From positions 1 through 38,243 of the forward strand of contig VHCW01000043.1 in the NCBI GenBank assembly GCA_016871575.1: DNA of 38,243 nt, in the 5' to 3' direction. Position 1 is the stretch's first letter; each line of letters opens with the position of its first letter. This document shows positions 1 to 38,243 of this stretch, piece after piece. This stretch comes from Verrucomicrobiota bacterium (lineage in GTDB: Bacteria; Verrucomicrobiota; Verrucomicrobiia; Palsa-1439). The translations under genes and the position numbers were made by a program. A model generated the notes under the pieces. It saw only the letters and a list, made by a program, of their open reading frames with translations. It searched no databases and had not been told where the DNA came from.

Positions 1-1392
1 CTGCTCCACCCGGCCACGCCACTGGTGCACGCGGGATTCCAAGTGAAGATCGTTGACCAGTTCGCCGATCCCGATTGGGAACGGAAGTTTGAGGAGGCGT
101 TGCGCGAGAAGCCGGTCTGTTTCGGCGTCTCGTGCATGACGGGACCGCAGATCATCCGCGCCCTCGCTGCGTGCAAAGCGGTCAAGGAGCGTTACCCGGA
201 TGTGCCGACCGTCTGGGGCGGCATTCATCCGACCATCCTGCCGGAGCAGACGCTAAAGCACCCCTTGGTGGACATCGTTGTGATCGGCGAAGGCGAAGCC
301 ACGCTGCTGGAACTGGTCAAGGCGCTTGCCAACGTCAACTCGCTGCAAGGAATCGCCGGGATCGGCTACCGCGAGAACGGCAGCATCCGATTGAACGAGG
401 CGCGCCCTTTTGTGGACATGAACGCCCAGCCGCCGCTGGCCTACGATCTCGTTGACATCAACCTCTACCGGCGAAAGATTTTCAAGTCAGACCACGTGAG
501 TTTCTGTTCGAGTCGCGGTTGTCCGTTTCGATGCGGGTTCTGTTACGACAACGTCGTGCACAAGCGGAAATGGCGCGCCATGCAGCCGGAGCGGGTGGTC
601 GAGGAGTTGAAACGGCTCATGCGCGACTACGGCATCCACGGGTTCAATTTCACCGACGACAATCTGTTTACCAACCTCGACCACGCACACCGGCTCATGG
701 CACTGATCGCGCGCGCCGACATGAAGATCAGAATTGGCAAGCTCCACATCCGGATTGATTCTATTCGCAAAATGGACAACGAGTTTCTTGACCTTCTCGC
801 CCGCGTCGGCGTCGAGCGGCTGACCACCGGCGTCGAATCCGGCAAGCAGCGAGTCCTTGACCTCATCGAGAAAAACCTCAACGTCGAGCACGTTCTGGAA
901 GTCTCTCGCAGACTCGTCGGCCGGCCGTTTTTGCCCGTGTACCTGTTCATGATGGGGCTGCCGACGGAAACGCCCGACGAATTGGCGCAGAGCATCCGTC
1001 TGGCCGAGCAACTTCTCGACGAGAACCCGAAAGCAGCCAAGAGTTTCAACGTCTACACGCCGTATCCAGGAACATCGCTGTATCAGCTTGCTGTCAAGAT
1101 GGGACTGAAAGAACCGCAGCGTCTCGAAGACTGGTCGCCGCTGAACTACCGGCACGTTCCCAAGGATGCGCCATGGATTGTTCCCGAAACGAAGAAACTC
1201 ATTGCTGGGCTTGACTTCCCGCTGATGTTTCTCGGCACGAATTTCCAGTACAAGAAAGTTCACCCGCTCGTCAACGGACTGGGCAAACTCTATCTTCCCG
1301 TGGCACAATATCGCGTCAGGAACATGGACGCCCGTTTTCCCATTGAAACCAAGCTGGTCAGGGCGCTCGGCTTGTTCGGCCGCGAGGACTAG
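1..1392 (+). CDS. B12-binding-type radical SAM protein (5' end outside window)
   Basis: The frame is open from base 1, and the residues before the first GTG (base 25) still look like coding sequence of this family, so the true start lies upstream; 463 residues are visible. The N-terminal part resembles a cobalamin-binding Rossmann domain (GGIHPT, then GEGEAT). The radical SAM domain follows, with the cluster motif CPFRCGFC (C-x3-C-x2-C, first Cys codon at base 520), which binds the 4Fe-4S cluster that cleaves S-adenosylmethionine. A later GVESG stretch and a C-terminal segment typical of BchE-like proteins complete the layout. Members methylate or rearrange unactivated carbons in lipids, pigments and natural products; the substrate here cannot be read. 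The next gene starts 4 bases after the stop, so the two are probably co-transcribed. Confidence 0.85.
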   Translation: MLHPATPLVHAGFQVKIVDQFADPDWERKFEEALREKPVCFGVSCMTGPQIIRALAACKAVKERYPDVPTVWGGIHPTILPEQTLKHPLVDIVVIGEGEATLLELVKALANVNSLQGIAGIGYRENGSIRLNEARPFVDMNAQPPLAYDLVDINLYRRKIFKSDHVSFCSSRGCPFRCGFCYDNVVHKRKWRAMQPERVVEELKRLMRDYGIHGFNFTDDNLFTNLDHAHRLMALIARADMKIRIGKLHIRIDSIRKMDNEFLDLLARVGVERLTTGVESGKQRVLDLIEKNLNVEHVLEVSRRLVGRPFLPVYLFMMGLPTETPDELAQSIRLAEQLLDENPKAAKSFNVYTPYPGTSLYQLAVKMGLKEPQRLEDWSPLNYRHVPKDAPWIVPETKKLIAGLDFPLMFLGTNFQYKKVHPLVNGLGKLYLPVAQYRVRNMDARFPIETKLVRALGLFGRED

Positions 1393-1396
1393 ACGG

Positions 1397-2560
1397 ATGG
1401 ACATCATCACCGTCAAACCGCGCAACGAAGTGCTCGGCTACGTTGCTGTTGACTCCACCATCGCCGGCCGCTGCTGCGGCGGACTGCGGATGTTGCCGGA
1501 TATTACGGAGACCGAGATGGCCGGGTTGGCGCGGGCCATGACCTTGAAATACGGTTGGCTTTCGATGCCACAAGGCGGCGCGAAAGCTGGCGTGCGGGGC
1601 GATCCCGAAGCACCACCCGAACTCCGCCGCGAACGGCTGCTCGCCTTCGGACGCGAGATCGCGCCGATGTTGCGCAGCCGCCGCTACGCGCCGCACCCGG
1701 ACATGGGCACCAACAACACCGACATCCGCGCCCTGCTCGAAACTGCCGGCGTCACCGTCAAACACCGCGAACTGCGCGTCGAGGCTTCCGGCTATTACAC
1801 CGCATTGACGGTGATGGCCGGCATCAAACAGGGCGCCCGGCACATCGGGCTGGACTTGTCCCGCGTCAGCGTCGCGATTGAAGGATTCGGGAAAGTCGGC
1901 GGCTCACTCGGCGGCCTGCTGGCGGCGGCACAGGTGCGCGTCGTGGCCGTCTCGACATCGCGCGGCGCGCTCTACAATCCGCGCGGCCTCGACATGAAAA
2001 AATTGTGCGCTCAAACCGGCAGCGATTTCGTCGAGCGATACCGCGACGCCGAACATTTGGATCGCGCCGCGCTGCTCGAACTGCCCGTGGACGTGCTCTG
2101 CCCGTGCGCCCGCCACGACAGCATTCACGCGGGCAACGCGGCGCGCATCGTGGCCAAGTTGATTTCGCCGGGGGCGAACAACCCGGTCACGACGGAGGCG
2201 GAGCGGATGTTGGAGGCGCGCGGCGTGTTGTGCCTGCCCGATTTCGTGACGAACAGCGGCGGTGTGCTGGGCGGGACGATGGAGTTCGCGATGCAGAGCC
2301 GCGAAACCATCGAGCGGTTCGTGGACCAGCAGATTGGCGCTCGCGTTGCTCGGTTGCTGGGGCAATCCGAGTCGCCGCGCGACCTCGCCGAGCGCGACGC
2401 GCGCGCCCGGTTCGCCGCGATGCAGCAGGCTGCTGAGCATCCGACGTGGAAAGGTCGTTTGATGGAGATCGGCTTGGAATGTCACCGGCGCGGCTGGATT
2501 CCGGCCGGATTGATGCGCTGTGCCTCATTATCCTATTTCGAGAAACGGGCTTACGAATAA
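1397..2560 (+). CDS. Glu/Leu/Phe/Val dehydrogenase family protein
   Basis: An amino-acid dehydrogenase of 387 residues that would oxidatively deaminate an amino acid to its keto acid with NAD(P), or run in reverse, in the cytoplasm. Lys51 and Lys63 (in MPQGGAKAGV) have the 12-residue spacing of the substrate-binding and catalytic lysines of glutamate dehydrogenases, and Asp102 in PHPDMGTN fits the catalytic aspartate. The nucleotide-binding domain carries GFGKVGG at 163-169, followed by PDFVTNSGGV. The protein is shorter than typical glutamate dehydrogenases (about 420 residues) and nearer leucine/valine enzymes; substrate choice is not decidable by eye. The ATG at 1397 was chosen because it follows the upstream stop by 4 bases; an in-frame start at 1343 would overlap the radical SAM gene by 50 bases. 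Confidence 0.85.
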   Translation: MDIITVKPRNEVLGYVAVDSTIAGRCCGGLRMLPDITETEMAGLARAMTLKYGWLSMPQGGAKAGVRGDPEAPPELRRERLLAFGREIAPMLRSRRYAPHPDMGTNNTDIRALLETAGVTVKHRELRVEASGYYTALTVMAGIKQGARHIGLDLSRVSVAIEGFGKVGGSLGGLLAAAQVRVVAVSTSRGALYNPRGLDMKKLCAQTGSDFVERYRDAEHLDRAALLELPVDVLCPCARHDSIHAGNAARIVAKLISPGANNPVTTEAERMLEARGVLCLPDFVTNSGGVLGGTMEFAMQSRETIERFVDQQIGARVARLLGQSESPRDLAERDARARFAAMQQAAEHPTWKGRLMEIGLECHRRGWIPAGLMRCASLSYFEKRAYE

Positions 2561-2576
2561 ACGTGAGGTGTTGAAC

Positions 2577-3944
2577 ATGAAACAAATCCCAATTCTTGCC
2601 GTCGTGCTGCTGGCGGCGGCGGTGTCACTTCACGCCGCCGATGTGAACAAACCCAACGTCATTTTCATTGTCACTGACGACCAAGGTTCAGTTGATGCCG
2701 GTTGCTACGGGGCGAAGGACTTGGTCACGTCGGCGATGGACGCACTCGCGGCGCGCGGGGTGCGGTTCACGCAATTCTACTCAGGCGCGCCGGTCTGTTC
2801 GCCGTCGCGCGCGGCGTCGCTCACGGGACGGTATCCGTTGCGGGCAGGATTGCCGAACAACGCCGGCTCGCAGCCCGGCGGCAACGGGATGCCGACCGAG
2901 CAGGTTACGATGGCCGAGATGTTCAAGGCCGCCGGCTACGCCACGGCGCACATCGGCAAATGGCATCTTGGTTATAAGCCGGACCAGATGCCGAACGCGC
3001 AAGGGTTCGATTACTCCTTCGGTCACATGGGCGGGTGCATTGATAATTTCTCGCATTTCTTCTACTGGCAGGGAGCGAATCTCCATGACCTCCATCGCAA
3101 CGGACAGGAGGTCCACTATCCGGGACGGTTTTTCCCCGACCTGATGGTGGAAGAAGCCTCGCGGTTCATGGAACAGAATCGGAAACGCCCGTTCTTCATT
3201 TACTTTGCCCTGAACATGCCGCACTACCCGTATCAGGGCGACGTCAAATGGCTGGAGCGTTACAAGGACCTGCCGTATCCGCGCAATCTCTACGCCGCGT
3301 TTCTCTCCGCGTGCGATGAGCGGATCGGGATGCTCCTGAAGAAACTCGACGGCCTCGGCTTGCGCCAACGGACCATCATCGCCTTCCAATCCGACAACGG
3401 TCACTCCACCGAGGAACGCGCCCACTTCGGCGGCGGCAGCGCGGGACCGTATCGCGGCGCGAAGTTCAGCCTGTTCGAAGGCGGCATCCGCCTCCCCGCA
3501 ATCATCTCATGGCCCGGCCACCTCCCGCAGGGCGAAGCACGGAACCAGATTGTCCACGCCTGTGACTGGATGCCGACCGTTGCCGAACTCGCCGGCGTCA
3601 AACTGCTCAACACCGACATTGACGGCAAGAGCATCGTGCCCGTGATCCGTTCCGCTGCCGCGCCGACGCCGCACAAAGTGTTGCACTGGCATCTTGGCGG
3701 CGGCAAACAACCGCAATGGGCTGTGCGCGAAGGTGACTGGAAACTGATCGGCAACCTCCGGTCACCCGACGGCGACGCCCTCGCCGCTGAAGACAAACGC
3801 TTGTTCCTCTCCAACCTCGTGGCCGACATCTCCGAGAAAACCAATCTCGCCCGCCAACACCCCGACATCGTCGAGCGCCTGACAAAACTCCACACCGATT
3901 GGCTCGCCGCGCAACAAGACGATCCGTCGGCGTCACGACCTTGA
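2577..3944 (+). CDS. Secreted Cys-type sulfatase (arylsulfatase A-like)
   Basis: Hydrolyses a sulfate ester, probably on a glycan, outside the cytoplasm. The 455-residue protein has a signal peptide (MKQIPILAVVLLAAAVSLHA), the metal-binding start NVIFIVTDDQG, and the sulfatase signature CSPSRAASLTGRYP, in which Cys74 would be converted to formylglycine. A second family motif, HIGKWHLGY, and the C-terminal SDNGH segment are also present. The ATG at 2577 is preferred over one at 2520 because it begins a proper signal peptide and follows a purine-rich GTGAGGTG ribosome-binding site. It is the only sulfatase on the plus strand and leads a run of exported carbohydrate-active genes. Substrate is unknown. 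The fold and active site are clear. Confidence 0.93.
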   Translation: MKQIPILAVVLLAAAVSLHAADVNKPNVIFIVTDDQGSVDAGCYGAKDLVTSAMDALAARGVRFTQFYSGAPVCSPSRAASLTGRYPLRAGLPNNAGSQPGGNGMPTEQVTMAEMFKAAGYATAHIGKWHLGYKPDQMPNAQGFDYSFGHMGGCIDNFSHFFYWQGANLHDLHRNGQEVHYPGRFFPDLMVEEASRFMEQNRKRPFFIYFALNMPHYPYQGDVKWLERYKDLPYPRNLYAAFLSACDERIGMLLKKLDGLGLRQRTIIAFQSDNGHSTEERAHFGGGSAGPYRGAKFSLFEGGIRLPAIISWPGHLPQGEARNQIVHACDWMPTVAELAGVKLLNTDIDGKSIVPVIRSAAAPTPHKVLHWHLGGGKQPQWAVREGDWKLIGNLRSPDGDALAAEDKRLFLSNLVADISEKTNLARQHPDIVERLTKLHTDWLAAQQDDPSASRP

Positions 3945-3995
3945 ACCGCTGATTTCCTTCTGGGCAATTCGTTGAATCCATGATGAAATAACGGC

Positions 3996-5537
3996 ATGAA
4001 GAACTCATCTTGTTTTTCCCGCCGGGATTTTCTCAAGCAATCTGCCACTGCCGCTCTTGTCTTGCCGTTGGTGGCGCGCGTTCAGGCTTCCGAGCGCACA
4101 ACTGCAATAGACATCGGCTCGCGTCGTGAGTTGTTCGTGGACGATTTTCTCATCGAGAAACTAGCGGGCAAGGCGGAGTTGCGGCTGCATCATCCGGTGT
4201 CGCAGGAGATCGCGCTGGTGCACGATGCGCCGTGGGAAGGCACGGGCAGCGGCTACCACAGTATCTTCAAGGATGGCAACCTGTACCGGATGTATTACAA
4301 GGCGTGGCATCTCGACGTGCAGCCGCCGGGCAAGGTCAGGACCGATGCGCATCCGCTTTTCTGCTGTTACGCCGAGAGCGACGACGGCATTCATTGGCGC
4401 AAACCGGAACTTGGCCTGCACGAGTTTAACGGCTCCAAGAAGAACAACATCGTCATGGTCCCCGGCAAAGCCGGCTCGGCGGTCGCCGATCCCGGCCATC
4501 CCGCGGTGTTCAAAGACGAAAATCCCAACGCGCCACCCGACGCGCGTTACAAGGCCATCATCCGCTCCAGCAAACCGCGCGGTCTGCTGACGTTCAAATC
4601 TCCCGATGGTATTCACTGGTCGCCGATGAGCGACGGGCCGGTGATCATCGAGGGGGCATTTGATTCACAGAACCTCGCGTTCTGGGATCCCATGCGCCGG
4701 GAGTATCGCGCTTACTGGCGGATTTTCACGAACAAAGTCCGCGCCATCCGTACGGCGACCTCGAAGGATTTCCTGAAATGGGGACCGCACGCTGACCTAA
4801 CCTACGTGGACTCGCCGTCGGAACATCTCTACACGAACCAGATCAAACCGTACCATCGCGCGCCGCACATCTTCATTGGCTTCCCGGCGCGCTATGTCGA
4901 GCGCGGTTGGTCGGACTCGATGCGGGCGTTGCCGGAATTGGAGCATCGCGAGCTGCGCGCGAAAGCCAGCCTGCGCTACGGCACGGCGATCACCGAAGGA
5001 TTGCTCATGGCCAGTCGTGACGGCGTGAAGTTCAAACGCTGGAACGACGCGTTCCTGCGTCCCGGCATTGAGCGCCCGGGCACGTGGAACTACGGCCATC
5101 AATACATCGGCTGGCACATCGTCGAGACCAAGTCGGCGCTCGAAGGCGCGCCGAACGAACTATCGCTTTACGCCAGCGAAAGCTACTGGACCGGCACCAG
5201 CAGCGAACTGCGCCGCTACACGCTGCGTCTCGACGGTTTCGTCTCCGTCAACGCGCCGATGACCGGCGGCGAACTCATCACCAAGCCGCTGACATTCACG
5301 GGCAGCAAGCTCACGCTGAATTTTGCCACCTCAGCCGCCGGCGAGATTCGTGTCGAGATTCAGGATGTGGACGGCAAGCCGTTTCCCGGTTTTGCGCTGG
5401 ACGATTGCAAGCCGATCTTCGGCGACTCTGTCGAGCGCGCGTTGCCGTTTGATGTCAGCAGCCTCGCCGGCAAACCGGTGCGGTTGCGGTTCGTGTTGAA
5501 GGACGCGGACCTGTACGCGATTCGATTTGTTGAGTGA
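3996..5537 (+). CDS. Tat-exported beta-propeller protein, glycosidase-like
   Basis: The 513-residue protein opens with a twin-arginine signal: SRRDFLKQ at residues 8-15, then a hydrophobic stretch ending near VQA, so it should be exported folded. The mature part repeats phrases such as SIFKDGNLYRMYYKAW, CCYAESDDGIHW and FKSPDGIHWSPM, the pattern of five-bladed propellers related to GH32/GH43 enzymes, where each blade carries a D-G-IHW turn. The last roughly 100 residues look like a beta-sandwich domain (GELITKPLTFTGSKL onward). The position between a sulfatase and a sugar-transport fusion suggests polysaccharide breakdown. I cannot pick out a complete catalytic acid/base set, so hydrolase activity is inferred from fold and context only. 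It starts 51 bases after the sulfatase stop. Confidence 0.7.
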   Translation: MKNSSCFSRRDFLKQSATAALVLPLVARVQASERTTAIDIGSRRELFVDDFLIEKLAGKAELRLHHPVSQEIALVHDAPWEGTGSGYHSIFKDGNLYRMYYKAWHLDVQPPGKVRTDAHPLFCCYAESDDGIHWRKPELGLHEFNGSKKNNIVMVPGKAGSAVADPGHPAVFKDENPNAPPDARYKAIIRSSKPRGLLTFKSPDGIHWSPMSDGPVIIEGAFDSQNLAFWDPMRREYRAYWRIFTNKVRAIRTATSKDFLKWGPHADLTYVDSPSEHLYTNQIKPYHRAPHIFIGFPARYVERGWSDSMRALPELEHRELRAKASLRYGTAITEGLLMASRDGVKFKRWNDAFLRPGIERPGTWNYGHQYIGWHIVETKSALEGAPNELSLYASESYWTGTSSELRRYTLRLDGFVSVNAPMTGGELITKPLTFTGSKLTLNFATSAAGEIRVEIQDVDGKPFPGFALDDCKPIFGDSVERALPFDVSSLAGKPVRLRFVLKDADLYAIRFVE

Positions 5538-5543
5538 GCGAAA

Positions 5544-5563
5544 AAGACAAGCTCTTTTGTCTT
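5544..5563 (+). other. Small hairpin before the mutarotase-symporter gene
   Basis: AAGACAA and TTGTCTT form a perfect 7-base inverted repeat around a 6-base loop in the 59-base gap between two co-directional genes. The stem is AT-rich and there is no T-run after it, so a strong terminator is unlikely. It could be an mRNA-processing or stability stem, or chance. Confidence 0.25.
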
Positions 5564-5596
5564 CACCCGGTAGAACGAAAAAGGTAAGGTTGCGTC

Positions 5597-8107
5597 ATGT
5601 TCAGGTGCTTCATCGTTGGCCTTTTGTTGGGTGTGGCTTCTGTCCGTGGCGCCAGTTTGCTCACGTGGAATCAACTCCCGCCGTTGCCGGACAAACTGGG
5701 CGTGGCGGGCGCGTTTGCCGGGGTGAGCGGTGGCGCGCTCATCGTCGCCGGTGGCGCCAACTTCCCTGACCGTTTGCCGTGGGAAGGTGGACAGAAAATC
5801 TGGCACGATACCGCCTACGTCCTGACCGACCCTGCCGGGTCGTGGCGTGTCGCCGGGAAACTGCCGCGTCCATTGGCCTACGGCGTTTCCATCACCGCCA
5901 AGGATGGCCTTGTGTGCATTGGCGGCAGCGATGCTGTTCGACATTACGCCGATGTGTTCCTGCTGAACAGCCACGGTGAAGTGAAACGATTGCCGCCCTT
6001 GCCGCGCCCGGTCGCCAACGCTTGTGGCGCATTGTTGGGCGACACGATTTACATCGCCGGCGGAACGGAAACACCAGACGCGACCAACACGCTGGCGACT
6101 TTTTTTGCGTTTGCCAACAACCAATGGCAGGAACTGCCGCCGTGGCCGGGGCCGGGGCGGATGTTGGCCGCGGCGGGTGTGCAAGCCGGGAATTTCTATT
6201 TGATGGGCGGCGTGGACTTGTCCGCCGGGCCGGATGGCAAGCCGGCGCGCGCGTATCTCAAGGACGCCTACTGCTACAACCCCAAATCCGGCTGGAAACG
6301 CATCGCCGATTTGCCGCACCCGGTGGCGGGCGCTCCGTCGCCGGCACCGGCAACCGGGCAGGCGCATCTGTTGCTGCTCGGCGGCGATGACGGTTCGAAG
6401 GCGGGATTCCAGCCCATCGAGCAACATCCGGGATTCCCGAAGACAATTCTGGCGTATCACGTCATCACCGACACGTGGGCGCCCGTCGGCGGCGTGACGG
6501 CGGCGCACGTCACGGCGCCAACGACGTGGTGGAAAGGCCGCTGCGTGGTGGCCAGCGGCGAAGTGCGGCCCGGTGTGCGTTCACCGGAGATGTGGGCGTT
6601 CACTGCGGCCACCGGCAAGGCCGGATTCGGGTGGTTGAATTACGCAACGTTGGCGATCTATCTGGTGGGCATGGTGTTGTTTGGGTTGTCGTTTGCGAGC
6701 AAGAACAAGACGACCGAGGATTTCTTTCGCGCGTCGCAGCGCGTGCCGTGGTGGGCCGCCGGGCTGAGCATCTTTGCGACGCTGTTGAGTTCGATCACGT
6801 TCATGGCGGTTCCCGCGCAGGCGTACCTCGTGGGATGGAATTTTTTTGTTGCGAATTCGTACCTGTTGCTGACGCCGCTGGTGATTGCGGTCTATCTGCC
6901 GTTTTACCGGAAGCTCAATGTCACCAGCGCCTACGAATATCTGGAGCGGCGGTTCAACGTCGCTACGCGCTTGATCGCCAGTGCGCTATTCATCCTGTTT
7001 CAATGCGGCCGGATCGCCATTGTGCTGTACCTGCCGGCGTTGGCGTTGGCCACGGTCAGCAACCTCGACGTGACCACCTCGATCATCCTGATGGGCGTGA
7101 TGTGCGTCATCTACACGATGTTTGGCGGCATTGAAGCCGTCATCTGGGTGGACGCGGCGCAGACGATTATCCTGATGGGCGGCGCATTGCTGGCGCTGGT
7201 GACAGTGTTGTTGAAGGTCGAGGGCGGACCCGTTGCGATCGTGGCGATTGCCAACGAACACGGCAAATTCTTCCAGACCTTGCCGTGGAGCTGGGATTAC
7301 ACGGTGGGCGCTGCATGGATCATCATCCTTGGCAGCATCTTCATCAATCTGTTTCCGTACACGGCCAGTCAGGACGTGGTGCAACGATATGTCACCACCC
7401 GCGATGAGCGGGGCGCGCGCCGCGCCATTTGGACCAACGCGCTGATGTGTCTGCCGGGACAGGCGTTGTTTTTCGCCATCGGCACGGCGCTGTTCGTCTT
7501 CTACCGCGAACACCCCCAGCGGCTTGATGTCGCCATGCAGAACGACGCGATCTTCCCGTTGTTCATCGTGCGCGAAATGCCGGCCGGCGTGGCCGGCGTG
7601 ATTGTGGCGGCGTTGTTCGCCGCGGCGCAATCCACGTTGTCGAGCAGCCTCAACAGCGTCGCCACGGCTTACGTCACCGATTTTCATCGCCGGTTCCGAC
7701 CGCACGCCACGGACAAGTCCTGCCTCCGTCTCGCGCAAATCCTGACCGGCGTGATCGGCCTGGCCGGGACGGCGGTCGCGCTGATTCTGGCACGCTCGGA
7801 TATCCGGTCGCTCTGGGAAACTTTCCTTTCGGTGATCGGTTTGTTTGGCGGCACGATTTCCGGTCTGTTTGTGCTCGGCCTGTTCAGCCGGCGCGCGCAC
7901 GGGTACGGCGCGCTGGTGGGCGCGCTGCTCAGCGCGGGGTTGGTCTATTGGATTTCGGCAAACAAACTCGCCAGTTTCTGGTGTTACGCCGCCGTCGGCG
8001 TCACCGCCTGCATCGTGCTCGGCTGGTTGGCGAGCTTGCTGTTGCCGGGGCCGCGCACGGCGCCGGACGGAATGACAGTGTACACCATGAGAAAGAACCC
8101 ATCATGA
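5597..8107 (+). CDS. NanM-like mutarotase fused to a sodium:solute symporter
   Basis: One 836-residue reading frame joins two functions. Residues 1-19 are a signal peptide. About 20-340 is a kelch-type propeller of the N-acetylneuraminate epimerase/cyclically permuted mutarotase family (NQLPPLP, ALIVAGGANFP, IYIAGGTE, FYLMGGVD, LLLLGGDD, blade by blade). From Phe344 a solute:sodium symporter begins (FGWLNYATLAIYLVGMVLFG) with many membrane helices, DFFRASQRVPWWAAG, TSAYEYLERRF and the AAQSTLSSSLNS segment. A periplasmic sugar mutarotase would thus hand its product to its own Na+-driven importer; the outward N-terminus known for this transporter family fits that arrangement. The substrate may be a sialic acid or another sugar. 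The start has AAGGTAAGG upstream. The stop overlaps the next gene's start (ATGA). Confidence 0.9.
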   Translation: MFRCFIVGLLLGVASVRGASLLTWNQLPPLPDKLGVAGAFAGVSGGALIVAGGANFPDRLPWEGGQKIWHDTAYVLTDPAGSWRVAGKLPRPLAYGVSITAKDGLVCIGGSDAVRHYADVFLLNSHGEVKRLPPLPRPVANACGALLGDTIYIAGGTETPDATNTLATFFAFANNQWQELPPWPGPGRMLAAAGVQAGNFYLMGGVDLSAGPDGKPARAYLKDAYCYNPKSGWKRIADLPHPVAGAPSPAPATGQAHLLLLGGDDGSKAGFQPIEQHPGFPKTILAYHVITDTWAPVGGVTAAHVTAPTTWWKGRCVVASGEVRPGVRSPEMWAFTAATGKAGFGWLNYATLAIYLVGMVLFGLSFASKNKTTEDFFRASQRVPWWAAGLSIFATLLSSITFMAVPAQAYLVGWNFFVANSYLLLTPLVIAVYLPFYRKLNVTSAYEYLERRFNVATRLIASALFILFQCGRIAIVLYLPALALATVSNLDVTTSIILMGVMCVIYTMFGGIEAVIWVDAAQTIILMGGALLALVTVLLKVEGGPVAIVAIANEHGKFFQTLPWSWDYTVGAAWIIILGSIFINLFPYTASQDVVQRYVTTRDERGARRAIWTNALMCLPGQALFFAIGTALFVFYREHPQRLDVAMQNDAIFPLFIVREMPAGVAGVIVAALFAAAQSTLSSSLNSVATAYVTDFHRRFRPHATDKSCLRLAQILTGVIGLAGTAVALILARSDIRSLWETFLSVIGLFGGTISGLFVLGLFSRRAHGYGALVGALLSAGLVYWISANKLASFWCYAAVGVTACIVLGWLASLLLPGPRTAPDGMTVYTMRKNPS

Positions 8108-11010
8108 CGCCAACGACGATATTGTTCTGCTTGTTTTTCGCCATCGCGCAAGCGAGCGTTCTGTCGGCTCCGCCAATCCGCAGCCTGAACCGGTTGCCGT
8201 CGAGCCTGCCGGCCATCGAGCAAAGCGCGCGGGAGTTGCCGGTGATTGCGCAGGCGGACGTGGTGGTCGCGGGTGGCGGCTTGGCCGGCGTCAGCGCGGC
8301 GTTGCGGGCAGCGGAAGAAGGTCGCTCGGTCATTCTGGTCGAAGACCGGAATTGCCTCGCGCACGAGGCAACAGCGTCGTGGAATTGCGTGTTGGGCGAA
8401 ACCAAACTATCAGCGGATTATCCGGTGGCTTCCAGTTTGCTCAGCGCCCTGACCCCGAAGGGCGTCACCTCGAACGCCGGGCCGGCTCCGGAGCGTTTCA
8501 AGAGCTTGACCCACAGCCGCGTGGCGGCCCAGCCGAGAATCCGTGTGTTGTTTTTCTCGATGCCGGCTGGCGTGGTGTTGGAGGGAGACCGCGTTTGCGG
8601 CGTGGTCATCGTCAATCACGCCGGGCGACAGGTTATTGTGGCGAAAGCGGTGGTGGACGCGACGCCGACGGCGCAACTCGCGGCGGCGGCAGGCGCGCGC
8701 ACGGACACCGGCCAGCGCAGCGAACAAACTGTCCGCCGGTTCATCGAGGCAAGTCCCAAGCCGGCTGCGGAGGATGTGCGACAGGCGTTGGCGCGCGCCA
8801 AGTTGGATGACTGCGTCGTGACGGTTGGAGCGCGGTATCTGGAGCTGGAATGGAAGGTGCAACGCACCGGCGATATCGCAGCCGATTGGTCGCGCGCGCA
8901 AGCGGCCACGCTCAACCGGAGTTTCGCGCTGCGCAACGCCATGCTCCGAGGCGGATTGAACCTGAAAAAGTTTGAGGTCAGTCCGGAAATCATTTGGGGG
9001 CGCGTGGCGCTCAGCGAAGATGTCGAAGGACTGGTGGTGGCCGCGCCCGGAGAGGAATATCCGCGCGTATCGTCGCTGCTTTGCGCCGGTGAGGCGGCGG
9101 GGAAAATCGCCGCCGGCGCGGCCCGGAAAACAAGCCGATTCCCTGCAACGCTGGACAGCACGACACAGTCCGACCTCTCGCAAGTGAAGGAACTATTGTC
9201 GGGACCGCAGACCGGCGTTCGTTATCCGAAATTGCGACAGGCGTCCGGACGATTGCCGGTCGCCGCGCGTTGCGATGTCGTGGTGGTCGGCGGCGGCACG
9301 TCTGGCGCGTACGCCGCCATCGCGGCGGCCCGGCGGAAGATGAAAGTGGTTCTGGTGGAAATCCTGCCGAACCTTGGCGGCACCAGCAGCAATCGCGTGA
9401 CGACCTACTACTGGGGCGTGCCGTGGAAGAGCGCGTTGGTCGGGGAAGTGGACAACGAGATTCGCCTGCAACCGCGCACCGGCCCGACCAGCCTGGAAAA
9501 AGTCAGTTTTTCCGGCGAGGAAAAGAAACGGGTGTTGGAGGAACTGGCTCTTCAGGCCGGCGTGAAGATTCTCTATCGCAGTTTCGGAGCGGGCGTCGTG
9601 GCCGATGGCAATCGCGTGACCGGCGTGGTGGTGGAAAACGCGTCCGGCCGGCAGGTCATCCTCGCCCAGACGGTGGTGGACGCGACCGGCCACGCTGACC
9701 TCGCGGCGGCTGCGGGCGCCGGGTTCGAAACAGGCCGGGCCGCGGACGGGTTTCAGCACGAGGCCGAACACGGCCCGTTGCGCGATTCGCTCGATGCGGA
9801 GGACCTGTCGAAATATTACGTGCGCCACCCGTCCTACGCGCTCAGCCTCAACATTCGCGAGAGCCGGAGGATTCGCGGCGATTACACGTTGACGTTCGAC
9901 GACGTGATTCACAATCGCCGGTTTCCCGACACGGTGGCGTTTTGGTATTCCAACTACGACAGCCATTTCCCGCACTCGGCCAATCAGGACGACCAAGCGC
10001 AGGACTGGATTGCGATTCTGGGGTTGTTTCGGAAACCGATTCTCGGCGAGATCCCTTATCGCTGTCTGTTGCCGAAAGGCGTGGAGAACATTCTCGTGGT
10101 CGGCAAAGCCTACTCCGCGAGCCACGATGCGTTGATTGGGGCGCGGATGCAGCGCGACCTGCAACATCTCGGCGAAGCCGCCGGCGTGGCCGCGGCCGTG
10201 GCTGTCCGCAATGGGGTTTCACCGCGGTCAGTGTCAGTGGAGGAGTTGCGCGCTGAATTGGCGCGGCTTGGCGTCTTGCCCCGCAAGACGCCGCTCGTGA
10301 GCCGTTCTGATCCCTCTGCTCTTGCGGCGCGATTGGGCGCGCAGGAATCACTCGACGCCATGGTGGAGCTTTACTTGGCCGGCGAACGCGCCGTGCCCGT
10401 TCTTAAACCGTTGCTCGATTCCGCGGACATTGCCAAGCAGACCGAGGCCGCGTTGGTGTTGGGAATGTTGAATCAGCGCGATGCGGTCCCCGCCTTGTTG
10501 GACGTGCTGGCCCGGCGCGACAACCGCACGTTTACGTTCAAGCTGGAGAATGCATCGAGTCGTCCTTCCGTGCCGGCGTACTATGCGGCCGTCATCCTGC
10601 TGGGCCGGCTGCAAGCCAGGGAAGCAGTCGGGCCGATCTCGGCCTTGCTTCGCGAGCCGGAACGCTGTCCGCATGACCTGGCCTCGTTTGCCATCGTCGC
10701 GCTCGGCAGGATAGGGGACCGCTCCGTCGTTGGCGTCATCAAACCATACCTGAAAATCCACAAGCCCATCGAATTCCGTCACGAGAACATGGGATTTGAG
10801 CAAGACTGGGGCGTTCGCACCAATGCCGCGCGCGTCCTGGCGAAGTTGGGCGACAAGTCCGGTTTGCCGATGCTGATCGAGTTGCTTCAGGCTGACCAAT
10901 CCCAACTGCGGAACTACGCGCAACGGTTGTTGGAGGAAATCAGCGGACGCACGTTTGGCAAGGACCGCGAAACGTGGGCGCGCTGGTGGAAACAAACGAA
11001 GGATTCCTGA
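8104..11010 (+). CDS. Exported double FAD-dependent oxidoreductase with HEAT repeats
   Basis: A 968-residue protein with a likely signal peptide (MTPTTILFCLFFAIAQASVLSA). Two dinucleotide-binding beta-alpha-beta units are visible: ADVVVAGGGLAG (glycines 57-59) ending in ILVED, and CDVVVVGGGTSG (glycines 396-398) ending in VVLVEILPNLGGTSS. Each is followed by the VVVDAT(G/P) phrase of FAD_oxidored proteins, so the flavoprotein core appears duplicated; the first copy lacks the GG-x-S segment after its acidic residue. From about residue 730 come alanine/leucine-rich helical pairs (AALVLGMLNQRDAVPALLDVL, IVALGRIGDRSVVGVI, RVLAKLGDKSGLPMLIELL), a HEAT/PBS-lyase-like array. The oxidised substrate is unknown; context suggests a carbohydrate. 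The ATG at 8104 shares ATGA with the transporter stop, which argues against any earlier start. Confidence 0.85.
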   Translation: MTPTTILFCLFFAIAQASVLSAPPIRSLNRLPSSLPAIEQSARELPVIAQADVVVAGGGLAGVSAALRAAEEGRSVILVEDRNCLAHEATASWNCVLGETKLSADYPVASSLLSALTPKGVTSNAGPAPERFKSLTHSRVAAQPRIRVLFFSMPAGVVLEGDRVCGVVIVNHAGRQVIVAKAVVDATPTAQLAAAAGARTDTGQRSEQTVRRFIEASPKPAAEDVRQALARAKLDDCVVTVGARYLELEWKVQRTGDIAADWSRAQAATLNRSFALRNAMLRGGLNLKKFEVSPEIIWGRVALSEDVEGLVVAAPGEEYPRVSSLLCAGEAAGKIAAGAARKTSRFPATLDSTTQSDLSQVKELLSGPQTGVRYPKLRQASGRLPVAARCDVVVVGGGTSGAYAAIAAARRKMKVVLVEILPNLGGTSSNRVTTYYWGVPWKSALVGEVDNEIRLQPRTGPTSLEKVSFSGEEKKRVLEELALQAGVKILYRSFGAGVVADGNRVTGVVVENASGRQVILAQTVVDATGHADLAAAAGAGFETGRAADGFQHEAEHGPLRDSLDAEDLSKYYVRHPSYALSLNIRESRRIRGDYTLTFDDVIHNRRFPDTVAFWYSNYDSHFPHSANQDDQAQDWIAILGLFRKPILGEIPYRCLLPKGVENILVVGKAYSASHDALIGARMQRDLQHLGEAAGVAAAVAVRNGVSPRSVSVEELRAELARLGVLPRKTPLVSRSDPSALAARLGAQESLDAMVELYLAGERAVPVLKPLLDSADIAKQTEAALVLGMLNQRDAVPALLDVLARRDNRTFTFKLENASSRPSVPAYYAAVILLGRLQAREAVGPISALLREPERCPHDLASFAIVALGRIGDRSVVGVIKPYLKIHKPIEFRHENMGFEQDWGVRTNAARVLAKLGDKSGLPMLIELLQADQSQLRNYAQRLLEEISGRTFGKDRETWARWWKQTKDS

Positions 11011-11011
11011 A

Positions 11012-13195
11012 ATGAGAGTCTCATTATTGAAGGTGAATCTCACGCGGCGGCGTTGGTTGCGAATGATCGGAGTGGCAGCGGCTTTTGTCTGTCTGACGGG
11101 ATTCGGACTTGCCCAGGAGATCACGTATCGGCTCGATACAAACATCGCCTATCTTCCGGACGTTGCGATGTCGGCTTCCGATTACGCCGACGAAAAGTGC
11201 CGGTTGGATTTGTATCTCCCGGTCGGGGTGACCGGTTTCCCGACGGTGGTTTATTATCACGGCGGCGGCCTCAACGCCGGCCGTCGTTCCATCCCGGCGG
11301 CGTTGAAGGAGCGCGGATGGGCGGTGGCCGGCGTCAGTTACCGGCTTCACCCGAAGGTGCAGCATCCGGTCTATATTGAGGATGCCGCCGCGGCGCTGGC
11401 GTGGGTATTCAAGAACATCGAGTCGCACGGCGGCGATGCGAGCAAGATTTTCGTCACGGGCATTTCCGCCGGTGGTTATCTGACAGCAATGGTCGGGTTG
11501 GACACAAGCTATCTGGCGAAGCATGAGATTGACGCAAATCGCATTGCGGCACTGATACCGGTGACCGGACAAATGATCACTCATCAGACTGTGCGCAAGG
11601 AACAAGGCATTGAGCCGAGCAAGTTCCGTCCGACGATTGACCGGTTTGCGCCACTGTATCACGTCCGCAACGATGCCCCGCCCACGCTCTGCATCACCGG
11701 CGGCTGGGGGGTGGACATGCTCATGCGCGCCGAAGAAAACCTGTACTTCGTCTCGATGATGAAACTCGTTGGCCACAACAACATCCGTCACATCGTCATC
11801 GAGGACGCCAATCACGGCCGCTGCGGCAAGGAATGTTGGCCGCACGTGATTGAGTTCATCGAGGGAACGCTCGCGGGTTCGCCGTTGACGCAGAATGATG
11901 TTGTTGCAGCCAAGCCGCCCATTGCCAAGAAACTGGTCGCGCGCGCCTACGACTCGGGTTTCGACATGGACCACGACACATGGAACGGCATGGGAGTCGG
12001 CAGCGACGGTCGCGTGTATTACGTGTTGTGCAGTGAATCGGTTGATCGCGGTGGTCAGATGTTCTCCTTCGACCCGGCCACCGAACGCATCCGTCACGTG
12101 GGCGACTTGACCGAAGCCTGTGGTGAAAAGGGATTGAAAGCGATTCCTCAAGGAAAAAGCCATGCGACTTTCGTCGAACATGAAAGCAGGCTTTTTTTTG
12201 CGACGCATCTCGCCTACTACAACCCCGGCGGCGGTGACAAAGGCGCCAAAGAGAGCATGGCGGTGCCGCCGCCCGGTTACAAGCCATATCCGGGTGGGCA
12301 TTTTCTGTCGTATGACCTGAAACAGGGAACATTCCAGAAACTGGCTTCCGCGCCTCACGGCGAAGGCATCCTGAGCATGACAATGGACGTGCGGCGTGGT
12401 CGTCTCTATGGCCTGACATGGCCGACCGGTTATTTCCTACGGTACGACCTTGCCACGAAGAACCTGAAAACCTTCGGACCGATTGCCGGGCGGGGCGAGG
12501 CCGGTGAAGGACCGACCTATTCCACCCTCTGTCGTGCCATCGTCGTTAACCCGGATGACGGCTCCGCTTACTTAACCACTTCGGACGGCGACATCCTCCG
12601 CTACCGCTACGACCGCGACACGCTCGATACGGTCGCCGAAGAAAATCTCCGCAAGGATTACTTTGGCGTTTACGATCCGACCAAGCCCGGCCACATGGGG
12701 TACAACTGGCGGCAAGCCTTTTGGCATCCGACCGAGAAAGTGATCTACGGCGTGCACGGCAACTCAGGCTACTTGTTCCGGTTTGATCCGCGTGTGCCCC
12801 GCGTGGAACTGTTGGAGCGGCTCACGTCCGAGCCTTCGCGGCGGCGCGGGATGAACGACAGATTCCGTTACGGCTATCTCGCCTTCACGCTGGGGCCTGA
12901 TGGGCGAACCATATACTACCTGACCGGCGGCCCGATCCCCGCTGGTCAGAAGCCGCCGTCACTTCCGGGCGATGCCAAACGACGCGAGGAAAACCTGCAC
13001 CTTGTCACCTACGATATTCCGACGCACCACTACACCGATCACGGTCCAATCTTTTTCGCCGACGGACAATGGCCGTGGCTGGTTCATTCCATCGCCGTGG
13101 GCAAAGACGGCAGCGTATATGCGCTGTCCCGAGTCCACAGAAACGGGCGCTACGTGCCCGACTTGATCCGCATTCCAACCGTACACCACAACTAA
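11012..13195 (+). CDS. Secreted alpha/beta-hydrolase (esterase) fused to a beta-propeller
   Basis: The 727-residue protein starts one base after the previous stop. An N-terminal TRRRWLRM followed by a hydrophobic run and FGLAQE suggests Tat or Sec export. Residues about 45-290 form an alpha/beta-hydrolase of the carboxylesterase/feruloyl-acetyl esterase kind: oxyanion loop YHGGG (His83-Gly86), nucleophile elbow GISAGG with Ser152, and likely catalytic His268 in DANHGR. The remaining about 430 residues hold repeated propeller-like strands (GMGVGSDGRVYYVLCS, AYLTTSDGDILRYRYDRD, DGRTIYYLTGG, AVGKDGSVYALSRV), as in SMP-30/streptogramin-lyase-like folds. Removal of acetyl or other acyl groups from a glycan would suit the neighbouring sulfatase and transporter. 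The role of the propeller is unknown; it may bind substrate or be a second enzyme. Confidence 0.85.
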   Translation: MRVSLLKVNLTRRRWLRMIGVAAAFVCLTGFGLAQEITYRLDTNIAYLPDVAMSASDYADEKCRLDLYLPVGVTGFPTVVYYHGGGLNAGRRSIPAALKERGWAVAGVSYRLHPKVQHPVYIEDAAAALAWVFKNIESHGGDASKIFVTGISAGGYLTAMVGLDTSYLAKHEIDANRIAALIPVTGQMITHQTVRKEQGIEPSKFRPTIDRFAPLYHVRNDAPPTLCITGGWGVDMLMRAEENLYFVSMMKLVGHNNIRHIVIEDANHGRCGKECWPHVIEFIEGTLAGSPLTQNDVVAAKPPIAKKLVARAYDSGFDMDHDTWNGMGVGSDGRVYYVLCSESVDRGGQMFSFDPATERIRHVGDLTEACGEKGLKAIPQGKSHATFVEHESRLFFATHLAYYNPGGGDKGAKESMAVPPPGYKPYPGGHFLSYDLKQGTFQKLASAPHGEGILSMTMDVRRGRLYGLTWPTGYFLRYDLATKNLKTFGPIAGRGEAGEGPTYSTLCRAIVVNPDDGSAYLTTSDGDILRYRYDRDTLDTVAEENLRKDYFGVYDPTKPGHMGYNWRQAFWHPTEKVIYGVHGNSGYLFRFDPRVPRVELLERLTSEPSRRRGMNDRFRYGYLAFTLGPDGRTIYYLTGGPIPAGQKPPSLPGDAKRREENLHLVTYDIPTHHYTDHGPIFFADGQWPWLVHSIAVGKDGSVYALSRVHRNGRYVPDLIRIPTVHHN

Positions 13196-13203
13196 TCAAT
13201 ACT

Positions 13204-15186
13204 ATGAAACTCAAATCTATCTTGACGGTTTTTTGGGCTCTCGCCGCCGCTACTGCAGTTTGGAGTAAGACGACAATTATGGTTGATCACGGACGCTTTG
13301 CCTCGGCCGTCGAAGCGGCCAAAGCCGAAGACCGTGTCAATTGGTTGGATGCTGACCAAAGTGACGACAATGCCTGCACCGAGTGTTTCGCCGCGTTGGA
13401 ACTTCAACGCTATTTGCGCAAGATGACCGGGCGCGCGGATGATTTCGCTATCGCTTCTCGTGAACCGCTGCGCGGTGACGTGATTCGCGTGGGCGGAACA
13501 CAACCGGAACTCGGCGTTGAAGGTTATCAAATTCGCAGCAGCATCGTGAATGGACGACGGATAACGGCGCTCACCGGCGGAAGCCGCGTCGGAACACTCT
13601 ACGCTGCGTACGACCTGCTCTATCGGCTCGGTTGCCGATGGTTCGCGCCGGGCGAACTCCACGAGGAAGTGCCGCGCATCGCCGGCATCCCGGACATGGA
13701 TGTCACCGAGAAACCGTCGTTTGTCACGCGCGGTTTTCTGGCGTGGGAGAATCGCGGCGACCCGGACTTCCTGTTGTGGATGGCGCGCAACCGGTTGAAC
13801 TACTGGACGGTCACCCAGCAGGAACGCGGTTTGATGCGGAAACTCGGTATCCGCATGGTCTATGGGTCACACGACGCGTTGGAGTTGTTCCTCAATCCAG
13901 CGCAGTATTTCGAGGCGCACCCGGAATGGTTCGCGTTGGTCAAGGGAAAGCGCACGCCCGGCATCAGAGGGAAGTTCGGCACCAACTACTGCACCTCGAA
14001 TGCGGACGCGACCAGCGAGTTCGTGAAGAACTACGTGCAGGCGCTCGTGGACGGCGAGTGCCGCGAGGCTGACATCGTGCGGTTCTGGTTCCTTGACGCG
14101 GGGAAATGGTGCGAGTGCGACAACTGCAAGGCACAGGGCACACCGACCGACCGGAACCTGTTCGTCACGCATCGGTTCGCCGAAGAAGTCAGGAAAGCGC
14201 GACAGGCGGGACGGATTCACCGGCCCATCGCGATCACGTTCCTTGCCTACTCCGACGTGGTGGAACCAGCGTCGAAACCGTTGCCGGCTGGCTTCGACTA
14301 CGAGACCTGTGCCGCGACATTCTATCCGATCCGTCGCTGCTACGTGCACAACTTCGACGACCCGTCCTGCGAGCCAAACAACAAGTATTTCCGTCAACTC
14401 GACGGCTGGGCGCGCGATCCGCAGCGGCACTACCAAGGACAGATTGCCATCGGCGAGTACTACAACGTCTCGCGCTTCAAATGTCTGCCGATCTGCTTCA
14501 TGCACACAATGGCCAACGATATTTCCGCTTACTACAAAGCCGGCGCGCGGCATTTCGATTACATGCACGTCACCTGCCGCAACTGGGGCAACAAGGCATT
14601 GACCAATTACCAGATGGCCCGCCAACTTTGGAATGTCCAGACCGATTGCGAATCGCTCTGGCAGGATTACTTCGCCAAGCGATACGGCCCGGCGGCCAAG
14701 ACGATGCACGCGTTCTACGAATCACTGGAAAAAATGCTCTCCAACGCGACGGAATTGAAATACGGTCTGGCCCGGCGTTTGGAGCGCGGCGACACTGATC
14801 TGTTCCCCAACGCGCACCTTCCTTCACTGGACAAAATTCTCGATTACAGCAAACAGTGTCGGCAACTGTTGATAAAGGCCACGTCCACATCGCTGCCCTC
14901 GCGCATCCAGGAACGCATTGCCGAGGACGAGCGGAACTTCACCTACGGGGAACGGACGGTGGCATATTACGACGCCTGCGTCCAGGCGTTCACAGAAGCC
15001 CGCGCCAAACGTTTCGATGCCGCGCGCAAACATTACGACGAGGCGCAACGTTTGGCTGAACTTCTTCGGGCCGACACGCTTTCCACGCGAGACTCTTCCT
15101 CGCACGGCAACGCTGAAAATGCCTTGGTCGCCAGCGGCGCCGCCGGCGCGCTGGCGCATATCGCAAAACTTCTCGAAGCAAAATAG
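13204..15186 (+). CDS. Exported DUF4838 protein, alpha-glucuronidase-like N-terminus
   Basis: A 660-residue protein with a signal peptide (MKLKSILTVFWALAAATAVWS). The N-terminal region (ELQRYLRKMTGR, then GTLYAAYDLLYRLGCRWFAPGE) matches the small domain that precedes the barrel in GH67-like glucuronidases. The middle is the DUF4838 type: FWFLDAGKWCECDNCKAQG with paired cysteines, ITFLAYSDV and GEYYNVSRFKCLP. The C-terminal roughly 150 residues are helical. DUF4838 proteins occur in polysaccharide loci of Verrucomicrobiota and Bacteroidota; enzymatic activity is not established, so a glycosidase role is inferred. The ATG at 13204 was chosen because it starts the signal peptide 8 bases after the esterase stop. 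It is the last gene of the plus-strand run and converges on trmL 16 bases later. Confidence 0.8.
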   Translation: MKLKSILTVFWALAAATAVWSKTTIMVDHGRFASAVEAAKAEDRVNWLDADQSDDNACTECFAALELQRYLRKMTGRADDFAIASREPLRGDVIRVGGTQPELGVEGYQIRSSIVNGRRITALTGGSRVGTLYAAYDLLYRLGCRWFAPGELHEEVPRIAGIPDMDVTEKPSFVTRGFLAWENRGDPDFLLWMARNRLNYWTVTQQERGLMRKLGIRMVYGSHDALELFLNPAQYFEAHPEWFALVKGKRTPGIRGKFGTNYCTSNADATSEFVKNYVQALVDGECREADIVRFWFLDAGKWCECDNCKAQGTPTDRNLFVTHRFAEEVRKARQAGRIHRPIAITFLAYSDVVEPASKPLPAGFDYETCAATFYPIRRCYVHNFDDPSCEPNNKYFRQLDGWARDPQRHYQGQIAIGEYYNVSRFKCLPICFMHTMANDISAYYKAGARHFDYMHVTCRNWGNKALTNYQMARQLWNVQTDCESLWQDYFAKRYGPAAKTMHAFYESLEKMLSNATELKYGLARRLERGDTDLFPNAHLPSLDKILDYSKQCRQLLIKATSTSLPSRIQERIAEDERNFTYGERTVAYYDACVQAFTEARAKRFDAARKHYDEAQRLAELLRADTLSTRDSSSHGNAENALVASGAAGALAHIAKLLEAK

Positions 15187-15202
15187 ACCTGATGCCGGAA
15201 TC

Positions 15203-15679
15203 CTACACGTCGGGGTTCTGTATGGTGAATCCTTTGACCTGACGCATGGCCTCGTACAGCACGATGGCGACGGCGGTGGCGAGGTTCAGGCTGCGCGCCT
15301 GGGGGTTGAACATCGGGATGGTGATGGCAGTATCAGCATTCGCCTCCAACAAGGCCACCGGCAACCCGGCGGTCTCGCGTCCAAAGACGAGGTAATCGCC
15401 CCAGGAGTAACGCGGCTCCGTGTACGGACGCCGTGATTTTGTGGTGGCGTAGAAAAAACGCGCCTCCGGCCCTGCCTGTGCTCGCAACTCATCGAACGAC
15501 TTCCAGTATTTCCACGTAACGTGCTCCCAGTAGTCCATCCCGGCACGTTTCAGTTCGCGGTCGTCAAGGCGGAAGCCGAGCGGGCCGACGAGGTGCAGCG
15601 TCGCGCCCGTGGCGGCACAGAGGCGCGCGATGTTGCCCGTGTTCGGCGGGATCTCCGGTTCGATCAGGACGACGTTCAT
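15203..15679 (-). CDS. trmL: tRNA (cytidine/uridine-34-2'-O)-methyltransferase TrmL
   Basis: Transfers a methyl group from S-adenosylmethionine to the 2'-OH of the wobble nucleotide of leucine tRNAs in the cytoplasm. The 158-residue length is typical for TrmL, the minimal SPOUT (SpoU) enzyme without an RNA-binding extension. Family motifs are in order: NTGNIARLC (13-21), LVFGRETAGLP (97-107) and RSLNLATAVAIVLYE (129-143), which together build the trefoil-knot cofactor site. The ATG at 15679 gives the canonical MNVVLIEPEIPPNTGN start; an upstream start at 15733 would only add non-conserved residues. It is a single gene, convergent with the DUF4838 gene and divergent from the PsiE-like gene. 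Confidence 0.95.
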   Translation of the reverse strand: MNVVLIEPEIPPNTGNIARLCAATGATLHLVGPLGFRLDDRELKRAGMDYWEHVTWKYWKSFDELRAQAGPEARFFYATTKSRRPYTEPRYSWGDYLVFGRETAGLPVALLEANADTAITIPMFNPQARSLNLATAVAIVLYEAMRQVKGFTIQNPDV

Positions 15680-15777
15680 ATTGGTTCTTTTTCGGCCTTG
15701 ACTGGCTTGGCTAATAACTATAGGGACATGCAACAGAGTGCAATGCTGTTGTCATCGCTCAGTTTAGGAAAACGCAT
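15680..15777. promoter_or_regulatory. Divergent promoter region of trmL and the PsiE-like gene
   Basis: This 98-base gap must hold the promoters of both flanking genes. On the plus strand TTGACT (15698-15703) and TATAGG (15719-15724) are only 15 bases apart. On the minus strand a TTGCAC/TATAGT pair shares the same CTATAG core, also with 15-base spacing. Both are weak matches. AGGA, 8 bases before 15778, is a reasonable ribosome-binding site for the PsiE-like gene. Confidence 0.25.
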
Positions 15778-16227
15778 ATGCAAAAACTAATGAAGGTATT
15801 TGAGCGTGTCATCATCAGCGGATTGATTGGGATGATGATGCTTGCTGTGTTCGTAGCCACGATTGAACTGGGGATCATCTTGTTTCATGAATTGATGAAA
15901 CCCCCGATGTTGCTGCTCGATATTAAGAAAATGCAGGAGGTGTTTGGCTTTTTCCTCATGGTATTGATCGGGCTGGAGCTTTTGGAGAGCATCAAGGCAT
16001 ATCTCAGGGAAGGAACAGTCCATGCCGAGGTGGTTTTTCTTGTGGCGATTGTCGCTATCTCGCGGAAGGTCATCATCGTGGATTACAAGGAGATTACCGC
16101 GGAAATGCTGTACGGAATGTCTGCGGTGATCCTGGCGTTGGGAATAGGCTATTATTGCGTTCGCCGGGCGTTGCATTCGTATCCGCGAAGCGCTATTACT
16201 GACGAGCCGCAACAGCCCACAAAATAA
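15778..16227 (+). CDS. PsiE-like phosphate-starvation family membrane protein
   Basis: A 149-residue inner-membrane protein with four predicted helices: residues about 11-36 (IISGLIGMMMLAVFVATIEL), 53-72 (FGFFLMVLIGLELLESI), 82-98 (AEVVFLVAIVAISRKVI) and 111-128 (YGMSAVILALGIGYYCV). The E-L-LESIKAYL segment followed by VHAEVVFLVAIVAISRKVI is the pattern of the phosphate-starvation-inducible E (PsiE) family. The biochemical role of that family is unknown, and induction by phosphate limitation is documented only for the enterobacterial member; no Pho box was recognised here. It stands alone between trmL and the convergent superoxide dismutase gene. Confidence 0.75.
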   Translation: MQKLMKVFERVIISGLIGMMMLAVFVATIELGIILFHELMKPPMLLLDIKKMQEVFGFFLMVLIGLELLESIKAYLREGTVHAEVVFLVAIVAISRKVIIVDYKEITAEMLYGMSAVILALGIGYYCVRRALHSYPRSAITDEPQQPTK

Positions 16228-16231
16228 CAGA

Positions 16232-16253
16232 GGCACGGTCAATCAACCGTGCC
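16232..16253 (-). terminator. Hairpin terminator candidate after sodB
   Basis: GGCACGGT and ACCGTGCC form a perfect 8-base stem with a 6-base loop between two convergent genes. Read on the minus strand it is followed by TCTGTTATTTT, a T-rich tract, so it best fits termination of the superoxide dismutase transcript. On the plus strand no T-run follows, but the stem could still slow transcripts from the PsiE-like gene. Confidence 0.55.
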
Positions 16254-16280
16254 CCTGCCTGGCAAGAACTTATACGGAGG

Positions 16281-16874
16281 TTATTTCTTCTTCGCTGCAT
16301 TCAACCGAGCAGCAACAGCATCCCAATTGATCGTGTTCCACCATGAGGTAACGTAGTCAGCCCGACGGTTCTGGTATTTCAGGTAGTAGGCGTGTTCCCA
16401 GACGTCGCACGTCAACAGGGGCACGTCGCCCGCGGTCATCGGGTTGGCGGCATTGCCGGTCTGAACGACAGCAAGAACTCCGTCCTTCTTCAGGACGAGC
16501 CAGCCCCAGCCGGAACCGAATTGGGTCACGGACATCTTGCTAAGTTGCTCTTTGAATCCAGCGAAGTTACTGAAGGACTTTTCGATAGCGGCAAGCAGTT
16601 CGCCCTTTGGTTCTCCGCCGCCGTTGGGTTTCATGCCTTCCCAATAGAACGTGTGGTTCCAGACTTGGGCGGCATTGTTGAAGATGGGGCCTTGGGCTTT
16701 GAGGACGATTTGCTCCAGCGTTGCGTCGGCAAACTCGGTGCCGGGCATGAGTTTGTTGAGGTTGTCCACGTAGGTCTGATGGTGTTTCCCGTGATGAATC
16801 CCGACGGTGACGGCGTCAATGTGCGGTTCCAGCGCGTCTTGGGCATACGGCAGTTTGGGCAGTTGATGTGTCAT
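16281..16874 (-). CDS. sodB: Superoxide dismutase, iron type
   Basis: Converts superoxide to oxygen and hydrogen peroxide in the cytoplasm. The 197-residue protein shows all four metal ligands: His27 (in HHGKHH), His74 (WNHTFYW), Asp157 and His161 (DVWEHAYY). Gln70 in NNAAQVWNH sits where iron enzymes carry their active-site glutamine, whereas manganese enzymes place it later in the chain; together with the short PMTAGDVPLLTCDVWEH loop this argues for the Fe form, though cambialistic use cannot be excluded. The ATG at 16874 gives the standard THQLPKLPYAQDALEPHI start and has GGAAAGGAAG upstream; the earlier in-frame start at 16934 would lie within the promoter -35 region. It is transcribed alone, with a promoter and terminator visible. 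Confidence 0.95.
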   Translation of the reverse strand: MTHQLPKLPYAQDALEPHIDAVTVGIHHGKHHQTYVDNLNKLMPGTEFADATLEQIVLKAQGPIFNNAAQVWNHTFYWEGMKPNGGGEPKGELLAAIEKSFSNFAGFKEQLSKMSVTQFGSGWGWLVLKKDGVLAVVQTGNAANPMTAGDVPLLTCDVWEHAYYLKYQNRRADYVTSWWNTINWDAVAARLNAAKKK

Positions 16875-16902
16875 GTTTTTCTTCCTTTCCTGTTTCTTGT
16901 CG

Positions 16903-16923
16903 GGCAACGTAGTCCGCGTTGCC
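16903..16923. repeat. Inverted repeat overlapping the sodB promoter
   Basis: GGCAACG and CGTTGCC are perfect 7-base arms separated by 7 bases. The dyad covers the proposed -10 hexamer and part of the spacer of the sodB promoter, a position where a bound dimeric repressor would block RNA polymerase. No Fur-type AT-rich core is present. The binding factor is unknown. Confidence 0.45.
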
Positions 16924-16934
16924 GGGCTTGTCAA
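16906..16934 (-). promoter_or_regulatory. sodB promoter
   Basis: A consensus TTGACA (16929-16934 read on the minus strand) is followed after exactly 17 bases by TACGTT (16906-16911), a weak -10. Transcription would start about 25 bases before the sodB ATG. The good -35 and spacing support it; the poor -10 might imply activator dependence. Confidence 0.5.
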
Positions 16935-16965
16935 CGGACAGGGTTTGCCCTAAGTTGCGCCCGCA

Positions 16966-17202
16966 ATGGATTGGTTCATTCATCACGCCAAACGCATCGC
17001 CCGCATCAGTGCCGGCGTTGTATTGCTCATTGCAGGTCTTGTGTTGACCGTCCCCGGTGTGCCGGGACCCGGTTTGGTGGTGGTTTTTATTGGCCTCAGC
17101 ATCTTGGCCGTGGACTTTGTCTGGGCGCATCGCCTGAAGAAAAAAATCCAAGATACCGCCAGGAGTGCCGTGGGCAAGGTTCGCGGCAAGAAAGAACCCT
17201 AA
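16966..17202 (+). CDS. PGPGW-motif small membrane protein
   Basis: A 78-residue protein with two closely spaced hydrophobic segments (AGVVLLIAGLVLTVPGVPGPG and LVVVFIGLSILAV) joined by the PGVPGPG turn that defines the PGPGW family of putative transmembrane proteins, followed by a basic tail (HRLKKKIQDTARSAVGKVRGKK) expected in the cytoplasm. The function of the family is not known. It diverges from sodB and runs tail to tail into the glycosyltransferase gene with a 4-base overlap of the two 3' ends, leaving no space for a terminator. No strong ribosome-binding site precedes the ATG. Confidence 0.75.
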   Translation: MDWFIHHAKRIARISAGVVLLIAGLVLTVPGVPGPGLVVVFIGLSILAVDFVWAHRLKKKIQDTARSAVGKVRGKKEP

Positions 17203-17936
17203 CGCGCGGCCTTGTCGTACCAGTGTTCGCAGTAATCCTTGCTGCGAATCTTCTTCTGGAGGCCGAATCCGAACCCGATCAACTTGGCGAGCATCGTCCA
17301 GAGCGGCGTTTGGTCAATCTTGCGCGTCGAGGTGATGATCCAGCCTTTGCGGATCAACTTGAAGTTTTGTCCGCGCGGTTTGCCCAGCTTCCGCAGGTCG
17401 TAGGCCAGTTGCACGTCCTCGGCGGCGTAAATGCTCTCGTCGAACCCGCCAAAACTCTCGAAGTCCGCCTTCCGACAATGCATCATCCCAACACCCACCC
17501 GGCTGCACGTGACGTACATCCCCCAGATAAAATAAAAAAAACTGATCTTGAAGTTTCGCCGTTCCGGCTCGATCCACGTCCCGCCCCCGGCGATCTTCGG
17601 ATTCTCCAGATGATCGTGGACCAGCACGAGCAGGTTCTCCGTGACTTGGTTGTCGGCGTCGCAGAACGCGATGTACTTGCCGCGCGCCGCCTTCACGCCC
17701 GCGTTGCGGGCTTTGCCGATGTTGTTGACCGGCTCGTACACCACTGTCGCGCCGCACTCACGGGCAATCGCGCCCGTGCGGTCAGCGCTGTTGTTGTCCA
17801 CCACGATGATCTCGACCGTCGCGCCCCGCTCGCGCTCATAGACCGCCCCGGCACGCCGTAAAGACTGGATGGACCGGGCAATGCACTTCTCCTCGTTCCA
17901 CGCCGGCACAATGACCGACAGCGTCGGTTCACTCAC
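17199..17936 (-). CDS. Family 2 glycosyltransferase
   Basis: Transfers a sugar from a nucleotide donor, on the cytoplasmic side. The 245-residue protein has the GT-A opening LSVIVPAWNEEKCIARSI, the VVDNNSADRTG loop (46-55) that contacts the nucleotide, GKARNAGVKAARGKYIAFCDAD with the metal-binding DAD at 93-95, and GGFDESIYAAEDVQLAYDLR as the acceptor/base region. No membrane segment follows the catalytic domain. The start is a GTG whose first bases form a GTGA overlap with the Trm112-like gene's stop, so translation is probably coupled. Acceptor and pathway are unknown; context with lar genes offers no clear hint. Confidence 0.88.
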   Translation of the reverse strand: MSEPTLSVIVPAWNEEKCIARSIQSLRRAGAVYERERGATVEIIVVDNNSADRTGAIARECGATVVYEPVNNIGKARNAGVKAARGKYIAFCDADNQVTENLLVLVHDHLENPKIAGGGTWIEPERRNFKISFFYFIWGMYVTCSRVGVGMMHCRKADFESFGGFDESIYAAEDVQLAYDLRKLGKPRGQNFKLIRKGWIITSTRKIDQTPLWTMLAKLIGFGFGLQKKIRSKDYCEHWYDKAAR

Positions 17937-18097
17937 GGTTTTTCTGCCTCATCAATCAACATCACCGGAATCCCGTCACGGATCGGATACTTCAATCCAC
18001 ACTGCGGGTTCTGGCAGACGATCTTCTCGCCCTCCAGTTTCACCGGCGACTTGCATTTCGGACAAGCCAAAATCTCCAACAGTTCCTTGTCAATCAT
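17933..18097 (-). CDS. Trm112-like (UPF0434) zinc-ribbon protein
   Basis: A 54-residue gene that is easily missed. The translation MIDKELLEILACPKCKSP continues with a second Cys pair, QNPQCGLKYPIRDGIPVML, giving Cys12, Cys15, Cys28 and Cys33, a zinc-ribbon as in bacterial Trm112/YcaR proteins. In eukaryotes and archaea Trm112 activates methyltransferases; the bacterial role is less clear. Both ends overlap neighbours by four bases: ATGA with the larC stop upstream and GTGA with the glycosyltransferase start downstream. It therefore sits as a translationally coupled middle gene. One more Cys pair than the minimum is not seen. Length and motif order are standard. Confidence 0.88.
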   Translation of the reverse strand: MIDKELLEILACPKCKSPVKLEGEKIVCQNPQCGLKYPIRDGIPVMLIDEAEKP

Positions 18098-19248
18098 GTT
18101 GTCTCCTTCGCCGCGTCATACACCTCGCGCACCGGCACATTCGCCAATGCCGCCGCCCGCTTGCAGGACTCGTATTCGGGCGACCGCGTCACCACCTGGC
18201 CATTCCATCGTCCGATCTTCACCTCGATCTCACCGAACCGCGTTGCCACCCGCACGATTTCGCGGTCCAGCTTCCGCCGTCGCGCCTCGTGGATGCGCAC
18301 GCCGAAACTCGTTGTGTGCGTCAACACCAACTCCGCGAAACGGTCCGCATCGCCCGGCTCGCACAACACCGTCAGCAACGTTCCCGGCCGGCTCTTCTTC
18401 ATCTGCACCGGCGTCAGGAACGCGTCCAAGGCGCCCTCGGCCAGCAACCGCTCCATCACATCGCCAAACCATTGCGGGTTCATGTCGTCAATGTTCGCTT
18501 CGATCACCGCGACGGTGTCCGCTTCACTTGTCGAGGCAACCCCCAGCACGGCGCGCAACACATTCGGCGTCTTTTCCAATTCCCGCGTCCCGGCGCCGTA
18601 CCCGATCTTCTCGACTGACATCGCCGGCATCGGCCCAAACTTCTTGCAGAACTCTACCAGAAGCGCCGCCCCGGTGGGTGTGACGAGTTCGCAACGTTCC
18701 GGTGACGATTGGGTGGGGACGCCTTTGAGCAACTCCAGCGTGGCCGGAGCCGGGATGGGGAACTTGCCGTGCGCCGTCTCGACAAACCCGGAGCCGAGCG
18801 GCGGCGGCGCGGCTTGCACGTCCTGCACACCAAGCGCTTTCAGCGCGATGCACACGCCGACAATGTCCACAATGGAATCCACCGCGCCGATCTCGTGGAA
18901 ATGGACTTTCTCCAGCGGAATGCCGTGGATTCTGGCTTCCACTTCGCCCAGGGAGTGAAACACGTTCGTCGCGCGTTGTTTCACGCCGTCAGGCAACTTG
19001 CTGTGGAAGATCATCGCCGCAATCTCCGAGTAGCTCCGGTGAGCGTGTTCGTGCTCGGTGATGCAATCGAACTTCGTGGCGACGATATGCTGCTTCGTGA
19101 CGCGGCGCGTTTCGATCTGGTAGCCGTGAAGGGGCAGCTTGGCCAGTTCGTTCCGGACATGGTCTTCCCGGACGCCGAGATCAAGCAGCGCCCCCAGCAG
19201 CATGTCGCCGCTGATCCCAGCAAAACAATCGAGGTAAAGGAGTTTCAT
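18094..19248 (-). CDS. larC: Nickel-pincer cofactor nickel chelatase LarC
   Basis: Inserts nickel into the pyridinium-bisthiocarboxylate mononucleotide, the last step in making the nickel-pincer cofactor of lactate racemase and related LarA-type enzymes. The 384-residue protein starts MKLLYLDCFAGISGDM, the conserved opening, and contains EHEHAHRSYSEIAAMI, FHEIGAVDSIVDIVG, and the C-terminal IEANIDDMNPQ. It is one uninterrupted frame, unlike the Lactiplantibacillus gene, which needs a programmed frameshift. The ATG at 19248 is preferred over 19317, since the extra N-terminus is not conserved. A diverged copy of its first 15 codons lies 700 bases upstream at 19898-19960. larA and larE were not found in the window. 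Confidence 0.93.
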   Translation of the reverse strand: MKLLYLDCFAGISGDMLLGALLDLGVREDHVRNELAKLPLHGYQIETRRVTKQHIVATKFDCITEHEHAHRSYSEIAAMIFHSKLPDGVKQRATNVFHSLGEVEARIHGIPLEKVHFHEIGAVDSIVDIVGVCIALKALGVQDVQAAPPPLGSGFVETAHGKFPIPAPATLELLKGVPTQSSPERCELVTPTGAALLVEFCKKFGPMPAMSVEKIGYGAGTRELEKTPNVLRAVLGVASTSEADTVAVIEANIDDMNPQWFGDVMERLLAEGALDAFLTPVQMKKSRPGTLLTVLCEPGDADRFAELVLTHTTSFGVRIHEARRRKLDREIVRVATRFGEIEVKIGRWNGQVVTRSPEYESCKRAAALANVPVREVYDAAKETT

Positions 19249-19313
19249 ATTGGCTGCCAATGCGGAACGAATACTACCAGATGAATGCAACGGATGTCCA
19301 TTGCCGCAGAATA

Positions 19314-19595
19314 TCAAAAGGAATCCAGAAACCGTTGTACGTCGTCATGATTGCCGATCAGATGAAGCATGACCACGTCCTTTTCCGGTTGAGTAAACAC
19401 GACACGACAGCGTTGCCCAAGGCGCAACTCAAAAACTCCACGCAGATGAATCTTGCGCACGCCCAACCCGGCGTGACGATGGGGTTGGCCGAGCGCCAGC
19501 GGAAGTTCCTTCACGGCATCGGCGAGTTGCAGGCGGAGGTCGTCTGGAGCGTGTTCGAGTTGACGTTGGATGCGGCGCGACAGCACAATTCTCAT
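19314..19595 (-). CDS. RelE/ParE-superfamily toxin (module 2)
   Basis: A 93-residue protein with the compact RelE-like layout: N-terminal helices (SRRIQRQLEHAPDDLRLQLADAV), then beta strands (RGVFELRLGQRCRVVFTQPEKDVVMLHLIGNHDDVQRFL). RelE-type toxins cleave ribosome-bound mRNA, and ParE types poison gyrase; the strand pattern here is nearer RelE, but no full catalytic set can be confirmed. The start overlaps the antitoxin stop as ATGA, the usual antitoxin-first arrangement. It lies 65 bases upstream of larC on the same strand, within what would otherwise be a lar operon. Confidence 0.8.
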   Translation of the reverse strand: MRIVLSRRIQRQLEHAPDDLRLQLADAVKELPLALGQPHRHAGLGVRKIHLRGVFELRLGQRCRVVFTQPEKDVVMLHLIGNHDDVQRFLDSF

Positions 19596-19864
19596 GTGCG
19601 TCGGCGTGGCTTGGTGATGGTGGCGGCAAACGCAGCAGGCGACTCGTGGACTTGGGCAACGCCGTCTTCCAATTCCGTACGGGCTTCGTGCGCCAGGTAG
19701 TCGGCGGCGGCATTACTCACGCGAAGTGCCGGTGCTTCATCCGCCGGCACAATGGCTGCCACCGGCTTCGATCCGCGCGTAATCACAACCCGTTCGCCTC
19801 GCAACGCAGCATCCACGAGCGCATCAAGCTGTGTCTTGGCATCGGCAAGTGTGGTCTTCGTCAT
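19592..19864 (-). CDS. Phd/YefM-type antitoxin (module 2)
   Basis: A 90-residue protein whose first half matches Phd/YefM antitoxins: TLADAKTQLDALVDAALRGERVVITRGSKPVAAIVPADE, in which the ERVVITRGSKPVAAIVP strand-turn is diagnostic. This part forms the DNA-binding dimer that represses its own operon; the C-terminal segment would wrap and neutralise the toxin. The gene begins 33 bases after a decayed larC fragment. Its stop overlaps the toxin start by four bases. Confidence 0.85.
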   Translation of the reverse strand: MTKTTLADAKTQLDALVDAALRGERVVITRGSKPVAAIVPADEAPALRVSNAAADYLAHEARTELEDGVAQVHESPAAFAATITKPRRRT

Positions 19865-19897
19865 CGCGCTCCAATCTGGACTACCAAGCCTCGCCCG

Positions 19898-19960
19898 TCA
19901 AGCACTGGTAACGCTGTCGCCGCCGGTGCCGGCAAAACAATCAAGGTGGAGGAATTTCAT
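19898..19960 (-). pseudogene. Decayed 5' fragment of a second larC copy
   Basis: On the minus strand an ATG at 19960 encodes MKFLHLDCFAGTGGDSVTSA and then stops. Its first 15 residues match the intact LarC start MKLLYLDCFAGISGD at 11 positions, and the 45 underlying bases match at 37, including runs through GATTGTTTTGC. After codon 15 the similarity ends. The ATG overlaps the upstream ParE-like toxin's stop as ATGA, the normal operon junction in this genome. It is best read as the stub of a former larC gene, cut off when the downstream DNA was replaced or invaded; chance similarity is unlikely. Confidence 0.8.
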
Positions 19961-20253
19961 TTGAGTCGTTCGCGCCAATAGCCGGGTTTTCGATGCAGAT
20001 GCATGACTGCGATAACCTGCAAATGATCGGCACGACTTCGATAAATGAGGCCGTAGGGAAAGCGTTGAATTCGGTATTGACGGACACCGGGATCAATTTC
20101 AGTGGCGAGTTCGGGAAACTGATTGATCCGGTTCACTGCCGCTCGGACGGAATGAACGAAGTGACGCGCCAAACCAGCTTGCTGGGCTTCGTAGTAACGG
20201 ATGGACTCCCAAAACTCCTGCCGTGCTTCAGGATGGAAGCCGACCTGGTTCAT
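19957..20253 (-). CDS. ParE/RelE-family toxin (module 1)
   Basis: A 98-residue ParE-like toxin: an N-terminal FHPEARQEFWESIRYYEAQ helix, the helix-turn LARHFVHSVRAAVNRINQFPE, then RQYRIQRFPYGLIYRSRADHLQVIAVMHLHRKPGYW with the F-PY-LIYR strand and the final H-x-RKPGYW typical of plasmid-stabilisation toxins. The family inhibits DNA gyrase or translation. The start overlaps its antitoxin's stop (ATGA). Its own stop overlaps, again as ATGA, the start of the larC stub, which indicates that this toxin once preceded an intact larC directly. Confidence 0.88.
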   Translation of the reverse strand: MNQVGFHPEARQEFWESIRYYEAQQAGLARHFVHSVRAAVNRINQFPELATEIDPGVRQYRIQRFPYGLIYRSRADHLQVIAVMHLHRKPGYWRERLK

Positions 20254-20474
20254 CCCAAAATCTTTTCCGCTTCGGCAAAGACTTCATCGGCAGGGATCGT
20301 TTTCACAACGCCTCGGTCTAATTCATCGCAGCGTCGTCGGATCTCAGTGTGCCACTCTGCACTTACCGAAAAGTCGTCGCCGTCATCGAGGCTTTCAAGA
20401 AGCTTCTCTGCCAACAACGCCCGCGAAGGACGAGGCAGTTGCAACGCTTCACTGATGATTTCTTGCGTGCTCAT
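20250..20474 (-). CDS. Addiction-module antitoxin, TIGR02574-like (module 1)
   Basis: A 74-residue acidic protein: EIISEALQLPRPSRALLAEKLLESLDD followed by EWHTEIRRRCDELDRGVVKTIPADEVFAEAEKIL, the signature of the putative addiction-module component family that pairs with ParE-like toxins. The first part contains the dimerising/DNA-contacting helices. It begins 55 bases after larB and is presumably transcribed either with it or from its own promoter, which I could not identify. Confidence 0.88.
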   Translation of the reverse strand: MSTQEIISEALQLPRPSRALLAEKLLESLDDGDDFSVSAEWHTEIRRRCDELDRGVVKTIPADEVFAEAEKILG

Positions 20475-20529
20475 CTGGACACGAATCTACGCGGATGCCG
20501 CGTCAGGTCAATCTGATTTTCATTTCCAC

Positions 20530-21285
20530 TCACGTCGGGGCGAGGCGGTTAATCAAGCCCGCCGCGTAACCCGCCCCGAAGCCGTTGTTGATGTTGACCA
20601 CTGTCACGCCACTGGCGCAACTGTTGAGCATCGCCAGCAGGGCGGCGATGCCGCCGAAACTGGCGCCGTAGCCGACGCTGGTCGGGACCGCGATGACAGG
20701 CTTGTCCACGAGACCACCCACGACGCTCGGCAGGGCGCCTTCCATCCCGGCGACGACGATGAGGACGTTGGCCGCGAGGAGTTCTTCGTTGACGGCCAGC
20801 AACCGGTGCAGGCCGGCGACGCCGATGTCGTAGAAACGTTTCACCGTGTTGCCCATGATGTCGGCAGTGACGGCGGCTTCCTCGGCGACGGGGATGTCGG
20901 TCGTGCCGGCGCAGAGGATGGCAACGGTGCCGGGGTGTTTGGGCAACGGCTTTTTGGTAACGGTGACGATGCGGGCTTCGGCGTGGTGCTTGGCCTTCGG
21001 AAAGGCGCGTCGCAGGGCGCGGACGACGTCGGGCGCGCAACGGGTGGCGAGCAGGTTATCGTTGTGGGCGAGGATGGCGCGGGCGATCTTGACGACTTGT
21101 AGTGGTGTTTTCCCTTCTGAGTAGATGACTTCGGGAAAGCCTTTGCGCAAGGAGCGATGGCCGTCCACGCGGGCAAACTTCAGGTCATGGGTGCCGAGGG
21201 ATTTCAGTTGGCGGACGGCGTCGGCGGTTTTCAGCCGGCCTGCCTGCACTTGGTCGAGCAGTTCGATGAGACGGGATTCGTTCAT
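20530..21285 (-). CDS. larB: Nickel-pincer cofactor biosynthesis protein LarB
   Basis: Carboxylates and hydrolyses nicotinic acid adenine dinucleotide, the first step toward the nickel-pincer cofactor. The 251-residue protein shares the fold of AIR carboxylase PurE: AILCAGTTDIPVAEEAAVTA, then GVAGLHRLL, VAGMEGALPSVVGGLVDKPVIAVPTSVGYG, and the closing NINNGFGAGYAA. The N-terminal helical part (MNESRLIELLDQVQAG...) is the usual LarB extension. The ATG at 21285 overlaps the preceding membrane-protein stop (ATGA). Its partner larC lies 1.28 kb further on, beyond two toxin-antitoxin modules. Confidence 0.95.
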   Translation of the reverse strand: MNESRLIELLDQVQAGRLKTADAVRQLKSLGTHDLKFARVDGHRSLRKGFPEVIYSEGKTPLQVVKIARAILAHNDNLLATRCAPDVVRALRRAFPKAKHHAEARIVTVTKKPLPKHPGTVAILCAGTTDIPVAEEAAVTADIMGNTVKRFYDIGVAGLHRLLAVNEELLAANVLIVVAGMEGALPSVVGGLVDKPVIAVPTSVGYGASFGGIAALLAMLNSCASGVTVVNINNGFGAGYAAGLINRLAPT

Positions 21286-21701
21286 GTCGGCACTCCAAAC
21301 AAGGCTTTTACGGAGGGCCGCATCAGGGCGATAATGGTGAACACGCCCAGCACGGTGCCGAACGGCACGAACATGCAGCCGATGCCGGCCATGACCATGC
21401 AATACATGTAATGCCTGTGCTTGCTCAGGCAACGTCCCGCTGCCAACAGGCACGCGGCAAACGCCCAGCCCGCGGCGATAAAACAGGCTGCGAAGATGAT
21501 GAAGAACCACCCCAGAAACGCTGGCGGCGGGTTCTTCGGTCCGCCCATTTTTTCCGGACAGGCCACCATGAAGATGCCGAGCACCAGATGGATGACCGGG
21601 AGGCAGGCAAACAACGCCGCCAGCCCGGCCGCGATGTAGTGAAAGATGGACAGCAACCGGAGTTGGTCGGCGTCCTGGGTATTGGGGGGTGTTCCGTTCA
21701 T
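21282..21701 (-). CDS. Small membrane protein upstream of larB, function unknown
   Basis: A 139-residue protein that I do not recognise by family. After a polar N-terminus (MNGTPPNTQDADQLRLL) it has about four hydrophobic segments: IFHYIAAGLAALFACLPV, IHLVLGIFMV, FLGWFFIIFAACFIAAGWAF and MAGIGCMFVPFGTVLGVFTI. Cysteines occur in or near several segments. The stop overlaps the larB ATG by four bases, so it is translationally coupled to larB and could serve in nickel or precursor handling, but that is only positional inference. The ATG at 21701 has GGAG 3 bases upstream, closer than ideal; a start at 21740 would also be open. Confidence 0.65.
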   Translation of the reverse strand: MNGTPPNTQDADQLRLLSIFHYIAAGLAALFACLPVIHLVLGIFMVACPEKMGGPKNPPPAFLGWFFIIFAACFIAAGWAFAACLLAAGRCLSKHRHYMYCMVMAGIGCMFVPFGTVLGVFTIIALMRPSVKALFGVPT

Positions 21702-21803
21702 GGCTCCATGGTAACAGCAGCGCGCAACGACGGCAAGCACGCAAGGGCGCGCCTTTCCCGGCTGCCGCTGCTGCTTTCCCCAAGCGCTGAAACCTCACCC
21801 AAT

Positions 21804-21843
21804 TTACCGGATTTGGGGAACGATCGTTCCTCAAATCCGGTAA
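21804..21843. repeat. 40-base near-perfect palindrome
   Basis: The outer arms TTACCGGATTTG and CAAATCCGGTAA and the core GGAACGATCGTTCC are continuous: all 20 base pairs match except one G/T pair. The centre is CGATCG at 21821-21826. It lies in the 290-base gap between rng and the larB operon, about 100 bases before the first gene of the latter and 150 bases after rng. No T-run follows on either strand. It could be a large stem in RNA, a protein-binding site or a dispersed palindromic element. Apart from it I see nothing definite in 21702-21991. Confidence 0.8.
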
Positions 21844-21991
21844 CTGCTGGGCAGCCACCGCCGCTGCGAAGCATCGCCAACTTGGTCATCATCCTTCCGT
21901 TGCGACGACGATTGTGGAGGTGCGTTTGCGCAACGATACACCGACCGTTCCGCGCCGGGTTGCCCAATGATTTGTGCTCAAGGTGCCCGGA

Positions 21992-23596
21992 TTATTCCAG
22001 TTCGTTGCCGGTCAGGGCGTCGGTGATTTTGAATTGCTCGAAGTGGAAGGAAGGATCAGCGCGGAAACTGAGTTTCCCATTCAGGTTCTTTTCCAGTTCG
22101 ATGAGCAACGTCTCATCCTCGGTCCGCAGCCGGTTGAGGACTTCAGGGTGAACATAGATGCGGATGTGCGGCTGGTCGTGCCGGCCCTTCTCGCGGAGCC
22201 GGCGGAGGACTTCGCTGATCTTGCGCTGGATTTCGACGGACATGGAGAGGGCGCTCTTGACCATGCCTTTGCCTTTGCAGTACGGGCAGTCCTCATAGAC
22301 GGCGCTGAACATGCTTTCGCTGTGGCGTTGCCGGGTCATTTCGAGCAGGCCAAGCTGCGAGATCGGCAGGATGCGCGTCTTGGCTTTGTCGCGGCGGACG
22401 CATTCGCGCATTTTCTGGAGCACCTGTTGCTGGTCGCGCCGGTGACGCATGTCAATGAAGTCCACGACGAGCAGGCCGCCGATGTTGCGCAACCGCATTT
22501 GACGGCAGATTTCCTCGGCGGCTTCGAGGTTGGTCTGGAGGATCGTGGTGTCGAGGTCTTTCTGGCTCTTGTGTCGGCCGGTGTTGACGTCAATGGAGAC
22601 GAGCGCCTCGGTCTCGTCAATGCAGATGTAACCGCCGCTTTTGAGCCAGACCTGCCGGCGGAACGCGCTTTCGATCTGGCGCTCGACGTTGAACTTGGTG
22701 AAGATGGGTGTCGGCTCGTTGTAGAAGCGGGCTTTGCCGCGCGAGCGGATGCTGATCTGGCCGATCATGCTGCGGATGCGGTTGTAGGCCACTTCGTTGT
22801 CCACGATGATGCGGTCAATGTCCTCGGTGAGAAAATCGCGGACAGTGCGCTCGATGATGTCCGGCTCCTGGAAGACGCAGCTCGGCGCGGGGTCATTCTT
22901 GATTTTGGCCTCGACCTGTTTCCATGTCTGGAGGAGCAACTCCAGGTCGCGGATGAAGTATCGCTTCTTCTGTCCTTCGCCGACGGTGCGGACGATGATC
23001 CCCATGCTCTCGGGGAGTTTCAGTTCGGCGACGATCTTCTTGAGGCGCTGGCGTTCCTTGTCGTTGTCAATCTTGCGCGAGATGCCGCGCGACGGGTCGA
23101 ACGGCATCAGGACGAGGTAACGACCGGGGATGCTGATGTTGGTGGTGATGCGCGGCCCCTTGGTGCCGATGGGGCCTTTGACAACCTGCACGATGACTTC
23201 GGAGCCGGGGGGGTAGAGTTTGGGAATCTCGTTCTGGCTGATTTTCTTTTGCGGGCGCTTGGGCGCGTTGGGCGTCTCGACGAGGTCCACGCGGTCGGCA
23301 AGCGACTCGGGGATGATGTCCCAGTAATGCAGGAACGCATTTTTCTCAAAGCCGATGTCCACGAACGCGGCTTTCAAGCCGGGTTCGAGGTTTTTGATCT
23401 TACCCTTGAACACGCTGGCGACGATGCGTTTCTCGCCGGTGCGCTCGATGGTGAATTCCTCGAGCTGCCCGTGTTCCAGCAACGCGACGCGGTTTTCGAG
23501 CGCCTCGGCGTTGACGACGATTTCCTTGTGTGTCAGCTTTCGCCGTCCCAGCAACAGTTCTTCGCCTTTTTGTATCAGTTTCTTGATCGCTTCCAT
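21992..23596 (-). CDS. rng: Ribonuclease G/E family endoribonuclease
   Basis: Cuts single-stranded AU-rich RNA and helps mature 16S rRNA in the cytoplasm. The 534-residue protein is RNase G-sized, without the long RNase E scaffold tail. An S1 RNA-binding domain lies near the N-terminus (SVFKGKIKNLEPGLKAAFVDIGFEKNAFLH, about 63-92). The catalytic core includes ETEALVSIDVNTGRHK, with magnesium-binding aspartates here and in LLVVDFIDM, and the zinc-link CPYCKGKG that holds the dimer together. It is the last gene of the rod-shape operon, one base after rodA, as in many bacteria where rng follows mreBCD. An in-frame start only at 23596 fits. Confidence 0.95.
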   Translation of the reverse strand: MEAIKKLIQKGEELLLGRRKLTHKEIVVNAEALENRVALLEHGQLEEFTIERTGEKRIVASVFKGKIKNLEPGLKAAFVDIGFEKNAFLHYWDIIPESLADRVDLVETPNAPKRPQKKISQNEIPKLYPPGSEVIVQVVKGPIGTKGPRITTNISIPGRYLVLMPFDPSRGISRKIDNDKERQRLKKIVAELKLPESMGIIVRTVGEGQKKRYFIRDLELLLQTWKQVEAKIKNDPAPSCVFQEPDIIERTVRDFLTEDIDRIIVDNEVAYNRIRSMIGQISIRSRGKARFYNEPTPIFTKFNVERQIESAFRRQVWLKSGGYICIDETEALVSIDVNTGRHKSQKDLDTTILQTNLEAAEEICRQMRLRNIGGLLVVDFIDMRHRRDQQQVLQKMRECVRRDKAKTRILPISQLGLLEMTRQRHSESMFSAVYEDCPYCKGKGMVKSALSMSVEIQRKISEVLRRLREKGRHDQPHIRIYVHPEVLNRLRTEDETLLIELEKNLNGKLSFRADPSFHFEQFKITDALTGNELE

Positions 23597-23597
23597 G

Positions 23598-24713
23598 TCA
23601 GTAGTTTCTCCTGTGAATCCAGATGTTCTGTAACAATCCCAGCGCCGTCATGCTGACCAGCGCGAACGAGCCGCCGTAGCTCAACAACGGCAGCGGCACG
23701 CCCGTCACCGGCATCAGGCCGATGGTCATGCCGATGTTGACGAACACGTGGAAAAATAACATCGCCACGATGCCGGTCGCCAGCAACATGCCCAGCCGGT
23801 CGCGGGCGTTGGCTGCAATCCGCAGCCCGCGCCCCAGCAGCACGGCATACAACCCGACCACGCACGCCGCGCCGACAAAACCTTTCTCCTCAGCAATCAC
23901 GCTGAACAGAAAATCGTTCGGCGCCACCGTGCGCGGCAAGTAACCCAGCGAGTTCTGCGTTCCCTGCAGGAACCCCTTGCCCGTCACGCCGCCGCTTCCG
24001 ACGGCGATCAACGACTGGTTCAAGTTCCAACCCGCGCCCAGCGGATCCCGGTTTGGATTCAAAAAAACCGCGAGCCGCTGGCGTTGGTACGTTTTCATTT
24101 GCCACCACGCCACGGGCGTGAGGCACAAACCCAACAACACGGCCAGCAACAGGTGTTTCACCCGCGCGCCGGCCATGAACAACATCGCAAACAAAATCGG
24201 GACCAATGTCAGCGCCGAGCCGAGATCCGGCTCGACCAAAATCAACAACAACGGCACTCCCGTCACGATCATGGGCGCCAATACCGTTTTCCAGTCCTGC
24301 CGTTGTTCCGGTGTCCGGTGAAACAGGTAATACGCCAGCGTCACAATCACCGCCAATTTCGCCAGCTCCGCCGGCTGGATGCCCAGCCGTCCCCAGCCGA
24401 GCCAGCGGCGCGCGCCATACACCTGCACGCCGATGATCAGCACCAAGACCAGCGACAACACGGCCAACACATACCACACCGTGGCCCATTGGCAAATTCG
24501 ACGGTAATCCACTGCCATCACCGCCACATAGACGGCCAGTCCCGCGCCGAACCAGATCATCTGTTGCCGGTAAAACGCCGGCATCGGCTGTCCCGGCCCC
24601 CGGTACGACGCGCTGTAAATAAAACAGACGCTCGTGACAGCCAGCGCCAGCATCACCGCGAACAACAGCCAGTCCATGCGCTGGAAGAATGGTGCGGGAC
24701 GGCTAGTCGGCAT
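23598..24713 (-). CDS. rodA: Rod-shape SEDS glycosyltransferase RodA
   Basis: Polymerises lipid II into glycan strands at the elongasome, paired with PBP2. The 371-residue SEDS protein has about ten membrane helices, starting FQRMDWLLFAVMLALAVTSVCFIYSAS. Conserved elements include GARRWLGWGRLGIQPAELAKLAVIVTLAYYL, LILVEPDLGSALTLVPILFAMLFMAG with the catalytic aspartate region EPDLG, GKGFLQGTQNSLGYLPRTVAPNDFLFSVIAEEKGFVG, and the final LPLLSYGGS. The ATG at 24713 overlaps mrdA by 11 bases. Upstream in-frame extension would overlap the mrdA coding end extensively and is not conserved. Confidence 0.95.
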   Translation of the reverse strand: MPTSRPAPFFQRMDWLLFAVMLALAVTSVCFIYSASYRGPGQPMPAFYRQQMIWFGAGLAVYVAVMAVDYRRICQWATVWYVLAVLSLVLVLIIGVQVYGARRWLGWGRLGIQPAELAKLAVIVTLAYYLFHRTPEQRQDWKTVLAPMIVTGVPLLLILVEPDLGSALTLVPILFAMLFMAGARVKHLLLAVLLGLCLTPVAWWQMKTYQRQRLAVFLNPNRDPLGAGWNLNQSLIAVGSGGVTGKGFLQGTQNSLGYLPRTVAPNDFLFSVIAEEKGFVGAACVVGLYAVLLGRGLRIAANARDRLGMLLATGIVAMLFFHVFVNIGMTIGLMPVTGVPLPLLSYGGSFALVSMTALGLLQNIWIHRRNY

Positions 24714-26571
24714 GGACGCCTCCCCGTTCCGCGCGCGCGGTTGGTTTGCCAAAAATCCCGGCAAAAATCTGTCCCACCACCGGCGCAGCGGTGTGTCCGC
24801 CGCTGTCGCCCTGCTCCAAGAGCACGGCCACGGCAACCCGCGGCGCTTCGTACGGCGCAAACCCGATGAACCAGACCCGTTTGATGCGCCGCACGGCGCC
24901 GTCCACGCGAATGTCGGCTTCCGCCGTGCCGGTCTTGCCGGCCACGCTGACGCCTGGCACGGCGGCTCGCTGGCCGGTGCCGTCGGTCGCCTGCACCGTC
25001 GCCAGCATCGTTTGACGGGCGAACTCAAAATGCGGCGAAGAAATTCTCCGTCGCAGTTCCGGTTTCGTTTCGCTGACGATCACGCCTTCGGCTGTCGCGA
25101 TCCGCCGGATGACGAATGGTTTCCATACCTTTCCGCCGTTGGCGAGCGCGGCGCAGAGGCACGCCATTTGCAGCGGCGTGGTGAGCAGAAAACTCTGGCC
25201 GATGGACAACTGCGCCGTGTCGGCATCCCACCAGCGTTCGCCGTAATGCGCCTGTTTCCACGCCGGGGTCGGCACCAGCCCGGCCAGTTCGCCGCCCCCG
25301 TCGTAGCCGCTCGGCTGGCCAAGTCCGAAATCCTTCGCGGTCCTTGCAATCGCGTCCACTTTCGTCGCCATGCCTTTCTCGTAGAACCAGACATCGCACG
25401 ACCATCGAATGGCTGTCGCCGCGTCCACGCGGCCATGTCCGTGCCGGTTCCAGCAACCAAACGACCGATTCCCAATTTGCAGCGAACCTTTGCACACGGA
25501 CGTGTCGCCGGCCCGCACCGCGCCGGAATCGAGCGCGGCAAGCAGCGTCACCGGCTTGAACGTCGAGCCGGGCGCGTAGCGCGCGCCGGTGGCGCGGTTC
25601 AAGAGCGGACTGGCCGGGTTGCGCAGAACCAAGCCGACTTCCGCGGCGGGCGCGCCGGGCGTGAACAGGTTCGGGTCGAACGTCGGGCGGCTCGCCATCG
25701 CCAGGACTTCGCCGGTGCGCGGGTCGAGGACGACGGCCGCCGCGCGCAACTCCGCGCCACCGGGCAACGGCGCGTGGTCGAGCGCGTTCTCGACGATGCG
25801 CTGGATGTTGGCGTCAATCGTCAGCGTCACGCGGTCGCCGCGTTCGGCGGGCTTGTAGCCGACCTCGCCGACCGAGCGCCCGCTCGGGTTGACCCGGATG
25901 GTGCGTCCGCCGGGCGCGCCGCGGAGCGCTTCGTCGCAGGTTTTCTCGATGCCCTGTTTGCCGGCGGTGTCGGCCTGGTAATAGTAAAATTCGTCGCCCT
26001 CCTCGTCGTCCGGTTGTTCCGCCTGCCCGGCGAAACCGAGCAGGTGGGCCGCGAGCGCGCCGTTCGGATATTGGCGGATGGGCGTGGCGATGAGTTCGAT
26101 GGCCGGCAATTGCGCGGCGCGCTCGGCAAACAGCGCTTGCGTTGGTGGCGGCAAATCGCGCCAGACCGTCAGCGGGAGCGGACGACGTTTGTGGTAGTGC
26201 GTCCGGATATCGCGTTCGGCCAGCGTGACCGGCAACTTCATCGCCTCGGCCAGCACGGCGAGATTGGAACTGGCGACACGATAGATGTCCTGGCGTTTCG
26301 AGATGCGGAGTTGGTCGAGATAAATGACGACGTCGTAGCTGGGCCGGTTGTTGGCGAGTAAGACGCCGTGGCGGTCCAGGATGTCGCCGCGCGCGGACGG
26401 GAGGCGGATGCGGCGGAGCGATTGCGCCTGCTCGCGGGTGCCGTACATTTCGGCGTTGATGACCTGCGTGCGGAACAACGCGAGCAGCAACAGCAGGAAC
26501 CCGGCGGCGACGATGCCGCTGAAGACGCGGAGGCGAAATGGGATGTCGCCGGTTGTCATGAGAAAGCTCAT
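24703..26571 (-). CDS. mrdA: Penicillin-binding protein 2 (elongation transpeptidase)
   Basis: Cross-links peptidoglycan during lateral wall growth; anchored by one helix, catalytic domain in the periplasm. The 622-residue protein has an N-terminal membrane anchor (FSGIVAAGFLLLLLALFRTQ), the pedestal with RGDILDRHGVLLA, and the transpeptidase domain with SxxK at Ser336-Lys339 (GSTFKPVT), the S-C-D second motif at Ser391 (WSCDVWFY) and KTG at 546-548 (VAGKTGTAEA). The ATG at 26571 is chosen because it forms an ATGA overlap with the mreD stop; an internal ATG four codons later (26559) is the alternative. The long upstream frame to 26967 lies inside mreD and is not real. PBP2 and RodA work as one unit. 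Confidence 0.95.
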   Translation of the reverse strand: MSFLMTTGDIPFRLRVFSGIVAAGFLLLLLALFRTQVINAEMYGTREQAQSLRRIRLPSARGDILDRHGVLLANNRPSYDVVIYLDQLRISKRQDIYRVASSNLAVLAEAMKLPVTLAERDIRTHYHKRRPLPLTVWRDLPPPTQALFAERAAQLPAIELIATPIRQYPNGALAAHLLGFAGQAEQPDDEEGDEFYYYQADTAGKQGIEKTCDEALRGAPGGRTIRVNPSGRSVGEVGYKPAERGDRVTLTIDANIQRIVENALDHAPLPGGAELRAAAVVLDPRTGEVLAMASRPTFDPNLFTPGAPAAEVGLVLRNPASPLLNRATGARYAPGSTFKPVTLLAALDSGAVRAGDTSVCKGSLQIGNRSFGCWNRHGHGRVDAATAIRWSCDVWFYEKGMATKVDAIARTAKDFGLGQPSGYDGGGELAGLVPTPAWKQAHYGERWWDADTAQLSIGQSFLLTTPLQMACLCAALANGGKVWKPFVIRRIATAEGVIVSETKPELRRRISSPHFEFARQTMLATVQATDGTGQRAAVPGVSVAGKTGTAEADIRVDGAVRRIKRVWFIGFAPYEAPRVAVAVLLEQGDSGGHTAAPVVGQIFAGIFGKPTARAERGGVHAD

Positions 26572-27035
26572 GCGGGGCGCGACCTCCATCGGGCGAAGTC
26601 CAGAACGAAGAAGAGGAACGGCGCGATGACGGCGCTGACCGCAGCCAGCAACAGGAGTTTCAGCGCAGCGTTCTGTCCGCCGATGACGGCGATGGCGGCG
26701 AGCGACGCGCCGGCGCTCGCAATCGCGCCGGCGAGCATTTGCATCCAAAGCGAGTCCCGGTCGAAGGCGCGTCCGAGGGTGACGAGAAGGAGCGCCGCCA
26801 GCGCATACGCGGCCCCGGTGTTGCCGAACGGCCCGGCGGAAAGCGCGTCCTGGAGAAACCCGGCTGCGACAGCCAACACGACGGCCCAGCGGCGACGGCG
26901 GAAAGTGAGCGCGCCGTAGGCGACGAGCGCGGGGAGGAACTCGAAGCGGAAACCGCCGATCCACCAAGCGGTGGGCAGGCGCGCCTGGAGCGCGGTCAGG
27001 AGCAGGGCAGTGGTCGCGATGATGAGGAAGTTCAT
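26568..27035 (-). CDS. mreD: Rod-shape membrane protein MreD
   Basis: A 155-residue inner-membrane part of the elongasome, linking MreC and the MreB filaments to the synthetic enzymes. It is poorly conserved in sequence, but length, hydrophobicity (about five or six helices) and the segment FLPALVAYGALTFRRRRWAVVLAVAAGFLQDALSAGPFGNTG fit the family: the short R-rich loop followed by GFLQD...GPFG is its best-kept feature. Its position between mreC and mrdA with four-base overlaps on both sides makes the call firm. Confidence 0.9.
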   Translation of the reverse strand: MNFLIIATTALLLTALQARLPTAWWIGGFRFEFLPALVAYGALTFRRRRWAVVLAVAAGFLQDALSAGPFGNTGAAYALAALLLVTLGRAFDRDSLWMQMLAGAIASAGASLAAIAVIGGQNAALKLLLLAAVSAVIAPFLFFVLDFARWRSRPA

Positions 27036-27811
27036 GGGAGGATCACCATCACTTCCTCCAACCGTCGGAAATCGGCGGCCGGTTTGAGTTCGACGTTCTG
27101 GTACAAGCCTTGCGGGTCGAGGTCGGCTTCCGTGACGGTGCCAATGAGGATGCCGCGCGGAAAAACACCGCCAAGACCGGAGGTGTACACGGCGTCGCCA
27201 ACCTTGACGTTGCTCTTGCGGTCCAGGAACGACATTTGAAGGCGCGGCTCGCGCGTGAGGGCGGCGTTGGCGCCGCTGACAATGCCGGGTTCGCGCGTGG
27301 TTTCGAGGAGCGCGCCGACCTTGCAGGTCGGGTCGAGCAACAACAGGACGCGGCTTTCGCCGGCGGTGACGTGAATGGTTTTGCCGATGAGGCCGCTGGC
27401 GCTGAGGACGGGTTGGTCGGGGCGGACGCCGTCGTCGGTGCCGCGGTCAATCTGGATGCTCTTCCACCAGTTCGAGGCGTCGCGGCCGATGACGCGGGCG
27501 CCCACGGTGCGCCACGGGGCGGCCTGTTTGATTTGGAGGAGGGCGCGGAGCTGTTGGTTCTCGGCGCGCTGGTGTTGCAACTCGGCGAGTTGGGCGCGAA
27601 GGGTGTTGTTGTCGGCGCGGAGTTTCTTGTTGTCGGCGGCGAGTTGATTGTGGGAGTGGACGACGGGAATCAGGTCGGCAATGCGCTGGAACGGGGTGGC
27701 GAGACGGAGGAAGAAGACGCGAAGGCCCGCGCCCAAAGCCGTAGGCTGGCCGAGCAGGAGCGCCCAGGCCAGTGCCAGCAATCCGACAATGACAAAATGT
27801 TCTCGCTTCAA
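27032..27811 (-). CDS. mreC: Rod-shape periplasmic scaffold MreC (TTG start)
   Basis: Periplasmic scaffold that activates PBP2-RodA. The 259-residue protein has an N-terminal membrane helix (FVIVGLLALAWALLLG), a coiled coil at about 50-95 (HNQLAADNKKLRADNNTLRAQL and onward), then the beta-rich MreC domain with VIGRDASNWWKSIQIDRGTDDGV and DPTCKVGALLETTREPGIVSG. The start is unusual: the codon before it is TAG, and the first usable codon is TTG at 27811, giving the peptide opening M-KREHF. There is no ATG or GTG before the membrane helix ends. A polypurine AAAAAGACAGGG lies upstream. The weak start may set a low MreC level relative to MreB. Confidence 0.9.
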   Translation of the reverse strand: MKREHFVIVGLLALAWALLLGQPTALGAGLRVFFLRLATPFQRIADLIPVVHSHNQLAADNKKLRADNNTLRAQLAELQHQRAENQQLRALLQIKQAAPWRTVGARVIGRDASNWWKSIQIDRGTDDGVRPDQPVLSASGLIGKTIHVTAGESRVLLLLDPTCKVGALLETTREPGIVSGANAALTREPRLQMSFLDRKSNVKVGDAVYTSGLGGVFPRGILIGTVTEADLDPQGLYQNVELKPAADFRRLEEVMVILP

Positions 27812-27879
27812 CTACAACCCTGTCTTTTTCAACTTGCGCGAGCGGGGAAGGGGATTCGTGTGGCCTACGTTGGACGGGA

Positions 27880-28890
27880 TCAAGTTTCCAGCAACTCGAA
27901 GTGTTCCAAGGCCACGCCCGTGCCGGTGGCGACCGCGCTGAGCGGGTCGTCGGCCACATGAACGGGAAGGCCGGTTTCTTCGGACAGAAGCTTGTCAATG
28001 CCCCGGATGAGCGCGCCGCCGCCGGCGAGCACGATGCCGCGGTCCACGAGGTCGGCGGACAATTCCGCCGGGCAACGTTCGAGAGTGCTGCGAATGATCT
28101 CGACGATGGTCGCGATCGGTTCCTGGAGCGACTCGCGGATTTCCTCGGAGGTGACAGTCAAGGTTTTTGGAAGCCCGGCGACGAGGTCGCGGCCTTTGAC
28201 TTCCATGGTCAACTCATGTTCGAGCGGATAGGCTGAACCGATGTTGGTCTTGATGTCTTCCGACATGCGGGGTCCAATGTCCAAGTTGTAGGCGCGTTTC
28301 ATATACTGGACGATGGATTCGTCCAATTCGTCTCCTGCCACGCGCACGCTGCGGCTGAGCACAATCCCCGCCAAGCTGATGATGGCCACTTCGGTTGTGC
28401 CGCCGCCGATATCCACAATCATATTGCCCGCCGGTTCGAGGACGGGCAACCCCGCGCCGATGGCGGCCGCCATCGGTTCGGGAACCAAACGGACGTCTCT
28501 GGCGCCGGCGTGAATGGCGCTTTCCTTGACGGCCCGGCGTTCGACCTCCGTGATGCCGCTGGGGACCGCCACGACGACGCGCGGTTTGATGCCGAAACGG
28601 TTGTTGTGCACTTTCTGGATGAAATGGCGCAACATGGCCTCGGTGATGTCGAAGTCGGCGATGACGCCGTCCTTCATGGGGCGGATGGCCGTGATGTTGC
28701 CTGGCGTCCGGCCCAACATCCTCTTCGCCTCCTCTCCCACCGCCTTGACGTGGCTGGTTCCTGTCTGGATGGCCACCACGCTCGGCTCTCGCAAAACAAT
28801 CCCGCGATCACGCACATAAACCAGCGTGTTCGCGGTGCCTAAATCGATTCCGATATCGGTGGAAAAATAGTTTAGAAATTTGCCAAACAT
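27880..28890 (-). CDS. mreB: Rod-shape actin homologue MreB
   Basis: Actin-like ATPase that forms membrane-bound filaments directing lateral wall synthesis. The 336-residue protein has the family's standard length and motifs: [20 protein letters not shown] at the N-terminus with phosphate-1 loop, [20 protein letters not shown] as phosphate-2 and [13 protein letters not shown] as the adenosine motif. The ATG at 28890 gives the usual start; a GTG at 28911 would only add seven residues. G-rich sequence (GGGGGG) about 12 bases upstream may serve for ribosome binding, at longer than normal distance. It is the first gene of the mre operon, 68 bases ahead of mreC and 95 bases after the sulfatase operon. 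Confidence 0.97.
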
Positions 28891-28941
28891 CGAAATTGTC
28901 AATCCCCCCACACGTCCTCCTCGACGCTGTAAGTTGCGCTC

Positions 28942-28970
28942 CTTTTACCCGTTGCAACTCCCAGCGTCAA
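28942..28970 (-). promoter_or_regulatory. Candidate promoter of the mre operon
   Basis: Read on the minus strand, TTGACG (28965-28970) and TAAAAG (28942-28947) are separated by exactly 17 bases, within the 95-base gap between the last sulfatase and mreB. The start of transcription would be about 45 bases before mreB. It would uncouple the wall genes from the sulfatase operon that runs into them in the same direction. Confidence 0.5.
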
Positions 28971-28985
28971 GCGATGATTTCAGGC

Positions 28986-30512
28986 CTACTCGACCAGCAT
29001 TGGCGCCCAAAGCCCGTCGCGCAGCGGCGGCGTTTCGCCGGAGGGCGGGAACGTGTTCTTCACGGCGGCGCGCAGTTGCGCGGAAAGTGTTTCCACGGTT
29101 TTGGCGTGCGCAGCGTCGGCGGCGAGGTTGTTCATCTCCTTCGAGTCACGTTCGTGGTCGTAGAGTTCAGCGCCTTCGCGGCCTTCGTCCCATTCGGTGT
29201 AACGCCAGCGCGGCGTGCGCAGGCTGTAACCGAAGAATCGCTTGCCAAGCGCCCCCTTGGCGGCGCCGGGGCCGATTCGTTTCTGGCCGCCGCGCGTGAC
29301 CTGCGTGAGCGCCCAGCCGCGCCCGATGAATGACGCGTTCTTGAGCATCGGCACGAGGCTTTGACCTTGAAGCGTGTCGGGCGCCTTGACGCCGCACAGC
29401 TCGGCAATCGTCGGATACAGGTCCACCTGGCTGACGGGCGTCTTGACCACGATGCCACGTTTGCTGACGCCGGGGGCGACGAGGAGCAGCGGCACTCGCG
29501 CGCTTTCCTCGAAGAGGCTCATTTTCTGATACAGGCCGTGCTCGCCCATGTGGTAGCCGTGGTCGCTGGTGAAGACGATGACGGTGCTCTCCGCGAGACC
29601 GAGGCGGTCAAGCGCGTTCACCACGCGGCCCACTTGCGCGTCCATGAAACTGATGCTGGCGTAGTACGCTTGCACGCATTGGCGGCGCAACTCGTCGGTG
29701 AGTTTGTCCTGTTCCTTCTTGTAACTGCCAAACGCCGCGGCCGGCACGGAGGGCACCTGGAACTTTTCGACCGGCGGGAAAATCGGCATCAGATCAGGAT
29801 CATACGAGTCGAAGTACGGCGCCTTGGGCGCAACGTACGGCGTGTGCGGCCGGAAGAACCCGACAGCGAGAAAGAACGGGCGGTCTTTCTGCCGCGCGCA
29901 GCGTTCGAGCACCCATTCGGCCTCGGCGGCGATCATGCCGTCGGTGTGATGCGCATCGCCTTTCGGGGACGGATACCAGCTCAACGTGCCGCCGAACTGA
30001 CCGGGTGTCAGCGTGAAAATGTGCGGCTCCTCCTCGATGCGATCCACGCCGGCGGGATTGATTTCCAATTCCCACGAGCCGGGATCATCGTGGCCATCGG
30101 TGCCGACGGACTTGGGCACGTTGTAGTGGTAGAGCTTGCCGATGCGCGCGGCGAACCCGCCGGCCTGACGGAACGCTTGCGGCAGGCTGACGTGCGAGGG
30201 GATGGTCTGGCGGAAAATCTGCGCGTTGGAGAGGATGCCGCTGCTGTTCGGATACAGTCCCGTGAGGAACGAATTCCGGCTCGGCCCGCACAACGGGAAC
30301 GCGCAGTAGGCGCGCTCGAACCGCACGCCGCGCTCAGCCAGTTTGTCTATGTTCGGCGTCTTGGCGCGCGCATCGCCGTAGCAGCCGAGATAGTTGTTGA
30401 GGTCATCGGAAACGATGAACAAGACGTTGAGCCGCTTCGCCGCGGCGGCGTGGACGTTTCCACAAAAGGCGGCGAGTACCGCCAACAGCAGCAGTTGGGT
30501 GAACGGTTTCAT
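28986..30512 (-). CDS. Secreted iduronate-2-sulfatase-like sulfatase
   Basis: Removes a sulfate ester from a glycan after export (signal peptide MKPFTQLLLLAVLAAFCGNV, cut near HAAA). The 508-residue protein begins its fold with NVLFIVSDDLNNYLGCYGD, whose metal-binding aspartates and DDLN variant are those of iduronate-2-sulfatases, and carries FPLCGPSRNSFLTGLYPNSSG, with Cys75 as the formylglycine precursor. GSYKKEQDKLTDELRRQCVQAYYASISFMDAQVG and FTSDHGYHMGEHG are also the iduronate-sulfatase type. The preferred substrate is predicted as a 2-O-sulfated uronic acid or related sugar, not proven. It is last in the six-gene sulfatase operon, 10 bases after its neighbour. Confidence 0.88.
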   Translation of the reverse strand: MKPFTQLLLLAVLAAFCGNVHAAAAKRLNVLFIVSDDLNNYLGCYGDARAKTPNIDKLAERGVRFERAYCAFPLCGPSRNSFLTGLYPNSSGILSNAQIFRQTIPSHVSLPQAFRQAGGFAARIGKLYHYNVPKSVGTDGHDDPGSWELEINPAGVDRIEEEPHIFTLTPGQFGGTLSWYPSPKGDAHHTDGMIAAEAEWVLERCARQKDRPFFLAVGFFRPHTPYVAPKAPYFDSYDPDLMPIFPPVEKFQVPSVPAAAFGSYKKEQDKLTDELRRQCVQAYYASISFMDAQVGRVVNALDRLGLAESTVIVFTSDHGYHMGEHGLYQKMSLFEESARVPLLLVAPGVSKRGIVVKTPVSQVDLYPTIAELCGVKAPDTLQGQSLVPMLKNASFIGRGWALTQVTRGGQKRIGPGAAKGALGKRFFGYSLRTPRWRYTEWDEGREGAELYDHERDSKEMNNLAADAAHAKTVETLSAQLRAAVKNTFPPSGETPPLRDGLWAPMLVE

Positions 30513-30522
30513 AAAGTTCTTT

Positions 30523-31944
30523 CTATTTTCTTTTTTTCTGGGGTTGCCAGCGCGGTTCCCAGTCGGGAGATGCCTTGCGCGCAGTCTTGAGGTAGGCGCC
30601 GATTTTTTCCGCAATCTCCGGGTGCTGCGCGGCGACGTTGGTTTGCTCGGCGACATCGTTTTTCAAGTCGTACAGAACCACCGTGGCATCGGGATTGCCG
30701 GACCGGATGCCTTTCCACCGGCCTTGATACAGCGCGGCCTGTTTGAATCCTCCTTCGTGGAATTCCCAGTAGAGAAACTCGTGGCGTTTCTGGTCGCCCG
30801 TCTTGCCGCGCAACGTCGGCGCGAAACTGACCGAGTCAACGTCGCCGGGCGTTTTCGCCCCGGCCAGTTCGGCGGCCGTGGCCATCCAGTCGCCGAAGTA
30901 ACCGACGTGGACGGTCGCGATGCCGGGCTTGACGGTGCCCGGCCACCAGGCGATGAACGGAACGCGGATGCCGCCATCGGTGAGGCTGCGTTTGATGCCG
31001 GTGAACGGGCCGGACGGCTGGAAACGCGCGAGGTTGTGGCTGCTCTCGTTGTGCGGGCCGTTGTCGCTGGTGAAGATGACGAGCGTGTTTTTCTCCAAGC
31101 CGAGCAGCCGCAGATGCTCCATCAGGCGGCCCACGTAACTGTCCATGCGCGTGATCATCGCCGCCTGTCCCTTGTCCTGCGCCGGCCAATCCTTGCCGGC
31201 GTAGGGGCCGTAGTCGGGCGCGTGCGCGCCGTCTTTGAGGTCGCGATTGCGCTCGTTGTTGGCGTGCGGAATGACCATGCTCCAGTACAGGAAGAACGGC
31301 CGGTCCTGGTGTTGCGTCACAAATGTCAGCGCCGCATCGGCGAACAGATCATCGGCGTACAGCAGGCCGTCCGCCGCGTACCCCGCGCCGGTGTCGCCCA
31401 CGGGCGTGATGACGTTGGGCAGCGCGACGCGCGTTTCGTTGCGCCAGAGGAAGTCGGGGAAATGATTGTGGGCATGATGTTGATTGAGGTAGCCAAAGAA
31501 ATAATCGAAACCTTGTTTGCGCGGCAGGCCGGTGTCCGCCGGGCCGGCGTCGCCGAGTCCCCACTTGCCGATGAGCGCGGTCCGGTAACCGGCTTGTTGC
31601 ACGACCTTGGCCACGGTGACGTCGTGCCCCTTCAGCGCCTGCGCGGTCGGATTGTCCGCGCCGGCGTTGCCGCGCACGGGCGTGCGGCCTTGATGCTGGC
31701 CGGTCATGAGGACGCTGCGCGACGGGGCGCAAACGGTGGCGCCGGCATAGAACTGCGTGAAGCGCATTCCTTCGCGCGCCATCCGGTCCAGATGCGGCGT
31801 GAGGATGACCTTCTGGCCGTAACAACCGAGGTCGCCGTAGCCGAGGTCATCGGCCATGATCCAGATGAGATTGGGCGGCCGCCCTGCTGCGAATGACGAA
31901 ACCAGAATGACGAATGATGACAGGACAACCAGGACGGATTTCAT
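30523..31944 (-). CDS. Secreted Cys-type sulfatase (arylsulfatase A-like)
   Basis: The 473-residue protein has a signal peptide ([20 protein letters not shown]), the metal site [19 protein letters not shown], and [18 protein letters not shown] with Cys72 as the formylglycine residue. [11 protein letters not shown] and the [10 protein letters not shown] motif fit the N-acetylgalactosamine-6-sulfatase/arylsulfatase A branch, in which Lys of the KWGLG motif contacts the sulfate. A short, very basic C-terminus (QPQKKRK) follows the fold, similar to the tail of the next-upstream sulfatase. Its ATG shares ATGA with that gene's stop. Substrate position is not predictable. Confidence 0.92.
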
Positions 31945-33506
31945 TGTTGTTTCTTCTTTTGTTTTCCGGCGGCTTTTGCTTTTGGCCCTGCCTTCGGTTG
32001 TTGCCCGCCAAAAGAACCGGGCGGATCTTGAGCGGGAACCTTCAACTCGGCGCGGAGCCGGTTGAGTTCGTCGTGAAGTTCTTTGCGCGTCTTGGCGTAG
32101 GACGGGTCATCGTAAACATTTTTCAACTCGTGAGAATCCTTCTCGCGGTCAATGAGCGTCCAGTAGTTCATCTCCGTCTCGTAGAAGTGGAACAGCTTGT
32201 AACGGTCGGTGACAACACCGTAGTGACGGCGAACGCTGTGCGCGCCGGGGAATTCGTAGTAGTGATAGTAGAAACTTTTCCGCCAATCAGACGGTGTCTT
32301 GCCGGCAAGCACTGGTCGGAGGCTGCGTCCCTGCATGTCGGCAGGAATCGGCAGCCCGGCGGCATCGAGGAAGGTTTCGGGGAAATCAAGGATGGAGACG
32401 AGCGATTTGTTTGACGTGCCGGCCTTGGTCACGCCGGGCCAGCGGACGATCAGTGGCGTGGTAACGGATTCCTCGTAAATCCAGCGTTTGTCGAACCAGC
32501 CGTGTTCGCCGAGGTAGAAACCCTGATCGGAGGAGACGATGACCATCGTGTCCTGCGCGAGTCCTTCGTCGTCGAGATATTTCAACATTGCCCCCACGGC
32601 TTCGTCCACGGCTTTCACGGTGCCGAGGTAATCGTGCATGTAACGCTGGTACCGCCAGCGAACGAGGTCTTTGCCGGTGAGGTTGGCTTTGCGGAACGCT
32701 TCATTGCGCGGTTCGTAGTAGGCATCCCAGATTGTGCGCTGTTCCTCGTTGAGATAGGGCGGCGCGACCAGCTTGGCGTCGCGGTCGTTGAACGTCTTCG
32801 CCAGCGTCATGTCCTGTTCCTTCTCGGCGCGACCGCGTCCGGAGTAGTCGTCGAACAAGGTCTCCGGCTCCGGGAACTTGTTGTCGCCGTTCCATCCGAG
32901 ATGACGTAACGCGGGCGCCCATTCGCGGTGCGGTGCCTTGTGTTGGCTCATGAGCATGAACGGTTTTGATTTGTCGCGCTTCTTGAGCCACTCGATGGAG
33001 AACTCGGAGATCAAATCGGTGGTGTAGCCGGTGTGCGTGACGCGCTCGCCGTTGCGAAACATCGGCGGGTTGTAGTAGATGCCCTGGCCGGGGAGGATGT
33101 GCCAATGGTCGTAGCCGACGGGATCGGTTTCGAGATGCCATTTGCCGATGACGGCGGTCTGGTAACCGGCTTGTTGAAGGAGCTTGGGGAAGGTCTGCTG
33201 CGAACTGTCGAAGCGGTTGCCGTTGCGGACGAATCCGTTGATGTGGCTGTACTTGCCGGTCTGGATGACGGCGCGGCTGGGGCCGCAGATGGAGTTGGGC
33301 ACCAGACAGCGGTCAAACCGGATGCCTTCGCGCGCAAGCCGGTCCATGTGCGGCGTCTTCAACAGCTTGAGCTTGTGACCGTAGGCGCTGATGGCTTGAC
33401 TGGTCAGGTCATCGGCGAAGATGAAGATGATGTTGGGGCGTTTCTCAGCGGCAAATGTGGAAGCCAGGATGAGAACCGACGCCAGTGAGAGCAGGAGTTG
33501 TTTCAT
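31941..33506 (-). CDS. Secreted Cys-type sulfatase with lysine-rich tail
   Basis: A 521-residue exported sulfatase (signal peptide [20 protein letters not shown]). [10 protein letters not shown] starts the fold; [19 protein letters not shown] gives Cys74 as the formylglycine site; [12 protein letters not shown] and [20 protein letters not shown] complete the active site. The K-YSH-NGF context recalls the N-acetylglucosamine-6-sulfatase branch. After the fold comes a low-complexity basic tail ([17 protein letters not shown]) that could bind polyanionic substrate or the cell envelope. The ATG at 33506 has AAGG 7 bases upstream and is preferred; a TTG at 33524 would form a TTGA overlap with the neighbour's stop but puts six odd residues before the signal peptide. 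Confidence 0.92.
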
Positions 33507-33520
33507 GACGATACCTTGAT

Positions 33521-35011
33521 TCAACGGATTTTCAGGTCAGGCAGTTCGGACTTGATGCCTTCGTCCAGCGGCATCTTGTCGTTTTGCTGTGTGAGTCCGA
33601 CCTGCTTCATGACGTTCAACAGCTCGCGCTGCATTTGTCGGACAACGCCGGTGTACTTGGGGTTGTCAATCAGGTTGTGGCGTTCCTCGGGGTCGAACTC
33701 GATGTTGTACAACTCGGCCTTGTGCCGGTCAGGACTGCCGTCGCCGTGCGGCGAGTGGGTGTATTTCCACGTCTCGGTGCGGACGCTTCGGACGTTCGGG
33801 GTGTAGGGGAACTGTTTCTCGTAATTGTAGTAGTAGAGCCACGACTTGCGCCACGAACGGTCGCCGCGTTGCGCGAGTTTCACCCAGGATTTGCCGTGAA
33901 TGTTCGGCAGGGAGGGCGCGCCGCAAAGCTCCAGCAGACTCGGCGCAACGTCCACGGTGAGCACCTGTTGCTCGACGATCTTCGGCTGCGTGGGCGCGGT
34001 GAGGCCGGGGAAGCGGACGACCTGCACGATGCGGATGCTCGGCTCGTGGGCGGTGCGTTTGTCCACCATGCCGTGTTCGCCGTTGAGGATGCCGTTGTCG
34101 CTCATGAACACGATAATGGTGTTGTCCAGTTCGCCGCGCTGCCGGAGCAATTCGTAGAGCCGTCCAACGCTGTCGTCCACCGACAGCAACGTGGCCCAGT
34201 AGGCGCGCGTCATCGCCTCGAAATCCTTGACCGCTTCCGGCGAGTCGTCGGGAAACTTCTTTCGCCAATCGAACAGCGGCCCGTAGATGCCGTGCCACGT
34301 GTAGAGGCGTTGCTTGATCCACGCGGGCTTGTCGTCGAGCATGAAGGCGGTCTCAGGATACGGGACGCGAACCCGCTCGAACGTCTTCTCGTACTTCGGT
34401 TCCGGGAAGTAGAAACTGTGCGGCGCCTTGTGGCCGAGCATCAGGCACCACGGCTTGCCGTCGCGCGGGCGTTTCAGCCAGTCCTCGGCCATGTCGGTGA
34501 CCACGTGGGTGTAGTAGCCTTTCACGACCTCGCGTTTCTGGCCGTTGAAGTTGAACTCGGTGTCGAAGTATTTGCCCTGCCCCTTGTGGGTGACAAACCA
34601 GTTGAAGCCGGGACGCGGATTATCGTTGTCCTCGCCCATGTGCCATTTGCCGATGTAGGCGGTGTCGTACCCGATGGATTGCAACACCATCGGGAAGCTT
34701 TTGAAGTTCGACGGGTACTCGGTGAAATTGTTGACCACGCCGTGCGCGTGCGCGTACAGGCCGCTGAGGATGCTCGCCCGGCTCGGCGAACAGAGCGAGG
34801 TCGTGCAGAAGGCGTTCTTGAAATAAACGCCTTCCCGGCCGAGCCGGTCCATGTTCGGCGTCTTCAGATGCTTGCTGCCGCCCAAGCCGATGGCGTCCCA
34901 TCGCTGGTCATCGGTCAGCATGAAGAGGACATTGGGTTTCTTGTTGGCGGCAAGGGCCGACGTGGTGAGGGCGATGATGCCGGTGATCAGTAGGGTGATG
35001 TAGTGGTTCAT
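33521..35011 (-). CDS. Secreted N-acetylglucosamine-6-sulfatase-like sulfatase
   Basis: A 496-residue exported protein (signal peptide [20 protein letters not shown]). The core is [16 protein letters not shown], then [20 protein letters not shown] with Cys74 as formylglycine precursor, [15 protein letters not shown], and [13 protein letters not shown]. The stretch [18 protein letters not shown] followed by VVNN resembles human glucosamine-6-sulfatase (CCPSRASILTG...VVNN) more than the other copies do, so 6-O-desulfation of an N-acetylhexosamine is a fair guess. The ATG at 35011 overlaps the upstream sulfatase stop as ATGA; an upstream start at 35029 would lie inside that gene. Confidence 0.9.
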
Positions 35012-36339
35012 GGTGTTGGTTTCTGCCACGGCGTCGCGCCGCCGCGCTGGATGTGGGCGCGGAGGGCGGTGGCGAGTTCATTGAACACTTTCTTGTTTGC
35101 GGTGGCCAGATTATTTTTCTCCTGCGGGTCGGTTTTCAGGTTGTAGAGTTCCATCGGGCTGTACGGATTGTTTTGCATCAATTTCCAGTCGCCGCGGATG
35201 ATGGCCTCGTAACTCTTGCCGCCGTACTGCGGGCCGCCCTCGCGACGGACGAAGTAGAGGTCGCGCGTCTTGTTGATCGTGCCGCCCCGCAGCGCCGGCG
35301 CGAGGCTGACGGCATCGAGGTCGGCGGACGGTTTTACCCCGGCAAGTTCGAGGAAGGTTGGGACCAAGTCGAAGTTCAGCCCGGCATAATCACAGCGCGA
35401 CCCAGCCTTGATCTGCGCCGGCCAGCGCGCCATGAAGGGCACCCGCAGGCCGCCGTCGTAGTGGTCCTGTTTGCCGCCGCGCCACGGGTCGTTGTTCTGC
35501 GCGTGCGGCAACGAACCGCCGTTGTCGGCGCTGAACACGACAAGCGTGTTGTGTTCGAGGCCGGTCTCCTTGAGGGCGGCGAGCACGCGACCGATCCGGT
35601 CGTCGAGATGCTCGACGAACGCGACGTTCTTGGCGCGTTTCTCGTCGAGCTGCGGCGCGCGCTGTTTGACCTTGGCCAGCCAGTCGTCGGGCGGTTCGAT
35701 GGGGAAATGCGGCGCGTTGTAGGCCAGATAGAGAAAGAACGGCTGTTGTTTCTTCTTGGCGCGTTCGCGGATGTAATCGGCGGCCCAGTCGGAAAACAGA
35801 TCGGTCGCGTGCCCCTTCGGCTCGATGACAACGTCGTTGCGGCGCATGTAATTGTTGCCGTGACGCAGATGCGTCGTGTAGCTGTCCATCATGTCGCCGA
35901 GGAACCCGTGGAAGAAATCAAACCCGCGCTCATTGGGTGTGTTGGGCGATTCGAGACCGAGATGCCATTTGCCGACAATGGCCGTGTGATAACCGGCCTT
36001 CTTCAGTTCATCTGCGATGGTCGGCGTTTTCGGATCAAAGTAACCCCACGAGTTTTCCAGTTGCGTGCGAATCACGCCCGGCACGCCGACGCGGTCCGGG
36101 TATTGCCCGGTCAACAGCGCGGCGCGCGACGGCGAGCAAACAGTGCAGTTCGCGCGCATCGTGGTGAACAACATTCCCTCCGTCGCGATGCGGTCAATGT
36201 TCGGCGTCCGCACGTCCGACTGGTGGTACGCGGACACGTCGCCGTAGCCGTGGTCGTCGGTGAAAATCAGCAGGAAGTTCGGGCGCGGCGCGGCAAAAGC
36301 CTGGACGCAACAGAACAGAAAAAGAAGGAGGTGTTTCAT
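35008..36339 (-). CDS. Secreted Cys-type sulfatase (arylsulfatase A-like)
   Basis: The smallest of the group, 443 residues, with a short signal peptide ([16 protein letters not shown]). [19 protein letters not shown] opens the fold; [19 protein letters not shown] carries Cys68 for formylglycine; [13 protein letters not shown] and [15 protein letters not shown] are the remaining active-site motifs. The protein ends shortly after the small C-terminal domain ([21 protein letters not shown]), so it is a minimal sulfatase. AAGAAGGAGG sits 6-7 bases before the ATG, the best ribosome-binding site of the operon, and the ATG also overlaps the preceding stop. Substrate unknown. Confidence 0.93.
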
Positions 36340-38180
36340 GGTTGTTTGGTGACAACGACGTAGTAGGCGCCGACTTCATTGCCGTCGTTGCTGGTGAACA
36401 CCGGCGCGAGTTGATGCGACCCGCCGGTGAGCTTGACGTTGAACGTGACTTCTTTGGCTCCGGCGGCAACGGGCTTCCTTGCCAATTCCCGTCCATCAAT
36501 CCGCAGGATCGCCTGCGTGACCGGAATGGCCACGCCTTCGTGGGCGCGAAACGCCTTGTCCGCCCCCGTCACATCAGCGCCCGCCGGCAGACCGGCGGTG
36601 ATGGGCGCGTCCGCTTCCACCGGCCAGCGGCGCAGGCTGACCGTGTACGTGCCCGGTGTGATGACTTTCACGGCCCAATGACCGCGGTGAACGGATTGTC
36701 CGGGCGCAGTCTTGACGGCTTTCTTACCTTTACCGGCCGGTCGTGATGCGGATCCAAAGCCATGCCCTCTGCGGATCTGCTGTTGGTTCCACGGCGGCAG
36801 TTCCTCCTGAATCCAATCGTGCGCGGTCAGGCTGACGACCGGATGACCGGGATGACCGAGGTAAATCTCCGTGGTCTGCGCGAACGTTGGTTCCAGTTCC
36901 GCCCACCACGCATCGTAAAACGCCCGCATCCGCTCCGCCACCGCCGCGTGATCGGCGATGACGTTGCGCTCTTGGCCGGGGTCGTCGTGGATGTTGTAAA
37001 GCTCCTTGCCGTTGATCAACCGCCACGGGCCGGACATGACGGCGGTTTGTTTCCACTTGATCGGGTCGCGCACGCGCTGCGAATCGGTCACGAGGATCCG
37101 GTCGCGCGGCCAGTGGTCGGTCCTGCCGGCAGGATCGAGCAAGGGACGGATCGAGATGCCGTCGAATTTGAGTCCTGCCGGTCTCTTCGCGCCGGTGACG
37201 TCGAGCAACGTCGGCACGATGTCCACGGCGTGACACAGGATGTTGCTGACGTGTTTCTTCGTCCAGCCGCCTCCCGGCCAGTAGGCGAAGAACGGCACGC
37301 GGTGGCCGCCTTCGTACTCGCTCCCTTTTTTGCCGCGCATACCGGCATTGAACACCTTCTCGCCGGTGGCGGTGCCGTTGTCGGTGGTGAAAATGAACAG
37401 CGTGTTCTGCTCGATGCCGAGTTCCCGCAACAACGCGCGGGTCTCGCCCACGTTGTCGTCAATGTTGGAGATCATCCCAAAGAACGCCGCGATGGCCGGC
37501 GGTTGTCCTTTGTACATGTCGAGATACTTCTGCGGCGCATGGAGCGGGCTGTGCGGGGCGTTCGGCGCGATGTAGGCGAGGAACGGTTTCTTCTCTTTGG
37601 CGCACTCGCGGATGAACCGGCGCGCCTGCTCAAAAAACACGTCCGTGCAAAAGCCTTTCGCCGCGACGACCTTGCCGTTGTGAAAGTAATGGCCGTCGAA
37701 GTAGGAGTTGTCCCAGAGATCGGGCGTCTGCCCCACGCCGCCGGCGCCGTGGTGATAGACCTCGGTGAATCCGCGGTCTTCGGGGCGGTAGGGGAAATTA
37801 TCGCCGAGATGCCATTTGCCGAACATGCCGGTGGCGTAGCCGTGGTCCTTGAGAAGCTGGCCGAGCGTGATTTCGTTGTCGCGCAACATGGACCGGCCAT
37901 TGATGGTGTGCCAGACGCCGGTGCGGTTGGTCCAGTGCCCGGTCAGCAACGCGGAGCGCGTGGGCGAACAGGTGGGTCCGACGTGAAAGTCGGTGAGTTG
38001 CGAAGATACCGCCGCCAGCCGGTCAAGGTGAGGCGTCTTGATGATGGGATTGCCGGTGCAGCCGAGATCGCCGTAGCCCTGGTCGTCGGTCATGATGAGG
38101 ACGATGTTGGGACGGCTTGGCGCCGCGAAGCCGGTCGCGCAAATGGAAAGCGCCACGATCAGGGCAGGAATTGAATTCAT
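36336..38180 (-). CDS. Secreted arylsulfatase with extra C-terminal beta domain
   Basis: The first and longest sulfatase of the operon, 614 residues. Signal peptide MNSIPALIVALSICATGFAA; metal site NIVLIMTDDQGYGDLGCTG; PTCSPTRSALLTGHWTNRTG with Cys71, where Thr replaces the more usual Ser of CxPSR, which the maturation machinery of the family tolerates; GMFGKWHLGDNFP; FTTDNGTATGEKV. The sulfatase fold ends near residue 470. A basic linker (RPAGKGKKAVKTA) leads to an added domain of about 110 residues (HRGHWAVKVITPGTYTVSLR to the C-terminus) that looks like an all-beta carbohydrate-binding-type fold. The ATG at 38180 has AAAGGA upstream; the start at 38204 adds a non-signal-like lead. Confidence 0.92.
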   Translation of the reverse strand: MNSIPALIVALSICATGFAAPSRPNIVLIMTDDQGYGDLGCTGNPIIKTPHLDRLAAVSSQLTDFHVGPTCSPTRSALLTGHWTNRTGVWHTINGRSMLRDNEITLGQLLKDHGYATGMFGKWHLGDNFPYRPEDRGFTEVYHHGAGGVGQTPDLWDNSYFDGHYFHNGKVVAAKGFCTDVFFEQARRFIRECAKEKKPFLAYIAPNAPHSPLHAPQKYLDMYKGQPPAIAAFFGMISNIDDNVGETRALLRELGIEQNTLFIFTTDNGTATGEKVFNAGMRGKKGSEYEGGHRVPFFAYWPGGGWTKKHVSNILCHAVDIVPTLLDVTGAKRPAGLKFDGISIRPLLDPAGRTDHWPRDRILVTDSQRVRDPIKWKQTAVMSGPWRLINGKELYNIHDDPGQERNVIADHAAVAERMRAFYDAWWAELEPTFAQTTEIYLGHPGHPVVSLTAHDWIQEELPPWNQQQIRRGHGFGSASRPAGKGKKAVKTAPGQSVHRGHWAVKVITPGTYTVSLRRWPVEADAPITAGLPAGADVTGADKAFRAHEGVAIPVTQAILRIDGRELARKPVAAGAKEVTFNVKLTGGSHQLAPVFTSNDGNEVGAYYVVVTKQP

Positions 38181-38209
38181 ATCAGTCCTTTGGTGTTGCG
38201 ACACTCAAG

Positions 38210-38239
38210 ATTTTAGTGGTCTGTTCCTGTCCGTGTCAA
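38210..38239 (-). promoter_or_regulatory. Promoter of the six-sulfatase operon
   Basis: Read on the minus strand, a consensus TTGACA (38234-38239) is followed after 18 bases by TAAAAT (38210-38215, five of six consensus bases). Transcription would start some 20-25 bases before the AAAGGA ribosome-binding site. No obvious operator dyad is visible in the 63 bases before the window ends. It is the best sigma70-type match found in the window. Confidence 0.7.
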
Positions 38240-38243
38240 CACG

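What the first reader, a model, noticed from the sequence alone, without database searches (positions are those of the whole stretch)
19249..20529. Two toxin-antitoxin modules and a larC stub split larB from larC
The order on the minus strand is larB, module 1 (TIGR02574-like antitoxin plus ParE), a 20-codon larC stub, module 2 (Phd antitoxin plus RelE-like), intact larC. The stub matches the intact start at 37 of the first 45 bases and 11 of 15 residues. It joins module 1 by an ATGA overlap, so module 1 plus larC was once a continuous operon. The simplest history is that a segment carrying module 2 and a diverged larC came in by recombination, displaced the resident larC and left its first codons. 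A lar operon guarded by two addiction modules would resist loss of the cofactor pathway.
Basis: partly seen in the sequence, partly recalled or inferred. Interest (0 to 1): 0.85.

Follow-up and report, generated by a model that had tools for sequence, protein, structure and literature searches.

The report
Toxin-antitoxin insertions scarred by gene-end copies
In a family of uncultured Verrucomicrobia, small toxin-antitoxin gene pairs keep landing at the edges of ordinary genes and leave short spare copies of the gene's end behind; the larC stub in this window is one such scar, probably left when incoming DNA swapped in a new front part of larC.

Summary
The window's LarC is a mosaic: residues 1-130 are only 60% identical to the same-genus relative, residues 181-384 are 86%, and larB (88%) and flanking genes (90-91%) fit the species. 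So the incoming segment probably carried module 2, a larC leader and only the front part of larC. The stub is a decaying relic, not a recent local copy. The larB-larC gap is a repeated insertion site: other genera have larC stubs with other modules, mirrored larB 3'-end copies around MazEF, and remnants of module 2 at the same place. The pattern is wider than lar: 13 of 114 other toxin-antitoxin domains in this family are bracketed by direct repeats (41-129 bp, often gene 3' ends such as glmS), against 0.35% of control positions. Closest known phenomena: 'insertion with long target duplication' of restriction-modification systems, and homology-facilitated illegitimate recombination. That the modules guard the lar operon was not tested, and nothing here requires it.

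The parts
20530..21285 (-). larB, resident copy
   Evidence: NF033503 E 1e-89; 88% identical to same-genus G001, as expected for the species
20250..20474 (-). module 1 antitoxin (TIGR02574 / PF09720)
   Evidence: promoter-like TTGACC-16-TAGATT just upstream at 20511-20484 (consensus match only)
19957..20253 (-). module 1 toxin, ParE family; stop overlaps the stub start as ATGA
   Evidence: PF05016 E 4e-8; sequence
19898..19960 (-). larC stub: 20 codons, homologous to larC over about 46 bases, then non-homologous to the TGA
19592..19864 (-). module 2 antitoxin, Phd/YefM family
   Evidence: PF02604 E 5e-11; 73% over 33 aa to a remnant at the same site in G008
19314..19595 (-). module 2 toxin, RelE/YoeB/YafQ-like fold
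   Evidence: no Pfam hit above cut-off; model pLDDT 73, Foldseek prob 1.00 to RelE 1wmi and other RelE-family toxins
19249..19313 (-). 65-bp larC leader with promoter-like TGGACA-N18-TAGTAT
   Evidence: aligns to the leader of the stand-alone larC of G009, which has the same two hexamers and spacing
18859..19248 (-). front part of larC (residues 1-130), probably exchanged
   Evidence: 60% identical to same-genus G001 although residues 181-384 are 86%; breakpoint estimates mostly residue 114-147, one at 63
18094..18708 (-). rear part of larC (residues 181-384 and stop), resident
   Evidence: sister to G001, support 91/91

Best explanation
The larB-larC junction is a recurrent landing site for toxin-antitoxin modules and other small ORFs in this verrucomicrobial family. 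In the window lineage, larC first lay directly behind module 1, joined by ATGA. A DNA segment from a relative then came in. It carried module 2, a larC leader with its own promoter and the front part of a diverged larC. Its downstream end recombined homologously inside the resident larC (somewhere between codons about 105 and 240). Its upstream end was joined without homology just behind codon 15 of the resident larC. The outcome is a hybrid full-length larC, a module newly lodged upstream of it, and the first codons of the old larC left as a decaying stub. This is homology-facilitated illegitimate recombination, in which one homologous end anchors the entry of non-homologous DNA. Shown: the anatomy, the mosaic LarC, the same kind of scar in other genera, and the family-wide association of such scars with toxin-antitoxin modules. 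Inferred: the donor, the order of events, the recombination mechanism, and the likely present transcription of larC from the 65-bp leader.
For: Mosaic LarC: 60% to G001 in residues 1-130 (others pair with the window at 66-74%) but 86% in 181-384; informative-site walks put the change of affinity at residue 114-147 in most cases, permutation p 2e-4 with G002, G005, G010 and also with G003 (break at residue 63), not significant with G004, G006 or G009; larB 88%, rng 91%, GT2 90% to G001. Stub closer to G005 larC (40/45) than to the present larC (37/45), while the present larC start is 42/45 to G010. Leader shared with a stand-alone larC in G009, alignment score above all 500 shuffles, best of 12 regions compared. 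G003: 153-aa ORF, larC stub (63 bp, 90.5%), antitoxin/ParE, larC. G008: larB, MazEF, larB 3'-end copy (70 bp, 94%), ORF, larC stub (47 bp, 91.5%), antitoxin remnant, larC. G007: MazEF then a larB-end remnant, then larC. The G008 remnant joins a piece of the window's Phd to a piece of G003's antitoxin, so one pool of modules visits this site. Short gaps of 67-114 bp without modules in G002, G005, G010.
Against: The AU test does not reject G000+G001 as sisters in the N part (p 0.125). Only one same-genus relative is held, and it has its own insertion and an aberrant N part, so the exchange may have been in G001. The illegitimate joint cannot be inspected because no donor or pre-insertion sequence is known. 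High identity of some other scars (98%) fits plain target duplication equally well.
Confidence: 0.58

Rival explanations
1. Insertion with long target duplication: module 2 inserted into the start of larC and the target (about 46 bp) was copied to both sides, as described for restriction-modification systems; the stub then drifted. No foreign larC is needed.
For: 15 of 117 toxin-antitoxin domains in the family are bracketed by direct repeats of 41-129 bp, 81-98% identical, mostly gene 3' ends, for example glmS in the same genome. Literature: target duplications of the order of 100 bp for RM systems (PMC3874152, PMC1643837).
Against: In the window itself the stub shares none of the present larC's private synonymous bases and is nearer to another genus, and LarC is mosaic.
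Confidence: 0.25
2. Ancestral array with differential loss: the family ancestor had several modules separated by larC and larB end copies, and recombination between the copies removed different modules in different lineages.
For: Pieces of the same modules occur at the same site in the window, G003, G007 and G008.
Against: G002, G005, G006 and G010 have short gaps without stubs, so many complete losses would be needed; the scars differ in extent (46, 47, 63, 70 bp).
Confidence: 0.1
3. The stub is functional, for example a leader peptide that couples toxin translation to larC.
For: ATGA overlap with ParE; larC stubs occur in three genera.
Against: Four of its 15 conserved residues are changed, against 0-2 in 11 functional larC genes; it is separated from larC by module 2 and by a promoter-like larC leader.
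Confidence: 0.03
4. Assembly artefact (chimeric contig in a metagenome-assembled genome).
For: The genome is a draft of 257 contigs.
Against: Independent assemblies of other genera show the same anatomy at the same site.
Confidence: 0.03

Closest known systems
Insertion with long target duplication of restriction-modification genes (Nobusato et al. 2000, known here through PMC3874152, PMC1643837 and PMC2654758)
   Same: An addiction-type gene pair, no transposase or integrase seen in the insert, flanked by direct repeats of tens to about 100 bp copied from the neighbouring sequence.
   Different: Here the cargo is type II toxin-antitoxin modules of at least five families, the copies are often gene ends, and at larC the two copies appear to be different alleles. 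The original papers were not readable here.
Effector-immunity arrays of Vibrio cholerae type VI clusters formed by homology-facilitated illegitimate recombination (PMC5361080)
   Same: One conserved neighbour serves as the anchor, a new toxin module is added, and remnants of the old gene stay behind; repeated rounds build an array.
   Different: There the displaced gene is a toxin; here a housekeeping cofactor gene is displaced and regenerated as a hybrid.
Operon insertion of PabI restriction-modification genes with proposed operon maintenance (PMC4615327, PMC10273834)
   Same: An addiction module inside a metabolic operon, with the suggestion that it may enforce operon upkeep.
   Different: No killing or maintenance effect has been tested for the lar modules.
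Toxin-antitoxin cassettes in integrons (reviewed in PMC2654758)
   Same: Toxin-antitoxin modules with their own promoters between repeated sequences.
   Different: At lar the repeats are gene ends that differ from locus to locus.

Membership tests
Insertion with long target duplication | Addiction-type gene pair flanked by direct repeats of tens to about 100 bp copied from the target | tested here: met
   Window 46 bp; 15 of 117 toxin-antitoxin domains
Insertion with long target duplication | Relatives with the empty site | tested here: met
   G002, G005, G010 have larB-larC gaps of 67-114 bp without module or stub
Insertion with long target duplication | Both repeat copies derive from the same target allele | tested here: inconclusive
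   At larC the stub is nearer to another genus than to the adjacent larC and the larC front is mosaic; most other loci could not be tested
Homology-facilitated illegitimate recombination | One homologous end with a donor tract running into the anchor gene | tested here: inconclusive
   LarC 60% versus 86% to G001, break about residue 114-147, but AU p 0.125
Homology-facilitated illegitimate recombination | Short microhomology at the non-homologous joint | not testable with these tools
   No donor or pre-insertion sequence is held
Type II toxin-antitoxin module (module 1) | Antitoxin and ParE-type toxin, overlapping genes | tested here: met
   PF09720 and PF05016 over cut-off, 4-base overlap
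Type II toxin-antitoxin module (module 2) | Phd/YefM antitoxin and RelE-superfamily toxin | tested here: met
   PF02604 over cut-off; RelE fold by Foldseek, prob 1.00 but E 1e-3
Type II toxin-antitoxin modules | Toxicity and neutralisation | not testable with these tools
   needs an experiment
LarC, nickel-pincer cofactor synthesis | LarC1 and LarC2 domains in one intact frame | tested here: met
   TIGR00299 E 5e-66, NF052512 E 5e-47
Integron cassette array | attC sites or integrase at the lar locus | not tested
   The repeats are larC and larB coding ends; no attC search was run

The most novel reading that the evidence does not exclude
Toxin-antitoxin modules of this family use a dedicated, still unknown insertion route that copies 40-130 bp of a gene's end so that the gene is regenerated. 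They would be minimal mobile units that spread into operons without breaking them and without a transposase of their own.
Probability: 0.2. Interest if true: 0.82.

Novelty: new variant of a known kind. Interest (0 to 1): 0.6.

Why it matters
How chromosomal toxin-antitoxin modules move when no transposon, phage or plasmid is in sight is an old question. Here they leave readable scars: about one in nine modules in this family is bracketed by a copy of neighbouring sequence, often a gene end, about thirty times the control rate. That makes the route of entry testable by strain comparison, and shows how a module can settle inside a metabolic operon with the target gene reading intact afterwards. 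The larC case also shows how a cofactor gene can be rebuilt as a hybrid in the process.

Tried and rejected
Integron or tyrosine-integrase origin at lar: the repeats are larC and larB coding ends and no integrase ORF was noticed in the interval, so not pursued. Whole-larC replacement: rejected, since residues 181-384 group with the same-genus relative. Guarded-operon function: no evidence either way. Generality beyond the family: in 29 genomes of another verrucomicrobial family, 2 of 21 PF09720 loci were bracketed, both by low-complexity or interspersed-looking repeats, so the pattern may be lineage-specific. An order-level search added no genomes. Outside the family larB is often not next to larC, so the gap cannot be followed further out. 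Relatives of the two modules in PADLOC: none. A key paper on long target duplication was not held.

Full report
WHAT IS THERE. On the minus strand the order is larB, a TIGR02574/PF09720 antitoxin with a ParE toxin (module 1), a 20-codon larC stub joined to ParE by ATGA, a Phd/YefM antitoxin with a second toxin (module 2), a 65-bp leader, and intact larC. The second toxin has no Pfam match above cut-off (weak Gp49, E 0.016), but a two-sequence AlphaFold model (pLDDT 73) matches archaeal RelE, YoeB, YafQ and HigB toxins at low sequence identity. The stub matches the larC start at 37 of 45 bases and 11 of 15 residues; in a self-comparison of the 38-kb window the pair has E 5e-6.

THE STUB IS A RELIC AND NOT A RECENT LOCAL COPY. 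Among 11 functional larC genes of the family the first 15 residues differ from consensus by 0-2 residues (not counting a GTG start); the stub differs by 4. It shares none of the synonymous bases private to the present larC and is nearer to the larC of another genus (G005, 40/45) than to its neighbour (37/45). The present larC start is nearest to G010 (42/45) and G001 (41/45).

THE PRESENT larC IS A MOSAIC. Against the only same-genus genome held (G001), LarB is 88%, Rng 91% and the downstream glycosyltransferase 90% identical. LarC residues 181-384 are 86% identical and the two are sisters (support 91/91), but residues 1-130 are only 60% identical, lower than the window's identity to every other genus (66-74%). 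For comparison, the same-genus pair G008/G010 has 90% and 87% in these two parts. Walks over informative sites change sides near residue 114-147 (permutation p 2e-4 with G002, G005 and G010; also p 2e-4 with G003 but at residue 63; not significant with G004, G006 and G009). The AU test of the N part does not reject the sister pairing (p 0.125), and G001 has its own insertion and a long N-part branch, so the exchange may have been in either lineage or both. The 65-bp leader of the present larC resembles the leader of the stand-alone larC in G009, including identical promoter-like hexamers and spacing, TGGACA-N18-TAGTAT (score above all 500 shuffles, best of 12 regions compared).

THE SITE IS VISITED AGAIN AND AGAIN. 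In G003 (another genus) larB is followed by a 153-aa ORF, a larC stub (63 bp, 90.5%), a TIGR02574 antitoxin with a ParE-type toxin whose N-terminus carries an early TAG, and larC, again with ATGA joints. In G008 the order is larB, MazEF, a copy of the larB 3' end (70 bp, 94%), a membrane ORF, a larC stub (47 bp, 91.5%), an antitoxin remnant, larC. G007 has a related MazEF (75-77%) followed by a larB-end remnant and larC. G001 has one 198-aa ORF of unknown family joined to larC by ATGA. G002, G005, G006 and G010 have gaps of 31-114 bp with no module. The 83-aa remnant in G008 is a fusion of a piece 73% identical to the window's Phd and a piece 70% identical to G003's antitoxin. The same modules therefore circulate at this site across genera.

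IT IS NOT ONLY lar. I collected 117 toxin-antitoxin domains (PF09720, PF02604, PF05016, PF01850, PF07927) from the 11 family genomes. Direct repeats of at least 35 bp and 80% identity bracket 16 of them, against 67 of 5415 control positions; inverted repeats bracket 1. With a strict filter (two copies only within the stretch, not inside one frame) it is 15 of 117, or 13 of 114 without the lar loci, against 19 of 5415 control positions (0.35%, three events in about 600 kb, one of them a VapBC pair at glnS); binomial p about 4e-16, approximate because control positions overlap. Not all 15 are equally clean: the two 58-bp loci (L170, L171) share a repeat that also forms an array, and L280 and one L285 repeat contain interspersed sequence. 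The copies are mostly gene ends: a GH4 glycosidase 3' end (90 bp, L148), glmS 3' end around VapBC in the window's own genome (82 bp, L285), a TolB-like gene (89 bp, L208), a membrane gene with AbrB/VapC (84 bp, L232), another 3' end with HicAB (81 bp, L264), and a region upstream of smc (41 bp, L143); gene names here are my reading of the translations. Below the test's threshold lies a copy beside HicAB that may be the prfC 3' end (40 bp, L156). Most of these repeats occur at no other held locus. In a second verrucomicrobial family no clean case was found in 21 loci.

HOW IT MOST LIKELY WORKS. For the window I favour anchored entry: homologous pairing in larC at one end, non-homologous joining just behind codon 15 of the resident gene at the other, producing a hybrid larC and a stub. 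This is homology-facilitated illegitimate recombination, proposed for V. cholerae effector arrays that likewise keep remnants (PMC5361080). [quoted passage not shown] The two may be one process seen at different ages, since anchored entry from a near-identical donor would look like a target duplication. No transposase or integrase was noticed in the inserts read, but they were not systematically searched for one.

WHAT I DO NOT CLAIM. No toxicity, addiction or operon-guarding effect is shown; operon maintenance by inserted RM genes has been suggested before (PMC10273834). Decay of several modules at this site argues against a needed guard. The donor and the exact joints are unknown.

Noticed in passing
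L184 (G000 contig C127) 595-4391; also L171 (C24) 381-1036: Eight copies of a 58-77 bp promoter-like repeat (TTGACAC...GTGACAATCT) spaced 396-731 bp with small ORFs or toxin-antitoxin pairs between them; two more copies flank a near-identical module on another contig, and the repeat was found only in the window's genome among 11. It looks like a cassette array without a recognised integron site.
   Followed up: partly
L285 1777-2942 (G000:C35): glmS 3' end with its downstream bases duplicated around a VapBC pair, the cleanest scar in the window's own genome.
   Followed up: yes
L190 4681-6136 (G003:C1): A VapBC-like pair sits between glnS and a second copy of the glnS 3' end (about 80 codons, itself interrupted by an inserted stretch).
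   Followed up: partly
L190 1890-2805 (G003:C1): 142-bp copy of the 3' end of an OYE-type gene around a repetitive collagen-like ORF, next to a TIGR02574 antitoxin; the same kind of scar without a toxin-antitoxin pair inside.
   Followed up: partly
L077 7297-7548 (G008): 83-aa ORF that fuses the remains of two unrelated antitoxins (Phd part and TIGR02574 part) just before larC.
   Followed up: yes
L070 6197-6793 (G001): 198-aa ORF of no known family fills the larB-larC gap and overlaps both neighbours at start and stop codons.
   Followed up: partly
window 21282-21701: 139-aa predicted membrane protein between rng and larB, without Pfam match and found in none of the other family loci compared.
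   Followed up: no
window 31053-38116: Several 40-104 bp direct repeats of 72-86% between ORFs of the 28.9-38.2 kb minus-strand cluster, probably from related genes.
   Followed up: no

Follow-up and report, generated by a model that had tools for sequence, protein, structure and literature searches.

A 40-bp palindrome lies between rng and the larB operon in a 38,243-nucleotide stretch of Verrucomicrobiota DNA (contig VHCW01000043.1 of assembly GCA_016871575.1; hereafter, the window). Its form would suit an operator, a terminator or a copy of a dispersed repeat, and the question is which of these it is. Here, we describe the palindrome, its relatives in the same genome and the genes that they bracket, and argue that the window palindrome is quite probably a non-autonomous solo of a dispersed palindromic element whose partner, in a RAYT-like role, is a protein of the PaaX/Cas2 fold. 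The palindrome and its neighbors are as follows.

21804..21843, unstranded: the palindromic element as a 40-bp solo, with 19 of 20 pairs matched
21804..21815, plus strand: left outer arm TTACCGGATTTG, with the CCGG box; the arm varies among copies, the opposite arm matching it
21817..21830, unstranded: conserved core GGAACGATCGTTCC, with 13 exact sites in the genome; the core pairs are near-invariant in 15 copies
21832..21843, plus strand: right outer arm CAAATCCGGTAA, the complement of the left arm
21992..23596, minus strand: rng (RNase E/G family; PF10150, PF20833), upstream of the palindrome in the direction of rng transcription; context only
21282..21703, minus strand: small membrane-like protein between rng and larB, without a Pfam match (scan from 21740); context only
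20530..21276, minus strand: larB (AIR-carboxylase-like domain; PF00731); context only

The arms TTACCGGATTTGGGGAACGA (21804-21823) and TCGTTCCTCAAATCCGGTAA (21824-21843) are 95% complementary, with 0 nt between them and a single mismatched pair (21816/21831), and the first-pass annotation, which had reported a loop-less 40-base palindrome with 19 of 20 pairs at this place, was exact in coordinates and sequence. It is the strongest of 8 inverted repeats in a scan of the window (arms at most 40 nt apart), and as RNA it folds with a z of −4.7 against shuffles, none of 200 folding as well. There is no terminator-like T-run at 21804-21843, which agrees with the same annotation's argument against a simple terminator and on which ground an intrinsic terminator was rejected; Rfam gave 0 matches in the window at gathering thresholds. 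The string GAAC-N4-GTTC is literally present. The copy and its flanks read ...CACCCAAT-TTACCGG...CCGGTAA-CTGCTGG..., with GTAG at neither end. Farther along, the lar cluster contains toxin-antitoxin genes between larB and larC (19314-19864 and 19957-20253, minus strand). One is a Phd/YefM-type antitoxin gene, next to a small open reading frame, and another, set apart from it, encodes a ParE-type toxin.

Further palindromes came out of a DNA search of the genome. The core GGAACGATCGTTCC has 13 exact sites (reversed control, 0), each within a longer palindrome, with degraded arms in two, and four sites with one mismatch (reversed control, 0), among which C31:21533 and C31:32711 are palindromes of the window type and C10:57614 is without arms. 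A genome search for the outer arm TTACCGGATTTG, as had been proposed, found both arms exactly here only; the inner core is the part that recurs genome-wide. Fifteen copies of the window type were aligned, six of them forming three pairs and nine being solos, the window copy included; with the palindromes of sister types described below, they bear out the earlier suggestion of a dispersed palindromic element. All 15 have in common the core and an outer CCGG-containing box, and the bases between these vary, both strands changing together (AAAAAA/TTTTTT, ATAGA/TCTAT, ACACA/TGTGT); the arms are degraded in two copies (C40, C31:20656). In a count over the 15 copies, 91.5% of cells were paired, and changes on both sides filled 74 cells against 28 when shuffled (a value reached in 0 of 500 shuffles) and 1 to 18 in slid registers; because the copies are related, a relatedness that the slid control retains, the count of 74 versus 28 is not a probability.

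Longer inverted repeats of the host (e.g., GCCAACCTTTCC...GGAAAGGTTGGC) surround two solos, L033 (C31:14220) and L025 (C104:755), which gives the appearance of insertion into a hairpin. Insertion into host hairpins was rejected as a rule, since flank complementarity exceeded 95% of the null in only 2 of 18 solos, these same two. A separate repeat family of ~58 bp (TGTGGGGCAGGTTTGCAACCTGCC...), found at L201 (C2:18082) and L202 (C2:36121), is unrelated to the type described here and is possibly tied to the genome's Y1 transposases.

The three palindrome pairs lie 875, 877 and 869 bp apart, and each encloses a single gene. All three genes encode PaaX-like proteins, with a winged helix, a Cas2-like domain and a PaaX C-terminal domain; a RAYT/Y1 transposase, tried as the candidate at the palindrome pairs, was rejected on this finding. 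The genome has 15 such paralogues, about 35 to 53% identical to the query, and by inspection of their flanks matching palindromes stand at both ends of 11 genes, at one end of 3 (L058, L059 and L060) and at neither end of 1 (L064). Each PaaX-like gene or small gene group has its own palindrome, with cores such as TGTTATAATTATAACA, GAGACGATCGTCTC and GCTACATATGTAGC, and the scattered solo palindromes match the gene-flanking types. The LexA box whose form the first-pass annotation had noted in the core was set aside, because these sister palindromes keep the architecture with other cores (e.g., TGTTATAATTATAACA and GAGACGATCGTCTC). Most upstream palindromes are centered ~50 nt ahead of the start codon and most downstream ones ~20 to 35 nt past the stop codon, and a full element consists of a palindrome, one gene and the same palindrome, about 870 to 920 bp in all. 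Paralogues only about 35 to 53% identical to the query give no sign of a recent burst of whole elements. Two paralogues were considered as pseudogenes; the flagged stops proved to be the genes' own stop codons, past which the alignment had read, and no decay is claimed. The same genome has nine Y1_Tnp matches over the cut-off (L043 to L051), RAYT-type candidates alongside the PaaX-type system.

In 799 kb of the genome, 33 palindromes scored at least 12 against 2.5 expected under a Markov-3 model, and 23 scored at least 14 against 0 expected, so that the palindromes are not chance occurrences, as had been surmised of the window copy. The census contigs were not random, their numbers being known from earlier hits, and C31, C79 and C40 had been chosen for holding copies; without these three (720 kb; loop of at most 2), 18 palindromes scored at least 14, of which 14 had the PaaX-type architecture (3 gene-flanking and 11 solo, the type of one solo being matched to no gene). 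The 11 solos scale to ~80 per genome, a rough extrapolation that carries the bias of contig choice. By a crude open reading frame method, 13 of 18 solos are intergenic, and the window copy scored as lying inside a chance open reading frame. Three relatives without a detected member of the PaaX-like family (G006, G001 and G010) yielded 6 palindromes scoring at least 14 in 800 kb; all were other GC-rich stem-loops, and none had the PaaX-type architecture.

A scan of a genome contig collection gave 56 related loci, nearly all in Verrucomicrobiota metagenome-assembled genomes (MAGs), with a few from CPR bacteria, one from Streptomyces and one labelled Acidobacteria; 10 further loci came from relatives. 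After 6 duplicates and 1 fragment were dropped, 74 loci (15 from this genome, 59 from others) and 418 control windows were scored with identical 210-base windows at a palindrome score threshold of at least 9. A palindrome was present at the 5′ end in 54/73 loci, at the 3′ end in 49/71, at both in 41/70 and at either in 59/70 (control, 15/418). The 5′ and 3′ palindromes were on average 0.84 identical within one gene and 0.42 between genes, and a gene's own 3′ palindrome was the best match to its 5′ palindrome in 34 of 41 cases. Over 52 genes, palindrome similarity followed protein similarity (Mantel r of 0.51 for the core and 0.58 for 36 bases; p 0.0005), a correlation to which shared descent contributes. 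The palindrome and the PaaX-like gene are associated and vary together. Another 36 loci were scored, several of them already among those above; one gave no hit, and the remaining 35 had palindromes at the 5′ end in 24/34 and at the 3′ end in 19/35. The outer flanks of the 41 two-ended elements are C-rich on the left and G-rich on the right (mean C-G skew, +0.23 and −0.22), a possible target preference; the inner flanks have mean skews of −0.03 and +0.09.

PaaX_M proteins were present in 58 of 137 genomes of the CPR class of the Levybacteria locus, with up to 10 in about 1.1 Mb. The CPR palindrome signal is weaker (5′, 5/24; 3′, 11/24; control, 13/139; 29 loci inspected and 24 parsed, among them L292, which was misparsed), and an identical palindrome was seen by eye at both ends of seven loci (L280, L283, L284, L289, L295, L299 and L300). 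Two CPR genomes had 10 (G524) and 7 (G472) PaaX_M/Cas2-like matches, and some CPR palindromes were centered on CGATCG or similar. The family is patchy, being found in 7 of 57 genomes searched and in 26 of 387 genomes of a phylum sample (this genome included in each), and it is absent from G001, of the same genus. No family gene was found among 67 candidate stretches of viral contigs, and the plasmid matches (9 records) were all distant PaaX-type regulators; phage or plasmid carriage was rejected on these results.

Matching sites in relatives bear on when the window copy arrived. A gap of 12 to 93 nt separates rng from larB in G004, G006 and G001 (the last with an RNase G that is 91% identical), and neither the palindrome nor the small membrane gene lies in it. 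The first-pass alternative, a binding site upstream of the larB operon, was rejected on this absence, from which it also follows that the window copy is a later addition; its arrival between the small membrane gene and rng probably postdates the split from G001. The relatives do not offer a clean empty site here, the small membrane gene being missing from them as well. That gene (21282-21703) may have come with or near the palindrome. For one full element (C4:85501-86415), a filled site and its empty counterparts in three relatives were found: the enclosing ABC-ATPase and permease genes are 23 to 40 bp apart in G003, G006 and G010 and about 1,020 bp apart in this genome, although the junction is not base-exact, with tens of extra bases on either side. 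A solo that follows greA (between greA and thrC) has no counterpart beside either gene in G001, nor after greA in two other relatives; greA and thrC are on different contigs in G001, so this comparison gives absence of the solo only. No target-site duplication was evident on viewing the element flanks.

The three enclosed genes match PaaX_M, the central Cas2-like domain, at E values of 4e-18 to 8e-17, with PaaX_C near the cut-off; none matches Y1_Tnp (PF01797) at E values up to 1, and no transposase domain was found. Among 62 members, PaaX_M was present in all 62 and PaaX_C in 61 (E of 0.1 or better), which places them in the PaaX superfamily. The equivalog model of the PaaX repressor itself (TIGR02277) gave 51.5, 48.5 and 56.9 bits against a cut-off of 264.55. 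The Cas2 model PF09827 was matched by 22 of 62 members at E of 0.1 or better, and the best PF09827 and TIGR01573 scores in the three genes (14.5 versus 23.8 bits and 19.3 versus 24.5 bits) were below the cut-offs. In the C31 protein, the Cas2 models align weakly over residues 93 to 128, which include an Asp that ends the first Cas2-like strand in 61 of 62 aligned proteins (FDLP, FDVP, YDIP and so on). Cas2 uses the first-strand Asp for metal. The one exception is a Streptomyces protein, also without palindromes; the Asp is present yet no palindrome is found at L064, L077, L121 and others, and 11 of 70 loci had a palindrome score of at least 9 at neither end, most of them keeping the Asp. In six PaaX-type regulators (five from actinobacterial plasmids and one from Escherichia coli; motif inspected), the Asp is replaced, and none of the six has a matching palindrome pair; E. 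coli paaX has a hairpin score of 10.5 upstream and no downstream match.

A structure model of the C31 protein (62 sequences; mean pLDDT, 87) was closest among solved structures to E. coli PaaX (8a39; Z, 16.5; root mean square deviation [rmsd], 5.9 Å; 252 aligned) and Mycobacterium tuberculosis Rv0674 (3kfw; Z, 16.0; rmsd, 4.4 Å; 228 aligned), and Foldseek returned Cas2 chains of Cas1-Cas2 complexes at E of about 0.15. A shared fold proves no function. A defence role was also considered and rejected, PADLOC giving only weak Cas2 and CARF-model matches and PHROGs one weak regulator match.

Several other explanations have to be weighed against a mobile element. The palindromes could be operators, the PaaX-like proteins being autorepressors with a site before and after their own gene, the solos their regulon and the window copy the operator of the small membrane gene and the larB operon. 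The PaaX family is one of known repressors, its E. coli member (8a39) matches the fold, palindromic sites fit a dimeric winged-helix protein, and the 5′ palindrome lies about 50 nt before the start codon. We nonetheless consider this reading doubtful, because it covers the upstream site but not the downstream site, the symmetric middle or the empty sites: an autorepressor does not need a matching copy just past its stop codon, and the middle between box and core changes symmetrically, as base pairing requires and protein contact does not. The patchy presence (7/57 and 26/387 genomes) and the empty sites also count against it, as do the six PaaX-type regulators (five plasmid-borne and that of E. 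coli), which lack a matching palindrome pair. It is unlikely that the repeats are REP-like and moved in trans by the genome's own Y1 (RAYT-type) transposases or by host repair, with the PaaX-like genes as passengers or regulators, even though nine Y1_Tnp matches are at hand and REP/RAYT systems are associated with dispersed palindromes in the excerpted text of PMC3733652. The three enclosed genes have no Y1 domain, the palindrome type follows the PaaX-like protein (Mantel, 52 genes), and the window copy has neither a loop nor GTAG at its ends; such palindromes are also absent from 800 kb of three relatives, which were compared for the PaaX-like gene only and in which none was found.

Many intergenic copies, presumably bound by a dedicated winged-helix protein, might also be expected of chromosome-organizing sites of the MatP/SlmA kind, dispersed and kept by selection and not by mobility; 15 paralogues with differing site types, the flanking of genes on two sides and the absence from close relatives suit such sites poorly and make this reading very improbable. 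That the window palindrome is an ordinary terminator, a LexA box or a chance palindrome is scarcely credible: GAAC-N4-GTTC and a strong RNA hairpin are present, but the T-run is missing, the core has 13 exact copies, and the sister families have unrelated cores.

A gene bracketed by its own palindrome, ends that change in concert, solos, paired variation and absence in relatives together amount to the build of an element that is, or once was, mobile, with non-autonomous derivatives. In the mobile-element reading that we prefer, the PaaX-like protein would bind the core and the outer box as a dimer, act on a hairpin or cruciform form of the palindrome and copy or move palindromes, either with its gene or, as in the window, without it, in the manner supposed for the spread of REPs by RAYT proteins; a metal-dependent nuclease step may rest on the conserved Asp. 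We infer the protein as the mobilizing agent and the hairpin or cruciform as its substrate, the symmetric variable middle being the best hint of a hairpin step. Any local effect of the window copy would be at most that of an RNA hairpin. The first-pass interpretation is, as a whole, partly supported, and it is the partner gene, invisible from the window, that gives the palindrome finding its weight: the palindrome alone would be a minor repeat, and its parent system appears undescribed and is widespread.

There is about an even chance that these palindromes and genes, which range across Verrucomicrobiota and CPR, make up a new mobile-element class: single-gene elements with palindromic ends, together with the solos that they shed, mobilized by a PaaX/Cas2-fold protein and not by an HUH, DDE or tyrosine/serine recombinase. 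If the PaaX-like protein does move or process palindromes, the chemistry of mobilization would be new, a class of orphan palindromic repeats would be accounted for, and many PaaX-type or Cas2-like annotations in Verrucomicrobiota and CPR may be misnamed. It would also provide a concrete, testable link of palindrome-handling elements to Cas2; such proteins may be ancestral, or related by descent, to both Cas2 and the PaaX repressors.

Judged against the open-access literature searched, the combination of palindrome and PaaX-like gene appears undescribed. No description of a palindrome/PaaX-Cas2 system was found in that literature (preprints and most subscription journals lie outside its scope), nor any paper on PaaX together with Cas2 or with repetitive extragenic palindromic sequences, and the open-access PaaX papers that mention palindromes deal, to judge from titles and the first lines of abstracts, with regulators, pathways or genome comparisons. 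In bacteria, the usual case of a gene linked to a family of dispersed palindromes is REP/RAYT. In the excerpts of PMC3733652, REPs are tagged by GTAG and RAYT genes are flanked by REPs or terminal inverted repeats, and CGTC-tagged REPs are described as apparently lacking a dedicated transposase. REP/RAYT (REPtrons) and TIRYT (TIRtrons), as given there, share with the present system short, dispersed, mostly extragenic palindromes and a dedicated single gene flanked by repeats, different genes having different repeat types (PMC3733652). Unlike in REP/RAYT, the partner here has PaaX_M and PaaX_C and no Y1/HUH domain, the palindromes are loop-less dyads (the window copy ending without GTAG), and the box and core are conserved while the middle is paired but variable. 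With a REPtron-like layout, an unrelated protein and no GTAG at the window copy, the system would work like a REPtron but is not one.

The IS200/IS605 insertion sequences are small elements with hairpin-forming ends, from which the present elements differ in that the enclosed genes have no Y1_Tnp match. With the PaaX repressors (8a39, 3kfw), the proteins described here have the three-part fold and the domains in common, but they fall far below the TIGR02277 cut-off, and the Asp is replaced in the six regulators, which lack matching flanking palindromes, and in the Streptomyces member. Their central domain resembles Cas2, the CRISPR adaptation protein, to which they add a winged helix and a C-terminal domain, with matches below the curated cut-offs. 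In Verrucomicrobiota and CPR, the genetic position of RAYT among its REPs is occupied by an unrelated fold, one known from a set of repressor domains and from the Cas2 adaptor.
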